This document shows, in pieces, positions 1 through 61,968 of a stretch of DNA of 61,968 nt. Where the stretch lies: the IMG/VR virus record IMGVR_UViG_3300015371_000034, positions 1 to 61,968 of that record. The stretch is one strand, 5' to 3'. The translations under genes were made by a program, and so were the position numbers. The stretch is from a virus. Positions within the stretch are counted from its first letter, which is position 1. The number at the start of each line of letters is the position of its first letter. Below the pieces are notes generated by a model. The model did no database searches, was not told the DNA's origin, and saw only the letters and a list, made by a program, of their open reading frames with translations.

Positions 1-123
1 ATCATCGGCAACCCCGACAACCCGCTGTCCTACTTCGCCAAAGCGTTCCGCCCCGGCTCCGGCTTCAACAAGATCAAGATCAGCGCGTTCGACACCCCGG
101 CTTTCACCGGCGAACCAATCAGC
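1..123. repeat. Terminal direct repeat, left copy (circular junction)
   Basis: Bases 1-123 are identical to 61846-61968. The repeat lies inside the large terminase gene and keeps its reading frame, so the ends join without a break and the unit length is 61,845 bp. This is what a circular or circularly permuted genome looks like after assembly. A real short terminal redundancy cannot be excluded from sequence alone. Confidence 0.95.
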
Positions 124-963
124 GAGGAACTCACAAATCGACTGACCTCAAAAATCTGGGTCGAGGAACGCGCCACCAGATGGGGCACACAGAGCCCGCT
201 CTACAAGAGCAAGGTTCTGGCGGAATTCCCTGACATCACCGATGACACGGTCTTCACGCCAAATATGCTGACAATGGCCATCACGAACGACCGCTCCAGG
301 CACGCGGTCGATGAAATTGGTCGCTACGGCTTCGACATTGCTCGCCTGGGTGCCGACGAGTCAGTGGTCTACCACAACAGAGCGGGCTACGTCCGCTCAG
401 TTGCCAGGTGGTCTAAGCTCGACACGATGGAGACGGTCGGCCGCTACCGCCGCCTCAACCCCGACCCCACCACAGCAACCTCCCCGCCAGCGGTCATTGA
501 CGTGAACGGGCTCGGCGCAGGTGTCTATGACCGGCTCAGGGAGCTAGGTTACAAGGTTGTACCGTTTAACGGTGGTGAACGGGCCTACAACCCCGACAAG
601 TACAAGAACCGGCGTGCTGAAGCCTACTGGGAGGCCCGCACACTGTTCGAAGAGGGGCTCCTTGACATTGAGGAACTCGATGAGGACCTCCAGGCCGAAC
701 TGCTCGAAGTTCACTTCAAGGTCGACTCAACAGGGAGAACGCAGATCGAGTCAAAGGACGACATCACGCAGCGACTCGGAAGGTCCCCCGACAGAGCCGA
801 CGCCTTCATCATGAGCCTACAGGCCGCCGCCCACGTGGCAATCCCCACCCGCCCACATACACCACCAACTAACCATCCCGCCCCAACGCCACCGACCACA
901 AGCCTAGCCAAACCCTCTGAACCAGAGGACCTTATCAGCGACCTCATGGACCTGGAGTTCTAG
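1..963 (+). CDS. terL: Terminase large subunit, C-terminal part
   Basis: This is the 3' part of the DNA-packaging motor gene; its 5' part lies at 61264-61968. Joined across the circular junction it encodes 514 residues, normal for TerL. This part carries the RNase H-like nuclease that cuts concatemeric DNA. Candidate metal-binding acidic residues are D306 in FDIARLGADES, D361 in VIDVNGLGAG and D461 in DRADAF (full-length numbering). The tail after about residue 475 is rich in Pro and Thr. The open frame begins at base 1, so the ATG at 265 is an internal methionine, not the start. Confidence 0.93.
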   Translation: MIGNPDNPLSYFAKAFRPGSGFNKIKISAFDTPAFTGEPISEELTNRLTSKIWVEERATRWGTQSPLYKSKVLAEFPDITDDTVFTPNMLTMAITNDRSRHAVDEIGRYGFDIARLGADESVVYHNRAGYVRSVARWSKLDTMETVGRYRRLNPDPTTATSPPAVIDVNGLGAGVYDRLRELGYKVVPFNGGERAYNPDKYKNRRAEAYWEARTLFEEGLLDIEELDEDLQAELLEVHFKVDSTGRTQIESKDDITQRLGRSPDRADAFIMSLQAAAHVAIPTRPHTPPTNHPAPTPPTTSLAKPSEPEDLISDLMDLEF

Positions 964-966
964 CCC

Positions 967-1113
967 ATGAGGTTCACACCTATCAGGATTGGGCGGGGCT
1001 GGCAGATACTTGACCACGGTAATTTCAGCACCATAACGCAGGGGTTCTTCTTGCGCACAGAAGCTGAAGCAATCAAGGAATGTGAGAAGCTGGAGAAGAA
1101 GTATGCCACCTAA
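967..1113 (+). CDS. Small hypothetical protein (48 aa)
   Basis: An ATG three bases after the terL stop opens a 48-residue frame beginning MRFTPIRIGRGW and ending in a charged helix (EAEAIKECEKLEKKYAT). The gene overlaps the next one by 11 bases, as in a coupled operon. No family is recognised. The packing between terL and the next gene is the main support. Confidence 0.6.
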   Translation: MRFTPIRIGRGWQILDHGNFSTITQGFFLRTEAEAIKECEKLEKKYAT

Positions 1114-1396
1114 GAACGTCAAAGGCGTCGTCGAAGCCAGCGGCCGGGACATGCCGGTCATCAAGAACCGTCCACGACGCCGCAAGCGCCTCGTCAGCCT
1201 GCAAGCCAACAGGGGTCCTAACCAGGGCGCGCCGCCAAGCGACACCATCAACGTCTACCCGTTCCCCTTCCAGGGCCTGTTCGCCCCCGCTCGTCACGGC
1301 CACTACCCCGTCTGGGGTGTCGGCACGGCCCGTCGCCTTGGTGCCTGGCGAACCGCTGGCACCGGCACATTCGGCGGCAACTACAAGAACTACTAG
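1103..1396 (+). CDS. Small basic hypothetical protein (97 aa)
   Basis: The start chosen is ATG 1103 (MPPKNVKGVVEA), preceded by GGAGAAG; the frame could extend to 1082 but that start has no ribosome site. The first 40 residues are strongly basic (NRPRRRKRLVSLQANRG), which would suit binding of nucleic acid. The C-terminus is rich in Gly and aromatic residues (TGTFGGNYKNY). No family recognised. It lies between terL and the lysis genes. Confidence 0.6.
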   Translation: MPPKNVKGVVEASGRDMPVIKNRPRRRKRLVSLQANRGPNQGAPPSDTINVYPFPFQGLFAPARHGHYPVWGVGTARRLGAWRTAGTGTFGGNYKNY

Positions 1397-1404
1397 GAGT
1401 CGCC

Positions 1405-1560
1405 ATGGGTCTGATCTTGGTCGTGATCGGTATTGTGCTTCTGATCTTGGGGTACTTCTTGATCGGGCTGATTCTGGTCGTGGTCGGAATTCTCTTGTTC
1501 TTCGTCCCCTGGGACGGCGGTTACGGCTATAGCCATTACCGTCGTCGCCCGCCTCCGTGA
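1405..1560 (+). CDS. Small membrane protein (51 aa)
   Basis: After a good AGGAG site, 51 residues start with about 35 hydrophobic residues that can form two closely spaced membrane segments (from MGLILVVIGIVLLILG to VVVGILLFFVP). A short basic, Tyr/Pro-rich tail follows. It is reminiscent of the tiny two-helix membrane proteins common in actinobacteria and their phages. Its place just before the holin and lysin suggests a lysis helper or second holin; that role is inferred. Confidence 0.65.
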   Translation: MGLILVVIGIVLLILGYFLIGLILVVVGILLFFVPWDGGYGYSHYRRRPPP

Positions 1561-1641
1561 CGGCCTGTGCAAGCGATGTCAGAGCCTGTTCCCAGCGGTT
1601 ATCTCGCAATCCCGATCTACCTTCCGGAGCTAAGCAAAATT

Positions 1642-1893
1642 ATGGCTACCATCGAAGAAGTGCAAGCGAATTTCACGAGCTACCAGCAAGAGGTGTCGCA
1701 GAAGCTTGATGCGATCGACGACGTCATGGAGGGAATGTCCGCCCAGATCAACAACCTGACCGAGCAGGTGAGCGCAGGCCAGGTCGATCAGGCGACCGTC
1801 GATCAGCTGGCGGCCGACCTCGCCTCGGCCCGCAGCCAGCTAGCGGCAGTCAGCACCAGCGACCCCTCAGGCGACAACCCGCCAGAGACGTAA
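1642..1893 (+). CDS. Coiled-coil protein (83 aa)
   Basis: The start ATG 1642 gives MATIEEVQANFTSYQQEVSQ, followed by heptad-like helix with no Cys and a disordered Ser/Pro end (STSDPSGDNPPET). GTG 1567 and ATG 1576 are in-frame alternatives. The composition fits a long coiled coil. Proteins like this sit beside lysis or tail genes in many phages, but no specific function can be assigned. Confidence 0.65.
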   Translation: MATIEEVQANFTSYQQEVSQKLDAIDDVMEGMSAQINNLTEQVSAGQVDQATVDQLAADLASARSQLAAVSTSDPSGDNPPET

Positions 1894-1932
1894 GGACGCA
1901 GTAAGTAGCGAGCGACTTTCTGCGGTCTAGTC

Positions 1933-2166
1933 ATGACGGTCACAAAACCACCCCAGCCTAATCATAACAACGACCATGCGGTGGCTCTCTGGGCCGGTGT
2001 CGCAGCGTTCTTTGGCAGCTTGCTTGCCATCGGCGTGTTCGACATTCTCAACCCGGAGCAGTGGCTACAGTACCTGGGTGCGCTGATCGTCGCTTTCATC
2101 ACCGGAGGATGTGTGTACGCTAAGCAACGCCTGGAAGACGCCAAGCGAGAGGTGAGCAAGAAGTGA
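1933..2166 (+). CDS. Holin
   Basis: The 77-residue product has a short polar N-terminus, two membrane helices (about residues 20-37 and 45-62, VALWAGVAAFFGSLLAIG and YLGALIVAFITGGCVYA) and a highly charged C-terminal tail (KQRLEDAKREVSKK). This is the usual build of a phage holin. It would form the membrane lesion that releases or activates the lysin encoded at 2278-2835. Its TGA overlaps the GTG of the next gene. Confidence 0.75.
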   Translation: MTVTKPPQPNHNNDHAVALWAGVAAFFGSLLAIGVFDILNPEQWLQYLGALIVAFITGGCVYAKQRLEDAKREVSKK

Positions 2167-2312
2167 TACGAGAAACAGAAACAGAAACCCCCGACACCGA
2201 CGAGGACGACGACATCGACGTTCCGGGCGAAGCCGACATCGACGCGCCTGAGGACCCCGACACCGACCCGGAGCCTGATGAAGATGACCAGCCCGATGAC
2301 AGCACGCCGTAG
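2163..2312 (+). CDS. Extremely acidic small protein (49 aa)
   Basis: GTG 2163 overlaps the holin stop (GTGA), with GAGAGG upstream. The frame encodes 49 residues, over half Asp or Glu (for example DTDEDDDIDVPGEADID), and overlaps the lysin start by 35 bases. It has no hydrophobic core and should be disordered. It could be a regulatory partner of holin or lysin, or a charge mimic. No homologue is recognised. Confidence 0.5.
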   Translation: MIRETETETPDTDEDDDIDVPGEADIDAPEDPDTDPEPDEDDQPDDSTP

Positions 2313-2835
2313 CCGCAACCGCAGCAACTGGTACGGCTCGGCCATCTCCGGCCTGAGCCCGCTCAGCAAGCGCACGAACGCCCGCCGCTTGGCGGTCAAC
2401 GCAGCCTGGCTAGCGTACCACAACAGGGATCGCGTTCACTACACCCAGGACGCGCGCCGCTGGCAGGGCATCGACCGTGGCTTGAAGGCCTGGAAGGGGC
2501 AGTACCCGACCTACGCTGACTGTTCGTCATTCGCCACCTGGTGCATCTGGAACGGCCTCGATCACTACGGCGTCCGCGATGTGGTGAACGGCGCCGCCTG
2601 GAAGGCCGGTTGGACGGGCACGATGCTCGATCACGGGAAGGAGGCGATCAACGGTCACTACCTCGAAGGCGACTGTGTGATCTACGGCAGCAACCCTGGT
2701 CGGCACACCGCTATCATCGTGGGCTTCGACGCCAATCGCCGCCCCATGGTGATCAGCCACGGCAGCGAGGCTGGCCCGTACTACCTGCCCTACAACTACC
2801 GCAGTGACATCAACTCGATCCGCCGCTACATCTAG
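2278..2835 (+). CDS. Endolysin, NlpC/P60-like cysteine peptidase
   Basis: This 185-residue protein has the arrangement of a papain-like cell-wall peptidase: Cys82 in YADCSSFATWCIW, His143 in GRHTAIIVGF and a polar residue/His further on (SHGSEAGP, His161). It probably cuts peptide bonds in host peptidoglycan at lysis. The N-terminal 30 residues are basic and no signal peptide is evident, so export would depend on the holin. No separate wall-binding domain is visible. ATG 2284 and 2296 are alternative starts. Confidence 0.75.
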   Translation: MKMTSPMTARRSRNRSNWYGSAISGLSPLSKRTNARRLAVNAAWLAYHNRDRVHYTQDARRWQGIDRGLKAWKGQYPTYADCSSFATWCIWNGLDHYGVRDVVNGAAWKAGWTGTMLDHGKEAINGHYLEGDCVIYGSNPGRHTAIIVGFDANRRPMVISHGSEAGPYYLPYNYRSDINSIRRYI

Positions 2836-2847
2836 GAGGAGAAGCCG

Positions 2848-3246
2848 ATGAGTGATATGGACCTGAGCGAAGAGGAGCGCCGCGAAGCTCAGGCTGAACA
2901 GGAGGCCAAGGCCGAGAAGGCCAAGGAGCGCCGGGCCGCACGCAACAAGCAGCAGCGTGAAGAGGCCGAGCAGCGCGCCGAGGAGTTGGCTGAGCAGCGC
3001 AAGGAGGCCGAGACACCGGAGTCCGATGAGGTGCGCAAGCCTCTGACGACAGCCGAGGCGCAGGCCCGTGGCGAGGCTCAGGCCAGGCAGGACATCGAGG
3101 AGCGCGAGCTGGCCGACAAGCCGGTGCCGTACATGCCCGGTGAGATGCCGCCGCCAAACTTCCCCGCCAATCCGCCCCAGCCACCCCAAACAGAGGAGGA
3201 AGAGGAAGAACTGGCAAACCGCGAAGAGGACGAACCAGCAACCTAA
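2848..3246 (+). CDS. Charged coiled-coil protein (132 aa)
   Basis: A very strong ribosome site (AGGAGGAGAAG) precedes ATG 2848. Residues 1-85 are almost pure Glu/Lys/Arg/Ala helix, a single long coiled coil. Residues 90-115 are Pro-rich (MPPPNFPANPPQPPQ) and the end is acidic. It may be a structural or scaffold-like protein, but no family is recognised. It is the last gene before the hairpin at 3263-3296. Confidence 0.65.
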   Translation: MSDMDLSEEERREAQAEQEAKAEKAKERRAARNKQQREEAEQRAEELAEQRKEAETPESDEVRKPLTTAEAQARGEAQARQDIEERELADKPVPYMPGEMPPPNFPANPPQPPQTEEEEEELANREEDEPAT

Positions 3247-3262
3247 TCGAACCCCATAACGT

Positions 3263-3296
3263 CTGGCCCTCCACATACTCACCATAGGAGGGCCAG
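3263..3296 (+). terminator. Hairpin after the lysis genes, possible terminator
   Basis: CTGGCCCTCC (3263-3272) and GGAGGGCCAG (3287-3296) form a perfect 10-bp stem with a 14-nt loop, in the gap between 3246 and 3315. There is no T-run after it, so it may weaken or process the transcript rather than end it. Confidence 0.5.
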
Positions 3297-3314
3297 GCAA
3301 CCCTAGGGACAAAT

Positions 3315-3530
3315 ATGCCTGTGAAACTATACCCAGAGACCACGACGCAGTTCCTCGCCCGCATGATCCTGGCGACACGCGAGCAGCACCAGATCAGCAG
3401 CCCGGACGCCCAGCGCCTGGGTGACCTCGCCAACTTTGGCCCACGCGGCTACACGACGACGATGCCCGAGGAGCGTCGTGACGCCAGCAAGCCGTTGCAG
3501 CCGGTCCAGAAGGCCGAACTAATCACGTGA
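3315..3530 (+). CDS. Small hypothetical protein (71 aa)
   Basis: The gene opens the tail-fibre block. The 71-residue product begins MPVKLYPETTTQFLARMIL and shows no recognisable domain. Its stop overlaps the GTG of the next gene (GTGA), so the two are probably translated together. It may be a minor virion protein. Confidence 0.55.
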   Translation: MPVKLYPETTTQFLARMILATREQHQISSPDAQRLGDLANFGPRGYTTTMPEERRDASKPLQPVQKAELIT

Positions 3531-3778
3531 CGCTGGTCTACCGCCCGAACCCCCTTGTTAAATATCCTGATGAATTCCTTCGACCTCGAATCACAAAACT
3601 ACTCCAAGGTGATCCTGATGAAGGACACCCAGCAGGGACAGACATATTCGGCTCATGGGTTAATCATGCAACCACAGCAATCGCTGGAGTTGACGATGTC
3701 GGAGCATGGATTGACGGCGACGCAGTCAGCAGCTACGCCGGGGTCGATGGAACAGGACCTTGGGTGACGGACACTTAG
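3527..3778 (+). CDS. Small putative virion protein (83 aa)
   Basis: GTG 3527 overlaps the stop of the upstream gene. The product has two similar segments with the pattern AGVDDVGAWIDGD / AGVDGTGPWVTDT, suggesting a short internal duplication. An overlapping frame at 3555-3767 looks less protein-like. Its position before fibre genes suggests a fibre-associated protein; the role is unknown. Confidence 0.5.
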   Translation: MTLVYRPNPLVKYPDEFLRPRITKLLQGDPDEGHPAGTDIFGSWVNHATTAIAGVDDVGAWIDGDAVSSYAGVDGTGPWVTDT

Positions 3779-3780
3779 CC

Positions 3781-4422
3781 ATGGATAAGGTCTACGTACA
3801 AGAAGTCTCCGCCAAGAACCAGGCGAACGGCTACGCTGGTTTGGATGGCACAGGCAAGCTGCCGAGCACGCTGCTGCCACCGTTCGACGGTCAGACTTCT
3901 GATACAGGCGACCACTACCGCGTGATTCTGCTCAGCAACGGCACTGTGAAGGCGATCCCCTTCGCTACGCCAGTGCCGACGGTGCCACAGAGCTTCTCCT
4001 TGACGTCTGTTAAGTTGTCGTCTGTGCACATGGCCTGGAGCGCGCCGGTCACTTCTGCTTCACCAAGGACGTACGCGATCTGGCGGAGCGGCGCGCAGAT
4101 CGGCACCACCACCGCTTTGGTGTACCGGGACACGACGGTTGTGGCAGGGAACACGTATCAGTACCAGGTGCAGACGATTGATCCATACGGGCAGCGGTCG
4201 CCCAAGACGGCTCAGATCAGTGCCTTCATCGACCCGGCCCTCAACGTCAATCCGACGATTTCTGTCCATGCCTGGCCGCCGCAGCTTAACACGATTGGCA
4301 AGACAATACTCCGCGTCAACTCGACTGACGTTGATGCGCAGATCATCGCACGCACCTTGTCGGTCGATGTTGGAACGATCACCCCGACGCAGGACCCGTC
4401 GGTCTGGATGTATACACCGTAA
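3781..4422 (+). CDS. Tail fibre-like protein with fibronectin type III domain
   Basis: The start chosen is ATG 3781 (MDKVYVQEVSAKNQANGYAG), because the motif NGYAGLDGTGKLP is the usual N-terminal signature of phage fibre/appendage proteins. TTG 3760 is possible. Residues about 70-150 form a fibronectin type III domain (VHMAWSAPV, YAIWRSGAQIG, TYQYQVQTIDPYGQRSP). The stop overlaps the next ATG (TAATG), tying it to the giant spike gene. Confidence 0.65.
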   Translation: MDKVYVQEVSAKNQANGYAGLDGTGKLPSTLLPPFDGQTSDTGDHYRVILLSNGTVKAIPFATPVPTVPQSFSLTSVKLSSVHMAWSAPVTSASPRTYAIWRSGAQIGTTTALVYRDTTVVAGNTYQYQVQTIDPYGQRSPKTAQISAFIDPALNVNPTISVHAWPPQLNTIGKTILRVNSTDVDAQIIARTLSVDVGTITPTQDPSVWMYTP

Positions 4423-7400
4423 TGCTTGCGCACGCAACAGCCACTGATACACTAGGCGCGGTTTCGTCCGTCAACCAGACTCTGACCGCTGGCACCAAGA
4501 CCGGGATGCGGACGCTGCGCCGCTCGTTCTATGGCGCGCGCATGAATTGGTCGAGCGTGGTCGATGAGTCGATCTGGGGTCCGACCCTGAACGCGCCCGA
4601 CGACTTCGGCCAAATCATGACGGGGCCGATCACGGTAGGCAACACGCTTACTATGATGCGGGATTGTCGGATCATCGGCGTGCGGCTTTACAAGAGCCCG
4701 ACGGCTGTTGGCTCGATCCCTGTGGGCATGTGGGACGCGGTCGGCAACCTGCTCACGAGCAAGACGCTCTCCTGGGTTGTTGACGAAGGCGGCTACCGTG
4801 AGGTGCTCTGGGACGCGCCCGTGCCCGTGAAGGACGGCCAGGAGTACAACTGGGGCTATTTCTATCCAAACGCCGACACGAACTACGCTGGAGCGATCTG
4901 GGTCTGGAACGGCCAGGACTACACGAACTACCCGTTCTGGCAAAAGGGCTTCTTTGTTACTGGTGCCGGGGTCCGCTCGCATGCTGGCTGGCGGAAGCCG
5001 GGTGGCACCGGCCTGACGTTCTCCTCTCTGAGCGCCGACCGCGCGCCTTGTGATTACTACATCGACCCGATCGCTGAATGGACGGACGATACACCGGGTT
5101 ACGATGGCGGGACGAGCTACTTCGCACAGTGGGACAACTCGACCTGGTTCCAGACGCACTTCCCGATCACTGTCTTCTGGCCGGACCTCGGTGACTACCA
5201 CCTGTACCGGGACGTTGGCGTTAACATTATCACGACCGGCGACTCCGCTACCCAGAACAACATCGATCAGTTTAAGGCCGAGGAAGCCAGCGTCCCTGGC
5301 GGGCTCAAGTGGATTCCTAGCCTCTACAGCGACGACATGAGCGGGCCGATCGCTACCGGCGACGACCCAGTGCTCGCCAGCATCATCGTCGGCTACTTCG
5401 TCATGGACGAGGCCGAGCTTAATCAGAATCCTTGGTTCCCGCCTGAAACGACGCTCGCCTGGTATTCGCACGCCCGGCAGTATGACTCGACGCGCATCAA
5501 CTGGCAGAACCTCAGCAAGATGACTGCCGACAACCAAGGCTTCATCTTCGCACCTGCTGGCGTCGATATGGTGACGAAAGAGCTTAACATCCGGCGCTAC
5601 GGCACACAGACTGACATCGCCTCGCTCGATAAGTACAGTCTAGCGGGTCCTGAGTCGTATGCGCAGAATGTGCCCTATGGCGGAGCGAACCGCTATGGTC
5701 TCTGGACCTATCCGCTCTGCATCAAGCGGATTCGTGAAGTCACAGACGGCAGAAACCCGGTCTGGGCAATCATCGAGACGACGAGCGAGTTTCCGAATCA
5801 GCCGACGCCTAGCGCCATGGATCGGGCCGTCTGGTCGATGTTGATTGCCGGGGCTCGCGGCCTGGAGCTTTTCGATCACCGGTTCCGTGACAGCGATGTC
5901 GAGCAGGACTTTGGCGCGCTGCTGCGCGTGCCTGCCATGAAGACTCAGGTCACGTCGATGTGCGCGCTCATTCAGACGCTCAAGAATGCGCTGTTCGCGC
6001 CCGACGCCGGCCTGATTGAGTCTTACACGAGCAGCGGCAATCTGGCGTTCGCTCAGGGCGGTTACGCCATTGGGGCGAAAATCCCCATGCACTTCACTAC
6101 ACGAATCGCCGATGGCAAGACCTACATCTTCGCGCAGGTGATTCGTGACGGAGCGACGACCGCTGTGTTCCATGCGCCGTCGTTGGCGGGCGCTACGCTG
6201 ACAGTGATCGGCGAGAGCCGCACCGTCACGGTCGATGGCACAGGGCACTTCACCGACAACTTCGCCGCCAACTATCAGTACCATCTTTATTCAACTACCA
6301 CAGCGCCGACCTATGTAACGCCAGCTAACGTGGTGCCGCCGTTGCTGTATAGTGATGGCGTGCCGCAGCCTGGCGATACACTGACGTGCTCGTACGGAGG
6401 CTGGACGGGGTCCTGCCTAACGCCGACCGAGTATTACCTGCCGCAGTACGAGTATCAGTGGCAGAAGGATGGGACAAATATTGTCGGCGCGGTTTCCGGC
6501 TCGTACGTCGTGCAGGGTCCCGACCAGGGGCACGCGATTCGTTGTGTCATCAGAGCCACGAACCCTGCTGGAACGGCTACAGCTAACTCAAACGCTCTGA
6601 CGATTGTCGCGCCCGACGCGCCGCCAGTCAACACTGTCGCCCCCGTCATCACGACTGACGGCACGCCGCAGACTGGTGAGACAGTCAGCTGCTCGCTTGG
6701 CACCTGGTCGAGCGTCCTGACTTTGAGCTACGCCTATCAGTGGCAGAGCGACGGCGCCAACCTCGTTGGTGAGACAGGAGCTACGCACCTACTCACCTTG
6801 GCTGAGCAGGGGCATGTGGTGCGCTGCGTGGTGACGGCTACCAACACAGCAGGCTCGACCTCCGCTAACTCGAACACTATCACACCGGCCGCCCCAAACC
6901 CACCGACGAACAGTGTCGCTCCGGCCATCAGCGGTTCGACGGCCGTTGGTTCGCTCCTGACCTGCGCGGCCGGAACTTGGACCGGAGGCCCGACATTCAC
7001 ATTCAAGTGGCAGGCTAACAGCGGCTCAGGCTTCACCGATATCAGCGGCGCCACTAGCTCGACCTACTCAATCGTTACTGGCGATGAGGGCAAGTTGTTG
7101 CGCTGCGTCGTGACAGCCACGAATACTGCTGGGTCAGCATCAGCTAACTCGAACAGCTTGTCGGTGCCATCTGCTAGCTCAGCATACTTCGCCGCCGTGA
7201 TCGCTGACAGCCCGCTGGGTTACTGGCGGCTTGGCGAGTCGGCCACGCCTTGGCTCGACTCTAGTGGCAACGGCCACCACATGACGGAAATTGGCTCGGG
7301 ACACGCACCGACTTCAGCTGCGAGTCTTGTGCCGAGCACTTCAAATCCATCATCGCTATTCGATGGCTTTGGAGCGATTGGTGTCGCATCCGATAGCAAC

Positions 7401-8462
7401 CTTGAGTCTGGAACAGGCGTCACTCTGGAAATTTGGGTGAAGCAGGGTGCTATCTACACCACGGCACCGATGGGCAAGGGTTGGAACGCCATTGTAATGT
7501 TTGCTGATGGATCTGTTCAGTTCAGTGCCGAAATTGCTGGCGGCACTTTGGTTTACCAAAACACGGGTCCAGGAGTAATTTCGACCACACCCGGTTCTGT
7601 CTACCATATGGTGATGACTTACAACGGAACCACGATCAAGGGTTACGTTAACGGTGTGGAAGTCATGTCGTACACAGAGGCTCACATATTCAGCCCGTCT
7701 ACATCGCGGGTGCGAATTTCTGGGGACGATCACGGAACTGCTACTGTTACAGGGTCCCTTGATGAAGCAGCGTTCTACGGCATAGCCCTCAGCGCTGTTC
7801 GGATTGCTAAGCATTACCTGGCTGGCATCGGGTCTGATTACCCAGCGACGGTGCTTGCTGATAGCCCGATCGGTTATTGGCGGCTCAACGATCTGGCAGA
7901 TTCGAGTGGTCACGCACTCACGCTAACAACGACCGGATCACCGACATTCGTCTCATCCCTGCTCGGTTCAGACCCTGGCTCAAACAAGGCTCGTCACCTC
8001 GATGGTTCGTCGTACTTCACTCATCCGCACGATGCGGTCTTTTCCCTGACGAACCGCGCCTCAATCGAGGCCTGGGTTACTCCAGATGTTGGAGGGTCTT
8101 TCGTGCTCGCCAGCAAGGGTTTCCTTCAGTTGCGAACGTCGGGTGGTAAGTTCCAGTTCATCATCCGTCTGGGAGGCGGCGGCGATAACTGGGTTGACGC
8201 AACTGCCGCATATACTGTTGGCCAAACCTATCATGTCGTTGGCACCTACGACGGCAATGATATAAAGCTTTATATCAACGGTGTGTTGAATGCTACGAAT
8301 CACTGGGTCGATACGCTAGGCAACGACACAGACCCGTTCCGTGTCGGTATGGGACCGTCTGGTGCGACTCCTTGGGTCGGGGCTATTGATGAGGTGGCAA
8401 TCTACTCAACGACGTTGTCGGCGTCCCGAGTTCTGATGCACTACGCGGCAGGGTTGGCATAG
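4422..8462 (+). CDS. Giant modular tail spike/fibre with glycosidase-like, Ig-like and LamG-like domains (1346 aa)
   Basis: Domain order is as follows. Residues about 50-200 are a DUF4082-like beta domain. Residues about 240-560 are a region resembling a glycoside hydrolase TIM barrel, with candidate acidic residues in VMDEAELN (D329/E330) and WAIIETTSEF. Three Ig-like modules follow (each with QWQ, RCVV/RCVI and TATN or ATNPAG motifs). Two concanavalin/LamG-like modules, each starting near DSPxGYWRL, complete it. The protein probably binds and perhaps cleaves host surface glycans. Its last module type continues in the next gene. The hydrolase call rests on pattern only. Confidence 0.75.
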   Translation: MLAHATATDTLGAVSSVNQTLTAGTKTGMRTLRRSFYGARMNWSSVVDESIWGPTLNAPDDFGQIMTGPITVGNTLTMMRDCRIIGVRLYKSPTAVGSIPVGMWDAVGNLLTSKTLSWVVDEGGYREVLWDAPVPVKDGQEYNWGYFYPNADTNYAGAIWVWNGQDYTNYPFWQKGFFVTGAGVRSHAGWRKPGGTGLTFSSLSADRAPCDYYIDPIAEWTDDTPGYDGGTSYFAQWDNSTWFQTHFPITVFWPDLGDYHLYRDVGVNIITTGDSATQNNIDQFKAEEASVPGGLKWIPSLYSDDMSGPIATGDDPVLASIIVGYFVMDEAELNQNPWFPPETTLAWYSHARQYDSTRINWQNLSKMTADNQGFIFAPAGVDMVTKELNIRRYGTQTDIASLDKYSLAGPESYAQNVPYGGANRYGLWTYPLCIKRIREVTDGRNPVWAIIETTSEFPNQPTPSAMDRAVWSMLIAGARGLELFDHRFRDSDVEQDFGALLRVPAMKTQVTSMCALIQTLKNALFAPDAGLIESYTSSGNLAFAQGGYAIGAKIPMHFTTRIADGKTYIFAQVIRDGATTAVFHAPSLAGATLTVIGESRTVTVDGTGHFTDNFAANYQYHLYSTTTAPTYVTPANVVPPLLYSDGVPQPGDTLTCSYGGWTGSCLTPTEYYLPQYEYQWQKDGTNIVGAVSGSYVVQGPDQGHAIRCVIRATNPAGTATANSNALTIVAPDAPPVNTVAPVITTDGTPQTGETVSCSLGTWSSVLTLSYAYQWQSDGANLVGETGATHLLTLAEQGHVVRCVVTATNTAGSTSANSNTITPAAPNPPTNSVAPAISGSTAVGSLLTCAAGTWTGGPTFTFKWQANSGSGFTDISGATSSTYSIVTGDEGKLLRCVVTATNTAGSASANSNSLSVPSASSAYFAAVIADSPLGYWRLGESATPWLDSSGNGHHMTEIGSGHAPTSAASLVPSTSNPSSLFDGFGAIGVASDSNLESGTGVTLEIWVKQGAIYTTAPMGKGWNAIVMFADGSVQFSAEIAGGTLVYQNTGPGVISTTPGSVYHMVMTYNGTTIKGYVNGVEVMSYTEAHIFSPSTSRVRISGDDHGTATVTGSLDEAAFYGIALSAVRIAKHYLAGIGSDYPATVLADSPIGYWRLNDLADSSGHALTLTTTGSPTFVSSLLGSDPGSNKARHLDGSSYFTHPHDAVFSLTNRASIEAWVTPDVGGSFVLASKGFLQLRTSGGKFQFIIRLGGGGDNWVDATAAYTVGQTYHVVGTYDGNDIKLYINGVLNATNHWVDTLGNDTDPFRVGMGPSGATPWVGAIDEVAIYSTTLSASRVLMHYAAGLA

Positions 8463-9463
8463 TGCCCGGTCTTCATTCTAGACAAGGTCGTTGGCATGCA
8501 GCTGGTACTGGGGCTGTTACGCCTGCTCCTGTTAATTCAGTAGCTCCCGTCGTGACTACTGATGGCACGCCCGCGCCGGGCGAGACTGTTAGCTGCTCGA
8601 CCGGCACTTGGTCGGGGAGCCCGACATACACCTATCAATGGCAGAAGGACACCGTCAGCATCGGCGGTGCCACTTCCAGTTCTTACGTCCTACAGGCGGG
8701 CGACGCTTCACATAGCATCCGTTGTGTTGTTACTGCTACAAACGCTGGTGGTGGCGCCAGCGCGAACTCAAATGCCATTACACCGACGGCACCGCCCTCT
8801 GGCACAACGTATCGTGACGCAGTGTTGGCTCTCAACCCGGTGGCGTATTGGCGACTGAAGGACCTGACAGATTCAGGTCCGAACGGCTTTACTCTGACGC
8901 AGAGCACAAATGCTCCGGGTAACACAGTAGGGCTCGTCAATGACACTAATGAGGGCGCGAAGAAGTGGACAGATGATCTACAACAGACGCTGTCCGTCGC
9001 ACACGACGCACGACTGAATCTTAAGACAGCGTTCACTCTGATCGCTTGGCTACAAACCGATTTCGTTCCGTCACCGTTTAAAGCCATAATCAAGAACGGT
9101 CACTATTTGATGCAGCTCAAGGATATTGGCGGCGGCGTTATGAAGTTCACAACGCGGGTCAATACGGCGAGTGGCAATTTCTGGGATGCTGATGGAACTA
9201 CGACGGTTACAACGGCTGGCAAGTATATGGTCGCCCTGACGTTTGACGGCACAAACGGCAGAACCTACGTCAACGGAAATCTGGAAGGCACGACAGTAAA
9301 CGTCACAACGGCGCCGCAAACAACTGTCAGTCATTTTTGTATGGGCAAGGACCTCGACAGCGGCTTTAACGGCTGGTATGGCACGATCGACGAAGTTTCT
9401 GTTCACGGAGCAGTTTTGACGCAATCACAACTCGCCGCTCTGTACGCGGCAGGTACAGCATGA
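8462..9463 (+). CDS. Tail fibre with Ig-like and LamG-like modules (333 aa)
   Basis: GTG 8462 overlaps the TAG of the giant spike gene. The product holds one Ig-like module (DGTPAPGETVSCSTGTWS ... IRCVVTATNAGG) and one LamG-like module (LNPVAYWRLKDL). They are the same two types as in 4422-8462 and clearly paralogous to them. It was probably made by duplication of spike modules. It may be a second receptor-binding subunit or may assemble with the giant spike. Confidence 0.7.
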   Translation: MPGLHSRQGRWHAAGTGAVTPAPVNSVAPVVTTDGTPAPGETVSCSTGTWSGSPTYTYQWQKDTVSIGGATSSSYVLQAGDASHSIRCVVTATNAGGGASANSNAITPTAPPSGTTYRDAVLALNPVAYWRLKDLTDSGPNGFTLTQSTNAPGNTVGLVNDTNEGAKKWTDDLQQTLSVAHDARLNLKTAFTLIAWLQTDFVPSPFKAIIKNGHYLMQLKDIGGGVMKFTTRVNTASGNFWDADGTTTVTTAGKYMVALTFDGTNGRTYVNGNLEGTTVNVTTAPQTTVSHFCMGKDLDSGFNGWYGTIDEVSVHGAVLTQSQLAALYAAGTA

Positions 9464-9756
9464 GTCGAGCGCAAGTCCCTATCAATCCTCCGCCCTGGGG
9501 TCCGCGTCGTGATCCGCACTTTGAAGCTACACATACTTACGAAGCTGTTGGCCTACACACTCAAGTTGATGTTGAAACTGCTATCCTTAATGGATGGTGG
9601 TTCAGAAGCGAGTGGTACAAGCGGCTCGTTCCAGATACCCGACGCTGTCGGTTTCATGGCGAGATCATGTTCCCGGAGCAGCAGCTATCACAACCCGACC
9701 TCGACAGACTCTACCTGGCGCAGAATGCCGGGATGGCAACGGGTCCGATAGGCTGA
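9460..9756 (+). CDS. Hypothetical protein before portal (98 aa)
   Basis: The ATG overlaps the upstream TGA (ATGA). The product is rich in Pro, Trp and Arg at its ends (INPPPWGPRRDPHFEATHTY) and shows no recognised domain. Gene order, between a fibre and the portal, suggests a minor virion protein. Confidence 0.6.
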   Translation: MSRAQVPINPPPWGPRRDPHFEATHTYEAVGLHTQVDVETAILNGWWFRSEWYKRLVPDTRRCRFHGEIMFPEQQLSQPDLDRLYLAQNAGMATGPIG

Positions 9757-9757
9757 T

Positions 9758-11077
9758 ATGACTAACGGTTTTGGATCACGAGTCATGAGCCTCGACGCAG
9801 GCTCGAAGCCGCCGACCAATGAGATCGGCTCTGTCAGCCAGACAGCGATCGGCTACATCCCGCAATGGGCGATTCTTGAGGCGCAGGACGAGCTAGAGAC
9901 CAACCCCAAGCTGACGTTCCCCGAGAGCATCAGCACGTACCACTCAATGCGCACAGACCCGCAGATTCAGGGACTTCTGACGGGAGCGATCTGGCCCTTG
10001 CTGCGTATGAACTGGTACCTCGACCCGAATGGCGCACCCGACGAGATGGTCGATCACATCTCGGCCGACTACAACCTGCCGGTTGATGACCCGATGGCGC
10101 CGCCGCCGGTCCCGGACCTACAGACCGGAGCGCTACCACCGAGCCCTCGTGATCAGTTTAACCAGAGGCGTACGCAGAATCGCTTCAACTTCCTTCAGCA
10201 CATGGAAGAGGCGATGGAAGCAATCGCCTATGGCTTCATGATGTTCGAGCAAGTCGGCTTCATCAAGGATGGTCAGTGGCATCTCCGCAAGCTGGCGCTA
10301 CGGCCGCCGCAGACCATCACCGACATTCATCTGGCGCAGGACGGCGGCATCGACTTTGTTCGCCAGGGCAACCTTCTTGAGACGCCGCTGTCGATTGACC
10401 GGCTCGTTGTGTATCCCTTCCAGCGGCGCGGCGCTAACTGGCACGGTCGCTCGATGCTTCGTGGCTGCTATGCGCCCTGGCTTCTGAAGGACCGTGCGAT
10501 GCGCGTCGGCGTCATGAACATTCAGAGGGCAGGCGTCGGTACGCCAATCGCACAGGGCCACCCCGGCGCTTCAGAAACTGACCTGCGTGTGCTTGCCGAT
10601 ATGACGCAGCGTCTTGTGGCAGGCGACCGCTCTGGTGGCGCGATTCCGTACGGCGCCACACTAAAGCTGATCGGTGTCGAGGGCGGACAGCCTGATACGG
10701 TGGGCTTTGTTAAGCTCATGAACGAAGAGATGGCACGAAGCTTCTTCCAGATGTTCATGCAGCTTGGGCAGACGACCTCAGGCAGCCGCGCGCTCGGCCA
10801 GACGTTCGTTGACTACCACAAGATGGTGACGGAATACCTGGCGCAGTGGTTTACGATGATCTTCAACGAGCACGTGATCGAGGACGACATTGAGTGGAAC
10901 TACGGACCAGAGGAGGAATTCGCACCACTACTAGCCTGGAAGTGGGACACAGAGGGCAGCGACCGCAACCCTGAGGGACCGCAGGCAGCGCAGAACCCAG
11001 CACAGAAGTTGCAGCAGATGGCCAAAGATGACTCGATTAAGACTAGTGATGAAACAAAAGCTCTACTTCACAGCTAA
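9758..11077 (+). CDS. Portal protein (439 aa)
   Basis: The sequence follows the DUF935/Mu gp29-like portal pattern: an N-terminal helix region with SMRTDPQIQGLLTGAIWPLL, a central part HMEEAMEAIAYGFMMFEQV and a C-terminal helical region FVKLMNEEMARSFFQMFMQL. A dodecamer of this protein would form the DNA gate where TerL docks and the neck attaches. The following genes (protease, decoration, capsid) support the call. Length is slightly short but normal. Confidence 0.85.
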   Translation: MTNGFGSRVMSLDAGSKPPTNEIGSVSQTAIGYIPQWAILEAQDELETNPKLTFPESISTYHSMRTDPQIQGLLTGAIWPLLRMNWYLDPNGAPDEMVDHISADYNLPVDDPMAPPPVPDLQTGALPPSPRDQFNQRRTQNRFNFLQHMEEAMEAIAYGFMMFEQVGFIKDGQWHLRKLALRPPQTITDIHLAQDGGIDFVRQGNLLETPLSIDRLVVYPFQRRGANWHGRSMLRGCYAPWLLKDRAMRVGVMNIQRAGVGTPIAQGHPGASETDLRVLADMTQRLVAGDRSGGAIPYGATLKLIGVEGGQPDTVGFVKLMNEEMARSFFQMFMQLGQTTSGSRALGQTFVDYHKMVTEYLAQWFTMIFNEHVIEDDIEWNYGPEEEFAPLLAWKWDTEGSDRNPEGPQAAQNPAQKLQQMAKDDSIKTSDETKALLHS

Positions 11078-12434
11078 GACTTCACCCGACTCTCGTGGCC
11101 GTCGGCGTGAGGCGCTCAATGTGCGGGCGGCGGCTGCTCAGCACGGCCGCTCCCTCCCGTCTGTTCACCCGTCGTCCGCTGGAGCGCCACTAAACATGCA
11201 AGTCGTCATAGCATCATCGAAGGACGTTGGACCTGAGGCGAGGCGCAAGTTGCGCGGCCTCATCAAATACTACATGTCAAAGCCGCACCCGTTTACGGCT
11301 TGTGTTAAGGACAACACAAAGCGCTTTGGTAAGGAAGGTGCGGAGCGTGTCTGTGCAACCCTCAAAGACATTGGCTCTGGGACCACCAAATGGCGTAAGG
11401 GTGGAAGACACGCGAGTTTCGCGGAATTTCTGGATGCGGCATCTGATGACCTCCTTGCGGCAGCAGGATGGAATATTGATGGTCTCATCTCCGCCATCGA
11501 AGAAGCTTCAGCCATCGAGGACCTCCAGGAATCAAAGCCGCTCCTAACTACAGTGCCCAACGTGCAGATCATCAAGACGGGAATCGAGTACCCGCTCAGC
11601 ACCGGGCCGACAACCTTCACTCCAGAGGACCTCGCCGCCGCTGTGGCTGCACAAAGCGACCCCGCAGTACCGCAGCCACGAATCTGGATTGGTCATCCAG
11701 ACGACAAGCGGATTCACGGCGAGCGTCAGAAGGGGGTCCCAAGTGGCGAGCCAGCAGTGGGCAAGGTCACCGACATGCGATTGACTGAAGACGGGCATTG
11801 CATCGTCGGTGATCTGACGGGGGTCCCACTCTGGCTCGCCAACATTATGGCTTCGGCCTTCCCTTCACGCTCGATCGAAGGCCGCTTCAACGTCAGGACT
11901 CCGACCGGCAAGAACCATCGCCTTGTCGTTCACGGCCTCGCATTGCTCGGTGTGACGTGGCCAGGAGTCCTGACGATTGAAGACATCGCAAGTCTCTATA
12001 CAAAGGAGGGACCCAAAGTCAAGGTAGAAGTTGCCAGCCCTGAGCAGCCAATCGCCATCGCCGCCGCTGGGATGCGCAATGTTAGCGCTCAGGTTACTGT
12101 GGAGGACCTCCGACGGGCCTGGTACGAAAGCAACCGTGGCGACCCCGAGCGGTTCAACTGGTGGATTCGTTCCATCTACATCGAGCCTAACGAGCTTATC
12201 ATCGACGCCGACGATGGCGGGACGTTGCTGCGGCAACCGTTCAGCATCAAGGGCGAGAAGATCAAGTTCCTGAAGCCAAAGAAGGTCAAGATCAAGTACA
12301 TCAATGCATCACACGGAGGAGTGGAGGCAGAGCCGATTAACGAACAACGGACGCACATCGCAACATTCGAGCAGCAAATCCTTGACGTGACGGTTCCCGT
12401 CGAGGACTACATCGAAATCAACCTAGGAGGATAG
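11049..12434 (+). CDS. Prohead protease-like protein
   Basis: The C-terminal two thirds contain blocks typical of phage prohead protease/scaffold proteins: PRIWIGHPDD, VGKVTDMRLTEDGHCIVGDL, ASAFPSRSIEGRF and ALLGVTWPGVL. Residues about 60-130 carry the accessory motif CVKDNTKRFGKEGAERVCA plus GTTKWRKGG that often precedes these proteases. It should mature the capsid before packaging. ATG 11028 and ATG 11196 are alternative starts. None has a strong ribosome site, and the segment before 11196 looks poorly protein-like. Confidence 0.7.
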   Translation: MKQKLYFTAKTSPDSRGRRREALNVRAAAAQHGRSLPSVHPSSAGAPLNMQVVIASSKDVGPEARRKLRGLIKYYMSKPHPFTACVKDNTKRFGKEGAERVCATLKDIGSGTTKWRKGGRHASFAEFLDAASDDLLAAAGWNIDGLISAIEEASAIEDLQESKPLLTTVPNVQIIKTGIEYPLSTGPTTFTPEDLAAAVAAQSDPAVPQPRIWIGHPDDKRIHGERQKGVPSGEPAVGKVTDMRLTEDGHCIVGDLTGVPLWLANIMASAFPSRSIEGRFNVRTPTGKNHRLVVHGLALLGVTWPGVLTIEDIASLYTKEGPKVKVEVASPEQPIAIAAAGMRNVSAQVTVEDLRRAWYESNRGDPERFNWWIRSIYIEPNELIIDADDGGTLLRQPFSIKGEKIKFLKPKKVKIKYINASHGGVEAEPINEQRTHIATFEQQILDVTVPVEDYIEINLGG

Positions 12435-12439
12435 TTCAA

Positions 12440-12994
12440 GTGCGGTTGCACTTTGAGGAAGGTGAGCGAGAACTGCTGGCCGCCCGCCTCGGACTGGACG
12501 ATACCGCTGATGACGCGGCGGTCGCTCAGGCAGTGGCGCAGTGGATGCAGGAGGAGCCTCAGGACTCAGGCGCGAGCACCCCGAGTGACGACACGAACGC
12601 GAGCAGCAATCTCGACGACGTCAACACTGACGAAGGCGACGTTGTGATCGTGGATGTGTCCGAGTTCCGGCGGCTCCGTCAGCGGGACGCTCAGGCGGCG
12701 GCGATCGAAGCCGCTGAGGCACGTCGTGACCGTGACGAGTTGATCGAAGAGGCCATTGCCGATGGCAAGTTCAGCCCGTCGCGTCGTGACCACTACAGGG
12801 CGCGCTATGACGGTGACCCGGAGAACACCCGGAACCTGATCGCTCGCCTCACCCCGAACACCGTGCCGCTGGAAGCACGCGGCGCTGACGTTCCGACCGA
12901 TGAGGTCGATCAGACCAGCTACCCGCAGGACTGGGTGCCTGAGGTGGCGGCTCGCGCTGCGCGGCCCAAGGGCCGCGTTCACGGGGAGGACTGA
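12440..12994 (+). CDS. Putative scaffold protein (184 aa)
   Basis: GTG 12440 follows a strong AGGAGG. The product is acidic, low in hydrophobic residues and mostly helical (VDVSEFRRLRQRDAQAAA). It has a conserved-looking block IADGKFSPSRRDHYRARYDG that resembles the C-terminal part of Mu-like protease/scaffold proteins. Lying between protease and decoration protein, it is most likely the internal scaffold split off as a separate gene. Confidence 0.6.
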   Translation: MRLHFEEGERELLAARLGLDDTADDAAVAQAVAQWMQEEPQDSGASTPSDDTNASSNLDDVNTDEGDVVIVDVSEFRRLRQRDAQAAAIEAAEARRDRDELIEEAIADGKFSPSRRDHYRARYDGDPENTRNLIARLTPNTVPLEARGADVPTDEVDQTSYPQDWVPEVAARAARPKGRVHGED

Positions 12995-12996
12995 CG

Positions 12997-13419
12997 ATGG
13001 AAGCCATCGCCTACTACGACCCCGGCGCAGACATTACCTGCCAGCACACGGCAGGGCAGGTTGGCGGGCGCTGTGTCGGTTGGCCCACGAGCCGTAATAC
13101 AGGCGGCCCGAGCGGCATCAGCGACACCGGTGACGGCGTCCTGGTTGTCACGAACCCGACAGCCAACAACCCGATCTTTGGCGTTACGAGCCACGATGTG
13201 GCGGCGGGCGGCAAGGTCAACATCATGCGGGCACCCAAGGTCGTGCCGATCGAGTGCTCGGGCAACGTCGCCATCGGAGCTTACGTCACCACTGGCGCCG
13301 ATGGCAGGATCGCAACGTCAACCACAGGTCAGGTCGCGGTCGGTCGCGCTCTGTCCGCAGGCAGCGCGGCAACGTTCGCCGCCGTGCTCCTGTTCGACGG
13401 CCAGGTTCTGGCACCGTAA
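12997..13419 (+). CDS. Capsid decoration (cement) protein, DUF2190-like
   Basis: The 140 residues match the beta-rich pattern of DUF2190 head-decoration proteins: AYYDPGADITCQHTAG near the start, then TNPTANNPIFGVTSHDVA, GAYVTTGADGRI and VGRALSAG. Trimers of such proteins clip onto and stabilise the expanded capsid. It directly precedes the major capsid gene, the normal order. Confidence 0.8.
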   Translation: MEAIAYYDPGADITCQHTAGQVGGRCVGWPTSRNTGGPSGISDTGDGVLVVTNPTANNPIFGVTSHDVAAGGKVNIMRAPKVVPIECSGNVAIGAYVTTGADGRIATSTTGQVAVGRALSAGSAATFAAVLLFDGQVLAP

Positions 13420-13431
13420 GGAGGTGAATAG

Positions 13432-14493
13432 ATGTCAGCTATTATGATCCCGGACCTTGACCAGATCGTGGAGTACGCCTCGGTCGAGCAGCCTCGGGTC
13501 AGCTTCGAGCCTGAGTTCATCGACTTGGGTGACGGGTACTTCGCCTTGGCGTCTGGGCCGGAGATTCTGGCCGCGTCGTCCCCGGCGCAGGTGGCGCACC
13601 CTTTGGGTCCGCCGACGATCAGTGGCACGTCGATTACCGTTGACTTTATGTTGCGGCAGCCGACGCGCATCACTCGCATGATCATGGACATGACGCTCCA
13701 GCGCTTCGTCGCTGACCGCATCTTCGCCTCAGGCGGCGGTGTGACTGGCGGTGCGGTCGTGTTCGACTCGGTTGAGGCTAACGACCTCTACACCGACCGT
13801 GACGTCGAGCGTGTGTCGCCTGGCGCAGAGTTCCCGATCATCACTTCGTCCCGGCGCGTCCCCGGCGTCGCTGAGGTGGAGAAGTGGGGCGGCAAGGTCT
13901 GGATCGCAGACGAGGCTCGTGACCGAAACGACAGCATTCTCTTCACGAACCAGCTGCGGCAACTCTCAAACACGATCGTGCGCAAGATCAACGCGCGTGC
14001 CATTCAGGTTCTGGAGGCCATGTTCACGGCCTTCCCGGCGCGCGTCGTCGTGTCGAAGTCGCAGCCGGTTGGCGGCTGGGACGCTGTGACGCCGTACGGT
14101 GGCACGCCGACCGCACCGGGCGCGTGGCCCGCTGCCGACTTTGCCATGGCAGCTGAGATCGCTGAGACCGACGAACTCGGGATCAGGTTCGACCTCTGGA
14201 TCATGAACCCTGGCAACTACACCGATCTGCTGCTGCTGTACGGCGGCGACGGCATCCAGGAGTTGCTTGGCACACTCGGCATCGAAGTCTACGTGTCGAA
14301 CCGTGTGCCGCTCAACACGGCCTACGTCGTGGCGCAGGGCCAGGTCGGACAGATGCGGACGGAACAGCCGCTCGGCACTGAGACGTGGCGGGAGCCGAAC
14401 CGTCAGCGCACTTGGGTGCAGGCGTCGGTGCGTCCGCTCATGTTCGTCGACAACCGTTTCGCCGCTCTCAAGGTGACGAACCTGAAGGGCTAA
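13432..14493 (+). CDS. Major capsid protein (353 aa)
   Basis: A near-perfect ribosome site (AAGGAGGTGAATAG) precedes ATG 13432, fitting the most abundant virion protein. The length and composition fit an HK97-fold capsid protein of the Mu/DUF5309-like sort, with RQPTRITRMIMDMTLQRF, GGKVWIADEARDRND and FDLWIMNPGNYTDLL. No long N-terminal delta domain is present, consistent with the separate scaffold gene upstream. Confidence 0.88.
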   Translation: MSAIMIPDLDQIVEYASVEQPRVSFEPEFIDLGDGYFALASGPEILAASSPAQVAHPLGPPTISGTSITVDFMLRQPTRITRMIMDMTLQRFVADRIFASGGGVTGGAVVFDSVEANDLYTDRDVERVSPGAEFPIITSSRRVPGVAEVEKWGGKVWIADEARDRNDSILFTNQLRQLSNTIVRKINARAIQVLEAMFTAFPARVVVSKSQPVGGWDAVTPYGGTPTAPGAWPAADFAMAAEIAETDELGIRFDLWIMNPGNYTDLLLLYGGDGIQELLGTLGIEVYVSNRVPLNTAYVVAQGQVGQMRTEQPLGTETWREPNRQRTWVQASVRPLMFVDNRFAALKVTNLKG

Positions 14494-14494
14494 C

Positions 14495-15040
14495 ATGACG
14501 AGCCCAGAAATCACATACACAGAAGCGGCTAGCGAACTCAAGCCAGTGCGCGTGCGAGTCCGCCAAGTCGACTACATCACCAAGGGTCGGAATCCGCTTG
14601 GGCAAGAGGTCGATCGGATCGTCACAGCCTACGGGCCTGGCGACTTTCGCCTTGATCCGGCGCGGAGCAACCTCGACCCTGAAAGCCAGGAGTTCGCTAA
14701 CGCTCAGAGCGACTACCAGAATGGCCAACTGATCCTCCTCCGGCCAGCAGCCTATATCGGTCTCATCCAGTCCGGTGCTGTGCGCGATGTTGTCACAGAC
14801 GAGGAGGGTGACGAGGTCATCGCGGAGGAAGAACTGATCGATGTGAACACGGCGAGCGTTGACGATCTGGCCGATTGGATCAAGACCGAGCATCCGATCG
14901 TCAATGACGTTGTGCAGGCGTCAGGCGGTGACCCGGATGTGGCACAGAAGCTACTGGAAGCCGAGTCGCAAGCTACCGGCGGCGAGCCCCGCAAGGGTGT
15001 CTTGGAAGGTCTATCAGCCGTCATCTCCCGAGGCGGCTGA
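14495..15040 (+). CDS. Putative head-tail connector-region protein (181 aa)
   Basis: The product has a beta-rich first half (VRVRQVDYITKGRNP) and an acidic helical second half with the block DVNTASVDDLADWIKTEHP, which looks like a small helical protein-protein domain. Its position directly behind the capsid gene suggests a head completion or adaptor protein. No clear family. Confidence 0.6.
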   Translation: MTSPEITYTEAASELKPVRVRVRQVDYITKGRNPLGQEVDRIVTAYGPGDFRLDPARSNLDPESQEFANAQSDYQNGQLILLRPAAYIGLIQSGAVRDVVTDEEGDEVIAEEELIDVNTASVDDLADWIKTEHPIVNDVVQASGGDPDVAQKLLEAESQATGGEPRKGVLEGLSAVISRGG

Positions 15041-15046
15041 GATCGT

Positions 15047-15081
15047 GGGGGCCGGGTAGCGCGCAACGCGGCTCGGCCCCC
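15047..15081 (+). terminator. GC-rich hairpin between head and connector genes
   Basis: GGGGGCCG (15047-15054) pairs with CGGCCCCC (15074-15081) around a 19-nt loop, in the 53-bp gap before the gene at 15094. No T-run follows; it may be an attenuator or RNA processing/stability site separating capsid from tail transcripts. Confidence 0.45.
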
Positions 15082-15093
15082 GCCCTAATCATC

Positions 15094-15597
15094 ATGGCTA
15101 TCCCCACCGAATTCAGACCAACTACGCAAGAGGTTGCGGCCTTCATCAAGAACCGCACGGTAGATGATAACAACAACTTTGTGGGTGACTTTAGCAGCAC
15201 GACGACCGTCACTCAGTCGGAGGTTGATCGTCTCATCAACGAGTGCGGCGAAATGGTTTTGGCGGCGCTGCGCTACGACACGACTGGCGGCGTCGTCTCA
15301 ATCCCCGTTGACAACTGGCCGGCTGTGAAGAGTTTGATAGCCCTCTTCACGGCGATCTTTGTTGAGGTGACAAAGTTCAGCGAGCAGATCGCCCGTCAGG
15401 TGTCGCCGTACCCGTACCTCAAGGAACTGTTCGACAAGATGCTGGCAGAGAAGCAGGCTGACCTTGGCATCATGCCGCCGCAGGGCTCGGGCGGTAGTGG
15501 CGGCCTGTCTCTTGTCGATCTGATCGCGGCAGAGTATGGCAGGGCAGTTTACCAGTTCCCCGACGACCCGATGGTCGGCTGGCAGACGGCTTTCTGA
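15094..15597 (+). CDS. Head-tail connector protein (167 aa)
   Basis: This helical protein (TQSEVDRLINECGEMVLAAL, KSLIALFTAIFVEVTKF) has the size and position of the gp6/adaptor type of connector that binds below the portal. A Gly/Ser-rich linker (PPQGSGGSGGLS) separates a C-terminal segment ending PMVGWQTAF. The stop shares a base with the next ATG. Confidence 0.6.
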   Translation: MAIPTEFRPTTQEVAAFIKNRTVDDNNNFVGDFSSTTTVTQSEVDRLINECGEMVLAALRYDTTGGVVSIPVDNWPAVKSLIALFTAIFVEVTKFSEQIARQVSPYPYLKELFDKMLAEKQADLGIMPPQGSGGSGGLSLVDLIAAEYGRAVYQFPDDPMVGWQTAF

Positions 15598-16070
15598 TGC
15601 CTGGTCCTGAATTCATCGTCCCGACGGAACGGATCGAGGACTTCGGCTATCAACTCCATGTGTTCGGTGAGCGGGCAGAGGAGCTAGAGCCAGTACTGCA
15701 ACGCATCACCGATAAGATTCTGCACCGTGAACGTCGTATGTTCGAGACACGTGGCGCGACTAGCGGTGTGTACTGGGCACCGCTGCGCGCCTCAACCGTT
15801 GAACGCAAAGCTGGCTTCGCTAACCCATCGAGCCCGCTGCGGCGTACTGACGAACTGATGAAGAGCCTGAGTGAACGGCACGCTCGCTATCAAATTCTCA
15901 GCGTCGATGATCTGGGTATTGAACTTATAACGACGCACCCAGCAGCCGGGTTCCATGCGTCAGGCACCAAGAATATGCCACGCCGTCCGCCCCTGATCAT
16001 TCCGGCTAAACACGCTAGGGAGTACACCAAGGACATCAACGACTTTATCTTCGGTGAGATGAATGGCTGA
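15597..16070 (+). CDS. Neck/virion morphogenesis protein (157 aa)
   Basis: The pattern of Mu gpG / P2 gpS-like tail-completion proteins is visible: a helical N-terminus, WAPLRASTVERKAGF, SSPLRRTDELMKSLSER and a C-terminal FHASGTKNMPRRPPL. Such proteins seal the neck and link head to tail. The gene overlaps the next one by 8 bases. Confidence 0.7.
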   Translation: MPGPEFIVPTERIEDFGYQLHVFGERAEELEPVLQRITDKILHRERRMFETRGATSGVYWAPLRASTVERKAGFANPSSPLRRTDELMKSLSERHARYQILSVDDLGIELITTHPAAGFHASGTKNMPRRPPLIIPAKHAREYTKDINDFIFGEMNG

Positions 16071-16695
16071 CGAAGCTTTTGGCGATCTGATCTCTTTCAC
16101 CGATGTCGAGCATGCCGTTCTTGCTCACTATAAGCACTGGATGAATACGTGGCTAGCTGCACGTGAACGTAAGCTTGCTCTGACAGTTGGGTCGATCGCT
16201 CGGCCGCGCAGCTATATCGTCAAGCAGACGTTTACTGCGCTGCCCGGAGAGGAGCGGACACCTATTGTAATCGCTGTCTCCGACGGGTTCAGCGCCGAGC
16301 CGGTGCGTCGGGGCACCGGCAGCTACGACGGACTGTTCCGGTTTGGGATCGCAGCGATGTGTATGGGCGGTCTTGAAGGTCAAGCGCGAGTGCTCTGTGG
16401 ACACTACCAGACGGCGCTGATCGGGATCGCCCTTAGACACCGGAGCATCTCTGACGGACTTGTCACGCTGGACGACTTTGTTAACCTGAGGATCGAGGAC
16501 ATCGACGAGGAGTCAGCAGGTCGATCGCTCTGTGCAGTTCGGATGGAGGTAATCTACAGAGTTCATGGATTCGCTGCTGAGCGGCCAGTGCCCGCCTTCC
16601 TTCCCGATGTTACTGTTCCGCAGGCCGATGAGAAGCAAGTGCAGACTGTTCTGATCGGAGCCAATAACTACCAAGCAGATGAGGAGTTGCCGTAG
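16063..16695 (+). CDS. Putative tail terminator protein (210 aa)
   Basis: It lies between the neck protein and the sheath, the usual place of the tail terminator that caps the tube. The fold appears alpha/beta with segments ARPRSYIVKQTFTALP, GTGSYDGLFRFGIAAMC and SLCAVRMEVIYRVHGF. The family assignment is by size and position only. Confidence 0.55.
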   Translation: MADEAFGDLISFTDVEHAVLAHYKHWMNTWLAARERKLALTVGSIARPRSYIVKQTFTALPGEERTPIVIAVSDGFSAEPVRRGTGSYDGLFRFGIAAMCMGGLEGQARVLCGHYQTALIGIALRHRSISDGLVTLDDFVNLRIEDIDEESAGRSLCAVRMEVIYRVHGFAAERPVPAFLPDVTVPQADEKQVQTVLIGANNYQADEELP

Positions 16696-16880
16696 TGCCA
16701 GGTAAGTCTTATGTGACGAAGCTCGATAGCTCAGAGCGCGTGCTAGCCAGTGGACGGGTGCTCGTTCCTGGTGAGCCGGTCGATCTGGATTCTGACGAGT
16801 TGAAGGACCCACACAATAAGCGTCTGATCGATGAAGGTCAGATTGTCGAAGCGCCAAAGAAGTCAGGAGGTTCGTCTTGA
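16695..16880 (+). CDS. Small protein before sheath, DUF2635-like (61 aa)
   Basis: The small acidic protein (VLVPGEPVDLDSDELKDP ... RLIDEGQIVEAP) resembles the short DUF2635/Mu gp38-like proteins that precede tail sheath genes. Its start and stop overlap both neighbours. Function of this family is not established. Confidence 0.6.
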   Translation: MPGKSYVTKLDSSERVLASGRVLVPGEPVDLDSDELKDPHNKRLIDEGQIVEAPKKSGGSS

Positions 16881-18364
16881 GACCAGGGGTCAATGTTACG
16901 GTTCGGGATTCTGCTCCACCGAGTTCGATCCCGACCGATGTGGGGACTGGCTTCATGGTCGGTGTTACTGAAGCAGGGCCGCGCGTTCCCACTATCAACA
17001 GCCTCGTCCAGAACATGGATGAGTTCAAGCGCAACTACGCTCCCAGCGGTCGGTCTTACACGGCCGGGATTGCAGCGTACGATGGCGCTGACGAGTTCTT
17101 TGGCGAAGGTGGCAACCGTTTGTACGTCGGTCGTGTGTTGGGACCGGCAGCGGTGGCGGCTTTCGTCAACCTAGCAGACAGCGCAGCCGGGACCGCACTG
17201 ACCATTACGGCGGTCGGCCCTGGTGAGTACGGAAACAACATCGACGTTGTGGTTAGGGACCACGCGGCCGACGCGGCGATTCCGACTGGCTCATTCAGGA
17301 TTCGGCTCGTCGATCACACGACGAGCGCCATCATCGATGAGAGCCCTGACCTGCTCGATACGACAGCCGCTCTGGCCTGGGGGTCTGGCAACCCCTACGT
17401 CAATGTGGGGGCGGGAGCTTCTCTCAACGACCCTGCGCCTGGCACGTTCCCTCTGGCCGGTGGCACGAATGACGTCGGTGCGATCGTCAATAATTCGTGG
17501 CAGGCCGCTGCCGATTCGCTCTCGCGTGCTCTGGGTCCGGGGATTCTGTTCGCGCCTGGTGCGACGACCGATCCTCTTCACGACATCATGGCAGAGGCGG
17601 CGCGTCGTGACCTCAGGGTCGCCTTCCTCGATGGCCCTGATAGCGCATCGGCCAACACACTGATCACATCGGCGCGTGCTGTCTCGGATACGAGTCTGTC
17701 GCACGCTCGCTTCGCTGCCATGTTCGTTCCCTGGCTGAACGTTGCCGGGGTGGCGAGCGGCACGACCAGGAAGGTGCCGCCCAGCGCATCTGTGGCAGGC
17801 ATCTTCGCTCGCAACATGGGCGGCGGATTGTCTGCCAACGACCCGGCCGCTGGCGAGCAAGGGCGCTTCCGTCAGGTGCTTTCGTTCACACAGACGTACA
17901 CGGATGCCGACCGTCAGAATATGAACGCTAACGGCGTCAACGTGTGCCGTGACATCTATGGCGTCTTCAAGGTGTACGGCTGGCGGACGACCGCTGACCC
18001 TGTCAACGACGTGCGCTGGCTCGCACTCAGCAACAGCATCCTGCACCGGCAGATCGTGGCCGAGGCTAACGCTGTCGGTGAGCGGTTCATCTTCAGGAAG
18101 ATCGACGGCCAGGGTCGCCTGTTCGGTGAGTTCGCAGGCGCACTGGTTGGCGAAGTGTGCATGCCGCACTTCTTCCTCGGTGACTTCTACGGCGCTGACC
18201 CGCAGTCAGCGTTCAAGGTCGATACCGGGCCAAGCATCAACACCGACGCTACGGCAGCGGCCAATGAGCTGCACGCCGTGATCTCCGTTCGCATGTCTCC
18301 GTTCGGTGAGGAAGTGGACATCGAAATCGTCAAGTACCTCGTGACCGAGGCCATCCCAGTCTAG
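16877..18364 (+). CDS. Tail sheath protein (495 aa)
   Basis: The N-terminus RPGVNVTVRDSAPPSSIPTD and the block GEGGNRLYVGRVLGPAA are typical of contractile sheath proteins. So is the C-terminal half, with NGVNVCRDIYGVFKVYGWRT, SNSILHRQIVAEANAV and the end VDIEIVKYLVTEAIPV. The sheath contracts to drive the tube through the host envelope, which makes this phage a myovirus type. It is followed, as expected, by the tube gene. Confidence 0.92.
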   Translation: MRPGVNVTVRDSAPPSSIPTDVGTGFMVGVTEAGPRVPTINSLVQNMDEFKRNYAPSGRSYTAGIAAYDGADEFFGEGGNRLYVGRVLGPAAVAAFVNLADSAAGTALTITAVGPGEYGNNIDVVVRDHAADAAIPTGSFRIRLVDHTTSAIIDESPDLLDTTAALAWGSGNPYVNVGAGASLNDPAPGTFPLAGGTNDVGAIVNNSWQAAADSLSRALGPGILFAPGATTDPLHDIMAEAARRDLRVAFLDGPDSASANTLITSARAVSDTSLSHARFAAMFVPWLNVAGVASGTTRKVPPSASVAGIFARNMGGGLSANDPAAGEQGRFRQVLSFTQTYTDADRQNMNANGVNVCRDIYGVFKVYGWRTTADPVNDVRWLALSNSILHRQIVAEANAVGERFIFRKIDGQGRLFGEFAGALVGEVCMPHFFLGDFYGADPQSAFKVDTGPSINTDATAAANELHAVISVRMSPFGEEVDIEIVKYLVTEAIPV

Positions 18365-18374
18365 GAGGTGAACA

Positions 18375-18821
18375 ATGGCTGACACTACAAAAACCGCATC
18401 CGTTCGACAAAACGAGATTACCGTTTCGATCACGTACAAGGGGGAAACCAGAGACCTTGGCGTATTCGATACCTGGGAAGGCGCGAACGTCACGGCGGAC
18501 AACACGAAGCACCGGCGCGGCGGCATGGGTCCGCAGGTGGCGATTGGAGGACCAGTCACCATCGAGGACCTAACCATCAGCCGCGACTACGACCTAGCTC
18601 GCGACAACAAGAACGCGCACTGGTTGTCTAGTGCAGTGGGCAGGGCTCGCGTGGTAGCAACAAAGCATTACCTCGACAGTGATGGCGTGGGCTACGGAAA
18701 GCCAATCATCATTACGGGCATCCTGATCGGATACAACGAGCCGAACTCCGACTCTGACTCTGGCGACATTGCGATGTACGAACTCGTGGTGAACCCAGAC
18801 GGCGCGGTCGGCGGCGGCTAA
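18375..18821 (+). CDS. Tail tube protein (148 aa)
   Basis: The gene starts after AGGAGGTGAACA, another very strong ribosome site, suiting a major virion protein. The 148-residue beta-rich product (TVSITYKGETRDLGVFDTWE, GPVTIEDLTISRDYDLARD, KPIIITGILIGYNEP) lies right after the sheath, so it should be the inner tube. Confidence 0.82.
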   Translation: MADTTKTASVRQNEITVSITYKGETRDLGVFDTWEGANVTADNTKHRRGGMGPQVAIGGPVTIEDLTISRDYDLARDNKNAHWLSSAVGRARVVATKHYLDSDGVGYGKPIIITGILIGYNEPNSDSDSGDIAMYELVVNPDGAVGGG

Positions 18822-18839
18822 CAGAAGAGGGCCACGAAA

Positions 18840-19403
18840 ATGGAAATGCCTAACGACAATAAGGAACTGGAGGGCATCGGCACATCGCTGGATAGCGCGC
18901 AGGGTCTGTCGTTGCTGAAGGAAGCGGAGCGGCGACGGCAGCAGCGGGAGCACACGTTGTTCCTCGATGTGCCAAGCTGGAACGGCGACTTGATCGCAGA
19001 GTACCGCGTCGTACCGCCGGAGGAGTTGCGCAAGGTGGCGGAAGCGGCGCTACGCCGCTCACGCAATGGGGGCCGGTTGGAACCCGCCGCCAACGACATC
19101 GCCTTGATCTCGGTGGCTTGCATCGGGCTCTACATGAAGGACCCCGAGACAGACGAGCGCATCCCGATCGAGGATGAGCACGGGCACGTCGGCTACAACA
19201 GAATCGCCAGCGTGCTCGGCAAGGAAGATGAGATCAAGTCGAACGCTGACGCCGTCCGCTACTTGATGGCTGAGCGGAGCGAGAACGGAGGTTGGGTAGA
19301 GAACGTTATGGCGATGAGCCTCCATGCCAATGCCATTGGTAGGTGGCTGAGGGACCCGAGCAGGAGTCAGGCTGACCTGAATGAACTACTGGGGGAATTC
19401 TAG
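18840..19403 (+). CDS. Tail assembly chaperone, first frame (187 aa)
   Basis: Between the tube and tape measure genes lies the pair that normally encodes chaperones wrapping the tape measure during tail assembly. This is the first product: helical, charged, with SWNGDLIAEYRVVPPEELRK and a C-terminal RDPSRSQADLNELLGEF. Near its end is a possible -1 slip site (19391-19397) leading into the next frame. Confidence 0.75.
   Translation: MEMPNDNKELEGIGTSLDSAQGLSLLKEAERRRQQREHTLFLDVPSWNGDLIAEYRVVPPEELRKVAEAALRRSRNGGRLEPAANDIALISVACIGLYMKDPETDERIPIEDEHGHVGYNRIASVLGKEDEIKSNADAVRYLMAERSENGGWVENVMAMSLHANAIGRWLRDPSRSQADLNELLGEF
19391..19397 (+). other. Probable programmed -1 frameshift site, GGGGGAA
   Basis: The heptamer GGGGGAA is read CTG-GGG-GAA in the first frame, six bases before its TAG. 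Slipping back one base lets translation continue GGG-GGA-ATT-CTA-GGC into the open frame that runs to 19636. That frame is open from just after a TGA at 19382-19384, so slippage here would make a fused G-GT-like protein, the usual arrangement for tail chaperones. Slippage itself is an inference. Confidence 0.6.
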
Positions 19404-19414
19404 GCGACAAGGGT

Positions 19415-19636
19415 TTGAGTATCGAGTTCTTGGCTGGCGCCTCGCTCGTAGGTATTTCCCCAGACAAGTTCCTGCATACCGACAGCGAGGTCGAACTCGA
19501 ATGTTTGATTCTTGTCGCTGAGAAGGCTGTCGAACTGTACAATATTTCACAACGCAACCTAGCTGCACAAATCATCAACTTCCTCGGACAATCGTTAACT
19601 GGCAAGAAATCAAGTGGCGTTCAGAGAGACAATTGA
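19415..19636 (+). CDS. Tail assembly chaperone, frameshift extension
   Basis: The frame encodes LSIEFLAGASLVGISPDKFL and a helical segment EVELECLILVAEKAVELYNI. It sits in the -1 frame relative to 18840-19403 and overlaps the tape measure start by 23 bases. TTG 19415 has no convincing ribosome site, so translation probably comes from frameshifting at 19391-19397. Independent initiation is the alternative. Confidence 0.65.
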   Translation: MSIEFLAGASLVGISPDKFLHTDSEVELECLILVAEKAVELYNISQRNLAAQIINFLGQSLTGKKSSGVQRDN

Positions 19637-21755
19637 AGCAATCCTGAAGGTTAAGGATGCCAACCGCTTCAAGGCCGGTATGGAGAAGGCTGCGCGCTCT
19701 GTTCGCAAACTTGGTCATGACGAGGAGGCAACGGCCGCACAAACGGAAATCCTGAAGAACATCGAGGAGAAGCTCGAACGACAGTCACTCGAACTCGCCG
19801 CCGCTCTGAGGATTGTCGCTAGTTCAGTCGATAATCTGGGCGATGAAATGGTGCAGGCCGCCGCCAAGACTCGCGTCATGAACGCCGTGATGAAGAAGTC
19901 TGGCAGCAACGCCGTGTTCCTGGGCAAGTCCTGGGCGTTCTGGAAGGACCGTCTCAGCCTAACTCGCTCAGAGATTCTAACCACTGCTCTGACGATCGGA
20001 GCGTACTTCAGCCCGGCCATCATCGCGATGGGGTCGAGCTTCGCCTACGCTGCTGTGGGCGGGGGCGGTGTGGCACTAGGTGGTCTGTCTACGCTTTTGT
20101 TCAGCCTGGGAATCTTTGCCACGATGCTGAGTCCGGTGACGGACGGCATCAAGAAGGTCATGAAGGCGCAGGACCAGTACAACCTAGCGGTTGAGCAGTA
20201 CGGCGCTGCCAGCATCCAGGCGAGTCGCGCCAGCGCTCATATGTACGGCGTCATCCAGACGAAGGGTGGAAAGCCGGTCCTCGATGCGGTGACCAACATC
20301 CGTAAGCTGAAGGATGAATGGGCGAGGCGCACGACGCCTGGCAGGATGGACCTGCTTGACGTTCTCAACTCGGGCCTCGGCGCGGCTCGCAAGCAGATGT
20401 TGCCATTGTCGATCGCTGGCAACCAGATGGCCAATAGTCTCAAGAAGGCTCTGGCACCGCTCTTCAGGGATTTGGGCGGTCCTGAGTTTACAAAGTTTAT
20501 CAGCGATCTTACCGATACATTTAACAATGCGATCGGCCCGGCCATCAAGGGCACGTCGAACTTCCTTGTCGTTATGGCTCGCATCATCAGGGCGTCGTTG
20601 CCCTATGTCGTGAAGCTAGCGCGAGCCTGGCAGCGGGTTACTAGTGACTGGCGGAAGAGCACAAAAGACCAAAGTAAGCTTGACCGCTTCTTCAAGAATA
20701 CAGTTAACCACTTCAAGGCTTGGTGGGGACTAGCGAAAGCCGTTTGGCGAGTCGTCAAGATTATCTTCAAAAATAGCAATACTGAAGGTATGAAGTTCGT
20801 CAATACGCTTACCAGACTTGTTAACAGGTTCGCCGACTGGCTTGATCAGATTAGCCAGAACCCCAGCAAGATTAAAGCGTTCTGGAAGACATACGAGAAT
20901 TCAGTGAACGACGCCGTCTGGGCGCTTAGTCATCCGATCGAAGCAATCAACAAATGGCTGCCTCGTATCATGGATGCTATTGCCACCGGCCTGGCAACGC
21001 ACGCACCCAAAGCAGCGGCGCTCTTCGCCAGGGCATTCGCTAACTCAGGAGGCTGGGCGCAGTTCCTGACGATTGCCTGGGCATTGAAGAGGTTCGGATT
21101 CTTCAAAGCTCTGGGAAAGCAGATCGCCAAGATATTTGTAGTTCCGTTCATGCAGCAGTTTGGGATTATGTTCGCTGCTGAACTAGGCGGTGAAGCCGCA
21201 GCTGGTGGATTGATAGCAAGAATGACGGCTTCATCTTCTAAGGCTGGTGGAGTAGTCGGCAAGGCTTTTGGCAAGGCATTCATAGTCGGAGCAGCGATCG
21301 GCCTCGTTGCTTTGGCACCAACCATCGAGGATGCCGTCCGCAACTCAAGCTGGTATCAGAAGCACATCAAGAAGGGCAGCACCGCTGACAAGATTCTGTC
21401 TGCGTCAGGCATTGATGCCATCAAAGCATTTGGTGGTTTTCTTGGCAACCAATTTGGCAAACTTGGACACCCCAAACAGACCGGCGGCATCATTCCGTAT
21501 GGTGGAATCTCGGTCGTTGGTGAGTCAGGACCGGAGCTAGCTTCTGTAACTCCTCGTGGAACTATGATCAGACCGATGGGCGGTTCAGCGATGCCGAGCA
21601 ACGGGATGCCAGCGATTCCGAATCTTGAAGACAAGCTTCATGTTACGGTCTACTCGACGATCATGGTGGAGAAGCGCCAAATTGCGCGTGCTGTTTCTGA
21701 TTCTAATAATTACGACACGGCGCGTCGTGGCGGGCGCGCTCCGTATGGTTCATAA
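19614..21755 (+). CDS. Tape measure protein (713 aa)
   Basis: GTG 19614 starts a long helical protein with several hydrophobic stretches (ILTTALTIGAYFSPAIIAMG and VALGGLSTLLFSLGIFATML; also FIVGAAIGLVALAP). It has the C-terminal motif GGISVVGESGPELASV found at the ends of many tape measures. It sets tail length and is expelled on infection. At 713 residues the tail should be roughly 100 nm by the usual rule. No peptidase domain was recognised in it. Confidence 0.85.
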   Translation: MAFRETIEAILKVKDANRFKAGMEKAARSVRKLGHDEEATAAQTEILKNIEEKLERQSLELAAALRIVASSVDNLGDEMVQAAAKTRVMNAVMKKSGSNAVFLGKSWAFWKDRLSLTRSEILTTALTIGAYFSPAIIAMGSSFAYAAVGGGGVALGGLSTLLFSLGIFATMLSPVTDGIKKVMKAQDQYNLAVEQYGAASIQASRASAHMYGVIQTKGGKPVLDAVTNIRKLKDEWARRTTPGRMDLLDVLNSGLGAARKQMLPLSIAGNQMANSLKKALAPLFRDLGGPEFTKFISDLTDTFNNAIGPAIKGTSNFLVVMARIIRASLPYVVKLARAWQRVTSDWRKSTKDQSKLDRFFKNTVNHFKAWWGLAKAVWRVVKIIFKNSNTEGMKFVNTLTRLVNRFADWLDQISQNPSKIKAFWKTYENSVNDAVWALSHPIEAINKWLPRIMDAIATGLATHAPKAAALFARAFANSGGWAQFLTIAWALKRFGFFKALGKQIAKIFVVPFMQQFGIMFAAELGGEAAAGGLIARMTASSSKAGGVVGKAFGKAFIVGAAIGLVALAPTIEDAVRNSSWYQKHIKKGSTADKILSASGIDAIKAFGGFLGNQFGKLGHPKQTGGIIPYGGISVVGESGPELASVTPRGTMIRPMGGSAMPSNGMPAIPNLEDKLHVTVYSTIMVEKRQIARAVSDSNNYDTARRGGRAPYGS

Positions 21756-22429
21756 TGCCCGACGTTGACAACATCTTCTCGATTACCAGCCAGGAGGACG
21801 GCACAAAGTTCTGGGCTAGCTTTGCCGACGGCGCACCGCTAGTGACTGAAGGCTACGGCGGCTGGCAGGTTGTCAATCGGCCACGAGCACGCGGGATCGT
21901 CGAGTGGCAGGGCCGCAATCCAATTCAGATCGAGATTCCCTTCATGATCGACTATTGGCTGTCGGGCGTCGACAACCCTGGCATCCATTGCGAAGCTCAG
22001 GTTACGAGCCTGAGCAGGCTTTGTGGAGTCGGCGGCGATAAGCAGCCACCGATCTGCCGTGTCGATAGCCAAGGCGTCATACCGTATGACTACACGCTGC
22101 GCAAGCATCTCTTCTGGGTGGTCGAGAATGTCGTATGGGACAGGGAGCTAGAGCTTCGGCACCCCACTACAGGACGCCGCCTGCGCTGCGGCGGGACGCT
22201 AACGATCAGGCAGTTCATTACGCAGCGAGACATTCTGCGTAACATCAAGCCTAACACGAAGGCTGCTGTACCAAAGACTTACCGCGTCAGGCACGGCGAT
22301 ACACTTAGCAAGATCGCCAACAAGATGTACCATGATCCGCATATGTGGAAGATCATTGCCGACGCCAATAACATCCGCGATCCGCGCAACTTGAAGATTG
22401 ATAAGGTCATCAAGATTCCTGCTGGATAA
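21755..22429 (+). CDS. LysM-containing tail/baseplate protein (224 aa)
   Basis: Residues about 170-224 form a complete LysM domain (YRVRHGDTLSKIANKMYHDP ... IADANNIRDPRNL ... VIKIPAG). The N-terminal part (TEGYGGWQVVNRPRARG, QIEIPFMIDYWLSG) matches the T4 gp53/Mu gpN-like class that joins tube to hub. LysM may hold baseplate parts together or contact peptidoglycan. Start and stop overlap both neighbours by one base. Confidence 0.78.
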   Translation: MPDVDNIFSITSQEDGTKFWASFADGAPLVTEGYGGWQVVNRPRARGIVEWQGRNPIQIEIPFMIDYWLSGVDNPGIHCEAQVTSLSRLCGVGGDKQPPICRVDSQGVIPYDYTLRKHLFWVVENVVWDRELELRHPTTGRRLRCGGTLTIRQFITQRDILRNIKPNTKAAVPKTYRVRHGDTLSKIANKMYHDPHMWKIIADANNIRDPRNLKIDKVIKIPAG

Positions 22430-24486
22430 TGGCTACCGCTCTCGAACTAATCGCTGATCCGAGTCTGGGCATTGATCCAATCACTGCCACGACTTCGACC
22501 GCCAACAAGAAGGGCTATACTCATAGCGAGCTAGCACACTTCCATATCGGCGATGAAGATATCAAGAGCTTGATCCTTCAGATATATGCTTTTGGGACAA
22601 AGAAGAAGCCGACCGAGAATCACAACTTCCGTTGGCACATTAGCGACGCTGTGTTTGAAGATAGCATCGACAAGACGCCGACCTTCACGTTGACACTGCA
22701 TGATCCTGACTGGGACCTTCTTAACACAGGCGCGCTCAATCGCACCATCGACATAAATCCAGGCAACCTGCCAAAGCGCTGGTACAGGCTCGATAGCTAC
22801 AGTGTTGTCGATAACGACATCACGCTCGTGTTCGCCGTCCGCAACGCCGTCTACCTTACATACCATAAGCGACCGCGCAAGGCCAACCGCAAGAAGACAA
22901 CGAGAGCTGAGTTCATCCTTAGCCTGCTGCGTGACGTCGAGAAGGTAAAGATTCCATACTATTCTCCTGAGCTTCACAAGAGGCAGAAGGTTGAGAAGTA
23001 CCCGTCGGATGCTGAGCGGAAGAAGAACCGCGACAAGGGCTTCACAGCGAGCGATAAGATCACCGTCAAGAACAGCCCGGCGAACGGTCATCAGCGTAAT
23101 GTTATTGAGCAGGTGATCCAGGCAGGGATCGACGTCAACGCACCTGGCTTGCTGATCGTGTCTGCGGTTATGACCATCATCCAGGAAACCGCCGCCGGAA
23201 ACAAAACCACCGGCAACCCGCCCTACATCGGAGTTTTCCAACAGAACCCGAAGGATGGTTGGCCAGCCACCGGAAACGCATACAAGGACGCGATTGGCAA
23301 CCGCAAGGTCGGCCAGAAGCAGGGTGGCTATTATGGTTGGGCGCAGGCGCTTTGGAATCAACTTGGTGGCAACGTAGACCTCGGCTTGTTTGTAGCGAAG
23401 GCGCAGGGAGTCGTTGGCTCGACGAACCCTCTGAACTCGGGCTACGCTATGGAAACGAATAAGTGGCGGAGTGAGTCCCAGCACGCTGTGAATGCCTTCG
23501 GCGGCATCGACATTGACGATCCTGGCTCGCCTGCGACCTCCACCTTCAAGAAGAAGTATGAGTTTATGGTCGGACCACCCGACGGCGATGAAGATGAGAA
23601 CTACCTGGCTGCGATCTACCGGCTAGCCGATGATGTGCAATGGGCTGCCTTCTGGGTGAAGGACGAACTACACTTCCAGGATCAGAAGCAACTCTTCAAG
23701 TCTAAGCCACAAGCATCGCTACGGCGCTTTCATAATGGCGTAGAAACTGTGAGCTTTGAATGGGACGGCCAACAGAAGCTCAATCAGATGACAATTGGCG
23801 TTCGCATGAAGCGTTGGATCTGCCCCATCGGTACGGTCGTTCATTTCGAGGAGGGCGGGCCTGCTGAGGGCCGTTGGCTCGTGACGAATATCCGCCGCTC
23901 GATGTTCGATGAGCTAGGCGAGATCATCTTGAGCAAGCCGATGCGCAAGAAGCTGGAGCCCGCTAATGAACCAGGAACGCGCACGACGCGGGATGGTCAG
24001 CCAACGGACATAACCGATCCTGGCGTCGGCCCGCAGGGCGGCCAGATGATTGATTCTCCTGCCGGATTCCCAGTGCCTAATCCAACAAGCGTCGGCGGTG
24101 TCCATGACACTTCTGGCTTGCCTGGCTACCCGGCTCGTGACTATTTCGCTCCAGCAGGCTCGGCTTGTGTTTCACCGGTCGATGGAAAGGTTGACCGACT
24201 CAGCGGGCACGATCCGAAGGATGGTGCGTACGCTGGAGCAGGTGGACCGCTCGGCTGGTCTGTGTACATCACGGCTTCGGATACCGGCTGGAGCTACTAC
24301 CTTACTCATATGGGTAGCCTGCTCTGCTTCAAGGGGCAAACCGTCAAGCAGGGAGAGGTGATCGGGACCGTCGCTAACTACCATTCATACGGACGACCCG
24401 ATCATATTCATATGGGTGTTCACGGACACCTCGCTACAACGCCATACTTCGGCCCGCACGCTGGACACCAATTCCCTACTCCATGA
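22429..24486 (+). CDS. Baseplate hub with transglycosylase-like and M23-like domains (685 aa)
   Basis: Residues about 1-205 and 370-510 read as hub (gp27/gpD-like) domains. Between them, about 215-330, lies a segment resembling a lytic transglycosylase (IIQETAAGN with a candidate Glu, then GVFQQNPKDGW). The C-terminus, about 560-680, resembles an M23 peptidase and keeps DHIHMGVHG. The first zinc-ligand motif, usually HxxxD, reads YPARD, so His is replaced by Tyr. This tip enzyme would open peptidoglycan during entry, or the M23 part may only bind. Confidence 0.75.
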   Translation: MATALELIADPSLGIDPITATTSTANKKGYTHSELAHFHIGDEDIKSLILQIYAFGTKKKPTENHNFRWHISDAVFEDSIDKTPTFTLTLHDPDWDLLNTGALNRTIDINPGNLPKRWYRLDSYSVVDNDITLVFAVRNAVYLTYHKRPRKANRKKTTRAEFILSLLRDVEKVKIPYYSPELHKRQKVEKYPSDAERKKNRDKGFTASDKITVKNSPANGHQRNVIEQVIQAGIDVNAPGLLIVSAVMTIIQETAAGNKTTGNPPYIGVFQQNPKDGWPATGNAYKDAIGNRKVGQKQGGYYGWAQALWNQLGGNVDLGLFVAKAQGVVGSTNPLNSGYAMETNKWRSESQHAVNAFGGIDIDDPGSPATSTFKKKYEFMVGPPDGDEDENYLAAIYRLADDVQWAAFWVKDELHFQDQKQLFKSKPQASLRRFHNGVETVSFEWDGQQKLNQMTIGVRMKRWICPIGTVVHFEEGGPAEGRWLVTNIRRSMFDELGEIILSKPMRKKLEPANEPGTRTTRDGQPTDITDPGVGPQGGQMIDSPAGFPVPNPTSVGGVHDTSGLPGYPARDYFAPAGSACVSPVDGKVDRLSGHDPKDGAYAGAGGPLGWSVYITASDTGWSYYLTHMGSLLCFKGQTVKQGEVIGTVANYHSYGRPDHIHMGVHGHLATTPYFGPHAGHQFPTP

Positions 24487-24797
24487 CGCTAATTCTTCAT
24501 CAGGGTATCGTTGCTGATACACCGACTAACCTGACCGACAAGATCAGAGTCTCGGTCCCTGATCTAATGTCGATGCCTCGTCAGGTCTATGGTCCGCTCG
24601 CTTTCCGGCCGGTCGTCTCGGGGCACGGTGGGACACGGCTTCCCCAGGCTGGTGACAGGGCCGTTATCGGCGTCGAGGAGGGTACGGGTCTAACCTGGGT
24701 CGTAGCCTGGCATCGGGATGATCCATCGCTTCCGCCGTATCTGGAAGAAGATTTGAGCGAAGAGGGTGGGGGCGCGTTCGCGTTCTACAATGGCTGA
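24483..24797 (+). CDS. Baseplate spike OB-fold protein, gpV/gp5-like (104 aa)
   Basis: The small beta-rich protein (IVADTPTNLTDKIRVSVPDL, LPQAGDRAVIGVEEGTGLTW) matches the OB-fold of gpV/gp45-like spike proteins, which sit at the tail tip under the hub. It lacks the long C-terminal needle, which may be supplied by a following protein. It overlaps the hub gene by 4 bases (ATGA). Confidence 0.65.
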   Translation: MTLILHQGIVADTPTNLTDKIRVSVPDLMSMPRQVYGPLAFRPVVSGHGGTRLPQAGDRAVIGVEEGTGLTWVVAWHRDDPSLPPYLEEDLSEEGGGAFAFYNG

Positions 24798-25173
24798 GAG
24801 CTACAAAATCCTCGGGGCAGCTGACCTGCCAACTATTGATCCGCCGCCTGCTATGATCACATCACCGATGAGTCAGATGCGAACTGCTGAGGAGATTCCT
24901 TCAGAGTCTTTGATCTACAAAGTGCCGGAAGCACGCCAGGCAATCATCAAGCTGATCGTGATTACGTCGGCTGAGGATTCTCAGTATGTTATGGTCCGTT
25001 GTTACACTGATGCAGGGCCGGTGCCTTTGTTTGGATCAATCGTAATAGATGACAATGAATGGGCAGAGTGGACTGGCTCTTTGACGCTAGGCGAGAACTC
25101 TGAAATCCGCGGCGCCATCTCGACCGCCGGTTCAGTAAGCGTAGCCGTCTACGGTATGGAGCGTTCCTCGTGA
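24790..25173 (+). CDS. Putative tail tip or fibre protein (127 aa)
   Basis: The start ATG 24790 ([20 protein letters not shown]) lies just inside the end of the spike gene. The rest looks like a beta-sandwich ([35 protein letters not shown]). The gene lies between spike and collagen-like fibre. No family recognised. An upstream start at 24766 is less likely. Confidence 0.55.
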
Positions 25174-25835
25174 GCCCACTTACTATCTATACAGCAGAAG
25201 GACTCCCCAAGGGGGTGGCCGGAGTTCAAGGCGAGCCAGGGCCTCCTGGCGAGCAAGGCTCACCGGGAGTGCCAGGGCCGTCAGGACCGCAAGGCGCACC
25301 AGGACCGGCAGGGCCGCAGGGCGATCAAGGGCCGCAGGGCGACCAGGGTGTGCAAGGTGATCAAGGACCGAAAGGTGATACGGGGCCACAAGGATCACAG
25401 GGGCCTCAAGGACCAAAGGGCGACACAGGGGCAGCGGCCCCAGTTAGGCGTTGGTGGAGTTTACTTGGTGATAATTCTGGTGATGGTTCGAGCGCCAATG
25501 TAGCTACATTCTCGACAGCCAAGAGTCCTATGTTCACAGTTCCGGCCGACGGTTGGTATCGGGTTATGGCTATGTTCAACTCAACTGTTGATAATAACGG
25601 AGCGACCGCTACCTTTGCCATAATGTCTGATACAAATTCGTTCCGCCTTTTGAATAGCACAGGAAACGCGAATGCCTTCATGCCGATTACCATGCGTGCC
25701 TCGATGCAGCTGACGGCTGGACAGAAGGTTGCCATCGGCTATCGACCTACTGTGGCAGGCCGCACAGTGTTCCTAGTAAACTCAAACGGTCTAGTCCCTT
25801 CCTTGGTGATCGATGAAATAGGTGCTCCGAGCTAA
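25170..25835 (+). CDS. Collagen-like tail fibre (221 aa)
   Basis: Residues about 17-90 are uninterrupted Gly-X-Y triplets rich in Pro and Gln ([19 protein letters not shown]), which should form a collagen-like triple helix. A C-terminal beta domain of about 130 residues ([32 protein letters not shown]-type C1q/TNF-like pattern) would trimerise and bind the receptor. GTG 25170 overlaps the upstream stop. Confidence 0.8.
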
Positions 25836-25838
25836 CAT

Positions 25839-26489
25839 ATGACAATTCAACATACCCCAAACTTCAACCTACCGTATCCTCAACTAACTGATACGTCTGA
25901 TGTGCCTCGCGACATCAGCGCTCTGGCAAATGCTTTGGAAGCCATTCCATCGCTTCGCTCGACTCTTGAGACGAGTCTGCCGCCAACGCCCTTTGACGGA
26001 CAAGAAATATATTATGTTGCCAACAGCGCTAATGGGGTTATTTGGCATCTCCGCTACCGCGAGGCGGCAGCTGGTACCTACAAATGGGAGTTTGTTGGCG
26101 GTAGCAATCTGACGAATGAGATCAATAGCCTTGAGAGTCCGGTGTCAGGAGGAACTTGGACTGACTTGCCAACAGTTGGTCCTCAGGTAACGGCTCCGCT
26201 TGCTGGTGATTATGAAATAGCGTTTAGCGCACGTCTTGGCACTACATCAGGTGGGTGGGCTGGAGTGGCACCAAAAATCGGCGCTGCCGCAACTAATGAT
26301 AACGATCAAGCGCAACTGCTTGGTGCTGGTTTCACTGCGGGGACTGAGATTACGGTTCCGGCTGCGCGCATTATCAGGCGGAATGTTCCGACGGCATCCT
26401 CAGTAATCAAGCTTCAATACTACAATGGCGGAGGAACGACAGACTTCCGCTACCGCACCCTCACTGTTCGCCCGATCCGAGTCGGCTGA
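25839..26489 (+). CDS. Tail fibre/minor tail protein (216 aa)
   Basis: The N-terminus has the fibre-type pattern NFNLPYPQLTDTSDVPRDIS, followed by PPTPFDGQEIYYVANSANGV and a C-terminal beta-sandwich (PLAGDYEIAFSARLG). Such proteins form short fibres or fibre tips at the baseplate. Its stop overlaps the gp25-like start. Confidence 0.65.
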   Translation: MTIQHTPNFNLPYPQLTDTSDVPRDISALANALEAIPSLRSTLETSLPPTPFDGQEIYYVANSANGVIWHLRYREAAAGTYKWEFVGGSNLTNEINSLESPVSGGTWTDLPTVGPQVTAPLAGDYEIAFSARLGTTSGGWAGVAPKIGAAATNDNDQAQLLGAGFTAGTEITVPAARIIRRNVPTASSVIKLQYYNGGGTTDFRYRTLTVRPIRVG

Positions 26490-26839
26490 TGCCATCATTC
26501 CGACAAAAAGAAGTTATCAATCCGCACCTGCGGCTTCCATTGCAGTTCGGCGGCCTGAACGGCGGGGCTCTGGTTAACGAGCAGGACACTCCTGAGGATA
26601 TCGTCGATTGCATCAAGGCTATCATCGCCTGGCCGGTCGGCACCCGCCACGATATGCCTGAGTTCGGGGTCCCTGACCTGCTGTTCCGAGTGCAGAATGA
26701 ACTCAAGGTGCAGGAGCTTCGCAACGCCATTGAGGAGTGGGAGGAGCGTGCGACAATCGCAACAGAAAGCGGGCCAGTATTGACCGACGACATCGTCTGG
26801 AATATCTTGATCAAGGCAGGGGTGATCCAGGATGCCTGA
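26489..26839 (+). CDS. Baseplate wedge protein, gp25/gpW-like (116 aa)
   Basis: The size and the motif WPVGTRHDMPEFGVPDLLF match the gp25-like fold of wedge proteins that contact the first sheath ring and hold the sheath extended. The EWEERA segment near the C-terminus also fits. It precedes the gpJ-like gene, the standard order in contractile systems. Confidence 0.8.
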   Translation: MPSFRQKEVINPHLRLPLQFGGLNGGALVNEQDTPEDIVDCIKAIIAWPVGTRHDMPEFGVPDLLFRVQNELKVQELRNAIEEWEERATIATESGPVLTDDIVWNILIKAGVIQDA

Positions 26840-28319
26840 TTACATCATCGAACCGCTCGACACTAACGCCGATGAAATCTTTCAGAATTTCGTCGAGTTT
26901 GTGCGGACGACGTTCCCTGATTGGGAGCCGAGCGAGGGCCAACTTGACGTCATCATCGCGCGCTACTTCTCGATGCAGGCTGCCTTCACCGCTGACATGG
27001 CGAGCCGCGTACAGCGCGCGATCTTCCGCTACTTTGGCGCGAGCCTAGCTAACATTCAGCCGCTACCCGGAGCCCCGGCGCAGGCTACAATTCACTTCGT
27101 TATTGACGACCCAAACGAGCCGCCCGTCAATCATACGCTGCCCCTTGGCACCTTGGTCGCTCTGACTGATAACGATGGCGATAGCTTCGCCTTCTCGACG
27201 ATGACTGATCTAGTCGTCCTGGCCGGCGCCACTGACGCTGAGGTGCAGGCGCAGGCGATCGACAGCGGAGCCGACGAGAACGGCATCACCGGCACCGTCG
27301 AGATGATTGAGCAGACCGACTGGATCGGCACCGCCCATGTCGTCGGCGCAAGCTCAGGCGGGGCCGATGAAGAAGAGGACGACCTCTACATCCAGAGGCT
27401 GACCGACAACCTCCGCTTGATGGCGCCACGGCCGATCTTTGCTGAAGACTTTGCCGTGTTCGCACAGAACGTTCCTGGCGTCTGGCGAGCAGCGGTGATT
27501 GATAACTTCGGCGGCGGCGCACTAGACATCCAGAAGCTTGAGCACGATTGCACCGGCGGCACAATGCAAATTGACTGGATGAGTGAGACCACAACAGCGA
27601 TTCTCTGGAACGCAACTAGCACCCAGATGCGGACGGCGCTTGAAGGTCTGGCACAGATCGACTCGTCTGACATCGATGTCACAGGTGGGCCGCTGCCTGG
27701 CACTCCGATTGTAGTTACGTTCAAGGGCAAGTGGGCCTACCAGTACGTTGACCTTTTGGAGATCGACGATGCTGGATTGGTTGGCGGCACGTTTGTGAGT
27801 ACGTCAAAGATCGGATTTGGTCAACCCTTCGATACCAACACGGAGAACTCGATCGCTCTCAGCGCGGTCGATGTGGACGGCAACCCGCTGCCGACCGCCG
27901 TCAAGGACCAACTACTCGAATACTTGGCGAGCACCCGGCCGCAGAACTTCCTGATCACATTTGTCGATCCGGCTTACCACGTCGTCAATGTCAACTACAC
28001 AGTGCGAGCGGTCCGCTACCAGGACCCCGATACGATTAGGGCTTTGATCAACACAAACCTGGCGAACTACCTCGACCCATCGAACTGGGGACGGTATCCG
28101 TTCCAGTCGCAGAGCCGTGTCTGGCAGCTACAGCCGACTGTGCGATACCTGGAGCTTACGACGGTTGTGGAGAATATTCTCGGCGTCGATTACATCGAGG
28201 ACCTGACATTCAATATTGACGGTGGCGCTATGACTTCCGCCAACAAGACGTTCGAGGGCGGACCCTTCAGCCTGACGCGCCCCGGCGTGATCGATGGTAT
28301 TGTGAGCCTGCCAGTCTGA
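26832..28319 (+). CDS. Baseplate protein J-like (495 aa)
   Basis: The N-terminal region with TTFPDWEPSEGQLDVIIARY, the middle PLPGAPAQATIHFVI and GTLVALTDNDGD, and the segment GADEEEDDLYIQRLTDNLRL are typical of gpJ/gp6-like baseplate wedge proteins. These link wedges into the baseplate ring that triggers contraction. An insertion around residues 235-315 looks like an extra beta domain. It overlaps the gp25-like gene by 8 bases. Confidence 0.85.
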   Translation: MPDYIIEPLDTNADEIFQNFVEFVRTTFPDWEPSEGQLDVIIARYFSMQAAFTADMASRVQRAIFRYFGASLANIQPLPGAPAQATIHFVIDDPNEPPVNHTLPLGTLVALTDNDGDSFAFSTMTDLVVLAGATDAEVQAQAIDSGADENGITGTVEMIEQTDWIGTAHVVGASSGGADEEEDDLYIQRLTDNLRLMAPRPIFAEDFAVFAQNVPGVWRAAVIDNFGGGALDIQKLEHDCTGGTMQIDWMSETTTAILWNATSTQMRTALEGLAQIDSSDIDVTGGPLPGTPIVVTFKGKWAYQYVDLLEIDDAGLVGGTFVSTSKIGFGQPFDTNTENSIALSAVDVDGNPLPTAVKDQLLEYLASTRPQNFLITFVDPAYHVVNVNYTVRAVRYQDPDTIRALINTNLANYLDPSNWGRYPFQSQSRVWQLQPTVRYLELTTVVENILGVDYIEDLTFNIDGGAMTSANKTFEGGPFSLTRPGVIDGIVSLPV

Positions 28320-29476
28320 TGGCGGTTCTTGGTTACAGCACGAAGGGAACATTCTCCAATGTAGAGAATTTGGCCCCTGGCTGGGTGATTGTTAACAAGT
28401 TCACCCTAGCAGCAGCTGATACACTTCGTGAGCTACACGGCTGGTTCAATTCTACTACAGGGTACGGGTCGGCACGGCTCTTGATCTACAAGGCCGACGG
28501 GATCGCCGGTCTGCCGAGCACCTTGGTCGCCTACACGAATATCCTCGACTGGAGTCCTGTTGGAGATTTCGAGCTAAAGCAGGTTGGACTCAACGTTCCG
28601 TTGCCAGCAGGCGACTACTGGATTGGCTGGAGTTGCCTTACCATTACAGGACCCACTGGCGCTTTCGGTGAGAACACCGGCGGGACGATGCGGCAAAACA
28701 CCGGCTGGCCCGACCCGCCACCGAACCCCTTTGGCACAGCGCTTGCTGGACACACTTACAAGATGAGCGTTTGGGCGGTTATCGGCCCGCCCCCGCCACC
28801 ACCGCCTGACCCGCCGATGATTGACTTCGCCGCGCTCTACCCCAACGCGATTGGCGAGGAAGCCTGCTCTGTTGACTTTGCGCCGCTGCGCGACATGCAC
28901 GGCGACCCAGACAATACGCTCTGTACGTACCTGCATGGCCTGGCCGGTATGTACAAGCCGATCGATGATATCGCAAAGGATGGGCCGAACGGCGAGCCCG
29001 GCTGGAGTCAAATCTTCGACCTTGAACGAGCCAAGACCGAGTGGCTGCCCTGGGCAGGGCAACTGGTCGGATACTCTGTGCCGCAGCGCGCGAGCAACCA
29101 GAGCCTAGCGGTCTATGACGTCGGGCAACGCGAACGCATCATCACGCGGTCGGCCTATCGTCGTGGTGAGATCAGCTTGCTCTCTGAGGTGATTGCCGAG
29201 CAACTGAACCCGCCTAAGCGCCTGAGAATTTTCGAGCGGGACGGCGGCGACCCGTTCCTCATCACAGTTTACATTATGTTCGAGGACATAGCGACGAGCA
29301 TCGAGGAGATCACAAGAGCTGCTCAGTCACAGAAGATCGCTGGCTTGATAATGAATATCAGGACAATACATGTTAACGATGTCACGTACGATATGTTGAG
29401 ATTCGGCAACACAGACTACCAGCAGGTCAAGACCGATCACGCAACCTATCAGACCGTCAAAGATCACCCTGGATAG
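28319..29476 (+). CDS. Tail protein I-like baseplate protein with N-terminal adhesin-like domain (385 aa)
   Basis: Residues about 1-155 are a beta domain (FTLAAADTLRELHGWFNSTT, PAGDYWIGWSCLTITG) similar to the DUF4082-like part of the giant spike. A poly-Pro stretch (PPPPPPPDPP) then leads to a C-terminal domain with the gpI pattern (LERAKTEWLPWAGQLVG, QRERIITRSAYRRGEISLL). Family gpI connects wedge to fibres, so this may be a gpI-fibre fusion. It is the last large gene of the late block. Confidence 0.68.
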   Translation: MAVLGYSTKGTFSNVENLAPGWVIVNKFTLAAADTLRELHGWFNSTTGYGSARLLIYKADGIAGLPSTLVAYTNILDWSPVGDFELKQVGLNVPLPAGDYWIGWSCLTITGPTGAFGENTGGTMRQNTGWPDPPPNPFGTALAGHTYKMSVWAVIGPPPPPPPDPPMIDFAALYPNAIGEEACSVDFAPLRDMHGDPDNTLCTYLHGLAGMYKPIDDIAKDGPNGEPGWSQIFDLERAKTEWLPWAGQLVGYSVPQRASNQSLAVYDVGQRERIITRSAYRRGEISLLSEVIAEQLNPPKRLRIFERDGGDPFLITVYIMFEDIATSIEEITRAAQSQKIAGLIMNIRTIHVNDVTYDMLRFGNTDYQQVKTDHATYQTVKDHPG

Positions 29477-29482
29477 TGACTT

Positions 29483-29632
29483 ATGAGATTTCGATGGCTA
29501 TGTCCTGACTGCCTGCGTTGCAACAAGATCGTCACGCTAGAGGCAGACATACGTCGGCTCGTGTATAGGTGTCCCGTCTGTACGTACGAGCTTTCAGACC
29601 AAGAGCTTGACAAGCGCTCCAGGGCGGCATAA
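29483..29632 (+). CDS. Small zinc-ribbon protein (49 aa)
   Basis: ATG 29483 opens a 49-residue frame with CPDCLRC near the start and CPVC at about residues 30-33, a plausible four-Cys zinc ribbon. It is the last gene of the plus-strand late block. Function unknown; it may be a regulator or a small virion component. Confidence 0.6.
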   Translation: MRFRWLCPDCLRCNKIVTLEADIRRLVYRCPVCTYELSDQELDKRSRAA

Positions 29633-29635
29633 TTT

Positions 29636-29702
29636 CCCAGCCTTCTCCCAGGGCCGAAAATAGGCCCTAGTCCTACCCCTCGGGACTAGCTCGGAGGCTG
29701 GG
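29636..29702. terminator. Branched bidirectional terminator between convergent gene blocks
   Basis: CCCAGCCT (29636-29643) pairs with AGGCTGGG (29695-29702). Inside lie two more hairpins: GGGCC/GGCCC (29651-29667) and CTAGTCC/GGACTAG (29667-29689). The three-way fold lies exactly where plus-strand late genes and minus-strand early genes meet, so it can stop transcripts from both sides. Confidence 0.65.
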
Positions 29703-29734
29703 AGGGGGCTGGGAACAGGGGTCGTTCTGCTGGA

Positions 29735-30142
29735 TTAGCCCGAATCCGGCCTGCCGACGTACGGATACAGCCGATTCAGGAGTCCGGTGTCTTCAAACCT
29801 TGTGGCTACGACGTCAACTGTCGTTAGCTCGATTGAACGGATTGGCGTCGGCTCGCACCCAGAACGCTCCCACGCGTAACCGCGCGCCCATTTGTTCACT
29901 AGCCCTTCACTCACGTCGATGCGACGCGCCAGCTCCTTCGCCCCGATCATCTTGATTTGAAAGAGCACCCACATACGGAATGGTACGAAGTCTACATGTC
30001 CCTTGCGGAATCCTGATTCCTTTTGCCGTGTCATGTTGCGCTCGACTACCATCTCCCCGATCACGTCGAACGCTTCATCTAGCTGCTTGGTCTTGAGTGC
30101 TAGCTCCTCTTCTAGCTCAGAGATGCTTTTGTGCTCGGTCAT
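29735..30142 (-). CDS. Coiled-coil protein with helix-turn-helix-like segment (135 aa)
   Basis: Residues 1-45 form a coiled coil (SISELEEELALKTKQLDEAF). Residues about 70-95 (GAKELARRIDVSEGLVNKWA) have the spacing of a helix-turn-helix. It could be a DNA-binding regulator acting as a dimer. It is the last gene of the minus-strand block, and its start overlaps the stop of the tiny gene upstream (ATGA). Confidence 0.6.
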   Translation of the reverse strand: MTEHKSISELEEELALKTKQLDEAFDVIGEMVVERNMTRQKESGFRKGHVDFVPFRMWVLFQIKMIGAKELARRIDVSEGLVNKWARGYAWERSGCEPTPIRSIELTTVDVVATRFEDTGLLNRLYPYVGRPDSG

Positions 30143-30222
30143 TTCCAGATCCAGATAAGGCTAATGATCGTTATGCAGATTCCGCACAGGATCATAAATG
30201 TTGTCCAGTCGGCATCGCTCAT
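30139..30222 (-). CDS. 27-residue membrane peptide
   Basis: The frame reads MSDADWTTFMILCGICITII and continues SLIWIWK. Its ATG overlaps the TGA of the ThyX-like gene, and its own TGA overlaps the next ATG, an ATGA coupling on both sides. One membrane helix fills most of it. The double coupling argues for real translation. Confidence 0.6.
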   Translation of the reverse strand: MSDADWTTFMILCGICITIISLIWIWK

Positions 30223-31181
30223 CGCACCCATGCCGCTGTCGGGTCGAGCAGCCATTCCTCCGGCTTGATTTTGTCGAACTGTCCGTTATCGACACGTTCG
30301 CGGATCGTGCAGCCTCTGTCCATCGACGCCTTGAACATGCAAGCGCCCTTCTGGAAACAGATCGGTACAAAGAGCTTTTCGTGGTCTGCGATGTACTCGA
30401 ACTGCCAGTCGTTGCCTTGTGGGTCCTCAATGAAGTGGCCCGGATGTTTGTTGTCTGGCCAACGTTGCGGCGAGCCGTACTCTCGGATCGCCCGACGCAT
30501 GTCAGCGTGCAGCATTCGCCATTCCCATTGTGCTTGCGTGCAGAGCCGCTTGCCGATCTCAGACACGAGGTTGCGCAGGTTTGTCTTCCAGTGCGCTCTC
30601 GTCAGTACGTTCATCGGCAACAGGCCACGCGCATCCTCGGCCGGGACGCCGTCAGCGATCAAGGCGAGATACTGCTCGTGTATGTGTTCGATCGCTAGGT
30701 CCCAGCGAACCTTACGTGAGCGCTTCTGTTGGATAGACGGGCCAGGCCGATTTGTGATCTCTTCCTTGACGGCGAAGCGGAGTGACTCGCCCGCGAATAC
30801 AGCGGTGCGCTGAGTGCGCATCTGATCGAAGGTCGCTCTCGTCATACCCTCGACCATAAAGTGGAAGTCGATCGCTTCCAACGGCGTCTGGAGAGCGGTC
30901 TTGAAGCACTCGTCGAAGTAGTGGCGGCGCTGCTCATCTGTGATCTCTGCTAGGTCCCGTACAACAATGCCTTCGTACATCATCGAGAAGGCCGCGACCG
31001 CTCCGAGCGGATCGGGTGTAGCAGATAGCAGGTGAACTCTTGGTCGCTCAAGCGCCTGCTCCTCGACAGGCTCGGCTTCGTACATAGCCTTATCGACATA
31101 TGTACTGACTTCCTTCGATGGTTCGTCCACCTCTACGTCCTTCCAGTAGATACCTTTGTCGTCTTTGAATGCTACCTTCAT
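30219..31181 (-). CDS. thyX: ThyX-like flavin-dependent thymidylate synthase (320 aa)
   Basis: The C-terminal half has the ThyX blocks: FHFMVEGMTRATFDQM, then TQRTAVFAGESLRF aligned to the signature RHRxxSxNExSxRY, and TNLRNLVSEIGKRLCTQAQW ending in the usual EWR. ThyX methylates dUMP with FADH2 and methylene-tetrahydrofolate. Here the first Arg-His of the signature is Thr-Gln, while the third Arg, Ser and last Arg remain. About 60 extra N-terminal residues are charged. It could be an ordinary thymidylate synthase or a relative making a modified pyrimidine. Confidence 0.75.
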   Translation of the reverse strand: MKVAFKDDKGIYWKDVEVDEPSKEVSTYVDKAMYEAEPVEEQALERPRVHLLSATPDPLGAVAAFSMMYEGIVVRDLAEITDEQRRHYFDECFKTALQTPLEAIDFHFMVEGMTRATFDQMRTQRTAVFAGESLRFAVKEEITNRPGPSIQQKRSRKVRWDLAIEHIHEQYLALIADGVPAEDARGLLPMNVLTRAHWKTNLRNLVSEIGKRLCTQAQWEWRMLHADMRRAIREYGSPQRWPDNKHPGHFIEDPQGNDWQFEYIADHEKLFVPICFQKGACMFKASMDRGCTIRERVDNGQFDKIKPEEWLLDPTAAWVR

Positions 31182-31396
31182 CAGTCCTCCTCATCGTCAG
31201 GAGCGACTCCGCGTAGTACATCGCGGGCAGCGCGACATTCATCGATTACCGCCCACAAAGGCGATTCACCACGATGTCCGTCCATGCGATCTGCGAACTC
31301 AGCGAACGGACGCAGCGCCTCCCGCAGCCGCTCGACCTCAGCCTCGGCATCCAGTAACTCCCGGTAGCGCGAGTCGTTGATATTGTGGTTTATCAT
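31181..31396 (-). CDS. Small helical hypothetical protein (71 aa)
   Basis: The product is one or two charged helices (SRYRELLDAEAEVERLREAL) with an acidic end. Similar short proteins are common in actinophages next to nucleotide genes, but no function is known. Its stop shares a base with the ThyX-like start. Confidence 0.6.
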   Translation of the reverse strand: MINHNINDSRYRELLDAEAEVERLREALRPFAEFADRMDGHRGESPLWAVIDECRAARDVLRGVAPDDEED

Positions 31397-32205
31397 TCTT
31401 TCATCCAGTCGATGCGTTCTTCCCAGTCAGGCACGAAGTCATTCATAAACTTCTTCCACCAGCAGATCATACGGTTGCCGTTGTTAGGCGTGCTGATGTA
31501 CCTAGGCCCCCACTTCTTGTAGATGATCTTGTGGCTATGCAGCTGTCCCTTTAGTCTGCTCTCCTGGTCCTCGTGGTGGAAGTCGTTGATGCCTCCTTTT
31601 GTGTAGCGTCCAGCGATGCTGACTCCGCTGACTCCGGCGTGAACGTACCACGTGGCCTGTAGTGCTGCCATACCTTGGCGAACCAGTTCGTCGTCGCCCC
31701 AACCGGAATGTAGTCGAACATCGAAGTTACCGATGGCAAGCGCCCTCCGTACGTTGAGTGAGAACAGCCGCTTCCCCAGAGCGCCCTTGCTCATAAGCGG
31801 TCTGTCCTCGTTCTTGATAGTTTGGTTGCCGAACATCAGGCCGTAGAACGGCACCATGATGCCGATGCCTAGTGTGTTAAGTCCCTCCCACTCGTAGAGC
31901 CGGTTAACGTCAGAATCGGGATGCGGGTAGATGTCGTCGTCCGACATGATGATGCGGTCGCAGCCAAGGTAGTTCGCCCTATTGACGATGAAGTTCCTGC
32001 TGAAGTTGATACCTCGATTGCTGTCGGGCAGCCGCAGTAGTGAAACCTTTGGGTGCTGCCGGGTAATGAATCTTAGGTAGTCTCTTGAATCCTCGGGCTC
32101 GACGACCAGGATGATCTCTTCGACATCCTGCTCTCGCCACTTTGGTAGGCTACGTTCAAGCAAGAACGCACGCTTCCTCGTAGGTATGAAAATTATGGCT
32201 CCCAT
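31393..32205 (-). CDS. GT-A type glycosyltransferase-like protein (270 aa)
   Basis: The N-terminus IIFIPTRKRAFLLERSLPKW and the metal-binding motif RIIMSDDDIYP (DxD type) match family-2-like, GT-A fold glycosyltransferases. A C-terminal acceptor region has LHSGWGDDELVRQGM. No membrane segment is present, so it acts in the cytoplasm. In this place, among nucleotide genes, DNA-base glycosylation is an attractive role; glycosylation of a protein or small molecule is possible too. Confidence 0.7.
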   Translation of the reverse strand: MGAIIFIPTRKRAFLLERSLPKWREQDVEEIILVVEPEDSRDYLRFITRQHPKVSLLRLPDSNRGINFSRNFIVNRANYLGCDRIIMSDDDIYPHPDSDVNRLYEWEGLNTLGIGIMVPFYGLMFGNQTIKNEDRPLMSKGALGKRLFSLNVRRALAIGNFDVRLHSGWGDDELVRQGMAALQATWYVHAGVSGVSIAGRYTKGGINDFHHEDQESRLKGQLHSHKIIYKKWGPRYISTPNNGNRMICWWKKFMNDFVPDWEERIDWMKE

Positions 32206-32411
32206 GTTACTCCTTTGACGTTGGGGATGGACACCTTATCCCGCTCCTGTTCACGACGCATTTTCAGAATGTTATGGGCACCTCTCCAATCTGTCGCTAC
32301 TCCGTTACCTGTGACGGGATTGGTATATTGGATGCCGTACCATCCTACGTTCCAACCACCTTTGCCGCGCTTAGTGATGCGGCGCTTTCTTGTCCATCTC
32401 GTTGGTCTCAA
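32193..32411 (-). CDS. Small basic hypothetical protein (72 aa)
   Basis: TTG 32411 overlaps the stop of the MazG-like gene, and the end overlaps the glycosyltransferase start by 13 bases. The first 20 residues are strongly basic (RPTRWTRKRRITKRGKGGW), the rest polar (TDWRGAHNILKMRREQERD). It may bind nucleic acid. No family known. Confidence 0.55.
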   Translation of the reverse strand: MRPTRWTRKRRITKRGKGGWNVGWYGIQYTNPVTGNGVATDWRGAHNILKMRREQERDKVSIPNVKGVTWEP

Positions 32412-32770
32412 AAGTTCTTTCCGTGTAGGTGTTCTCTGAAATCGTTAATCATCATCTTGTCCGCGACCGCTTGGTCGAGGTCGATGTTGCGTGCCGCTGT
32501 GAAGTCGAGCAGCCGGATCAGCACGTCGGCGCACTCCATAGCCAACTCTTCCTCGCCCTTGTTCTTGCGCAGGCACTCCAGCATCTCGCTCAGCTCGCTA
32601 TGAATGAGAGCGATCTTCTCGGCATAGATGCTCGGGTTCTCGACGTAGACAGACTCGTTCTCGATGTCTCTGTACACAATCGTCTTGTGGTCCCAGAAGC
32701 CGTGCTGCTCGGCTGTGTGGTGGCACTCTGCGGCTAGCTCGTTTAGGCTCAGTCTGGCTGGATCAACCAT
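32408..32770 (-). CDS. MazG-like nucleotide pyrophosphohydrolase (120 aa)
   Basis: The all-helical sequence has the metal-binding pattern of the MazG family: EKIALIHSELSEMLECLRKN followed by ELAMECADVLIRLLDF (ExxE...ExxD type). Members hydrolyse NTPs or dNTPs, cleaning or redirecting the pool. It overlaps the DNA polymerase gene end by 22 bases and fits the surrounding nucleotide group. Confidence 0.78.
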   Translation of the reverse strand: MVDPARLSLNELAAECHHTAEQHGFWDHKTIVYRDIENESVYVENPSIYAEKIALIHSELSEMLECLRKNKGEEELAMECADVLIRLLDFTAARNIDLDQAVADKMMINDFREHLHGKNF

Positions 32771-35700
32771 AGCTTATCCACCTGCACTCCGTATCGTGGT
32801 TTGCGGCCGGTTACTAGCATCAGGACGTTCTGATCCTTGGCGGCGAAGATGTCCTGCTTGTACTGCGGGAACCGCCAGCGATTGATCTTCAACATCGTCT
32901 GGTCGTCGGCGTCCCGTGCATAGATGATGCAGAACTCTCTGAGTTCTGGGTCCTTGATATCGTCTAGGTCCGATGTGTTGCCGCGTGCGACGTTGATCTC
33001 GAAGATATCGCGGATGTTGTACTTAACCATTTCACCGAGCCAGACAACCTTCGTGCCCTGCTGCGCCTCATCGAGTTCACGGCTCGTGTGAGTAGGCAGC
33101 GGCAGGATTGTTCCGTTGTCGTGTAGCGTTCCTTCGCCTAACTCTTGAGTCACCTCTCTGATGCTGCGTTCGAGCCGGTAGATGTCGTGCGGGTCCTCCT
33201 GTGCTATCCAGAGCTTGATCTTCTCGATCGTCTTGGGGCCGATGCCCTTGATCTTAACTAGCTCGTCCCAGTCAGCGGGTTCGGCGTCGATGATGTTCTG
33301 CGCTGTCTTCTTGCCGATCCCCTTGATTTGGCTATAGCCCGCCCGGATACGCATGTTTCCTGCTGGCTTCCAGGAGCCTTCTGACTTGCCGACGCGCGGC
33401 TTCAAGATGCGGATGTTATGCTGGCTGGCGTCCCGGAGTATGTCTCGATGTTTGTGCTCGCCATAGTGCCTGACACTGGCGGCATAGAACTCCGCTGGAT
33501 GATGAACTTTGAACCACATTGTCCAGTACGCAAGCAAGCCGTACGCCACACAATGTGCCGCGTTGAACGCATATGATCCAGACGTAATCATATCGCCCCA
33601 GACTTTGCGAGCCTGAGTCTCTGATATGGGCGGGTAGTCCGTCCGATCGGCTAGTGTCTGACATCCTTCCCAGAACCTTCCCCATGATCGATTGAATTCC
33701 TGTTCTCCAATCTTTCTTGAAATGATCTTTCGTATGTAAGCTGCGTGCGTCCAAGGAAAATCCCCCACTTCGCGGACGATGCGGAGTATCTGTTCCTGGT
33801 AAACAATCTGGAACTGTGTTGTTTCCGTGATCGCATCGACAGCTGGATGGAATTTCTCCGCTCTGGCGCGCCCGAATTTGATAGCAGCGTACATCGAAGC
33901 TGCACCGTTATGTAGCGGTCCTGGTCGGCTGAGAGCGTTACAGTCCATGATCTCGCTGAAACGTTCGGGTTTGAGAATCTGGCAAACCGAGCGCATCGCT
34001 CGCCCATCAAACTGAAAGACCGCCGTGACGTCGTTACGTTTGAATGCTTCATAGACCTCCTTGTCGTCGAGCGGGATTTGGTACAAATCGTCGATCGTCT
34101 GCCCCGTCCACTTAAGCATCGTCCAGAGAGCCGACATCGTGCTGAGCCCCAGGAAGTCCATCTTCAGGAGTCCCTGGCGCTCGGCGTCGTACTTGTCGAA
34201 CGCGACTACGTCAGCGTAAGTATCACCGATCTTTTTGTGGTAGATAGCTGCCACGTCCCTGATGTCTGAGCTAGCGACCACGTAGGCGGCAGCGTGGACA
34301 CCGGAGCCACGAACGTTGCCTTCCAGAAGTTCAGCTCGTCGAAGGTCGGGGTAGCGCTCGACCACATCGGCGGCCTGAGGGAATTGTTCAATAGTGTCCT
34401 CAACCGTCGCGCTTGCTCGTAGGTCACCACTCGACCTTTCAATTAGGAAGGACTTGATCGTTTCAACTTCGAACTTTGGAACCCGGTACACCCGCGCTAT
34501 GTCGTCGAGCGCTAGCTTGCCTTTGAAGTAGGTGAAAGTTCCGATGTTCGCAACACTAGGATAGCGAGTCGCCAGATAGTCACGTAGTATCCCTTGGTCG
34601 CGTACCTCGCTTGGGAAGTCGATATCAATATCTGGTAGGTCTTCACGCGTAACATCGATGAAACGCTCGAAGATGAGAAGTGGAAATCGTAGAGGGTCAA
34701 CTTCCGTGATCCTGAGCACAAACGCCGCCAGGCTCCCGGCGGCAGATCCACGTGCTGGACCGACAGGTATTCCTCTGTCCTTGATATACGTGATGGCATC
34801 CGCTACAATGAGAAAGTAATTCTCATACCCCTTCTGTTCGATTAGATCAACCTCGTATTGAAGCCTCCTCTTGTAGCGGGCGCGCTCCGCACCCGGTAGT
34901 TTGTCGAAGCCTCTGAACTTCCAACCCTCGCGTAGCAGGTGCCTCCAGTAGCTCCTAACATCCTGCCAACCGGCGGGCAAGGGGTAGTCGGGCATCGGGA
35001 TACGCGGCAGTGTGACACAGCATTCTTCAGCTATGTCGGCGGTCGTCTGTACGGCGGCGATTGCCTGCCGACGGTCAAGCCCTGTGCCGATGAGCTTACG
35101 TACGATAGTCCCGTCGTTGATTGGGGGACAGAGCCCGATGTCGTAACCCCAATCTCGCTCCATTTCTTCGAGCGTACGACGTTCACCAGGACGCAGATTG
35201 TGAAGAATCTTCTGAACCTCGGCCTCCTCCAGAGCCGTGTAGTGGCAATCCATCGAAGCGACCAGCTTGGCTCCCACTCGATCCGCAACACGTGCAAGGA
35301 GTGGAGCTGCCCTTCTGTGAGGCTCAAGTTCAGGAAAACCTTGAACTTCGATGAAGTAAGCGCTTCCAAACGCTGCCTTGAATCGGCGGGCGACTTTGAG
35401 GCCGCGAGCATACGAGCCATCGCGGGGATCAAGACCTTTACCTCCTACTAGACTACAGAACAGGAGCGAGCCCGAACACCCCGAAAGGATGATCAGGCCC
35501 GCCTTGTGCTCGACGAGTGTGCGGAAGCTTACTGTTGGTTCGTACCGATGTCCTGTTTCTCCGGCCGGGACTGGTCCGCCGTCGGGCATACGCTCCCAGC
35601 TGAGCGTCACCATGCGCAGCAGGTTGCGGTATCCCTCAGCGTTCTTAGCCAGCACTGTGAGGTGCATCTTGCGCCGACCTTCAGGGTCCCAGGGACACGG

Positions 35701-35913
35701 CATGTAAATCTCGCAGCCAAAGATCGGCTTGATGCCCTGACCGATCTTCTCAATGCTCTCCTCGAACTTGACGTGCGAGTCTACATTGCCGTGCTCCGTC
35801 ATAGCGAGCGATGGCATCTGTAGCTCGACCGCGCGCCTTACATGCGCCTCCGGTAGCTGGTAGCCATCCATGTAGGAGAACGTGCTATGATGATGCAAGC
35901 TCCTGAATCGCAT
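32749..35913 (-). CDS. dnaE: DNA polymerase III alpha subunit (DnaE-like), phage replicative polymerase
   Basis: The start ATG 35913 gives MRFRSLHHHSTFSYMDG, the standard PHP-domain opening of DnaE; an open frame continues to 36036. Domains in order: PHP (1-270), palm with GPARGSAAGSLAAF and the catalytic PDIDIDFPSEVRDQG, then fingers and a helix-hairpin-helix region (IKGIGKKTAQNI, IKGIGPKTIEKI). A C-terminal OB-like segment follows. At 1054 residues it is slightly shorter than bacterial DnaE. No separate proofreading nuclease was seen; the PHP domain could supply one. Confidence 0.93.
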   Translation of the reverse strand: MRFRSLHHHSTFSYMDGYQLPEAHVRRAVELQMPSLAMTEHGNVDSHVKFEESIEKIGQGIKPIFGCEIYMPCPWDPEGRRKMHLTVLAKNAEGYRNLLRMVTLSWERMPDGGPVPAGETGHRYEPTVSFRTLVEHKAGLIILSGCSGSLLFCSLVGGKGLDPRDGSYARGLKVARRFKAAFGSAYFIEVQGFPELEPHRRAAPLLARVADRVGAKLVASMDCHYTALEEAEVQKILHNLRPGERRTLEEMERDWGYDIGLCPPINDGTIVRKLIGTGLDRRQAIAAVQTTADIAEECCVTLPRIPMPDYPLPAGWQDVRSYWRHLLREGWKFRGFDKLPGAERARYKRRLQYEVDLIEQKGYENYFLIVADAITYIKDRGIPVGPARGSAAGSLAAFVLRITEVDPLRFPLLIFERFIDVTREDLPDIDIDFPSEVRDQGILRDYLATRYPSVANIGTFTYFKGKLALDDIARVYRVPKFEVETIKSFLIERSSGDLRASATVEDTIEQFPQAADVVERYPDLRRAELLEGNVRGSGVHAAAYVVASSDIRDVAAIYHKKIGDTYADVVAFDKYDAERQGLLKMDFLGLSTMSALWTMLKWTGQTIDDLYQIPLDDKEVYEAFKRNDVTAVFQFDGRAMRSVCQILKPERFSEIMDCNALSRPGPLHNGAASMYAAIKFGRARAEKFHPAVDAITETTQFQIVYQEQILRIVREVGDFPWTHAAYIRKIISRKIGEQEFNRSWGRFWEGCQTLADRTDYPPISETQARKVWGDMITSGSYAFNAAHCVAYGLLAYWTMWFKVHHPAEFYAASVRHYGEHKHRDILRDASQHNIRILKPRVGKSEGSWKPAGNMRIRAGYSQIKGIGKKTAQNIIDAEPADWDELVKIKGIGPKTIEKIKLWIAQEDPHDIYRLERSIREVTQELGEGTLHDNGTILPLPTHTSRELDEAQQGTKVVWLGEMVKYNIRDIFEINVARGNTSDLDDIKDPELREFCIIYARDADDQTMLKINRWRFPQYKQDIFAAKDQNVLMLVTGRKPRYGVQVDKLWLIQPD

Positions 35914-36286
35914 CTCCGTCTTGTTGCCGCGAACTACCTTCCTTGTCGCCAGGAGCGGCTCCTTGTGCGATGGGATTTTGTCCGCCGCTAGGCTGTGCGC
36001 CAGCGGACCTCTGATTCGTTTCTCTGTCTTGGGCATAGAGGTAGAGACTGATTAGGATGTTGCCGAGTAGGTCCTCCAGGATTTCTTCGGGCTGCTCACC
36101 TTTGAGCGGCCTGCCCTCCCACATAGCCCTCTTGAGCTTGTACATCTTCCGATGCATGTCGCTGTACTGCCCTGCGAGTCCCAGCTCATTGAAGACATCA
36201 CCGTAGTCAACGGACTTCGTCAGGAAGCGTTGCACTACTTTGCCCAGAATGCGCTCCGTCATAATTTTGTACGGGTTCAGCCCCAT
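35885..36286 (-). CDS. DUF1599-like nucleotide-modification-associated protein (133 aa)
   Basis: ATG 36286 follows AAAGGAGTACG. The core DYGDVFNELGLAGQYSDMHR with KMYKLKRAMWEG and EEILEDLLGNILISLYL resembles DUF1599 (nucleotide modification associated domain 1), a family often near phage base-modification genes. The C-terminal 45 residues are Gln/Ser/Gly-rich and likely disordered. It overlaps the DnaE start by 29 bases. Confidence 0.62.
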   Translation of the reverse strand: MGLNPYKIMTERILGKVVQRFLTKSVDYGDVFNELGLAGQYSDMHRKMYKLKRAMWEGRPLKGEQPEEILEDLLGNILISLYLYAQDRETNQRSAGAQPSGGQNPIAQGAAPGDKEGSSRQQDGDAIQELASS

Positions 36287-36929
36287 CGTACTCCTTTCTC
36301 CAGCGTTTGATGCGTTCGTTGATAAACCTGCCCGCCATGGCGAGGTTCGACGCCTCTGTGTACCAGCCGGTCGCTCTATTGTATGATTGCTTGCGCAAGA
36401 TCGGCACTCGGATGCCGAACACCTGCTCTGCTTCCAGAACCTCCTCGTGTAGATCATCAAGTACGGCGCAGACGCGCTCTGGGCCGACGAGTTGGGCGAG
36501 TTTTCTGTATTTGTGTCCGTCGTAGATCAAGTAGTCGTACGGAATGTAGTTGCGGCGCAGCCATTCGCGCGTGTCGGGGTCGATATTGTCGTGCCTGATG
36601 TACGGGCGCGTTGTAGTTACCCATAGCTCGGCCCCGGCTGCCTGGATGCCCCGGCAGAGTTCCTTGGCTTCTGGGTACACCGGCATAGTGCGCTTCAGTC
36701 CGCCCTGGCGATAGGCGAGTTTGATGTCGTGCCATACGTCTGCTGTGCAGCGGTAGTTAGTGCAGAACCACTCCTTGAACGGTTGATTGCCGACGTAGTG
36801 ATCTTTGACTTGCTGGTTGAGGTAGTTGCTGGCGAATTCGAGGAAGTGCTGATGATACATCCCCATCGTGCCATCGATGTCTACGGCGACGACTGGCTTG
36901 ACTTCACGGTTGCAGTTTGTGCAACGCAA
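36207..36929 (-). CDS. HAD-type phosphatase/nucleotidase with N-terminal zinc motif (240 aa)
   Basis: TTG 36929 is preceded by GGAGG at ideal distance, giving LRCTNCNREVKPVVAVDIDG at the N-terminus. DIDGT is HAD motif I, ELWVTTTRPYIR motif II and AVLDDLHEEVLEAEQ motif IV. HAD nucleotidases of this sort remove phosphate from (deoxy)nucleotides. A CTNC pair before motif I may bind zinc. The gene overlaps both the 2-deoxyribosyltransferase-like and the DUF1599-like genes. Confidence 0.68.
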   Translation of the reverse strand: MRCTNCNREVKPVVAVDIDGTMGMYHQHFLEFASNYLNQQVKDHYVGNQPFKEWFCTNYRCTADVWHDIKLAYRQGGLKRTMPVYPEAKELCRGIQAAGAELWVTTTRPYIRHDNIDPDTREWLRRNYIPYDYLIYDGHKYRKLAQLVGPERVCAVLDDLHEEVLEAEQVFGIRVPILRKQSYNRATGWYTEASNLAMAGRFINERIKRWRKEYDGAEPVQNYDGAHSGQSSATLPDEVR

Positions 36930-37314
36930 TGATTTCCTCCAAGCACGATTTGAGGTCAGGGTAACAGGGTGCCATCGAGTGGAAGGCATGCTCGCGCCTG
37001 CCGATGATGTATACAGGCTTCTGGGTGCCAAGGCAGTAGCCGAACTCGGCGTGCCGTCCGCCACGACCCTTTGCTGGGCGTTCCCTGCTGCTGAACATCA
37101 AAACGGCATCTGCTTCATCTATGTCTGCTAGGTCATTCGTGGCAAACTGAAGCGCCGGTCCCTCTGGGCTCAGCTCCCAGTCGTTCGTTACGTCAGCCTC
37201 GTGCTCCTGGGAGTGCCAACGGCTCGTCACTTGGTGGCCGTTTTGTTGAAGATAGCGTGCTTCTCTGTTCAGTTCGTCACGCCGCTTAAAGGAAGCTGCC
37301 AGGTAAAATTTCAT
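36904..37314 (-). CDS. Nucleoside 2-deoxyribosyltransferase-like protein (136 aa)
   Basis: The start KFYLAASFKRRDELNREARY and the blocks DIDEADAVLMFSS and GGRHAEFGYCLGTQKPVYII match the nucleoside 2-deoxyribosyltransferase/DUF4406 fold. The Glu in HAEFGYCLG is the candidate nucleophile. Such enzymes cleave or exchange bases on deoxynucleosides or nucleotides. In this cluster it may salvage or divert a base for DNA modification. Confidence 0.7.
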   Translation of the reverse strand: MKFYLAASFKRRDELNREARYLQQNGHQVTSRWHSQEHEADVTNDWELSPEGPALQFATNDLADIDEADAVLMFSSRERPAKGRGGRHAEFGYCLGTQKPVYIIGRREHAFHSMAPCYPDLKSCLEEIIALHKLQP

Positions 37315-37466
37315 GCGTTTAGCGCTGCGATGAATTCGGCTTTGGCTTTGTCTGTTAGTTCACGGATCGTATTCTCAATGTTAGGCTTGCCTGTCACAAT
37401 GTGCTCGATCTTCACAATCCTGATCTCGTTGTCGTTGTGCTCGAATGTGATCTCGACTCTGATCAT
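37311..37466 (-). CDS. Small hypothetical protein (51 aa)
   Basis: The frame from ATG 37466 encodes MIRVEITFEHNDNEIRIVKI followed by a helix ending AKAEFIAALNA. Its TGA overlaps the next ATG (ATGA), which supports real translation. A beta-beta-alpha pattern is suggested. No family known. Confidence 0.55.
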   Translation of the reverse strand: MIRVEITFEHNDNEIRIVKIEHIVTGKPNIENTIRELTDKAKAEFIAALNA

Positions 37467-37468
37467 AA

Positions 37469-37570
37469 TTAGAGAAAGATGATCGTTATGATTACGAGGA
37501 AGGCGATCACTGCGAGCAGGGCTGCTGCTCTGGGCAGCATTGACGTCTTGCTCGTGATTGGTTCGGCCAT
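37469..37570 (-). CDS. 33-residue membrane peptide
   Basis: ATG 37570, after AAGGGAT, opens a frame with a polar dozen residues (MAEPITSKTSML) and one membrane helix of about 20 residues (AAALLAVIAFLVIITIIFL). It sits just behind another small membrane protein. Possibly a host-membrane-targeted early peptide. Confidence 0.5.
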   Translation of the reverse strand: MAEPITSKTSMLPRAAALLAVIAFLVIITIIFL

Positions 37571-37575
37571 ATCCC

Positions 37576-37800
37576 TTACTTCAGGCCGAGGCTCGTCAGC
37601 AGAGCCGCTATGATTGCTGCCGCCGCTATTGCCCACAATGCTCTGTTGTTCCATGTTAGTTGACCTCCGAGTTCAACAAGTGCAGCGTATACTCCACGTG
37701 GCCCGTGCAGTTCAAACTCGTGCTTATCCGCCAACCTTGCAACTCTTTCGAGTTCTTTCATTGTCTCTTCAAGTCGTTCTTCATGACTCTTTGCTGGCAT
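37576..37800 (-). CDS. Small helix-plus-membrane protein (74 aa)
   Basis: After a good site (GGGGGAAAGT), the 74 residues form a charged helix (SHEERLEETMKELERVARL), a short middle part, then one C-terminal membrane helix (RALWAIAAAAIIAALLTSLG). This resembles a tail-anchored or holin-like early protein. Function unknown. Confidence 0.58.
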   Translation of the reverse strand: MPAKSHEERLEETMKELERVARLADKHEFELHGPRGVYAALVELGGQLTWNNRALWAIAAAAIIAALLTSLGLK

Positions 37801-37862
37801 ACTTTCCCCCGTCGTTACAGTGAATGGTCCTTCCGTTGATCGTAACCCAATCGGTGACTCGG

Positions 37863-38036
37863 CTATCTTGACTTAGCTCCTCTGCCTCCCTGTCGGTAGG
37901 CATAAATCGTGATAGCAGGGTCAGTAAGAACGAAGTGACGGCCATTGTAGTAGACTCCGGCCATGTAGAATTTGTCTGGTTGAGGGTCTAGTTTGTTCGC
38001 TGCTTTCCTGAGTATCGTGGCGATACGTTTTTTCAC
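37863..38036 (-). CDS. Small basic hypothetical protein (57 aa)
   Basis: GTG 38036 follows a perfect AGGAGG site (MKKRIATILRKAANKL...). The rest is beta-like (YMAGVYYNGRHFVLTDP). It lies directly downstream of the 38-bp element at 38054-38092, whose TACATT would place a transcript start about 15 bases before the ribosome site. It therefore probably heads its own transcript. Confidence 0.6.
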   Translation of the reverse strand: MKKRIATILRKAANKLDPQPDKFYMAGVYYNGRHFVLTDPAITIYAYRQGGRGAKSR

Positions 38037-38053
38037 TAAACCTCCTGTATTGG

Positions 38054-38092
38054 TTTTGAATGTAGAACACAAAAATTATCCTGATCCTGCGC
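38054..38092 (-). promoter_or_regulatory. 38-bp AT-rich element, copy A (probable promoter/control site)
   Basis: Read on the minus strand it is GCGCAGGATCAGGATAATTT followed by TTGTGTTCTACATTCAAAA. Five close copies lie at 58165-58204 and 58933-59163. TACATT (38059-38064) resembles a -10 box and the AGGAGG/GTG of the next gene follows at once. The -35 position reads GGATCA rather than TTGACA, so a regulator or phage factor may be needed. Confidence 0.6.
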
Positions 38093-38877
38093 TATGCTGA
38101 GGCCAGTAGCTCAATCTGACGCAACGTCTGTTCAAAGGCGTGGTGCGTCAGAACGCCGCGTTTCCACGTACCCATGCGTCCTGCTCTGACGACGTTAGGG
38201 TGGCAGTCACAGCTTGTATCGACGACCTTAAACCCTGGCTCCCAGATTTTGTTTATGTGCAAGTGTGGTCCAGATCGCGCCTCCGCGCTTGGGTATCCAA
38301 AAATGTTGCTGGCACGATACCAGTCATAATCCCAGGTGCCGTTGTATACCACCCAGTTATCAGGCACCTTATAAAATGGCCGGAAGTCGAAGTCAAGCTG
38401 CTTCCGCACCAAGATGTTTACTGACTCGAACGAGTGCCGGTCTGGCTTCAGGCAGATCGCCCAGGCTGGAATCGTGCTGATAACCAGATCGAACTGTGTT
38501 GTGATTTCTTGCACTTCCGACGGACTGATCCGCCAGTCAATAATCCTGTGCTCGAATTTAGCCCAGGCAGCATCGTATGTAGAGCGTAGGTCCCAAGCCG
38601 GTTGCACGGCGACGACGCGATCCCACGATGTCGGCATTGTTGCCAGCCCGTAGACACGCTCCGCATAGACCTCCGGTAGTCCGACCCGGAACGTATAGAT
38701 ATCGGTGGCAGGAGCCTGGGAACTAAGCTCGGGGATGGGCTGATGCAGATACTGTGCGCCGTAGATGACTGACTTCTGCTTCTTGCTGATGATCGTAGGC
38801 CTGATCCCGTGCAGGCTAAGCGCCTGTGCGGCGAACAACCCGGCAGGTCCACAACCCAGAACCGCTACTTCTGGCAT
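38092..38877 (-). CDS. FAD/NAD(P)-binding oxidoreductase-like protein (261 aa)
   Basis: The N-terminus PEVAVLGCGPAGLFAAQALS is a clear dinucleotide-binding GxGxxG Rossmann motif, followed by an acidic/basic strand end (TIISKKQK). A later FDLVISTIPAWAICL matches the second glycine-lacking motif of flavoproteins. The substrate is unknown. Its neighbourhood with ThyX-like, 2-deoxyribosyltransferase-like and glycosyltransferase genes suggests a nucleotide or base substrate. Confidence 0.68.
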   Translation of the reverse strand: MPEVAVLGCGPAGLFAAQALSLHGIRPTIISKKQKSVIYGAQYLHQPIPELSSQAPATDIYTFRVGLPEVYAERVYGLATMPTSWDRVVAVQPAWDLRSTYDAAWAKFEHRIIDWRISPSEVQEITTQFDLVISTIPAWAICLKPDRHSFESVNILVRKQLDFDFRPFYKVPDNWVVYNGTWDYDWYRASNIFGYPSAEARSGPHLHINKIWEPGFKVVDTSCDCHPNVVRAGRMGTWKRGVLTHHAFEQTLRQIELLASA

Positions 38878-39200
38878 AGCGCTACCGCACCGTCGACGAT
38901 GCTGTCGATATATGCGACTTTGTCGGGCCTCGCCATCGGCCCATCCCTAAAACTCGTCTCATGTTCGAACCCCGCTCCCCAAACCAATGCCGTTACGACA
39001 TTATCGAAATGATTCCAAAGAACCTCGACGTTAATATCATCGCTAAGCGCAACCCGCAGCTTGGCGTAGAGCAGGCGTCCTGAATCAAGCGGCCGCCTGA
39101 GAGCGAACGCCTGCTCTGACTCGTAGAAGTCACGACCGTAGACAAAAATACGGCTCAGGTCCGTGGCTTCCGACATCTTCTCGCCAATACGAATTTCCAT
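38865..39200 (-). CDS. Hypothetical protein (111 aa)
   Basis: The start ATG 39200 (MEIRIGEKMSEATDLSRIFV) is chosen over upstream frame extension that runs into the hairpin at 39211-39249. The second half has INVEVLWNHFDNVVTALVWG. It overlaps the flavoprotein start by 13 bases and may work with it. No family recognised. Confidence 0.55.
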   Translation of the reverse strand: MEIRIGEKMSEATDLSRIFVYGRDFYESEQAFALRRPLDSGRLLYAKLRVALSDDINVEVLWNHFDNVVTALVWGAGFEHETSFRDGPMARPDKVAYIDSIVDGAVALCQK

Positions 39201-39210
39201 AACAGAGGGC

Positions 39211-39249
39211 GGGGCCGGACAGCGGAGGGTATGATTGCTGTCCGGCCCC
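39211..39249 (-). terminator. Strong hairpin downstream of the SSB-like gene
   Basis: GGGGCCGGACAG (39211-39222) and CTGTCCGGCCCC (39238-39249) form a perfect 12-bp stem with 15-nt loop, 8 bases beyond the stop at 39257 on the minus strand. There is no T-run. It likely ends, attenuates or protects the SSB-like transcript. Confidence 0.6.
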
Positions 39250-39256
39250 ACGTTTG

Positions 39257-40027
39257 TTAGACGGGCTCTTCCACGTCGTCGGTGCGGAGGCGGGCCACTA
39301 GGACGCTGCGCTTGCCGGTGGTCTGAAGCTCGCGGTCCTTCAACTCCTGCTTCAGCTCCTTGATCGACATGTCGTCGTAGTTGTCCTCTTCCTCCTCAGC
39401 CTCAGGCTCTTCTTCCTCCTCCTCCTCTTCCTCGTCAGGCTCCTCCTCCTCTTCCTCTTCGTCACCCTCCATCTCCTGGATGGCGGCGCGCAGGTCGTCG
39501 TCGGACATCGACTTGAGGACCTTGACTTCGAGTTCGTTCTCCTTGATGTACGCCTTCAACTCGGCGCGGCTCATCTCGTCCAGCGAGCCGTTGCTGTCGT
39601 CCTCCTCCTCATCCTCTTCCTCGGCGTCCTGGGGAAGCGGCATCAGCTTGCCAATGTTGGGGCGGTAGTCGCCGTTCAGGTCGGTGCCCTCACGCAGCCG
39701 CGCCAGGCACTCCTTGTTCTCGATCACTGCGAGGTTGCCGCCCTTGGGCTTCAGGCCGAATGCCGCCACGAGTTCCTTCAAGCGGCGCGCCCAGTTCGCG
39801 TTGGGATCGACTGGTGCGTAGTACCAGAGTCTGCCGTAGGTTTCCTTCAGCTTCTTGCCGTTGGCGTCCTTCGTCGGCTGGAAGATGACCTCGTACTGCT
39901 GGCTGTCTCCGGCCTTGTTGGACTTCTGTTCGATGCTCTCGCAGCGCAGATAGTACAGACCGACGGGGGCCTGTTTGAAGTCGCCCTCGACTCCTGACAC
40001 ATCGCCATACTTCAAGACCTTCGCCAC
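39257..40027 (-). CDS. Single-stranded DNA-binding-like protein with acidic tail and SAP-like motifs (256 aa)
   Basis: Residues 1-130 look like the OB-type ssDNA-binding domain of actinophage DUF669/SSB-like proteins (VEGDFKQAPVGLYYLRCESI, YEVIFQPTKDANGKKLKETY). Two helical SAP/Rho-N-like motifs follow (MSRAELKAYIKENELEVKVL and MSIKELKQELKDRELQTTGK), separated by a stretch of about 50 residues that is mostly Glu. The acidic region may recruit replication proteins, as SSB tails do. The Sak4-like ATPase gene immediately upstream supports a recombination/replication role. Confidence 0.65.
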   Translation of the reverse strand: MAKVLKYGDVSGVEGDFKQAPVGLYYLRCESIEQKSNKAGDSQQYEVIFQPTKDANGKKLKETYGRLWYYAPVDPNANWARRLKELVAAFGLKPKGGNLAVIENKECLARLREGTDLNGDYRPNIGKLMPLPQDAEEEDEEEDDSNGSLDEMSRAELKAYIKENELEVKVLKSMSDDDLRAAIQEMEGDEEEEEEEPDEEEEEEEEEPEAEEEEDNYDDMSIKELKQELKDRELQTTGKRSVLVARLRTDDVEEPV

Positions 40028-40812
40028 TACTTAACCACTCCCTTCTTGGCGCGCCTGCGCCGGTTGATTGGGCGAACGTTGCTGTTCGCGGCCCGCTTAC
40101 GGTTGATAGCGTCTTCCAGCTTGGGGATTGTCGGATTGAGCATGAAGCCCTTGTCCGTGCAATCAAACTGGTCTTTGGCGTAGATGTGCTCTGTCTCGTT
40201 CAGTTGCAGCCTCCTGGTTCCCTTCGATGTAACTGTGCCAAAGGCGACGACGTTGGTATATCCGCATACCTTCATCGCCATGTTCTTACCCTGCACCCAA
40301 GGCATCATCTTGCGGTCGATTTCCTCATCCTCAGGGGACGGACTTAGCTCAGCGGGCCAAGCGGTGATACCGAAATTGAATGCCCCAGTATCGGATAGAG
40401 TCGCCATATCTCGAACCCAACGCCCGAGCCGCTGCATGTTGATCCAGTAGTCGCCCTTGTCGAGTCCCCAGCGCTTGCGCGCAGGCTTCTCGATGATGAT
40501 GGTCTCCCAAAGGTCGTCGAGCCCGATGTCCTGGTAAGATGAGATGCTATCGAGCCAGACCCAGTCGTAGTTATCAGCTCCTTCGTGTCGACAATGCTCG
40601 AAGACATCCTCCATAGCCGTCCAGTCGCGCACTACCCATTGCTTATGTCGCGGCTTATCTTCAGGTAGGATGCTGTCAGTGTAATCGACCGGCGGACGAA
40701 TGAAGAGGGCGTGCCCTGGCGATGTACCGGCGAGCCGGGTCTTTCCCCAGCCCGATGGCGCGACCAGGAAGAGCTTGATGCTCTGGCTATCGGTCAACGG
40801 GACGGCGGGCAT
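40027..40812 (-). CDS. Sak4-like RecA-fold ATPase (261 aa)
   Basis: Walker A is APSGWGKTRLAG near residue 20; DNYDWVWLDSISSY is the Walker B region. Phage Sak4-type ATPases promote single-strand annealing with an SSB, which here is encoded immediately downstream. The C-terminus is strongly basic (NRKRAANSNVRPINRRRRAK), fit for DNA contact. A 54-residue gene overlaps its start. Confidence 0.75.
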   Translation of the reverse strand: MPAVPLTDSQSIKLFLVAPSGWGKTRLAGTSPGHALFIRPPVDYTDSILPEDKPRHKQWVVRDWTAMEDVFEHCRHEGADNYDWVWLDSISSYQDIGLDDLWETIIIEKPARKRWGLDKGDYWINMQRLGRWVRDMATLSDTGAFNFGITAWPAELSPSPEDEEIDRKMMPWVQGKNMAMKVCGYTNVVAFGTVTSKGTRRLQLNETEHIYAKDQFDCTDKGFMLNPTIPKLEDAINRKRAANSNVRPINRRRRAKKGVVK

Positions 40813-40958
40813 AGCTTCAAGATCAACTTTCTGTGGTTGAATTCATCTTTTGATTTAGGCGGATACCTGATCCAATCGTCAAATTGCCTTTCAGTTATCA
40901 GACCTTCTTGAAGGGCATTTTCAAGCTGCTCCCGATATATCTCACCCAAGGTTCTCAC
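40794..40958 (-). CDS. Small helical protein (54 aa)
   Basis: GTG 40958 overlaps the TAG of the nuclease gene by one base and the end overlaps the ATPase start by 19 bases. The product is MRTLGEIYREQLENALQEGL and so on, a helical charged protein with QFDDWIRYPP. Tight overlap on both sides supports it. It may be a subunit or adaptor of the recombination pair. Confidence 0.6.
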   Translation of the reverse strand: MRTLGEIYREQLENALQEGLITERQFDDWIRYPPKSKDEFNHRKLILKLCPPSR

Positions 40959-41947
40959 TACCTGCGCTCCACTCTTTCGTGAGCGTCGTACGGCTCCCAG
41001 CGCACGAACGCTGCTCTCTTGAATGCCTCCCAGTCATTGCCAGTCTCGTGCAGCTCACACATATCGCGGAAGCTACAGAACTTGCAGTTGGGGAAGAATT
41101 GTGGGCCGGGGTTCTTGTAGACGTGCAGGTCAGGGCGCTTGCGCGCCTCCAGCATGTCTCTGATCTCGTTGCGGACGCGCTGCTTGACGCGCTCCGCTTC
41201 TACGTCACCACGGAAGGTTAGCTGTCGGTCAAAGTACGGCGGCGGCTGTCGCTTACTAATGGAGCCGTTCTTGTTGAGACGACGACCCTGCTCGTCCCAC
41301 TGACCGTCGTCCTGCCTCATGGCTTTGCGCAGCCAGTTGTAGATGATGCCGTCGAGCCGCTCATCTTGCTTGAGGAAGCCGTGTAGCCTTAGCCAGCGAG
41401 GACCGTATGTCCAGTAGGCTCCCACCTGCTCATCCATCGGCAGCGCAGCGCCGCTGATCGCAGTAGTTGTCTTGTGCTCTGCGAAGCGGATTTTGTTTGT
41501 GGGCAGATGCAGCCAGACCCCGTCGATGGTTCCTACATAGTAGACCTTCTGGCCGTCAATCCTGCCAATTGGTAGCTGGAAAGTCTGCTCGCTACTGATG
41601 ATGTAATACTCTTTGTCGATTTCCTGCCAGTGCTCGACGTAGCGGTTCAGCATATCAATGCCAAGCTCCCGCATATCAACGACTTTGTCTTCCTCCCAGA
41701 TGCTTGTATCCTGTTCGTCTGAGAGTTTCTCGCACAATTGCTCGAAAGTGGTGGTCGGATGCGGACCGCGCTTGCGCCCCTCCTGGTAGTACGCGGCCAA
41801 AGCCTGGTGAACTAGATCGCCAAAGACCAGCTTTGTATCGGTAGTCGGCGGCTTCAGACGCTCGACGTATGCCCACTGCCACTTCTGCCTGCACGTCAGG
41901 AACGCTTGGCGTTCTGATGTCCGGACAAGTATCGCTCCATTTTTCAA
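40958..41947 (-). CDS. PD-(D/E)XK exonuclease, RecB/Cas4-like (329 aa)
   Basis: TTG 41947 follows GGGGAGGAATTT. Motifs: TCRQKWQWAY near the start, GDLVHQALAAYY, then GTIDGVW and RFAEHKTTTA, which are the DGxW/ExK nuclease core. A C-terminal CKFCSFRDMCELHETG, with the early Cys, probably binds an iron-sulfur cluster as in Cas4/AddB. It would resect DNA ends for the annealing proteins downstream. Its leader carries a good promoter at 42042-42070. Confidence 0.82.
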   Translation of the reverse strand: MKNGAILVRTSERQAFLTCRQKWQWAYVERLKPPTTDTKLVFGDLVHQALAAYYQEGRKRGPHPTTTFEQLCEKLSDEQDTSIWEEDKVVDMRELGIDMLNRYVEHWQEIDKEYYIISSEQTFQLPIGRIDGQKVYYVGTIDGVWLHLPTNKIRFAEHKTTTAISGAALPMDEQVGAYWTYGPRWLRLHGFLKQDERLDGIIYNWLRKAMRQDDGQWDEQGRRLNKNGSISKRQPPPYFDRQLTFRGDVEAERVKQRVRNEIRDMLEARKRPDLHVYKNPGPQFFPNCKFCSFRDMCELHETGNDWEAFKRAAFVRWEPYDAHERVERR

Positions 41948-41951
41948 AATT

Positions 41952-41958
41952 CCTCCCC
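41952..41958 (-). repeat. GGGGAGG start-associated element (about ten copies)
   Basis: On the minus strand GCGGGGAGG is followed four bases later by TTG or CTG. Minus-strand copies are at 41952-41958, 45683-45689, 47449-47455, 49777-49783, 51360-51366, 52487-52493, 53189-53195 and 58218-58224. Plus-strand copies are at 58290-58296 and 58920-58926. A variant is at 47670-47676. Copies 41952, 45683 and 51360 directly serve as ribosome site for TTG genes; others are in non-coding DNA, so ribosome binding may not be the only use. Confidence 0.65.
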
Positions 41959-42041
41959 GCTCGTGGCCTCACAACCGTGGCAAATAGATTTTGGCGGGCC
42001 AGCATGTCCTGGTCAGGGTACACACCGACCCGCCGCTAGCA

Positions 42042-42070
42042 AGCCTAGCAGACGCGCGCTGTGAGCGCAA
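42042..42070 (-). promoter_or_regulatory. Promoter, TTGCGC-17-TAGGCT
   Basis: Minus strand: TTGCGC (42065-42070), 17-bp spacer, TAGGCT (42042-42047), with TGC before the -10. It lies in the 147-bp gap between 41948 and 42094 and points at the nuclease gene, leaving a leader of about 80 nt that ends in the GGGGAGG element. It belongs to the same family as promoters at 47149, 53106 and 58884. Confidence 0.7.
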
Positions 42071-42094
42071 GTCTCGCGCATCGCGCGATGCAGG

Positions 42095-42226
42095 CTACTC
42101 CTTTCCTGTCGACACCATCCAGATTGACAGGATGCCGACCCAGAAGATAGTTGTGTGATTGAGTGGCAGCCCGAGTGCCAGGGCGATCCCGAGCAACAGT
42201 ATCCAGGCTGCCATATGCTCAACCAT
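42095..42226 (-). CDS. 43-residue membrane protein
   Basis: ATG 42226 overlaps the helicase stop. The frame, MVEHMAAWILLLGIALALGL followed by PLNHTTIFWVGILSIWMVST, has two membrane helices and a short charged end (GKE). It is a credible small inner-membrane protein, perhaps affecting the host envelope early in infection. Confidence 0.58.
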   Translation of the reverse strand: MVEHMAAWILLLGIALALGLPLNHTTIFWVGILSIWMVSTGKE

Positions 42227-44159
42227 GTCGTAGCTCCTCGATCTGCTTGGCGTAGTTGAGGATGTTATTGTTGGTAATCTTCTTGTCGCCCGCCACCTTG
42301 GCGACGTACTCCTGGATCGAGTGCGGCGTGCGATACGTGTAGCACTTCAGCGGCGTATCTCTGGCGCCTCGGTCGCCTCGGCCAAAGAACTGATGCATGA
42401 CGTCCGGGTCCCAGGCCTCATCGAGCGCGTGCGCTGAATTCGCCCGCTCCAGATTCAGGGCGGTGCCGCCGGTCTTGATCGTCATGACGATAACGAATGG
42501 CCGCTCGTCATCGCCCGCAAACCTGTCGAGCATCGGCTTGCTGTCCTTAGTGCCACCGCTTAGCCGCTCGTTGTCGATGCCGTTCCTCGTCAGGAAGTCA
42601 GAGATCACCTCCATGAAGGAGATTTCCTCGACCCCGATGTAGGCGCGTGCGCCCGGCTCGTACGGGTCGTCAGCGGTTCCCTTCTTGATGCCGTGCTCAT
42701 CGAGCCGCTCAAGCAGGTGGTCGAGCTTGCAACTGTCCTTCGTGGCAATTAGCTTCGTGTAGAACTTGCTCCAGTCAATCCGGCTGTTCGCCATCTGCCT
42801 GAGACGTAGGTACTGCGTCAGGACGATGCTGCCCGACATGCGCTTATTGCCACGGAGCACAATCTCATGCTCCTCATCGAACGTCTGGTAGTCGCGCAAC
42901 TGACGGCCGGACATCGGCGTATCGACGATGATCTCGATCGCGTCCGGGATGCCTGGCAGCGCATCCTTCTTGGTACGGCGCACCATGTGCAGCTTATGGC
43001 CGTCGTAGAACTGTTCCTCTAGCCCCGGCTTGATACCGCCGACCTTCTTGACGGTCTGCATCGCGCCGCGGCCACCGCGCTTGTAGATGCGCTCCTCGTT
43101 GACCTCCAGCCACTCCTCGATCCAGGCCCACTCGGATGAGTAAGCCTTCCGGTCGATGAAGTTAAGGATCGGCCAGAGGCGACGTGGCTTACCGCCAATC
43201 GGCGTGCCCGACATCGGCCATTTGTAGTCGGCCAGAACTAGCTGGGCAGCGATATGGAAGAGCGCTCGTCTGTTCGGCAGGCCGGTCTGGTGGAACTCGT
43301 CGATTATGAAGGCTCCCCAGTCAATCGCAAACAGGGATTCCTGCTGCGGGCTCTTGAAGCGGTACCAGTTGCCCATGTAGTCCTTGCCAGCGTGCAGCGG
43401 ATCGCGCTCGGGTGGACTGCCCTTCTTGATGTCGTAATACTTATCGACACGCAGGTCGTCGGCTATCAGAGCGAGCGCGACGTTCTGAAGGTCGTCATGC
43501 TTCCAAAGCTCTACGACATCCTCCATATAGCGCGCCCGTTCACGAGGGGTCTCACTCGTCCAACAGCCGTAGTCCGTCAGCCGCTCGAACTCCGTCTGCC
43601 AAACGTTCACGAGCGAACGCTTAGGGGCGACGATCAGAATCGGCTTCGGGTTGATCTGTGCTTCGTAGATCGCCCCGATCGCCTCCAGCGTCTTGCCGGT
43701 GCCCACGTCGTTCGCGTTGATAGCCGACGTAAGGCTCATCATCTTGATGTCGGCCCTCTGGTACGGACGCGGCTTGCGCTTGCGCCGCAGCACGTGACCA
43801 GGCGGGATATTGGGATGCTCAATCGGCCTCCCCGCTATGACGTCATCGATGATCGGCGGCGTGTGACTCAGTTCGGCGTCCTTGGCGCCATGTAGGTTAG
43901 CCTTCTGGCGCTCGATCTTAACCTGGTCCTTTGCCCACAGACGCACCGCTGGGCCTAGCTCCATGCCGTCCCCAAATATCTCACGGAGGCGGCGGGCGTT
44001 CTTCAGGTCCATCGGGACCGACCAAAACTTCTGGCCGTTGTCGGCGTGGAACTTGCGCCCTCTGATCGCTTTGACGGCGGCGACGTACTCGGGGTTGTAA
44101 CGGAAGTGAACTTCGATTCTGTCTACGGTTTCATTCAGCTCGATGTATGCGCTCCTCAA
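42219..44159 (-). CDS. SNF2-family helicase, HARP/SMARCAL1-like (646 aa)
   Basis: TTG 44159 has AAGGGGG at proper distance; an open frame extends to 44192. Residues about 10-60 (FRYNPEYVAAVKAIRGRKFH) resemble the HARP substrate-recognition domain. Helicase motifs: NDVGTGKTLEAIGAIY (I), IIDEFHQTG (II, DEFH), WPMSGTPIGG (III), and in the second half MTIKTGGTALNLERA and HQFFGRGDRGARD (V/VI). It probably remodels forks or anneals strands during replication-recombination. Confidence 0.85.
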   Translation of the reverse strand: MRSAYIELNETVDRIEVHFRYNPEYVAAVKAIRGRKFHADNGQKFWSVPMDLKNARRLREIFGDGMELGPAVRLWAKDQVKIERQKANLHGAKDAELSHTPPIIDDVIAGRPIEHPNIPPGHVLRRKRKPRPYQRADIKMMSLTSAINANDVGTGKTLEAIGAIYEAQINPKPILIVAPKRSLVNVWQTEFERLTDYGCWTSETPRERARYMEDVVELWKHDDLQNVALALIADDLRVDKYYDIKKGSPPERDPLHAGKDYMGNWYRFKSPQQESLFAIDWGAFIIDEFHQTGLPNRRALFHIAAQLVLADYKWPMSGTPIGGKPRRLWPILNFIDRKAYSSEWAWIEEWLEVNEERIYKRGGRGAMQTVKKVGGIKPGLEEQFYDGHKLHMVRRTKKDALPGIPDAIEIIVDTPMSGRQLRDYQTFDEEHEIVLRGNKRMSGSIVLTQYLRLRQMANSRIDWSKFYTKLIATKDSCKLDHLLERLDEHGIKKGTADDPYEPGARAYIGVEEISFMEVISDFLTRNGIDNERLSGGTKDSKPMLDRFAGDDERPFVIVMTIKTGGTALNLERANSAHALDEAWDPDVMHQFFGRGDRGARDTPLKCYTYRTPHSIQEYVAKVAGDKKITNNNILNYAKQIEELRHG

Positions 44160-44337
44160 CGTGCCCCCTTCCTGGTATTGTACTCGTGGCAAAACAATAC
44201 GAGCAGGGACGAGTGGGATACCCGCCCTTGCCCCAGTCTCTTCGTACGATGGCGCGGCTGCCGCAGCGCTGGCAGGTTATCCATTGCCAGCCGGGCATCC
44301 GCTTGCTGACCCGGACTTCCCACTCGGGCAGCGCCAT
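44131..44337 (-). CDS. Small zinc-ribbon protein (68 aa)
   Basis: From ATG 44337 the product has CQRCGSRAIVRR and RPCSYCFATS, a four-Cys zinc ribbon, with a basic N-terminal half. The end overlaps the helicase start by 29 bases. Its ATG overlaps the TAA of the membrane gene before it (TAATG). Possible DNA- or RNA-binding accessory. Confidence 0.62.
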   Translation of the reverse strand: MALPEWEVRVSKRMPGWQWITCQRCGSRAIVRRDWGKGGYPTRPCSYCFATSTIPGRGHVEERIHRAE

Positions 44338-44525
44338 TAGCGCTCGCGTGCTACCCAAACAGCGAACCGCACCAAGCCGTACGTGATCAGAAGCACGACT
44401 CCGATCAGGATGCCTAGCGCCAGCAGGTTTGCGACTAGATCACTGTTGTCGTAGATCAGAAAGCAGTACAGCAATCCGATCACGACCAGGACTGTCGTAA
44501 TGACGAACCTCTTTTGGTTACTCAT
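44337..44525 (-). CDS. Two-helix membrane protein (62 aa)
   Basis: ATG 44525 follows AGGAGCG. After the polar MSNQKRF come two hydrophobic helices (VITTVLVVIGLLYCFLIY and LLALGILIGVVLLITYGL) and a basic end (FAVWVARER). It has holin-like topology but lies among early genes, so a role in superinfection exclusion or membrane change is as likely. Confidence 0.6.
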   Translation of the reverse strand: MSNQKRFVITTVLVVIGLLYCFLIYDNSDLVANLLALGILIGVVLLITYGLVRFAVWVARER

Positions 44526-44530
44526 CGCTC

Positions 44531-44746
44531 CTATCTTTCTACAAGTATGCGTACTTGGTCGTCGGCTTCGCATCGTTCACGATCGAATCCGTGTTTTGTG
44601 TTCCAGACGAAGCTGACGTCTTTGCCGCTGAGGGCAACTTCGCAGACGTGGTAGTAGATACGTCTGTCGTCCAGATCGACGGCGAGGATGTCCCCAGCAT
44701 GTAGCTCCCCGGCGTCGATCCAGACGACCCTGCGCTTGCGCTTCAA
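44531..44746 (-). CDS. Small beta-rich hypothetical protein (71 aa)
   Basis: TTG 44746 starts MKRKRRVVWIDAGELHAGDI. The protein looks like a small beta barrel (ILAVDLDDRRIYYHVCEVAL, VSFVWNTKHG), maybe SH3- or Hint-like. The upstream 19-bp stretch 44748-44766 is repeated at 29633-29651. No family known. Confidence 0.55.
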   Translation of the reverse strand: MKRKRRVVWIDAGELHAGDILAVDLDDRRIYYHVCEVALSGKDVSFVWNTKHGFDRERCEADDQVRILVER

Positions 44747-44771
44747 TTTTCCCAGCCTTCTCCCAGCCTGC

Positions 44772-45434
44772 CTAGACGTTCTCGGTCGGGTCTAGGCCCC
44801 GAGCCTGCAAGGCTGACCTCGCCGTGTTGACACGGCTGTCCCAGTCGTCCTTGTAGACGCGCCCGCCGCAGATCGGGCCAATGCCTAGCTCCCTGGAGAG
44901 TCGGTTCGTGATACGGGTGTGGCAGATCGAGCAGCGCCCGATCGTGAATCCGTACAGGGCCGCGCTATCGCCCAGGCCCGCACGGATGATCTGCTTGGCG
45001 ACCTCGTTGGCGGTCTGCACCCTCAGCAGGTGCTCTGTGGGGCCGACGATCTGCACCATGTACCTGTGCGTCTTATCCTGGGTGTCCCTGACCCGGTAGA
45101 ACGCGATGTCGTTATCCTGTGACTCGATGCGGACAGCGTACCTTCCTGGCGTGATGTCCTGCACGGTCGGCTTGTTGATGCTGCGATTATCTTGGCCCGG
45201 CTTCACCGGGCGATCCTTCAGAGCCGCGATGATCCTGCCAGCGTCGCCCTTCTTGAGCCCGCCCTCGGCTAGCTCCTTGATGCGAAGCAGCCAGGGCTCC
45301 GGGATGTCGCGGCTTTCGACCAGGCCCTTGATGTACATAACCTGGCGGTCGGACGCTGGTTCCCGCTCCCAGGCGGGCGGTTCGTCAAGCGGCTTCTGGC
45401 CGCGCGCTGCTCGCAGTTGTTCGTCACTTACCAT
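44772..45434 (-). CDS. Hypothetical protein with C-terminal zinc motif, DUF6011-like (220 aa)
   Basis: ATG 45434 follows AGGATGGAAC; GTG 45491 is an alternative. Residues about 30-90 are helical (ASDRQVMYIKGLVESRDIPE), seen in other phage proteins. A central beta part TPGRYAVRIESQDNDIAFY follows. The end has CSICHTRITNRLSRELGIGP then CGG, a zinc knuckle of the DUF6011 type. It may read or bind nucleic acid; role unknown. Confidence 0.62.
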   Translation of the reverse strand: MVSDEQLRAARGQKPLDEPPAWEREPASDRQVMYIKGLVESRDIPEPWLLRIKELAEGGLKKGDAGRIIAALKDRPVKPGQDNRSINKPTVQDITPGRYAVRIESQDNDIAFYRVRDTQDKTHRYMVQIVGPTEHLLRVQTANEVAKQIIRAGLGDSAALYGFTIGRCSICHTRITNRLSRELGIGPICGGRVYKDDWDSRVNTARSALQARGLDPTENV

Positions 45435-45471
45435 GTTCCATCCTATCTGATCGAAGGCTGCGTACTCAGCT

Positions 45472-45678
45472 TCACTTTCTTCTTGACGCACTGGACTTCT
45501 TCTTCTTCTTGGGCTTCTCGATCTGTTCTACTAGCTCGGACTGGATAGCTTCGAGGATTGTGTAGTCCTCGTTCTTGAGATGTCCTTGGCCGTAGTTAAA
45601 GGACACGACTATGGCAGTACTCAAAGAGCTTGCCGCCTTCTGACTAAGCAGCAGGTGTACGTCGCGCTCTGTTGCCAA
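45472..45678 (-). CDS. Small protein with Lys-rich tail (68 aa)
   Basis: TTG 45678 follows the GGGGAGG element with four bases between. The first 50 residues are mixed helix/strand (SSLSTAIVVSFNYGQGHLKN), the end is EKPKKKKKSSASRRK, a likely nucleic-acid contact. No family known. Confidence 0.58.
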   Translation of the reverse strand: MATERDVHLLLSQKAASSLSTAIVVSFNYGQGHLKNEDYTILEAIQSELVEQIEKPKKKKKSSASRRK

Positions 45679-45733
45679 CTTTCCTCCCCGCTATGATTGC
45701 CATTCTTTTCAGAATTTTTCCAGGGGGAGGGTG

Positions 45734-46087
45734 TTAGTCCCGCCAGGCGATCAGTTCGTCGCCGGGCAATAGTTCCAGAACCTCGCCGTCCTGCTTGTCG
45801 ATGAACTCCCAGCGCTCCTTGAGAACGTAGCCTCCGTGGTTAAGCGGCGTCGTCGCGATCATGTAGTAGTTCATCAGGTTCCAGGTGTCGTGGGGAGCGA
45901 CGCCGATCCTGCCTTGGCTCTTCATGAGCCCCTTGGCCTCCTCGATGAAGGCGGGCATGTCCTCGTACGGACCCTGACCCGAGTCAGCGGCGGCGGCGAG
46001 GATCATCGCGGTAACGTGAAAGCTGCCCCACCCATTGGGGAGGCTGAGCGGCTTGCCGTCGCGCTTGATACGCGTGTTGAGCGGCAT
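45734..46087 (-). CDS. Hypothetical protein (117 aa)
   Basis: ATG 46087, after GAAAGG, gives MPLNTRIKRDGKPLSLPNGW. The middle is helical (EDMPAFIEEAKGLMKSQGRI) and the end beta-like (ERWEFIDKQDGEVLELLPGD). No family recognised. The 143-bp gap upstream (46088-46230) holds nothing I can identify. Confidence 0.6.
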   Translation of the reverse strand: MPLNTRIKRDGKPLSLPNGWGSFHVTAMILAAAADSGQGPYEDMPAFIEEAKGLMKSQGRIGVAPHDTWNLMNYYMIATTPLNHGGYVLKERWEFIDKQDGEVLELLPGDELIAWRD

Positions 46088-46230
46088 TATGTAAACCTTT
46101 CGGTTGAAGGAAACTGCGACTACTGGCACCGTGCCCCTGGTGCCTCCAGGCAATAGCTCGGGACAGTTCGGCCCTGTCTCTGGCTCCTCCGCGCAGTGGG
46201 ACTTGCCTGCGCCCTGGTCCGCGTCACTTG

Positions 46231-46458
46231 CTATCGCTGCGCGTTGTACTGCTTGCGCATGATATTTGTTAGTCTGGAAAGGTCGTTGTTGACCCTCTCC
46301 ATTTCTTCAACTCGCCTCTTGAGGTAAGCTTGCTGTTTCCTGGTGAGTCCCGTTTCGTGATTACGCCAAACCGTATAGGCCAGATGCTGCGCATGAATGC
46401 TAACTACAGCAGCCACACGCAGCATCTCCATGGCGATCTTCTGCTCAGACCGATCCAT
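46231..46458 (-). CDS. Helical hypothetical protein (75 aa)
   Basis: The whole product is charged helix (MDRSEQKIAMEMLRVAAVVS ... VEEMERVNNDLSRLTNIM), possibly dimeric. It is encoded 17 bases downstream of the histone-like gene and probably shares its transcript. Function unknown. Confidence 0.6.
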   Translation of the reverse strand: MDRSEQKIAMEMLRVAAVVSIHAQHLAYTVWRNHETGLTRKQQAYLKRRVEEMERVNNDLSRLTNIMRKQYNAQR

Positions 46459-46475
46459 TCAGGCCTAGATTATGG

Positions 46476-47114
46476 TCACTTCTTGGAGCGGCCCTTGCGG
46501 ACGACCACGGACTTCTTGGCGCGGGACTTGGCGGGGACGGGCTCCTCTTCCTCCTCGTCCTCATCCTCGTCCTCTTCGTCCTCCTCGTCCTCGTCAGCCT
46601 CGTCCTCGACCTCTTCCAGTTCCTCCTCGTCCTCTTCGTCAAGCTCCTCGTCAAGCTCCTCCTCTTCCTCCAACTCCTCCAGGTCGTCGGGCTCCTCGAC
46701 CTCCTGGACCTTCTTCTTGGAGGCTCCCTTCTTGGCCGCCACCTTCTTGGCGACCGACTTCTTGGCGCCGGTGCGGTCCTGCTTGATGATGGCGGACTCG
46801 GCGTTGTCGGGGCCGTACTCGCGGAGCAGCCTGCGGCCCGTCATCGAGCCGGGGAGCGCCCAGTCGTACTTGTCCTCGACCATCTGCTGGATGTCGGGCC
46901 AGCTGGTGGCGGGCGACTTCGAGCGCTCGCGGTAGATCAGCTTGGCGATGTTGCGCTTCTTCGCCTCGCTCAGTCCCTCCAGCTTGTCCGGCCCGCGCGT
47001 GCGGCCAGTGGACTTCTTGGCGCCGTTGCTGTCCTCCGGCTCCTGGACCTTCTTGGCGGCCCGCTTCTTGGCGGGGGCCGCCTTTTTGGCAGCCGTCTTG
47101 CGGCTCGTGGCCAT
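46476..47114 (-). CDS. Histone-like Lys/Ala- and acid-rich protein (212 aa)
   Basis: ATG 47114 follows AAGGAGGATCGC and a near-consensus promoter. Residues 1-40 are Lys/Ala repeats like the tails of eukaryote H1 or actinobacterial nucleoid proteins (KTAAKKAAPAKKRAAKK). Residues about 48-110 form a helical domain (SEAKKRNIAKLIYRERSKSP). Then come more AKK repeats, about 60 acidic residues, and a basic end KSRAKKSVVVRKGRSKK. It probably coats or organises DNA; the acidic part may tune binding. An in-frame longer form exists (to 47444). Confidence 0.72.
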   Translation of the reverse strand: MATSRKTAAKKAAPAKKRAAKKVQEPEDSNGAKKSTGRTRGPDKLEGLSEAKKRNIAKLIYRERSKSPATSWPDIQQMVEDKYDWALPGSMTGRRLLREYGPDNAESAIIKQDRTGAKKSVAKKVAAKKGASKKKVQEVEEPDDLEELEEEEELDEELDEEDEEELEEVEDEADEDEEDEEDEDEDEEEEEPVPAKSRAKKSVVVRKGRSKK

Positions 47115-47444
47115 GCGATCCTCCTTGGATCGGTTGTTTGACTGCGGAAGCCTAGCAGGGTATTTGGGAACTGGCAACAAATTGGTCCCCGTAAAGAGGG
47201 ACCTAGGATGCACCCTCCAGATACCTCTGAGGGTACGTCCGAACCCGCGTCGGCTCCATTTTACTTGGAAGAGGTCATCGCCCGGTATGATCCCGACTAG
47301 GAAGCCGCCCTTCCAGCGTTCCTCGTCGGGCAACCATACGACGACCTTCTGCCCCAGTAGTTTTTGTGCTAATATCCAGTAGTTTATACCACTAGGGGTA
47401 GTCCGGTACGTGCGGTCAACGACCGCTTGTCTTTGTCTTTTCAG
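46476..47444 (-). CDS. In-frame long form: SH3-like domain fused to the histone-like protein (322 aa)
   Basis: The frame stays open upstream of ATG 47114 to CTG 47444, which stands four bases after GGGGAGG. The extra 110 residues contain a compact beta-rich segment (LLGQKVVVWLPDEERWKGGF, GDDLFQVKWSRRGFGRTLRG) that looks like a small SH3/Tudor-type domain, followed by a linker. An internal promoter (47149-47177) and AGGAGG would make the short form separately. Whether the long form is made is uncertain; TTG 47333 is another start. Confidence 0.45.
   Translation of the reverse strand: MKRQRQAVVDRTYRTTPSGINYWILAQKLLGQKVVVWLPDEERWKGGFLVGIIPGDDLFQVKWSRRGFGRTLRGIWRVHPRSLFTGTNLLPVPKYPARLPQSNNRSKEDRMATSRKTAAKKAAPAKKRAAKKVQEPEDSNGAKKSTGRTRGPDKLEGLSEAKKRNIAKLIYRERSKSPATSWPDIQQMVEDKYDWALPGSMTGRRLLREYGPDNAESAIIKQDRTGAKKSVAKKVAAKKGASKKKVQEVEEPDDLEELEEEEELDEELDEEDEEELEEVEDEADEDEEDEEDEDEDEEEEEPVPAKSRAKKSVVVRKGRSKK
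47149..47177 (-). promoter_or_regulatory. Promoter of the histone-like gene, TTGCCA-17-TAGGCT
   Basis: Minus strand: TTGCCA (47172-47177), 17 bp, TAGGCT (47149-47154) with an extended TGC. A start about seven bases on would give a leader of some 28 nt ending in AGGAGG and ATG 47114. It lies inside the longer open frame 46476-47444. Confidence 0.72.
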
Positions 47445-47668
47445 CTTTCCTCCCCGGTCTGGTATGGCCAGAGCACCACGTCTGTAGCCAATCCCTGCGC
47501 TGCGTGATGTTCCATTTGCATGGCTTCTACCAGGTCCAGGCCTTCTTCTCCATCGGCCAGGTCCAATGCGTAGGCCCGCGCGTCAGTCTCACTGACGAAC
47601 GGGCCGAACACATAGACATAGAAGTCGCCCTCAGCGGGTTCCTTCCCGACGACGTACCAACTCGTCAG
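47441..47668 (-). CDS. Hypothetical protein, CTG start (75 aa)
   Basis: The frame reads LTSWYVVGKEPAEGDFYVYV ... FGPFVSETDARAYALDLADG and ends TGEES, so its last codons are formed by a GGGGAGG element. CTG 47668 overlaps the stop of the upstream gene (CTGA). No ATG or GTG lies nearby, so the start is uncertain. The sequence is protein-like and fills an otherwise empty stretch. Confidence 0.55.
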   Translation of the reverse strand: MTSWYVVGKEPAEGDFYVYVFGPFVSETDARAYALDLADGEEGLDLVEAMQMEHHAAQGLATDVVLWPYQTGEES

Positions 47669-47886
47669 GCCTCCCCGTCACCGTCGTACGGTTCGATGGT
47701 GACTTTGATAGCCTTCGGGTTACCAAGGAGCCGGTAGCCGCCGACTCCCAGGTAGATGTTGGTCAGTTCGACGGGCCGCTCCTCCGTCGTGAACTTGACG
47801 ACGCTCTTCTTGGCGTCGATGTCGGGTAGCACTACCTCCAGCTTGGCGACCTTTGCGCCGTTGTTCCTTGTCTTAGCTGGTGGCAT
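47665..47886 (-). CDS. Small beta-rich hypothetical protein (73 aa)
   Basis: The product starts with a basic segment (MPPAKTRNNGAKVAKLEVVL), then strands (KKSVVKFTTEERPVELTNIY). It overlaps the upstream gene by 14 bases. A similar size and pattern is seen in other phage early proteins of unknown role. Confidence 0.6.
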   Translation of the reverse strand: MPPAKTRNNGAKVAKLEVVLPDIDAKKSVVKFTTEERPVELTNIYLGVGGYRLLGNPKAIKVTIEPYDGDGEA

Positions 47887-48280
47887 TTTGTTCCGTTAGG
47901 TTGACGATGATGCTGCCGGGGTCCGGGGCCACCGAGTGCTCGCGCAACAGATTCAGAACCTCGTCTGTGATAAGCTCCTTGATGATCGGGGGCAGGCTCT
48001 CGTAGAACAACAGGAGAGTGGGCAGTTCGTTCATCATGTAGCCTGCGAACTGCGCCATCTCCTCCCAATCGTCCCACTTGTGCTCGTCGGCCTCGGCCTT
48101 GGTCGCGTAAACACGGACCTTGTTCGCGTAGCTTGTTACCTTCCAACGGCCATCTCTCTGTTCGACCGTCGGCTCCTTGTTGAACTCCTGCCAGAAGTAG
48201 CTCGCACAGGGACGGTCCCAGCCGACTACGATGTGCGGCTCGTCCGTGCCGTCGTGCATCTTCAGAATGATCCTACTCAC
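47873..48280 (-). CDS. Hypothetical protein (135 aa)
   Basis: GTG 48280 follows AAGGATCGCA and overlaps the stop of the next gene upstream. The first half is beta-rich (DEPHIVVGWDRPCASYFWQE), the second helical (NELPTLLLFYESLPPIIKEL). No family recognised. Confidence 0.58.
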   Translation of the reverse strand: MSRIILKMHDGTDEPHIVVGWDRPCASYFWQEFNKEPTVEQRDGRWKVTSYANKVRVYATKAEADEHKWDDWEEMAQFAGYMMNELPTLLLFYESLPPIIKELITDEVLNLLREHSVAPDPGSIIVNLTEQNATS

Positions 48281-48483
48281 ACTGCGATCCTTTCCGGGCC
48301 ACCGTTGACCCACTTGTAGTTCGGCTCATCGTCGGTCTCAACGACGCGAGTTGCGGTCACTGCGAGCCAGCGGCTCTCTAGGTCCTTCACGTACTGCTGG
48401 GCCTCTCCCTCCGTGGGAAAGACCAGGGCGTTGCCCGCCCATGTGCCACTGCTATCTGCAATCACCTGCGCCTTGTACGGCAT
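48277..48483 (-). CDS. Conserved small phage protein (68 aa)
   Basis: The sequence YKAQVIADSSGTWAGNALVF ... AQQYVKDLESRWLAVTATRV ... DEPNYKW follows a pattern I know from many actinobacterial and other phages and prophages, where it has no assigned function. The N-terminal beta hairpin and following helix suggest a small ferredoxin-like fold. Confidence 0.65.
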   Translation of the reverse strand: MPYKAQVIADSSGTWAGNALVFPTEGEAQQYVKDLESRWLAVTATRVVETDDEPNYKWVNGGPERIAV

Positions 48484-48502
48484 ATGCCCCCTCTGGGCTT
48501 GG

Positions 48503-48540
48503 CCCTCCCCATAGCTGTCAGAATTCCGCCATGGGGAGGG
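48503..48540 (-). terminator. Hairpin after the 48547 membrane gene
   Basis: CCCTCCCCAT (48503-48512) pairs perfectly with ATGGGGAGGG (48531-48540), loop 18 nt, right after the minus-strand stop at 48547. No T-run follows on that strand, so it is a weak terminator or processing hairpin. Confidence 0.5.
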
Positions 48541-48546
48541 TGTTTG

Positions 48547-48723
48547 TTACGACAGTAGGTCGATCACGATAACGGCAGCCATCGTCAGGAACAGAACGAC
48601 GCTTACGATCAGCAGAGCGATGCTGCGCCGCCAGGTCTTGCGCATGTCCCTCGCCCGAGCCTGATCGGCCTGAGCTTGGCTGGCTGCGCACTCGCGCCGG
48701 ATCGTTTCGAGCGAGTCGGTCAC
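48547..48723 (-). CDS. Tail-anchored membrane protein (58 aa)
   Basis: GTG 48723 overlaps the stop upstream (GTGA). About 33 charged helical residues (MTDSLETIRRECAASQAQAD) are followed by one membrane helix (IALLIVSVVLFLTMAAVIVI). The layout resembles 37576-37800. Function unknown. Confidence 0.58.
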   Translation of the reverse strand: MTDSLETIRRECAASQAQADQARARDMRKTWRRSIALLIVSVVLFLTMAAVIVIDLLS

Positions 48724-48995
48724 TTAACTCGGACCACTCCGTCCTTGCCTCGGTACACGCTCGCGTACCAGCTGCGGTCGGTGAACGGGTCCGGGCCGAC
48801 GACGTTGAAGATGACGCCCTCGGGCAGTTCGCTGGCCATGCCGGTCCACTTCGGCCCGCCGAGGATCGGCGCGGTCGTGTCGTACAGGTAGACGTTCTGC
48901 GGCTCCTCCTTGATAGCGCGTTTCAGGTTGCTCTTTGTCCTCTTGCCGCTGAAGTCGGCGCCACCTTGGTAGTAGGTGGGTGTGGTCTTTGTCAC
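48720..48995 (-). CDS. Hypothetical protein (91 aa)
   Basis: The protein (MTKTTPTYYQGGADFSGKRT ... VYLYDTTAPILGGPKWTGMA ... FTDRSWYASVYRGKDGVVRV) looks beta-rich and overlaps both neighbours by four bases. No family recognised. Confidence 0.58.
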   Translation of the reverse strand: MTKTTPTYYQGGADFSGKRTKSNLKRAIKEEPQNVYLYDTTAPILGGPKWTGMASELPEGVIFNVVGPDPFTDRSWYASVYRGKDGVVRVK

Positions 48996-49438
48996 GATTT
49001 GCTCCCTGGTAGTTGGTAGACTTGGGTTTCTATGTGATGCGTGCGAGCGATGTTAATTGTCATCCACTCGCCCGACCTGTAGTACTCGTCCGCCGGTTTC
49101 TTGACGAATGCGACAAGCTGATCGGCACCTTGTAGCATCGCGTTGTTGCGGTTGCGATAGGATGACGGGTTGGTATCGGCGGCAACGCAGCGCTTGACGA
49201 CAACTCCTTCGTGACCCACCAGACTGCGAACTACCTCTTGGTTATAGGGAGCCGCAGGCTGGTAGAACTCCAAGTCGGCGTTGACTCCGACCGCTAGCCA
49301 GGCGGCAAGCGTGTCGATACCGTAGGCGCAGCCCGATCGCCAAACATCAGCAACCGGCTGCACCGCCAGCATCCGCAACGCCGCCCAGCGAGCTTGTTTC
49401 TCCGTCAGGAAGGTCGGGCCGGTGAAGGCTCGTATCAC
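48992..49438 (-). CDS. SLOG/YpsA-like nucleotide-binding protein (148 aa)
   Basis: The blocks AFTGPTFLTEKQARWAALRM, SGCAYGIDTLAAWLA and YRNRNNAMLQGADQLVAFV follow the Rossmann-like SLOG fold related to DprA and YpsA, which bind nucleotides or related ligands. Its role in phages is unknown; NAD- or nucleotide-signal handling is possible. GTG 49438 overlaps the stop of the small gene before it. Confidence 0.65.
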   Translation of the reverse strand: MIRAFTGPTFLTEKQARWAALRMLAVQPVADVWRSGCAYGIDTLAAWLAVGVNADLEFYQPAAPYNQEVVRSLVGHEGVVVKRCVAADTNPSSYRNRNNAMLQGADQLVAFVKKPADEYYRSGEWMTINIARTHHIETQVYQLPGSKS

Positions 49439-49599
49439 CCCTCCTCCTCCATTTCCTCGATGGCGGTTAGGTTTGTGATCTTCGATCCCTCGACGTACGG
49501 CTTCAGGGCGTTCTGAAGGAGCTTATGGAGAGTCCCGGCCAGGATATGCTCCTGACCGTCGTCCTTGATCATGACTTCGACTTCGTACCTAACGATCAC
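49435..49599 (-). CDS. Small hypothetical protein (54 aa)
   Basis: GTG 49599 overlaps the RHH gene stop and its TGA overlaps the next GTG. The frame is MIVRYEVEVMIKDDGQEHIL ... EEMEEEG, an alpha/beta small protein. The overlap on both sides supports it. Function unknown. Confidence 0.58.
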   Translation of the reverse strand: MIVRYEVEVMIKDDGQEHILAGTLHKLLQNALKPYVEGSKITNLTAIEEMEEEG

Positions 49600-49802
49600 C
49601 CCTCCTCCTCCAGCTGTGTCAGCGCCAGGTCGAGCAGATGCCGGATGAACGGCTCGCGCGGAATCAGGTCCGGGCGAACGGCGTCAACGCGGTCGATCAG
49701 TTCCGGCGTGATGCGCACCGGCAGTAGCGCTCGCGGCGGCGCGGGCTCAGGGGCAGGCTTGCGGCGCTTCAGCTTTCCTCCCCGCTCTGTCTTGGTAGCC
49801 AT
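49596..49802 (-). CDS. Ribbon-helix-helix-like DNA-binding protein (68 aa)
   Basis: After a basic, Pro-rich start (ERGGKLKRRKPAPEPAPP) comes LLPVRITPELIDRVDAVRPD followed by PREPFIRHLLDLALTQLEEE, which fits the beta-strand plus two helices of CopG/RHH repressors. It may be a transcription regulator. A GGGGAGG element at 49777-49783 lies within its first codons, so CTG 49772 is a possible second start. Confidence 0.6.
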   Translation of the reverse strand: MATKTERGGKLKRRKPAPEPAPPRALLPVRITPELIDRVDAVRPDLIPREPFIRHLLDLALTQLEEEG

Positions 49803-49939
49803 TAGACCTTCACCGGTTCCTTCCGGGGTTGCGCCGGGACCTTCCTGGGTTCCGGCTGGGGCTGGGGACGGTCCTTGTCCGGGACCGGATTGACGATCGG
49901 TTCGATGACTTGCTTCTCATGCTCTTTCCCTATCTCCAT
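49802..49939 (-). CDS. Small Pro/Lys-rich protein (45 aa)
   Basis: ATG 49939 to TAA 49802 (TAATG with the next gene). The sequence MEIGKEHEKQVIEPIVNPVP then DRPQPQPEPRKVPAQPRKEP is disordered. It may be a linker-like or interaction peptide. Coding is supported by the overlap with both neighbours only. Confidence 0.45.
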   Translation of the reverse strand: MEIGKEHEKQVIEPIVNPVPDKDRPQPQPEPRKVPAQPRKEPVKV

Positions 49940-50373
49940 CAGTGTTTCCTTTCGAGGTTGTAGAGTTGGAATGGTACGTCGTATGCCTCGGCCAGAGCTT
50001 TGGCGATTCTCCAGCGCGAGTACGGGATCAGGAGCTTGCGTGGATAGGCGTACTGCGCTCGCCAGCCGGTATCGGCCGGGATGATCCCGCCCCACAGATT
50101 CACCTGCCCGGCGATCGTCACACCGTCGGACGAGAACAGGCCGTTACCCTTCTCCTTTGTGTAGCCCATATCGAACAGGCGATTGAACGTAGCGGCTGCG
50201 TAGGTGCCGCAGGCGCAATGTGGATCCGGTATTTCATGATCCTTTTGGCAGAACGCTTCAAAACGCATGTGCGGCTGCCACAGCGTAGTGTGGACGACCG
50301 AGTACAGGCGGTTCTTTTTGACTTCCCAAACCCTGTACCCGATCGCCGGTTCGATTGCGTCAGGAACTCTCAT
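49939..50373 (-). CDS. Conserved Cys/His protein of actinobacterial type (144 aa)
   Basis: The pattern YRVWEVKKNRLYSVVHTTLW, then HEIPDPHCACGTYAA, then GVTIAGQVNLWGGIIPADTG is one I recognise from many actinobacterial genomes and phages, always without assigned function. The Cys/His cluster may bind zinc. It supports an actinobacterial host. Confidence 0.68.
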   Translation of the reverse strand: MRVPDAIEPAIGYRVWEVKKNRLYSVVHTTLWQPHMRFEAFCQKDHEIPDPHCACGTYAAATFNRLFDMGYTKEKGNGLFSSDGVTIAGQVNLWGGIIPADTGWRAQYAYPRKLLIPYSRWRIAKALAEAYDVPFQLYNLERKH

Positions 50374-51355
50374 CGAGCGTTGCGATCAGCTCGGGCGGCA
50401 GCTTCCACCACCACTCGTTTCCGCGCTTGATCGACTCCACCTCCGCTTCCGCCTTGGCTCCCTCCAAGGTCCGTTTTGTGATCTTGTAGTGCTTGGCGTC
50501 CTCGATGATCTCGGTTGCGCGCCGCTCGTGTTTCGGCGCTGCGCCAAGGTACTCGATCAGGAACTCGACGGCCGCCTCACGCTTCGTCGGCGGACGCCCC
50601 ATCTTGCCACCCTTGTTGGCCTTGGCAAGCATCAGCATCGGATCGTAGCCTTCCTCCACTTCTCCTGTGTAGGTGAGGAGCGGTTGCGGCCGTTCGATCT
50701 CAGGCACGTCGGCCTCGTCCATCTCGAACTCCAGCGGCAACGGGTCATCGCGCAACTGCGACTTGACGTTGCACATGAGGATGCGATCCTTGTCCTCGGG
50801 ATCGCGCCCCACGATGTAGATCATGCGACCGGCTGCTACCAGACCGGAGCCCGAGCCGCCGATCGCGTTTAGTGGATGGCTGTTCTTGGCGACGTTCTTG
50901 ATTACGTGATCGACGAACACGATCGCGCAACCCGTTTCCTGCGCCAGCTTCTTCGCTGGCCTCGTGGCCTTGCGGATGCTGTCGCTCGACCGCTTGACGC
51001 CTTCGCTGAGATGCTCGTTGACGGGGTCGCAGAGCAGCAGCTTGACGTTGTACTTATCGATCATGCGGCGCATGCGCCCGATATCCTCCGGGAACAACGG
51101 GTCAGCGTCGTAGATGATGCGCTTCTTGTTAGCGCCGACCGCTGTGAGCCGTGGCCCGAGCATCGTGCTGTCGATTTCCTCCGTTTGGGAGAGAATCACG
51201 GTGCCACGCTTGCTGACGTCGCAGGCGATCCGCACGCCCAGGAGGCTCTTGCCACCGCCCGGCCGTCCCGCGATCACATGCACGGTGCCCTCAAAGATGC
51301 GGTCCATCCACAAGGGCTTAATGTTCTTGTTTACGATCGTGCTGGCTCTAGCCAA
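50360..51355 (-). CDS. RepA/AAA_25-like RecA-fold helicase ATPase (331 aa)
   Basis: TTG 51355 follows the GGGGAGG element. Walker A is IAGRPGGGKSLLGVRIA (residues about 29-45), and VKLLLCDPVNEH and CAIVFVDHVIKN are the B and neighbouring strands. A C-terminal part with RREAAVEF-like helix and KITKRTLEGAKAEAEVESIK resembles a winged helix. This class unwinds DNA or loads at origins. A second RepA-type domain is encoded at 55951-57807. Confidence 0.75.
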   Translation of the reverse strand: MARASTIVNKNIKPLWMDRIFEGTVHVIAGRPGGGKSLLGVRIACDVSKRGTVILSQTEEIDSTMLGPRLTAVGANKKRIIYDADPLFPEDIGRMRRMIDKYNVKLLLCDPVNEHLSEGVKRSSDSIRKATRPAKKLAQETGCAIVFVDHVIKNVAKNSHPLNAIGGSGSGLVAAGRMIYIVGRDPEDKDRILMCNVKSQLRDDPLPLEFEMDEADVPEIERPQPLLTYTGEVEEGYDPMLMLAKANKGGKMGRPPTKREAAVEFLIEYLGAAPKHERRATEIIEDAKHYKITKRTLEGAKAEAEVESIKRGNEWWWKLPPELIATLDESS

Positions 51356-51380
51356 CTTTCCTCCCCGTTCGTGTTTTCAT

Positions 51381-51569
51381 TTATTCCTTTGGTCTTGTGG
51401 GATAGAACGCCGCAATCGGATCAATTCTGATGTAGATACCGCTTCTGGTTTCTTGTCCGCAGTCTACGCAACGTTCAAGATCACGCTTAACTAGCCGTGC
51501 TGGTTCGCGGTCCCCTTGGCGATCCTTCCAGCACTCATCGCAACAAGGTTGCGTCCAACTATACCTCAA
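51381..51569 (-). CDS. Small zinc-binding protein (62 aa)
   Basis: TTG 51569 overlaps the stop of the upstream gene (TTGA). The product has CCDECWKDRQGD and RCVDCGQETRSG, two CxxC pairs that should hold one zinc. No further domain is visible. Confidence 0.55.
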   Translation of the reverse strand: MRYSWTQPCCDECWKDRQGDREPARLVKRDLERCVDCGQETRSGIYIRIDPIAAFYPTRPKE

Positions 51570-51766
51570 GGTCCTATCACCTCGATGTTCGCCGCGCCGT
51601 ACTCCTGGCAACGCTCGCATGTGGCGATGTGACGCTTTGCGAGGTCCTCAGCGATCTCATCGGCGCAGCCGCATTCCTGCGTCATCGGGTCGTCCCAGAA
51701 TGTAGCGTTCGGGTTGTCCGGGCACTCTGGGTCGAGCGGTGTGTGCCATTCGACGTACCTGCTCAT
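51566..51766 (-). CDS. Small Cys-rich protein (66 aa)
   Basis: ATG 51766 after AGGAGGAAACCGC gives MSRYVEWHTPLDPECPDNPN, then CGCADEIAEDLAKRHIATCE with CERCQ. Several Cys/His suggest a metal site. An open frame continues upstream but lacks a ribosome site. Confidence 0.6.
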   Translation of the reverse strand: MSRYVEWHTPLDPECPDNPNATFWDDPMTQECGCADEIAEDLAKRHIATCERCQEYGAANIEVIGP

Positions 51767-52017
51767 GCGGTTTCCTCCTGGGTTAGATTGTCGAGTGCGT
51801 CCAGTGCCTCGTCGCGCAAGCTGAAGCAGGACGGAAGCGGCTGCGGCTGGTCCTCGCCCATCTTGATGAGGAAGAGCGGCTCCCAGACCTCGGCCGCGCT
51901 CGGGTTGCGGTCCTGCCGACAGACGACTGCGACCAAAGGCGCGTCCATGTTGAGGACGGCGGCGTACGTCATAGACCCGGTGCTCATCTCCGGGATCATA
52001 AGCGCGGCGAACGACAT
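51763..52017 (-). CDS. Hypothetical protein (84 aa)
   Basis: ATG 52017 overlaps the TAA of the gene before it (TAATG) and has AGGAG upstream; ATG 52044 is possible. The product (MSFAALMIPEMSTGSMTYAA ... PLVAVVCRQDRNPSAAEVWE) is alpha/beta with no known family. Confidence 0.58.
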   Translation of the reverse strand: MSFAALMIPEMSTGSMTYAAVLNMDAPLVAVVCRQDRNPSAAEVWEPLFLIKMGEDQPQPLPSCFSLRDEALDALDNLTQEETA

Positions 52018-52241
52018 TAGCGCCTGCTCCTGTTCTTGTTCCATTCGTCAATTGCCCTGATAGCCTGCCCGGCGTCGTCATGCGTGCTCAGGCGCATGCG
52101 CCGGATTGTCCGGCCGTTGACCGAGATGTAAGCTGCCCACTCGTACTCACCGCTCGGCGCGATCTGGCCGATCCGTTCCTGCGTGACGTAGTCGAGAACG
52201 TTGAAAACGTCCCCGTGGCTGTGACTTACGGTAGTAGCCAT
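52017..52241 (-). CDS. Hypothetical protein (74 aa)
   Basis: The sequence SHSHGDVFNVLDYVTQERIG ... EWAAYISVNGRTIRRMRLST ... QAIRAIDEWNKNRSRR looks like a small alpha/beta domain seen as unnamed proteins in other actinophages. Start and stop overlap both neighbours. Confidence 0.6.
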   Translation of the reverse strand: MATTVSHSHGDVFNVLDYVTQERIGQIAPSGEYEWAAYISVNGRTIRRMRLSTHDDAGQAIRAIDEWNKNRSRR

Positions 52242-52402
52242 TAGCTCTCCTTGCTAATCAGCATGTCAGTAACCCAGGGCAGCGCGAGCACAGCGCGCTC
52301 GATCCGCTCCTGGAGGATAGCCGCGAGTGCCGTTTCACCCGCGTCCTGCGACAGACCGTCGTTCTTGATACCGACGGCGACGTGGAAGACGATATCTTCC
52401 AT
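52241..52402 (-). CDS. Small hypothetical protein (53 aa)
   Basis: ATG 52402 follows AAGGAGCAAC. The product, MEDIVFHVAVGIKNDGLSQD then ILQERIERAVLALPWV, is mostly helical. It is the first protein gene downstream of the large RNA, 27 bases after its tRNA-like end. It may therefore share that transcript. Confidence 0.6.
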   Translation of the reverse strand: MEDIVFHVAVGIKNDGLSQDAGETALAAILQERIERAVLALPWVTDMLISKES

Positions 52403-52429
52403 TGTTGCTCCTTGTTTGTGTGTGATATA

Positions 52430-52510
52430 GCGCGGGACGGGGATCGAACCCGTCAGAAAGCCGGGCCGAGAGCAGAGATCAAAAAACCTCCCCGCTCTCA
52501 GCCCCCACGC
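52430..52510 (-). other. tRNA-like structure at the 3' end of the large RNA
   Basis: Minus strand: GCGTGGG (52504-52510) pairs with CCCGCGC (52430-52436) as a 7-bp acceptor-type stem with one G-U. Directly next to the 3' strand is a T-arm with 5-bp stem ACGGG/CCCGT and loop TTCGATC. The D and anticodon arms are replaced by one long hairpin, GGCTGAGAGC/GCTCTCGGCC (52464-52503). Thus it is not a normal tRNA but could be cut by RNase P or Z. Downstream sequence is TATATCA, with no encoded CCA at the end of the stem. Confidence 0.65.
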
Positions 52511-53099
52511 TTTCACTTCTTACTTCAATCCTTTTTGCCTTCATTGGGTCATAGCGGGCCTCATTGGCCAAGCAAGCGGCGGCTCCAATAAGCGCTGCGG
52601 CCGGGTTCAGGGTCACCGGGTAGGACTATCGCACAGTCCGCCGGATCGGCCTACTTCACGGGTTCAGCGCGGGCGCGTGCGCTCCGCTATTAACAGGCAT
52701 CCCGCGTGCCGTTCGTTCAGAAACGGCAGGGGCCTTGTTCGTCAAGGCCCGTTCGTGCGGGCGGCTTTCAGGCTACCATCGTTCCTTACTTCACTCGTCT
52801 AGTTGCTGCTAGCTTCAACTATCGTCGGAGCGCACTGTCCTTTAGCTCTCGCCTACACCTTTCACGCTCTTGCATCGCTCCAGGTTTCGGGTACTCGTTT
52901 CGGACATCCGACTTTAGCTTCCACTAGCACTCGGCTAGGGTCGGCTCATAAAGTCTGCGTCGCCTCAGCTGCGGTTCGGCTTTGCGGCTTCACCTGCCGC
53001 TCTGCGGGGGTCCGAACAGTCCCCCTAGTCCTCACCTTGCCACCGAATTGCGTCAGGGAGGTTCTTTCAGGATTCACTCGGGCGAGCCCGCGCGCTCCG
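52430..53099 (-). ncRNA. Candidate large structured non-coding RNA (~670 nt)
   Basis: This is the longest gene-free stretch within a block whose genes otherwise overlap. A good promoter (53106-53134) points into it. Minus-strand RNA can form many hairpins: GGGCCTTG/CAAGGCCC with a 5-nt loop near 52735-52755, TGCCGTT/AACGGCA near 52708-52730, GGACT/AGTCC, GCGGC/GCCGC and GGGGG/CCCCC. Open frames here look random. It ends in a tRNA-like fold. Size, phage setting and tRNA-like end recall the large phage RNAs GOLLD and ROOL, but I cannot match either family by eye. Ends are approximate. Confidence 0.7.
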
Positions 53100-53105
53100 C
53101 GACGA

Positions 53106-53134
53106 ATGCTAGCAGGTCCCGCGTCCGATTGCAA
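53106..53134 (-). promoter_or_regulatory. Promoter of the large RNA, TTGCAA-17-TAGCAT
   Basis: Minus strand: TTGCAA (53129-53134), 17 bp, TAGCAT (53106-53111), again preceded by TGC. Transcription would begin near 53099. Between it and the nuclease gene lies a GGGGAGG element (53189-53195) with a 7-codon frame; nothing else is evident in 53140-53277. Confidence 0.68.
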
Positions 53135-53277
53135 GCCTCCGCTAGCGGAATTTTCGATCACTAAAATACAGATTTCAGCCTCAAGATTCCTCCCCGATTT
53201 GTGAGATTTTTCAGTATGAGGGCAAGGAAGGCCGCCGAAAGTCGCTTGCGACTTATTGCGATCTTCTTTCAGCGCAC

Positions 53278-53748
53278 TCAATCAATATCAATAATCCAAT
53301 ACCATTTGTTCATTTTCTTTACTGAGGCAATCCCCAAATCAGCTTTTGCTCTTTCTAGTGTTCGTTTTCCAGCGATATTTTCTTTGAAAGCCCTTTCTAC
53401 TATCCCAGTAGCTCTGTATAGCTTTCCCGGCTCCATAACGTCAACAAGCCATTCGCAAGCTAGCTCATAGTATCCAATATTCGCGCCTCTTAGATCCTTT
53501 GTTCGTTTTTCATTGTATCTTATGATATTGTATATCGGTTTTTCACTCTTTATGGCAATTTTTTCAGCAGTGGCTAGCTCAGAAATTGAATCATACTGCG
53601 CAAGTTCTATGATACGAACTTTATTCCACCAATTCTTTTTTGTTTTGTGACTTGACAATCTAGCTATGACATTCAGTGTTTTCCCTATGTAAAGAAGTTC
53701 CTCGTCCTTATCATAAAGTCTATATAGAGTGAAATACATATTGTTCAT
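53278..53748 (-). CDS. GIY-YIG endonuclease (156 aa), AT-rich
   Basis: The N-terminus YFTLYRLYDKDEELLYIGKT carries the GIY-YIG core (LYR...YIG), followed by RLSSHKTKKNWWNKV with the usual Arg/His region. A helical C-terminal part is probably DNA-binding (ERAFKENIAGKRTLERAKAD). Codons are far more AT-rich than the neighbours, as for a mobile homing endonuclease recently gained. The ATG lies six bases after a TATACT box, so the mRNA is probably leaderless. Confidence 0.78.
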   Translation of the reverse strand: MNNMYFTLYRLYDKDEELLYIGKTLNVIARLSSHKTKKNWWNKVRIIELAQYDSISELATAEKIAIKSEKPIYNIIRYNEKRTKDLRGANIGYYELACEWLVDVMEPGKLYRATGIVERAFKENIAGKRTLERAKADLGIASVKKMNKWYWIIDID

Positions 53749-53754
53749 ATAAGT

Positions 53755-53808
53755 AGTATACCGCAAACAAATGCGGCCTTGCAAACTCAGGCTGTTCCGT
53801 GCTAGAAT
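53755..53808. promoter_or_regulatory. Divergent leaderless promoter pair sharing one palindromic -35 box
   Basis: TTGCAA at 53779-53784 is its own reverse complement. To the right it is followed by 18 bp and TAGAAT (53803-53808), six bases before GTG 53815. To the left, on the minus strand, by 18 bp and TATACT (53755-53760), six bases before ATG 53748. Both transcripts would begin at or next to the start codon. The two promoters cannot be used at once by two polymerases on the shared box. Confidence 0.72.
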
Positions 53809-53814
53809 AGCTGC

Positions 53815-54333
53815 GTGCCTAACTCGACATCAGTTGCTGTCTTCTCCATAGACCCTGGAGGGACTACAGGCTGTGCAACAGCTCTCATCGACCTGCGCCA
53901 GATCACAGTAGCGAAGGCCATGAAGCGGGCACGTCTGAAAGGCAATATCAACACCTGGGTTGAGGAAGGCAGCCACACCCGACAAGCATGGTCGATCGCC
54001 CGCAAGATCGTGGATTTTAACTTCACTGTGCACATCGAGCGGTCGCTAGTTGAGAACGCGAACTTCTATGTGGTTTGCGAGGACTTCCAGATTCGCCTCA
54101 TGGGTGCCGACCTCTCACCAGTACGCGTCATGTCAGGCGTCGAGACTCTGATCTGCGACGTGTTTAAGGATCGTTGGGAGCAGGATGGCTTCTACACCCT
54201 GCAATCGGCTTCTGAGGCTAAGGGGTTCGTCAACAACGAGATGCTCGACAGATGGGGTCTATTGAAAGGACGTACGCCACACGAACGCGATGCTCTCAGA
54301 CATATTGCCAAACGAATCGACAAACTACTGTAA
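53815..54333 (+). CDS. RuvC-like Holliday junction resolvase (172 aa)
   Basis: The start NSTSVAVFSIDPGGTTGCAT, then YVVCEDFQIR and the C-terminal PHERDALRHIAKR supply the acidic residues of an RNase H-fold resolvase (D in SIDPG, E/D in CEDF, D in RDALRH). Phage resolvases cut branched DNA before packaging. GTG 53815 is six bases after a -10 box, so the mRNA is likely leaderless. Confidence 0.75.
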   Translation: MPNSTSVAVFSIDPGGTTGCATALIDLRQITVAKAMKRARLKGNINTWVEEGSHTRQAWSIARKIVDFNFTVHIERSLVENANFYVVCEDFQIRLMGADLSPVRVMSGVETLICDVFKDRWEQDGFYTLQSASEAKGFVNNEMLDRWGLLKGRTPHERDALRHIAKRIDKLL

Positions 54334-54347
54334 GGGGGTAAGGTAGG

Positions 54348-54713
54348 ATGGCAGCTTTTCTATCAGTGCTAGCAGTGATAGTGCCGAATCACGATTTCGA
54401 GATGGAAAGACAACTTAGGCTACGCGACCATGCGGTCGCGGTGGCAGAGGCTAGGTTTGACCCGAGGCGGGCTATTGTCAGGCCGTACCGCTGGAAGCTG
54501 CTCCGTATGGCACGCTGTGAATCGACGGGACGCTGGTTCATTTCGACGGGCAATGGCTACTATGGCGGATTGCAGTTCGACCTCAGGACTTGGTGGTCGG
54601 TAGGCGGGCGCGGCTACCCGCATCAGAACTCGATCCTCGAACAGATGTACAGAGCCGTGCTCTTGATACTGAGGCGTGGCTACGCACCTTGGCCGATTTG
54701 CGGCTATGTCTGA
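54348..54713 (+). CDS. Rpf-like transglycosylase-domain protein (121 aa)
   Basis: The core LRMARCESTGRWFISTGNGY then YGGLQFDLRTWWSVGG matches the resuscitation-promoting factor fold of actinobacteria, with the catalytic Glu in CES. It would cleave peptidoglycan glycan chains. A hydrophobic start (MAAFLSVLAVIVPNHD) is too short to be a clear signal peptide. It is encoded in the early-type block with DNA genes, not with the lysis genes, so its use at entry, lysis or host wall control is open. Confidence 0.72.
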   Translation: MAAFLSVLAVIVPNHDFEMERQLRLRDHAVAVAEARFDPRRAIVRPYRWKLLRMARCESTGRWFISTGNGYYGGLQFDLRTWWSVGGRGYPHQNSILEQMYRAVLLILRRGYAPWPICGYV

Positions 54714-54951
54714 TAAGATTCCAGATGTCGCTGGGTTGCCGAATACAATTCAGGAACTTAGGGAACAGTCAAAGGCTTTGAAGAGATGTACGGCCTGCCG
54801 ACAGAAGATGGCAACTCACACTATTAGTGTCACGATCGCGCGTCTGGGTGCTGGTAGAGGATCGACTGAGTTTGCGATGCAGAAGATTCCGTGTTGCGAG
54901 CAATGTATTTCACAAGCAGCTGGTATTGTCAAGAAGGCGCTACGTGTCTGA
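54706..54951 (+). CDS. Small zinc-motif protein (81 aa)
   Basis: ATG 54706 overlaps the Rpf-like stop by eight bases. A helix (LPNTIQELREQSKALKRC) leads to CTACRQKM and later CCEQCISQA, which can bind zinc. Function unknown; small regulators of this type are common in phages. Confidence 0.6.
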   Translation: MSDKIPDVAGLPNTIQELREQSKALKRCTACRQKMATHTISVTIARLGAGRGSTEFAMQKIPCCEQCISQAAGIVKKALRV

Positions 54952-55016
54952 GAAGGCCGCAAGAATGCGGGATCGAGTTTCGGTAATCTTGCGTACACCA
55001 TCTGAAGGGATCTGTT

Positions 55017-55229
55017 ATGCCAAAGTGGCCGGTGACTATTTGGTTGTGCCCGACGTGCGGCAACTACTTTGGCGCATCGTCAGCAGGCAACCTGGACGAA
55101 GAGGTGAACAAAAACAAACGCGGCGAGGTCTGGCCCCGGTCGCGCTGCCCACAATGCGGTGGCATGCGCTGTCGCTGTGACGTTGAGCTTGAGTTGGTGC
55201 CTAAGCCTGATGAAATCGAAGCGGCGTAA
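55017..55229 (+). CDS. Zinc-ribbon protein (70 aa)
   Basis: A good site (AAGGGATCTGTT) precedes ATG 55017. The product has WLCPTCGNYFGASSAG and RSRCPQCGGMRCRCDVELEL, a classic double CPxCG ribbon with extra Cys. It may bind nucleic acid. A competing frame (54827-55180) overlaps but looks less protein-like. Confidence 0.65.
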   Translation: MPKWPVTIWLCPTCGNYFGASSAGNLDEEVNKNKRGEVWPRSRCPQCGGMRCRCDVELELVPKPDEIEAA

Positions 55230-55233
55230 CTAA

Positions 55234-55473
55234 ATGAGACATATCGAACGCATATGTCGAGAGTGCCGCACTCCTGAAGGCGACTGGCATGACAAGTACT
55301 GTACGGTCGGACGTTCTGGCCCTGGACGTGTCCGCGACGTGGACGTAGAGGTCATCGAATACGTACATCACACTCGCGCGGAAGCACTTTGGATTCTCGG
55401 TCGTATTCAGGGTGATACCAGCCCAATTGCGACAGAGTTGCGCACAAAGATGCTTGCCTTTCTTACAGAGTAA
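55234..55473 (+). CDS. Small Cys-containing hypothetical protein (79 aa)
   Basis: The N-terminus RHIERICRECRTPEGDWHDK then YC offers CxxC-H-C metal ligands, followed by an alpha/beta part (VDVEVIEYVHHTRAEALWIL). No family known. It ends just before the promoter at 55496. Confidence 0.6.
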   Translation: MRHIERICRECRTPEGDWHDKYCTVGRSGPGRVRDVDVEVIEYVHHTRAEALWILGRIQGDTSPIATELRTKMLAFLTE

Positions 55474-55495
55474 AAGTATAGGATTTGCAGGCAGC

Positions 55496-55524
55496 TTGCG
55501 CGATCGACCTGAAAGGCGTAGAAT
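55496..55524 (+). promoter_or_regulatory. Promoter, TTGCGC-17-TAGAAT
   Basis: TTGCGC (55496-55501), 17 bp, TAGAAT (55519-55524). Transcription should start near 55531, giving a leader of about 70 nt with the hairpin at 55545-55574 before GTG 55604. It would drive the zinc ribbon, the 77-aa gene and the primase-helicase. Confidence 0.7.
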
Positions 55525-55544
55525 CTAGTTCCGCGCGCAGTACC

Positions 55545-55574
55545 GGGCTGGGTCGTGTAGTGGCGGCCCAGCCC
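55545..55574 (+). terminator. Leader hairpin, possible attenuator
   Basis: GGGCTGGG (55545-55552) pairs with CCCAGCCC (55567-55574), followed by CTTTAT. Placed about 15 nt after the predicted start, it could act as an attenuator or protect the 5' end of the primase-helicase mRNA. Confidence 0.5.
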
Positions 55575-55603
55575 CTTTATCCACTACAAACGAGGTGGTC
55601 TGG

Positions 55604-55714
55604 GTGTCTGAGGGAGTAATCTGTCCGAACTGTGGCAGCTTGATGCGGCGAACAGGGACTTGCCACACATGCCCGCATTGCGGCGAGACAACGGGCTGTG
55701 GGAGGAAGAAGTAA
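55604..55714 (+). CDS. 36-residue zinc ribbon resembling a class II ribonucleotide reductase tail
   Basis: GTG 55604 opens MSEGVICPNCGSLMRRTGTC then HTCPHCGETTGCG. The CPxCG-SLxR-xGTC-xxCPxCG-CG spacing is much like the C-terminal zinc finger of class II ribonucleotide reductases, here standing alone. Alternatively it is just a tiny zinc ribbon. It runs directly into the next ATG. Confidence 0.58.
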   Translation: MSEGVICPNCGSLMRRTGTCHTCPHCGETTGCGRKK

Positions 55715-55948
55715 ATGTCTATTGAGGAGTCACCAGGTCTGACTCGTGAAGAAACTAGAAAGTTGATCCTAGCTGCGGTCCCGCGCGGCCAATGGGTGGA
55801 AGAATGGAAGATCGAGAAGGTTCTTGAATGGGCGGATAACGTTAGGAAAGATCAATTCATCCTTGAAGCTGCACTCGAAGGTTTCATTAATGTAGCTTGG
55901 TCGGATGAGCAAGGCGAGCTAGTTTTCAAGGCTACTGGGTCGGAGTAG
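55715..55948 (+). CDS. Small helical hypothetical protein (77 aa)
   Basis: It starts immediately after the zinc-ribbon stop. Residues SPGLTREETRKLILAAVPRG and EKVLEWADNVRKDQFILEAA are helical; the end VAWSDEQGELVFKATG is a beta hairpin. The shape recalls a winged helix, so it may bind DNA or the primase encoded next. Confidence 0.6.
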   Translation: MSIEESPGLTREETRKLILAAVPRGQWVEEWKIEKVLEWADNVRKDQFILEAALEGFINVAWSDEQGELVFKATGSE

Positions 55949-55950
55949 TA

Positions 55951-57807
55951 ATGGAGTACATCTATCGGGACGCCGATGGCGCCCCTTCGTCAAAAGTAGT
56001 ACGGAAAGGGGACAAGAAGTTCCATATTGAGCATTATAATGGCCAAGGATGGGCTCTGGGGCGCAATGGCGCTCCGCACATTCCGTACCGACTGAACGAA
56101 GTGCTGGCAGCGAACAGAAGTAAGACAGTATATGTTTGTGAAGGGGAGCGCGACGTAGACGCTGCTTGGTCCGAGGGTTTGATAGCTACTTGCAATCAGG
56201 GTGGCGCAGGTAAATGGATTGACGAGGATTCTCAGTATCTGGCAAGTCGAGATGTAGTAATCGTCTATGACCTCGACGAAGCGGGGGCTCGACACGCGAT
56301 CAAAGTTCACGACTCTCTGGTGCGATGCGGTGCCAAGTCAGTGCGCTTTAAACATGCCCGCGAAGGAAACGATTTCTCTGATCACGTAAATGGCGGTTAT
56401 ACAGTCAAGCAACTGGTAATCGAGCATCCGACAAAACTGTTCCCGGAAGCAAACGAACCAAAGCCGGTCATTGAACCTGGTGATGACTTTGGCTACCTGC
56501 CAAGCACATTGCAGCTAGTCTTGATGAAGCTCGATGCTGTAACAAAGGAGGGCGGCAAGGAGTTTCAATTCAACGCTCGCTGCCCTGCTCATGATGATCA
56601 TAGTCCCTCACTTAGCATAAGTCTGGGTGAAAATGGACAGGTTCTCCTGAAGTGCCAAGCGGGCTGCGACTTCTACAAGATCGCTAATGAGCTAAAGATC
56701 AATCCACAAGACTTGACGAGGAAGCAGCTTGGCTCTGAGCATGATACTCTGGTCGAGAAGAAGCTGACGGATATTCGGGCACGCGATGATGCTATGGCGA
56801 TCCGCAACACTGAGTTGGCCGGGAACGTCGAGGATGTACGGAAACTAACAAAGTCAGTCTACGATAAGCTGGCAGAACCGCAGCGCCCAGCCAAATTCCT
56901 GATTGATGGTTTGATTAGGGATCGCGGGCGCGTGCTCTTGTCAGCTCAGCCAAAGGCTGGTAAGACAAGATTCTTGATTTCGCTTTTGAAGGCAGTTGCT
57001 GACAGAGAGGAGAGTTTTCTCGGGCGACGTGTTATAGTCCCTGATGATGGATCCGTCTTGTGGTCAAACCTTGATATGGATTCAGATATGAGCTACGATT
57101 GGCTAGAGCAGGCCGGGATTCGAGATCAAGAATCGTTCCTGGTCGTCGATGGCGATGGCTATACGTTGCCAATCTGGGAGCCAGCACAGCGGAAAGCGCA
57201 CATCGAGTTGATACGAGAGCACAATGTCTGTCTCTGGGTAATTGATACTTTGATCGCGGCGGCGCAGGGGCTGATAACGAACGAGAACGACAACATTGAG
57301 TGGTACAAGTTTTTCAACGCAATAAACCAGATCAGAGTTGAGGCCGGTTGGCCTGCTGTGATCTCTGCTCACCATACGTCGAGGGCGGATGACCTGCACG
57401 CTCGTGGGGCATCAGCTATTGAGGGCTGGTTTGCTGAGCTCTGGTATCTGACGGTTGAGGGCGGAGATGATGCCCGATTTTCCCAGGATGCTCCCAGAGT
57501 TTTGCGGGTGCAGGGCAGGGACGGGCATATCGCCGCTGCCCAGCTGGCATTCAATATGGGAACAGGTTTGTACAGCTACGGCGGTCTTTCGGCACGCGAG
57601 CAGCGGAAATTGGAACTGCTGGCTGCTTGTGCGGAACGGGTAATGGAATGGTTCTCTACGCGAGGTGTGTGGCCATCAAAGGGTGAGGCGCGCTCTTTGA
57701 TGCTGGGTGTCAAAGGTCCAGCACGCGATAAGTGGCTAGATGAAGCGGTCGAGCGTGGATTCTTGCACCAGTTCCGTGACGGCAGAGCAATTCGGTATAA
57801 GGTGTAG
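55951..57807 (+). CDS. Primase-helicase with permuted domains: TOPRIM, zinc finger, RepA-like ATPase (618 aa)
   Basis: Residues about 40-150 are a TOPRIM domain: E64 in VCEGERDVD, the GGAGKW block, and D107/D109 in VYDLDEAG. Residues about 205-245 carry a CHC2-type primase zinc finger (C211, H214, C235, C239 in CPAHDDHSPS and LKCQAGC). Residues about 335-560 are a RecA-fold helicase with Walker A SAQPKAGKTRF (K358). A C-terminal winged-helix-like part follows. Usually the zinc finger comes before TOPRIM. It would prime and unwind for DnaE. Confidence 0.85.
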   Translation: MEYIYRDADGAPSSKVVRKGDKKFHIEHYNGQGWALGRNGAPHIPYRLNEVLAANRSKTVYVCEGERDVDAAWSEGLIATCNQGGAGKWIDEDSQYLASRDVVIVYDLDEAGARHAIKVHDSLVRCGAKSVRFKHAREGNDFSDHVNGGYTVKQLVIEHPTKLFPEANEPKPVIEPGDDFGYLPSTLQLVLMKLDAVTKEGGKEFQFNARCPAHDDHSPSLSISLGENGQVLLKCQAGCDFYKIANELKINPQDLTRKQLGSEHDTLVEKKLTDIRARDDAMAIRNTELAGNVEDVRKLTKSVYDKLAEPQRPAKFLIDGLIRDRGRVLLSAQPKAGKTRFLISLLKAVADREESFLGRRVIVPDDGSVLWSNLDMDSDMSYDWLEQAGIRDQESFLVVDGDGYTLPIWEPAQRKAHIELIREHNVCLWVIDTLIAAAQGLITNENDNIEWYKFFNAINQIRVEAGWPAVISAHHTSRADDLHARGASAIEGWFAELWYLTVEGGDDARFSQDAPRVLRVQGRDGHIAAAQLAFNMGTGLYSYGGLSAREQRKLELLAACAERVMEWFSTRGVWPSKGEARSLMLGVKGPARDKWLDEAVERGFLHQFRDGRAIRYKV

Positions 57808-57984
57808 ATGATGTGTGAGTGCAAGTTCGATTCTATTGTTTTGCAGGAGTTTATGTTCGTTGGTGCGGGAACTTGCACCCAGTCGAACTGTACTTGCACT
57901 ATGGAACGGCAGGTGAACTTGCACCCAGGGGCCCTACTACGTAGGGGGCCCCTATTGGGTGCAAGATCATATCACCTGGCGTAG
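57808..57984 (+). CDS. Possible 58-residue Cys-containing protein
   Basis: An ATG directly after the primase-helicase stop opens a frame with CECKFDSIVLQEF and CTQSNCTCTMERQ. It runs through the repeats and hairpin of this region, which argues that the DNA here serves as a control site and that coding is accidental. No ribosome site is evident. Confidence 0.2.
   Translation: MMCECKFDSIVLQEFMFVGAGTCTQSNCTCTMERQVNLHPGALLRRGPLLGARSYHLA
57819..57965. repeat. ACTTGCACCCA boxes and long hairpin after the primase-helicase gene
   Basis: Five TGCAAGT/ACTTGCA boxes lie within 150 bp; three read ACTTGCAC on the plus strand and two are inverted, with three carrying CCCA. The last two form arms of a hairpin: CTTGCACCCA (57918-57927) with TGGGTGCAAG (57956-57965), continued by GGGGCCC/GGGCCCC and a TACGTA core. 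Such clustered boxes plus a cruciform suit a replication origin or operator. Confidence 0.68.
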
Positions 57985-58164
57985 CGCGTGTGTGCTGTTT
58001 TCTTTGTGCGTATGCGTGCGCGCGTAAGGTTGGAATGGCCTGCATATGGAGAATTTTAATGACATTTGTGTCTGAAATCAATTTATGAGAGGGGCCTTCA
58101 TCTTGTTGATATGTCTTGTCTGCCTATGTGTCATTGAATTGATTTTTGTTGTAGTGTCAATTCA

Positions 58165-58204
58165 GATTTGAGTCTAAAACACAAAAATTTAACTGTTCCT
58201 GCGC
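58165..58204 (-). repeat. 38-bp AT-rich element, copy B
   Basis: Minus strand GCGCAGGAACAGTTAAATTT then TTGTGTTTTAGACTCAAATC. It lies in the gap 57985-58328. No gene follows it closely on either strand, so here it may act as a binding site or start an untranslated RNA through the box cluster at 57819-57965. The rest of this gap is GT-rich (57985-58030) or holds AACTCAG direct repeats (58248-58282). Confidence 0.6.
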
Positions 58205-58290
58205 TCAGATCAGGATTCCTCCCCGCTATGACGGCCAAAAGCGCCTTCAACTCAGGTCAGATCAACTGTCAACTCAGCTCAGCGGAGCCG

Positions 58291-58325
58291 GGGAGGAAAC
58301 TTGGGTTGTGGCCCAAGCTCCCTCC
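58291..58325 (-). terminator. Hairpin after the small minus-strand genes
   Basis: GGGAGG and CTTGGG (58291-58305) pair with CCCAAG and CCCTCC (58312-58325). It begins just beyond the stop at 58329 on the minus strand and includes a GGGGAGG element copy. Likely terminates the HNH transcript. Confidence 0.55.
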
Positions 58326-58328
58326 TGG

Positions 58329-58514
58329 CTAGTTAGTGGGGCTCTGGAGTTTGCAGACGATGACTTGGTCTATGTCGCTGCCCTCGATGTCGATGCTGTC
58401 GTGGCTATAGGCGAGTGCTGTGTCGCAGGCTGATTCCTCCGTGTGGCCTGGGAAGGGGCCTATGGCGGCATAGCTGCCGGTGGAAAAGTGCAGGATGAGA
58501 ATGTACTCGGGCAC
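58329..58514 (-). CDS. Small hypothetical protein (61 aa)
   Basis: GTG 58514 follows GGAGGGATC and overlaps the TAG of the membrane peptide. The product (PEYILILHFSTGSYAAIGPF ... EESACDTALAYSHDSIDIEG) is alpha/beta with strands at both ends. No family recognised. Confidence 0.6.
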   Translation of the reverse strand: MPEYILILHFSTGSYAAIGPFPGHTEESACDTALAYSHDSIDIEGSDIDQVIVCKLQSPTN

Positions 58515-58585
58515 TAGCTGATCCCTCCGTAGAAGATCGCGGCTGCTAGCGTGCAGCCGACGACGAACTCGATGATGTGTAGCAT
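58514..58585 (-). CDS. 23-residue membrane peptide
   Basis: ATG 58585 overlaps the HNH stop (TAATG) and its TAG overlaps the next GTG. The peptide MLHIIEFVVGCTLAAAIFYG ends GIS, one short membrane helix. The overlap on both sides supports real translation, either for the peptide or as a coupling device. Confidence 0.5.
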   Translation of the reverse strand: MLHIIEFVVGCTLAAAIFYGGIS

Positions 58586-58842
58586 TACGCTCCGATCGGG
58601 TACGGTGTGACGGGGCTGTCTCCCCGTCGCACGTTGCAGGGACGGCAGCTGGGCTGGATGTTCTTGCGGCTGTAGGGTCCGCCGGGGATGATCCGGTCCT
58701 GCTCGACGGTGCTGAAGTCGAGGCCCTTGCCGCAGTGAATGCAGTCTACTGTGGTCCCGTTGCCGTAGTAGGCGATGAGCCACAGCTTGCGCCGACGCCG
58801 ATCCTCTGCTGACCCGCGCCGGTCGCCTCCGTTGCGCTTCAT
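58585..58842 (-). CDS. HNH nuclease-like protein (85 aa)
   Basis: ATG 58842 follows AAGGAGGTGAGAAA. The motif VDCIHCGKGL, then QDRIIPGGPYSRKNIQPSCR and CNVRRGD is a small HNH domain with zinc Cys pairs; the usual first His reads Arg (DRII). The N-terminal 20 residues are basic. Short HNH proteins near the terminase genes often take part in packaging cuts, but this one is on the opposite strand with its own promoter. Confidence 0.72.
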   Translation of the reverse strand: MKRNGGDRRGSAEDRRRRKLWLIAYYGNGTTVDCIHCGKGLDFSTVEQDRIIPGGPYSRKNIQPSCRPCNVRRGDSPVTPYPIGA

Positions 58843-58883
58843 TTTCTCACCTCCTTCCCTTGCGCTCGCTTGCTTGCTCCGCA

Positions 58884-58912
58884 AGCGTAGCAGACGCTAG
58901 CGCGCACCGCAA
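58884..58912 (-). promoter_or_regulatory. Promoter of the HNH gene, TTGCGG-17-TACGCT
   Basis: Minus strand: TTGCGG (58907-58912), 17 bp, TACGCT (58884-58889) preceded by TGC. A start near 58877 leaves about 35 nt to ATG 58842, with the strong AAGGAGG in between. Confidence 0.66.
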
Positions 58913-58932
58913 CATCAGCGGGGAGGTAACTT

Positions 58933-59163
58933 GATTTGAGTTGAAAACACAAAATTTAAACTGATCGTGCGAATCCATGAAATCAGGCGTTTTGAGTGTA
59001 AAAACAAGAATTTTGCTGGCTTGCGTAGTGGAATGACGTCATTTCAGGTCAATTCACACACAAATGTGTGTGATTTGAGGGTAAAACACAGAAATTTAGT
59101 TGATCTTGCGCACAAATGATCTCATTTTGAGTGTAAAACACAGAATTTTAGCTGATCCTGCGC
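58933..59163 (-). repeat. 38-bp AT-rich element, copies C-F
   Basis: Copies at 58933-58971, 58989-59026, 59072-59111 and 59124-59163. The minus-strand pattern is GCGCARGATCARYTAAAWTT, then YTGTGTTTTACACTCAAA; the core GTGT-AAA-ACAC is an inverted repeat in the best copies. Spacing is 52-83 bp. They may be promoters, operators or origin iterons; copies A and B lie elsewhere (38054, 58165). Confidence 0.7.
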
Positions 59164-59186
59164 TGAAATGAGCTCATTTGTCATAC

Positions 59187-59640
59187 ATGGACGATTCACC
59201 CATGGATGTTGTATCCATGGCAACAACGTCCATGGCAACAGTCTGGCCTCAGACATCGTCCCTGGACGACACTCGCCTGGACTCATTGTCCATGGACTCA
59301 TCGTCCAGGGACGATTCACGTCAGATCAGGCCAACTGCCATGGCAACAACTCAGCTCAGCCTGTTGCTGTGGAAACAGCCGACCGTCCGGTTGGTCTGGG
59401 GCGCCCGACTGGTTGGTCTGGAGGCCCCGACTGGTTTGGAACCCCGCACTGGTTTGAAGTCCGCGGACGCCTGAATTCGTATGCACTTGCGTACGATTGG
59501 ACTAACCTGCGGGTGCGTCGAATCGTTGCATGCGAGTGCATGCGGGAACGTCGATTCGTTGCGTTGCGCAGCGATTCGCATGCGATTCGTTGCGTCTGCA
59601 TGCACGGCCCTGCCGACCGCGATATGCTCGCTTGCGAGCA
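59187..59640. repeat. Three further repeat families in the 833-bp non-coding region 58843-59675
   Basis: 59187-59343 holds five CCATGG palindromes (59200, 59215, 59230, 59290, 59338) and near copies, plus GGACGATTCAC twice. 59387-59460 holds four tandem units of about 20 bp with GGTTGGTCTGG or GGTTTGG. 59515-59605 holds repeated GATTCGTTGCG/GCATGCG. Then come two hairpins, GCTCGCTTGCGAGC (59626-59639) and GCACGGGG/CCCCGTGC (59638-59658). No credible gene is seen. Confidence 0.65.
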
Positions 59641-59675
59641 CGGGGAACGGCCCCGTGCACGACGGAAGGAACGCA

Positions 59676-60284
59676 ATGCCTCGCAAGTCCCGCCCCGCCC
59701 CGAAGGTCCCGACCCTTGCGGAGTTCGTCTCCTCCGCGATCGCGGAGCTTCCCTTCGCCCCCGACCGCGAGCCGTCCGATCCGCGCGGCTTCTTCGCACT
59801 CGTCGCCCCGGACGGGGCGGACTACTCGGCCGACGACGTCCGCGCGGCGATCGCGGAGAGCATCGCGCAGGATCGCGCAGCGGGCCTCTCGGGCAACGAC
59901 CTCCGCGCCCGCTACTCCGGCCCCGGAGAGGCGCACGCAAAGGGTCGGGGCCTTACCGGCCCGATGCGCCGCAAGGTGCTCCGCGAGTACGGGCACGGCT
60001 CGCTCGTCGGCAAGTCGTACCGCGAGTACCGGGACGGGGAGGCGCGCACCGGATCGGCGCATGCCCGCGAGCACGGCCCGCTTGCCGCTGCCCGTGCCGC
60101 CGACCGCATGCGCACGCTCGCGGAGGAGAGCACGGCGGTGCTCTCCGCGAAGGAGATTCGCGCGATCCTCCGCAACGACGGGCGCAAGGTGCCGACCGTC
60201 CGGGGCGGCGACGAGTCCGCGCTCCGCGAGGCGCACGTTGCCCTCCTCCTCGACCTCTTCTCCCGCGAGGAGGCGACCGCCTAG
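59676..60284 (+). CDS. GC-rich orphan protein (202 aa)
   Basis: ATG 59676 after GGAAGG; the open frame extends to 59481 but through repeats. The product begins MPRKSRPAPKVPTLAEFVSS and is rich in Ala, Arg, Asp and Glu. Notable blocks are DVRAAIAESIAQDRAAGLSG, GPGEAHAKGRGLTG and SAKEIRAILRNDGRKVP. Third codon positions are nearly all G or C, unlike all neighbours, which points to transfer from a high-GC actinobacterium. No family recognised. It lies alone between the origin-like region and a terminator. Confidence 0.65.
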   Translation: MPRKSRPAPKVPTLAEFVSSAIAELPFAPDREPSDPRGFFALVAPDGADYSADDVRAAIAESIAQDRAAGLSGNDLRARYSGPGEAHAKGRGLTGPMRRKVLREYGHGSLVGKSYREYRDGEARTGSAHAREHGPLAAARAADRMRTLAEESTAVLSAKEIRAILRNDGRKVPTVRGGDESALREAHVALLLDLFSREEATA

Positions 60285-60404
60285 CTAGCGGTCGGTAGCA
60301 GCGGCCGCAAGCGACCGCCTCCCCCGCCTCTTTCGCACCCTTCCGGCACTCGGCCGAGCGGAAAGAGGAACGAGAGGGAGCAACGGACGCAACGCGGCAG
60401 GCAA

Positions 60405-60429
60405 GGCCCCGAGTCCTAGGCTCGGGGCC
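60405..60429 (+). terminator. Terminator before the terminase genes
   Basis: GGCCCCGAG (60405-60413), loop TCCTAGG, CTCGGGGCC (60421-60429), then TTTGCTTT. This intrinsic-type terminator ends the 59676 transcript. The remaining 140 bases up to 60573 hold no gene I can see; a packaging or late promoter site may lie here. Confidence 0.75.
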
Positions 60430-60572
60430 TTTGCTTTGCCCGAGCAAAACTCCGCTCACATCCCTCAGTGCGGTGGCCCCTCAGAAAAATTCCACCCCCA
60501 GGTGATTTGTCCTGTCCCCCGCGCACGCGCGTGCAGGCCCGCATTAACTATGAGGAGTAAGTACCTTAGCGC

Positions 60573-61286
60573 TTGCCAAAAAACCCGCAAAGCACTAGGC
60601 TGCGGGAAGTGGCCGGGAGACCAAAGTCCAGGGCGAAGCGCGAACACAAAGAGTTCGCACAAACGAGCGGCCGCCCTGATTTGACCGAAACCAGCAAGTA
60701 CCCGAAGTACCAGTACCTCGCGGACATCTACGCTGAAAAGTACAACACCTTCGACGCGCTCAGGCGTGCCATGGTGGCGAACGGGATCGTTGACTACCAT
60801 ATCAACCCGTACGACGTCATTCAGCGAGCGATCGATGACACGACGACTGACTACCTGCTCCTCAGGCAGCAGATCGACAAGGACACGAACGGCGACCCAC
60901 AACAATTAGTGGATCACCCGCTCTATGAGTACATGGAGCACATGCGCGAGGCGATGGTCCGCTACGCCACGTTCGCCACGCAGTACGACATTCAGAAGCG
61001 CCAGATGCGCCTGTCCGAGACACGCGTGGCCCTCCTGGCAAACACCCTGAGGTATGTGCTGCAAGACCTTGGCTTGAACCCCGAGCAGATCAGGCAAGTC
61101 CCAAGGCTGCTGATCGAACAGATCAAAGCCACCGACGAGCCAAACAACGGCAACTTCAGAGGCCGGTCTAAGCTCGATCCCCAGAAGGCTGAAGCCATAG
61201 CCGAAATCCTTCATTACGACTCCGAAGTCGACATCATCGACGTAGAGCCAACCACACAAACTAATGGCCTTAAGCCTACAAGCTGA
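60573..61286 (+). CDS. Probable terminase small subunit (237 aa)
   Basis: It lies directly before terL and overlaps it by 23 bases. Basic start (RLREVAGRPKSRAKREHKEF), then helical DNA-binding-like region (YLADIYAEKYNTFDALRRAM) and a long coiled segment (RYATFATQYDIQKRQMRLSE) end in an acidic tail. This order suits a TerS that recognises the packaging site and forms rings. TTG 60573 is the longest start; GTG 60609 is an alternative. The call rests on position and composition. Confidence 0.62.
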   Translation: MPKNPQSTRLREVAGRPKSRAKREHKEFAQTSGRPDLTETSKYPKYQYLADIYAEKYNTFDALRRAMVANGIVDYHINPYDVIQRAIDDTTTDYLLLRQQIDKDTNGDPQQLVDHPLYEYMEHMREAMVRYATFATQYDIQKRQMRLSETRVALLANTLRYVLQDLGLNPEQIRQVPRLLIEQIKATDEPNNGNFRGRSKLDPQKAEAIAEILHYDSEVDIIDVEPTTQTNGLKPTS

Positions 61287-61968
61287 CCTGAATCTCCTGG
61301 AGGACCTAAGCGCACTGAACGCGCTCTGGAACCCAGCCGAGAACCCCTTGGCTCACGACCCAGTGACCTGGGTTCATCAACAGAACGTTGAGACATGGTC
61401 TAAACAAAACGAAATCTACCAGAGCGTAAACGACAACCGCTACACAGCCGTCCGCAGTTGCCACGGCCCCGGCAAGTCTTTCACAGCAGCATGGGTGGTT
61501 GCCTGGTGGCTCTCAACACGCAAAGACCCATTCGTCGTCACATCCGCCCCCACGAGCCATCAGGTCAGAACGATCCTCTGGCGTGAAATCCGCCGCGCCA
61601 AGAAAGCCGCCAACCTGCCCGGAAAAATCACACAGGGGCAGGTCCCTGAATGGCGCCAGGCCGACGAACTGGTGGCCTTTGGCCGCAAGCCTGCTGACTA
61701 CCTCGATCCCGTCACAGCGAGCGCCGCCTTCCAGGGGATCCACGCCACGAACCTGCTGGTGGTGCTCGACGAAGGGAGCGGCATCCCCGAGTGGCTGGCT
61801 CAGGCGACAGAAACGCTCATCACGAACGAGACCTCACGACTCCTAATCATCGGCAACCCCGACAACCCGCTGTCCTACTTCGCCAAAGCGTTCCGCCCCG
61901 GCTCCGGCTTCAACAAGATCAAGATCAGCGCGTTCGACACCCCGGCTTTCACCGGCGAACCAATCAGC
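61264..61968 (+). CDS. terL: Terminase large subunit, N-terminal part
   Basis: This is the 5' part of the gene; it continues at base 1 across the circular junction (last 123 bases duplicate the first). The ATPase domain shows Walker A SCHGPGKSFTAAW (K71) and Walker B LLVVLDEGSGIP (D169, E170), followed by the coupling motif LIIGNPDNP. It pumps DNA through the portal. ATG 61264 is used. Confidence 0.93.
   Translation, partial: MALSLQADLNLLEDLSALNALWNPAENPLAHDPVTWVHQQNVETWSKQNEIYQSVNDNRYTAVRSCHGPGKSFTAAWVVAWWLSTRKDPFVVTSAPTSHQVRTILWREIRRAKKAANLPGKITQGQVPEWRQADELVAFGRKPADYLDPVTASAAFQGIHATNLLVVLDEGSGIPEWLAQATETLITNETSRLLIIGNPDNPLSYFAKAFRPGSGFNKIKISAFDTPAFTGEPIS
61846..61968. repeat. Terminal direct repeat, right copy (circular junction)
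   Basis: Exact copy of bases 1-123, within terL and in the same reading frame. See the left copy; the unique genome length is 61,845 bp. Confidence 0.95.

Follow-up and report, generated by a model that had tools for sequence, protein, structure and literature searches.

The window, as we call the whole stretch of DNA analyzed here, comprises 61,968 nucleotides of an uncultured virus (IMG/VR record IMGVR_UViG_3300015371_000034, positions 1 to 61,968), which is a myovirus-like phage, with matches to portal, major head, baseplate wedge and sheath-like proteins. At the start of a leftward operon, which diverges from a RuvC-like gene, its minus strand from about 53,100 to 52,428 very likely encodes a conserved, structured and as yet unclassified phage RNA, an inference made from sequence alone. 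The original prediction had noted about 670 nt without a credible gene at 52,430-53,099 and had named two hairpins within them; the gene-less stretch was confirmed, with coordinates right to within a few bases, and both hairpins exist (GGGCCTTG/CAAGGCCC at 52,750-52,730 and TGCCGTT/AACGGCA at 52,728-52,707). The features of the locus, in the order in which the minus strand is read, are the following.

53106..53134, minus strand: promoter-like sequence TTGCAA-17-TAGCAT with TGC before the -10 element; spacer conserved in relatives
52512..53100, minus strand: body of the large structured RNA; homologues in viral contigs L003 and L004, covariation, no Rfam match
53030..53061, minus strand: Helix A, CCTC.../...GAGG, with inner pairs that change between the compared sequences
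52970..53025, minus strand: pseudoknot core, a GGGGG/CCCCC hairpin plus an enclosed hairpin, with compensatory pairs
52952..52961, minus strand: invariant stretch GACGCAGACT, identical in all three RNAs
52799..52938, minus strand: long arm (H1, internal loop, H2, H5), from individual folds and covariation
52771..52785, minus strand: near-invariant stretch GGAACGATGGTAGCC, GG(A/G)ACGATGGTAGCC in all three RNAs
52707..52750, minus strand: the two hairpins named above, present in the window and similar in L004
52428..52511, minus strand: tRNA-like element without a D-arm, 84 nt, a local energy minimum supported by covariation and shuffles
52241..52402, minus strand: first gene after the RNA, an ORF of 53 aa with ATG at 52,402, function unknown

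The RNA body would measure ~588 nt (~590 when rounded) if cut before the tRNA-like element, its 5' end being an estimate based on the position of the promoter.

Relatives were reached through the ATPase gene of the operon (50,360-51,355), which led to three viral contigs: L002 contains the 3.6-kb region as a 99.97% identical copy, and L003 and L004 are divergent phages, with ATPase identities of 87% and 84%, respectively. A homologous RNA is present in L003 and L004 at the equivalent site, and in all three phages it comes first in the operon, preceded by a promoter-like sequence whose spacer is 17 nt long. The overall identity among the three RNAs is 50-63% and their length ~500-670 nt, the L003 RNA being ~160 nt shorter. 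The gene neighbors vary: a GIY-YIG endonuclease gene upstream of the RNA in the window is absent from both relatives, and the first gene after the RNA in L004 differs from that of the window. No further homologue was detected in eight scans of viral contigs and two of genome contigs, by blastn in phages and plasmids, or when covariance model R1 was run against 396 genomes of one phylum and the majority of the pattern-hit loci. Three weak R1 matches (E ~0.007 per genome) were set aside as chance-level for 396 genomes and lacking the other motifs; R1 includes a small hairpin that was later rejected and omits the pseudoknot, and its sensitivity to distant relatives is limited. Since the collections open to scanning, which did not include metagenome contigs, yielded no fourth lineage, the RNA is rare or narrowly distributed.

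With respect to transcription, the promoter-like sequence (53,134-53,106) has 8 of the 12 consensus bases by direct count, and lies below the threshold of a simple promoter scan, which did not list it. It is nevertheless supported by its recurrence with the 17-nt spacer in L003 (TTGCGT..TAAGCT, 4835-4863) and L004 (TTGCAA..TACCCT, 1554-1582), and the prediction of a near-consensus promoter is corrected accordingly; that of an early operon remains a reasonable inference from position only, namely the head of a leftward operon that diverges from the RuvC-like gene. The first gene after the RNA has an AAGGAG ribosome-binding site and starts 25 nt past the tRNA-like element, which is thus placed exactly between the RNA body and this site; the gene has a homologue in L003 and no Pfam match. 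Downstream of the RNA the analysis detected no terminator-like site, and therefore some cut or read-through is needed.

Folding energy alone would not support an RNA at this locus because it beats that of shuffled sequences only slightly on either strand (z-score of the minimum free energy, -1.64 for the minus and -2.09 for the plus strand). The case rests instead on comparison with the relatives, and this comparison of sequences shows both a conserved RNA with covarying structure and its position at the operon head. All of the 29 chosen pairs in H1, H2, H5 and the acceptor/T-arm helix are formed in all three phages (all 87 cells), and both sides are changed in 17 of the 29, divided between the long arm and the 3' element. 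None of 500 shuffles matched this level of pairing and double change, and sliding the partner by 1-3 columns reduced the pairing to 29-41%. Since the counted segments were picked after inspection and joined by short artificial linkers, and only three sequences were available, the size of the effect weighs more than the exact shuffle count.

Within the body, Helix A reads CCT/AGG in the window, CGG/CCG in L003 and CCGG/CCGG in L004, and is followed by a core (53,025-52,921) with a mean column identity of 87%. Here the loop GTTCGG (53,017-53,012) of the GGGGG/CCCCC hairpin pairs with CCGAAC (52,979-52,974) to form a pseudoknot that encloses a second hairpin, GCGGC/GCCGC (53,000-52,984); two compensatory pairs support the pseudoknot and two more the second hairpin, a count from which one bulged A of L003 was manually excluded. 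Separate folding of each RNA gives one common arm in all three for the 140 nt after the core. Its helix H1 is CTAG/CTAG in the window, and CTGC/GCAG and CAAG/CTTG in the other two RNAs; the internal loop CCGAG/GCAA is invariant; H2 is TGCTAGT/GCTAGCA in the window, and TGATCGG/CCGATTA and TGCTTGA/TCAAGCA in the other two; and the inner helix H5 joins TGTCC (52,906-52,902) to GGACA (52,840-52,836). In this arm both sides are changed in 11 of 16 pairs, all of which remain paired. A small hairpin at 52,938-52,921 was dropped, as the H1/H2 arm pairs better. The window and L004 resemble each other in the region 52,770-52,512, which is not resolved in L003.

The prediction that the RNA ends in a tRNA-like fold held, and better than first described. 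In the window, the element has a 7-bp acceptor stem (AGCGTGG/CCGCGCT), a single 16-bp arm and a canonical T-arm with a 6-bp stem and the loop TTCGATC (52,454-52,436), and ends in an A at the discriminator position (A73; 52,428). The L003 element (acceptor CGCGCAG/CTGCGCG, T-loop TTCAATT) and the L004 element (acceptor AGCGTGA/TCACGCT, T-loop TTCGATT) likewise end in this A, which is present in all three phages. A 13-bp acceptor/T stack is common to the three elements, six of its 13 pairs are changed on both sides, and the whole element is a local energy minimum in each phage. A T-arm combined with a local acceptor strand that fits it arose in only 1, 0 and 3 of 5,000 shuffles for the three phages, and no second such combination exists elsewhere in the window. 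The full-length fold of the window RNA prefers a competing pairing, GAAAGC/GCTTTC, over the acceptor stem; this pairing is not kept in L003, and the acceptor stem is. An alternative model, in which the acceptor is closed by the 5' end of the RNA (GCGCGGG at 53,093), was given up in favor of the local stem, which is free of mismatches, covaries and yields A73 in all three phages. The element lacks a D-arm and an encoded CCA, and a single arm with a 6-10-nt loop replaces the anticodon arm with its 7-nt loop; ARAGORN called no tRNA or tmRNA, and there is no tRNA gene in the window. The element is a D-armless tRNA mimic rather than a tRNA gene, for which a D-arm and an anticodon arm with a 7-nt loop would be required.

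A protein-coding reading was rejected: no ORF in the RNA stretch has a Pfam match, the three-way protein-level similarity is scattered over many frames on both strands without any conserved frame, and one-base indels occur within the most conserved core. Thus, the finding that would have refuted the original prediction, a conserved protein frame in the relatives, was not made across the three homologues. As for known RNA families, no Rfam 15 model, including those of GOLLD, ROOL, OLE, HEARO and tmRNA, reached its cut-off at any position of the window. When the region itself was scanned permissively (E up to 5), only three chance-level matches to unrelated families came up and none to these five models, which were also without a match in L003 and L004 (E up to 1). 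The RNA is not filed under any of the five, as the model test failed for each. Hence, of the two parts of the prediction, a large structured non-coding RNA, possibly of a new class, is supported by covariation in three divergent phages, the covarying pairs that it proposed to seek having been found in L003 and L004, whereas a divergent GOLLD or ROOL member is not supported.

The nearest parallels are found among mammalian and phage RNAs and in tmRNA. In mammals, the long RNAs MALAT1 and NEAT1 mature by RNase P and RNase Z cleavage at tRNA-like elements (PMC11693755; PMC12941219) that consist of an acceptor stem, a T-arm, a long anticodon-like stem and a reduced D-loop (PMC11693755). The phage locus resembles MALAT1/mascRNA and NEAT1/menRNA in that a long RNA is followed directly by a small element with an acceptor stem and a T-arm, a long anticodon-like stem and a D part that is reduced or missing (PMC11693755). 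The differences are that the mammalian RNAs are nuclear and unrelated in sequence, that cleavage is proven for them and only inferred for the phage RNA, and that mascRNA keeps a small D-loop whereas the phage element has no D-arm. With ROOL, a cage-forming phage RNA whose abundance equals that of 16S rRNA in one strain, and with GOLLD, the window RNA shares phage encoding, a length of several hundred nt, pseudoknots and a link to tRNA-type elements (PMC12286853), but it matches neither in sequence or model, lies at an operon head without a tRNA gene in the window, and carries its own D-armless mimic at its end. Assembly into homo-oligomers has been demonstrated for GOLLD, ROOL and OLE. By analogy, it is possible that the window RNA at most functions as a GOLLD/ROOL-type phage RNA with a MALAT1-type end.

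On balance, we lean toward the explanation that a large RNA with its own promoter is released through a D-armless tRNA mimic and acts separately. Under this model, the RNA would be transcribed from the promoter with which the leftward operon begins and would fold into the pseudoknot core and the long arm with its conserved internal loops, and the mimic at its 3' end would recruit host RNase P and RNase Z. The predicted RNase P cut falls between 52,512 and 52,511, immediately 5' of the acceptor stem, and would create the 3' end of the ~588-nt RNA, while the predicted RNase Z cut falls directly 3' of the discriminator A (52,428) and would release the downstream mRNA together with its ribosome-binding site; the inferred products are the ~588-nt RNA, a ~84-nt tRNA-like RNA and a clean mRNA. 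The large RNA may then function independently, probably as a stable RNA with a structural role in the manner of GOLLD and ROOL, although both its stability and its role are inferred, and the latter is our favored guess by analogy with ROOL. Processing by these two enzymes is inferred from sequence alone, without cleavage data, and could as readily prove wrong as right. It is favored because the canonical T-arm, the 13-bp stack, A73 and the local fold together lie far above chance, because the RNA is kept at the operon head in three divergent phages, and because a comparable logic is known from MALAT1 and NEAT1 (PMC11693755, PMC12941219). Against it stand the lack of a D-arm and of an encoded CCA, the sample of three sequences and the absence of transcript data behind the inference. 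The missing D-arm calls for particular caution because in mascRNA two D-loop guanosines build the elbow that is read by the processing enzymes (PMC11693755); a GG is present in the linkers of the phage element, and any equivalent role for it is untested.

Among the alternatives, it remains possible that the RNA stays on the mRNA as a long regulatory leader for antitermination or translation control, with the tRNA-like element as a sensor or stabilizer. Such a leader would be consistent with the position of the RNA directly before the first gene and codirectional with it, without an intervening terminator-like site, and at the operon head in all three phages. However, the different first gene in L004 shows that the RNA is not tied to one gene, ~590 nt is very long for a leader, and it is difficult to account for the canonical T-arm and A73 unless tRNA enzymes are involved. 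That the RNA belongs to GOLLD or ROOL in a highly diverged form, as the similar length, phage location, pseudoknots and tRNA-like neighbor might suggest (PMC12286853), is unlikely given the failure of both models at the cut-off and at the looser E-values noted above.

A diverged tmRNA can be considered still less probable. The acceptor and T-arm domain without a D-stem, the long helix in place of the anticodon arm and a pseudoknot elsewhere in the same RNA are indeed tmRNA-like. In tmRNA, the tRNA-like domain is closed by both ends of the molecule, whereas the phage domain is contiguous and locally closed by covarying acceptor strands 63-84 nt apart; moreover, the alanine identity pair G3-U70 is missing, the third acceptor pair being C-G in all three phages, no conserved tag frame was seen on inspection, and neither ARAGORN nor Rfam made a call. 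Finally, an integration site that copies a host tRNA, or a self-splicing intron accompanied by its homing endonuclease, might be suggested by the resemblance of the T-arm sequence to a tRNA 3' end and by the GIY-YIG gene 144 bp upstream of the promoter, but both are virtually ruled out: covariation of the acceptor strands between phages is not required of an attachment core, no intron family was matched by Rfam in the region, L003 and L004 have the RNA without the GIY-YIG gene, and the RNA interrupts no gene.

Few classes of large structured phage RNAs are known, and the functions of GOLLD and ROOL are still open. If release of the large RNA by way of the tRNA mimic were correct, it would add one more such class, with a testable maturation route, and the use of a D-armless mimic as a bacterial processing signal would bear on how little of a tRNA bacterial enzymes need. 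A bolder reading, on which we consider the evidence to be finely balanced, is that an undescribed class of phage RNA is freed by host tRNA enzymes, a counterpart in bacterial viruses of MALAT1/mascRNA maturation; this would constitute a phage parallel to NEAT1 and MALAT1, which have been stated to be the sole lncRNAs matured by tRNA enzymes (PMC12941219).

Several observations concern the neighboring genes. The RuvC-like resolvase gene (53815-54333, plus strand), which is divergent from the RNA in the window and in L003, shares ~30% identity with RuvC-like counterparts in Corynebacterium, Gordonia and Mycobacterium phages; these distant actinophage relatives hint, without proof, at a possible actinobacterial host. 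Next to it, in the replication region near a primase/helicase gene, 54348-54713 (plus strand) encodes a small transglycosylase-like protein (PF06737). The GIY-YIG gene (53278-53742, minus strand) lies inside an inverted repeat, AAGGCCGC ... GCGGCCTT, with flanks at 53,782-53,770 and ~53,237. Upstream of the promoter in L003 (~4719-4756) and L004 (~1461-1497), the repeat is short and has no interruption; conceivably, the homing endonuclease gene was inserted into this repeat. Furthermore, the C-terminal residues 92-151 of the GIY-YIG protein show 42-44% identity to the C-terminus of the AAA ATPase encoded by the same phage (50360-51355, minus strand), a similarity that may reflect a shared or captured domain.
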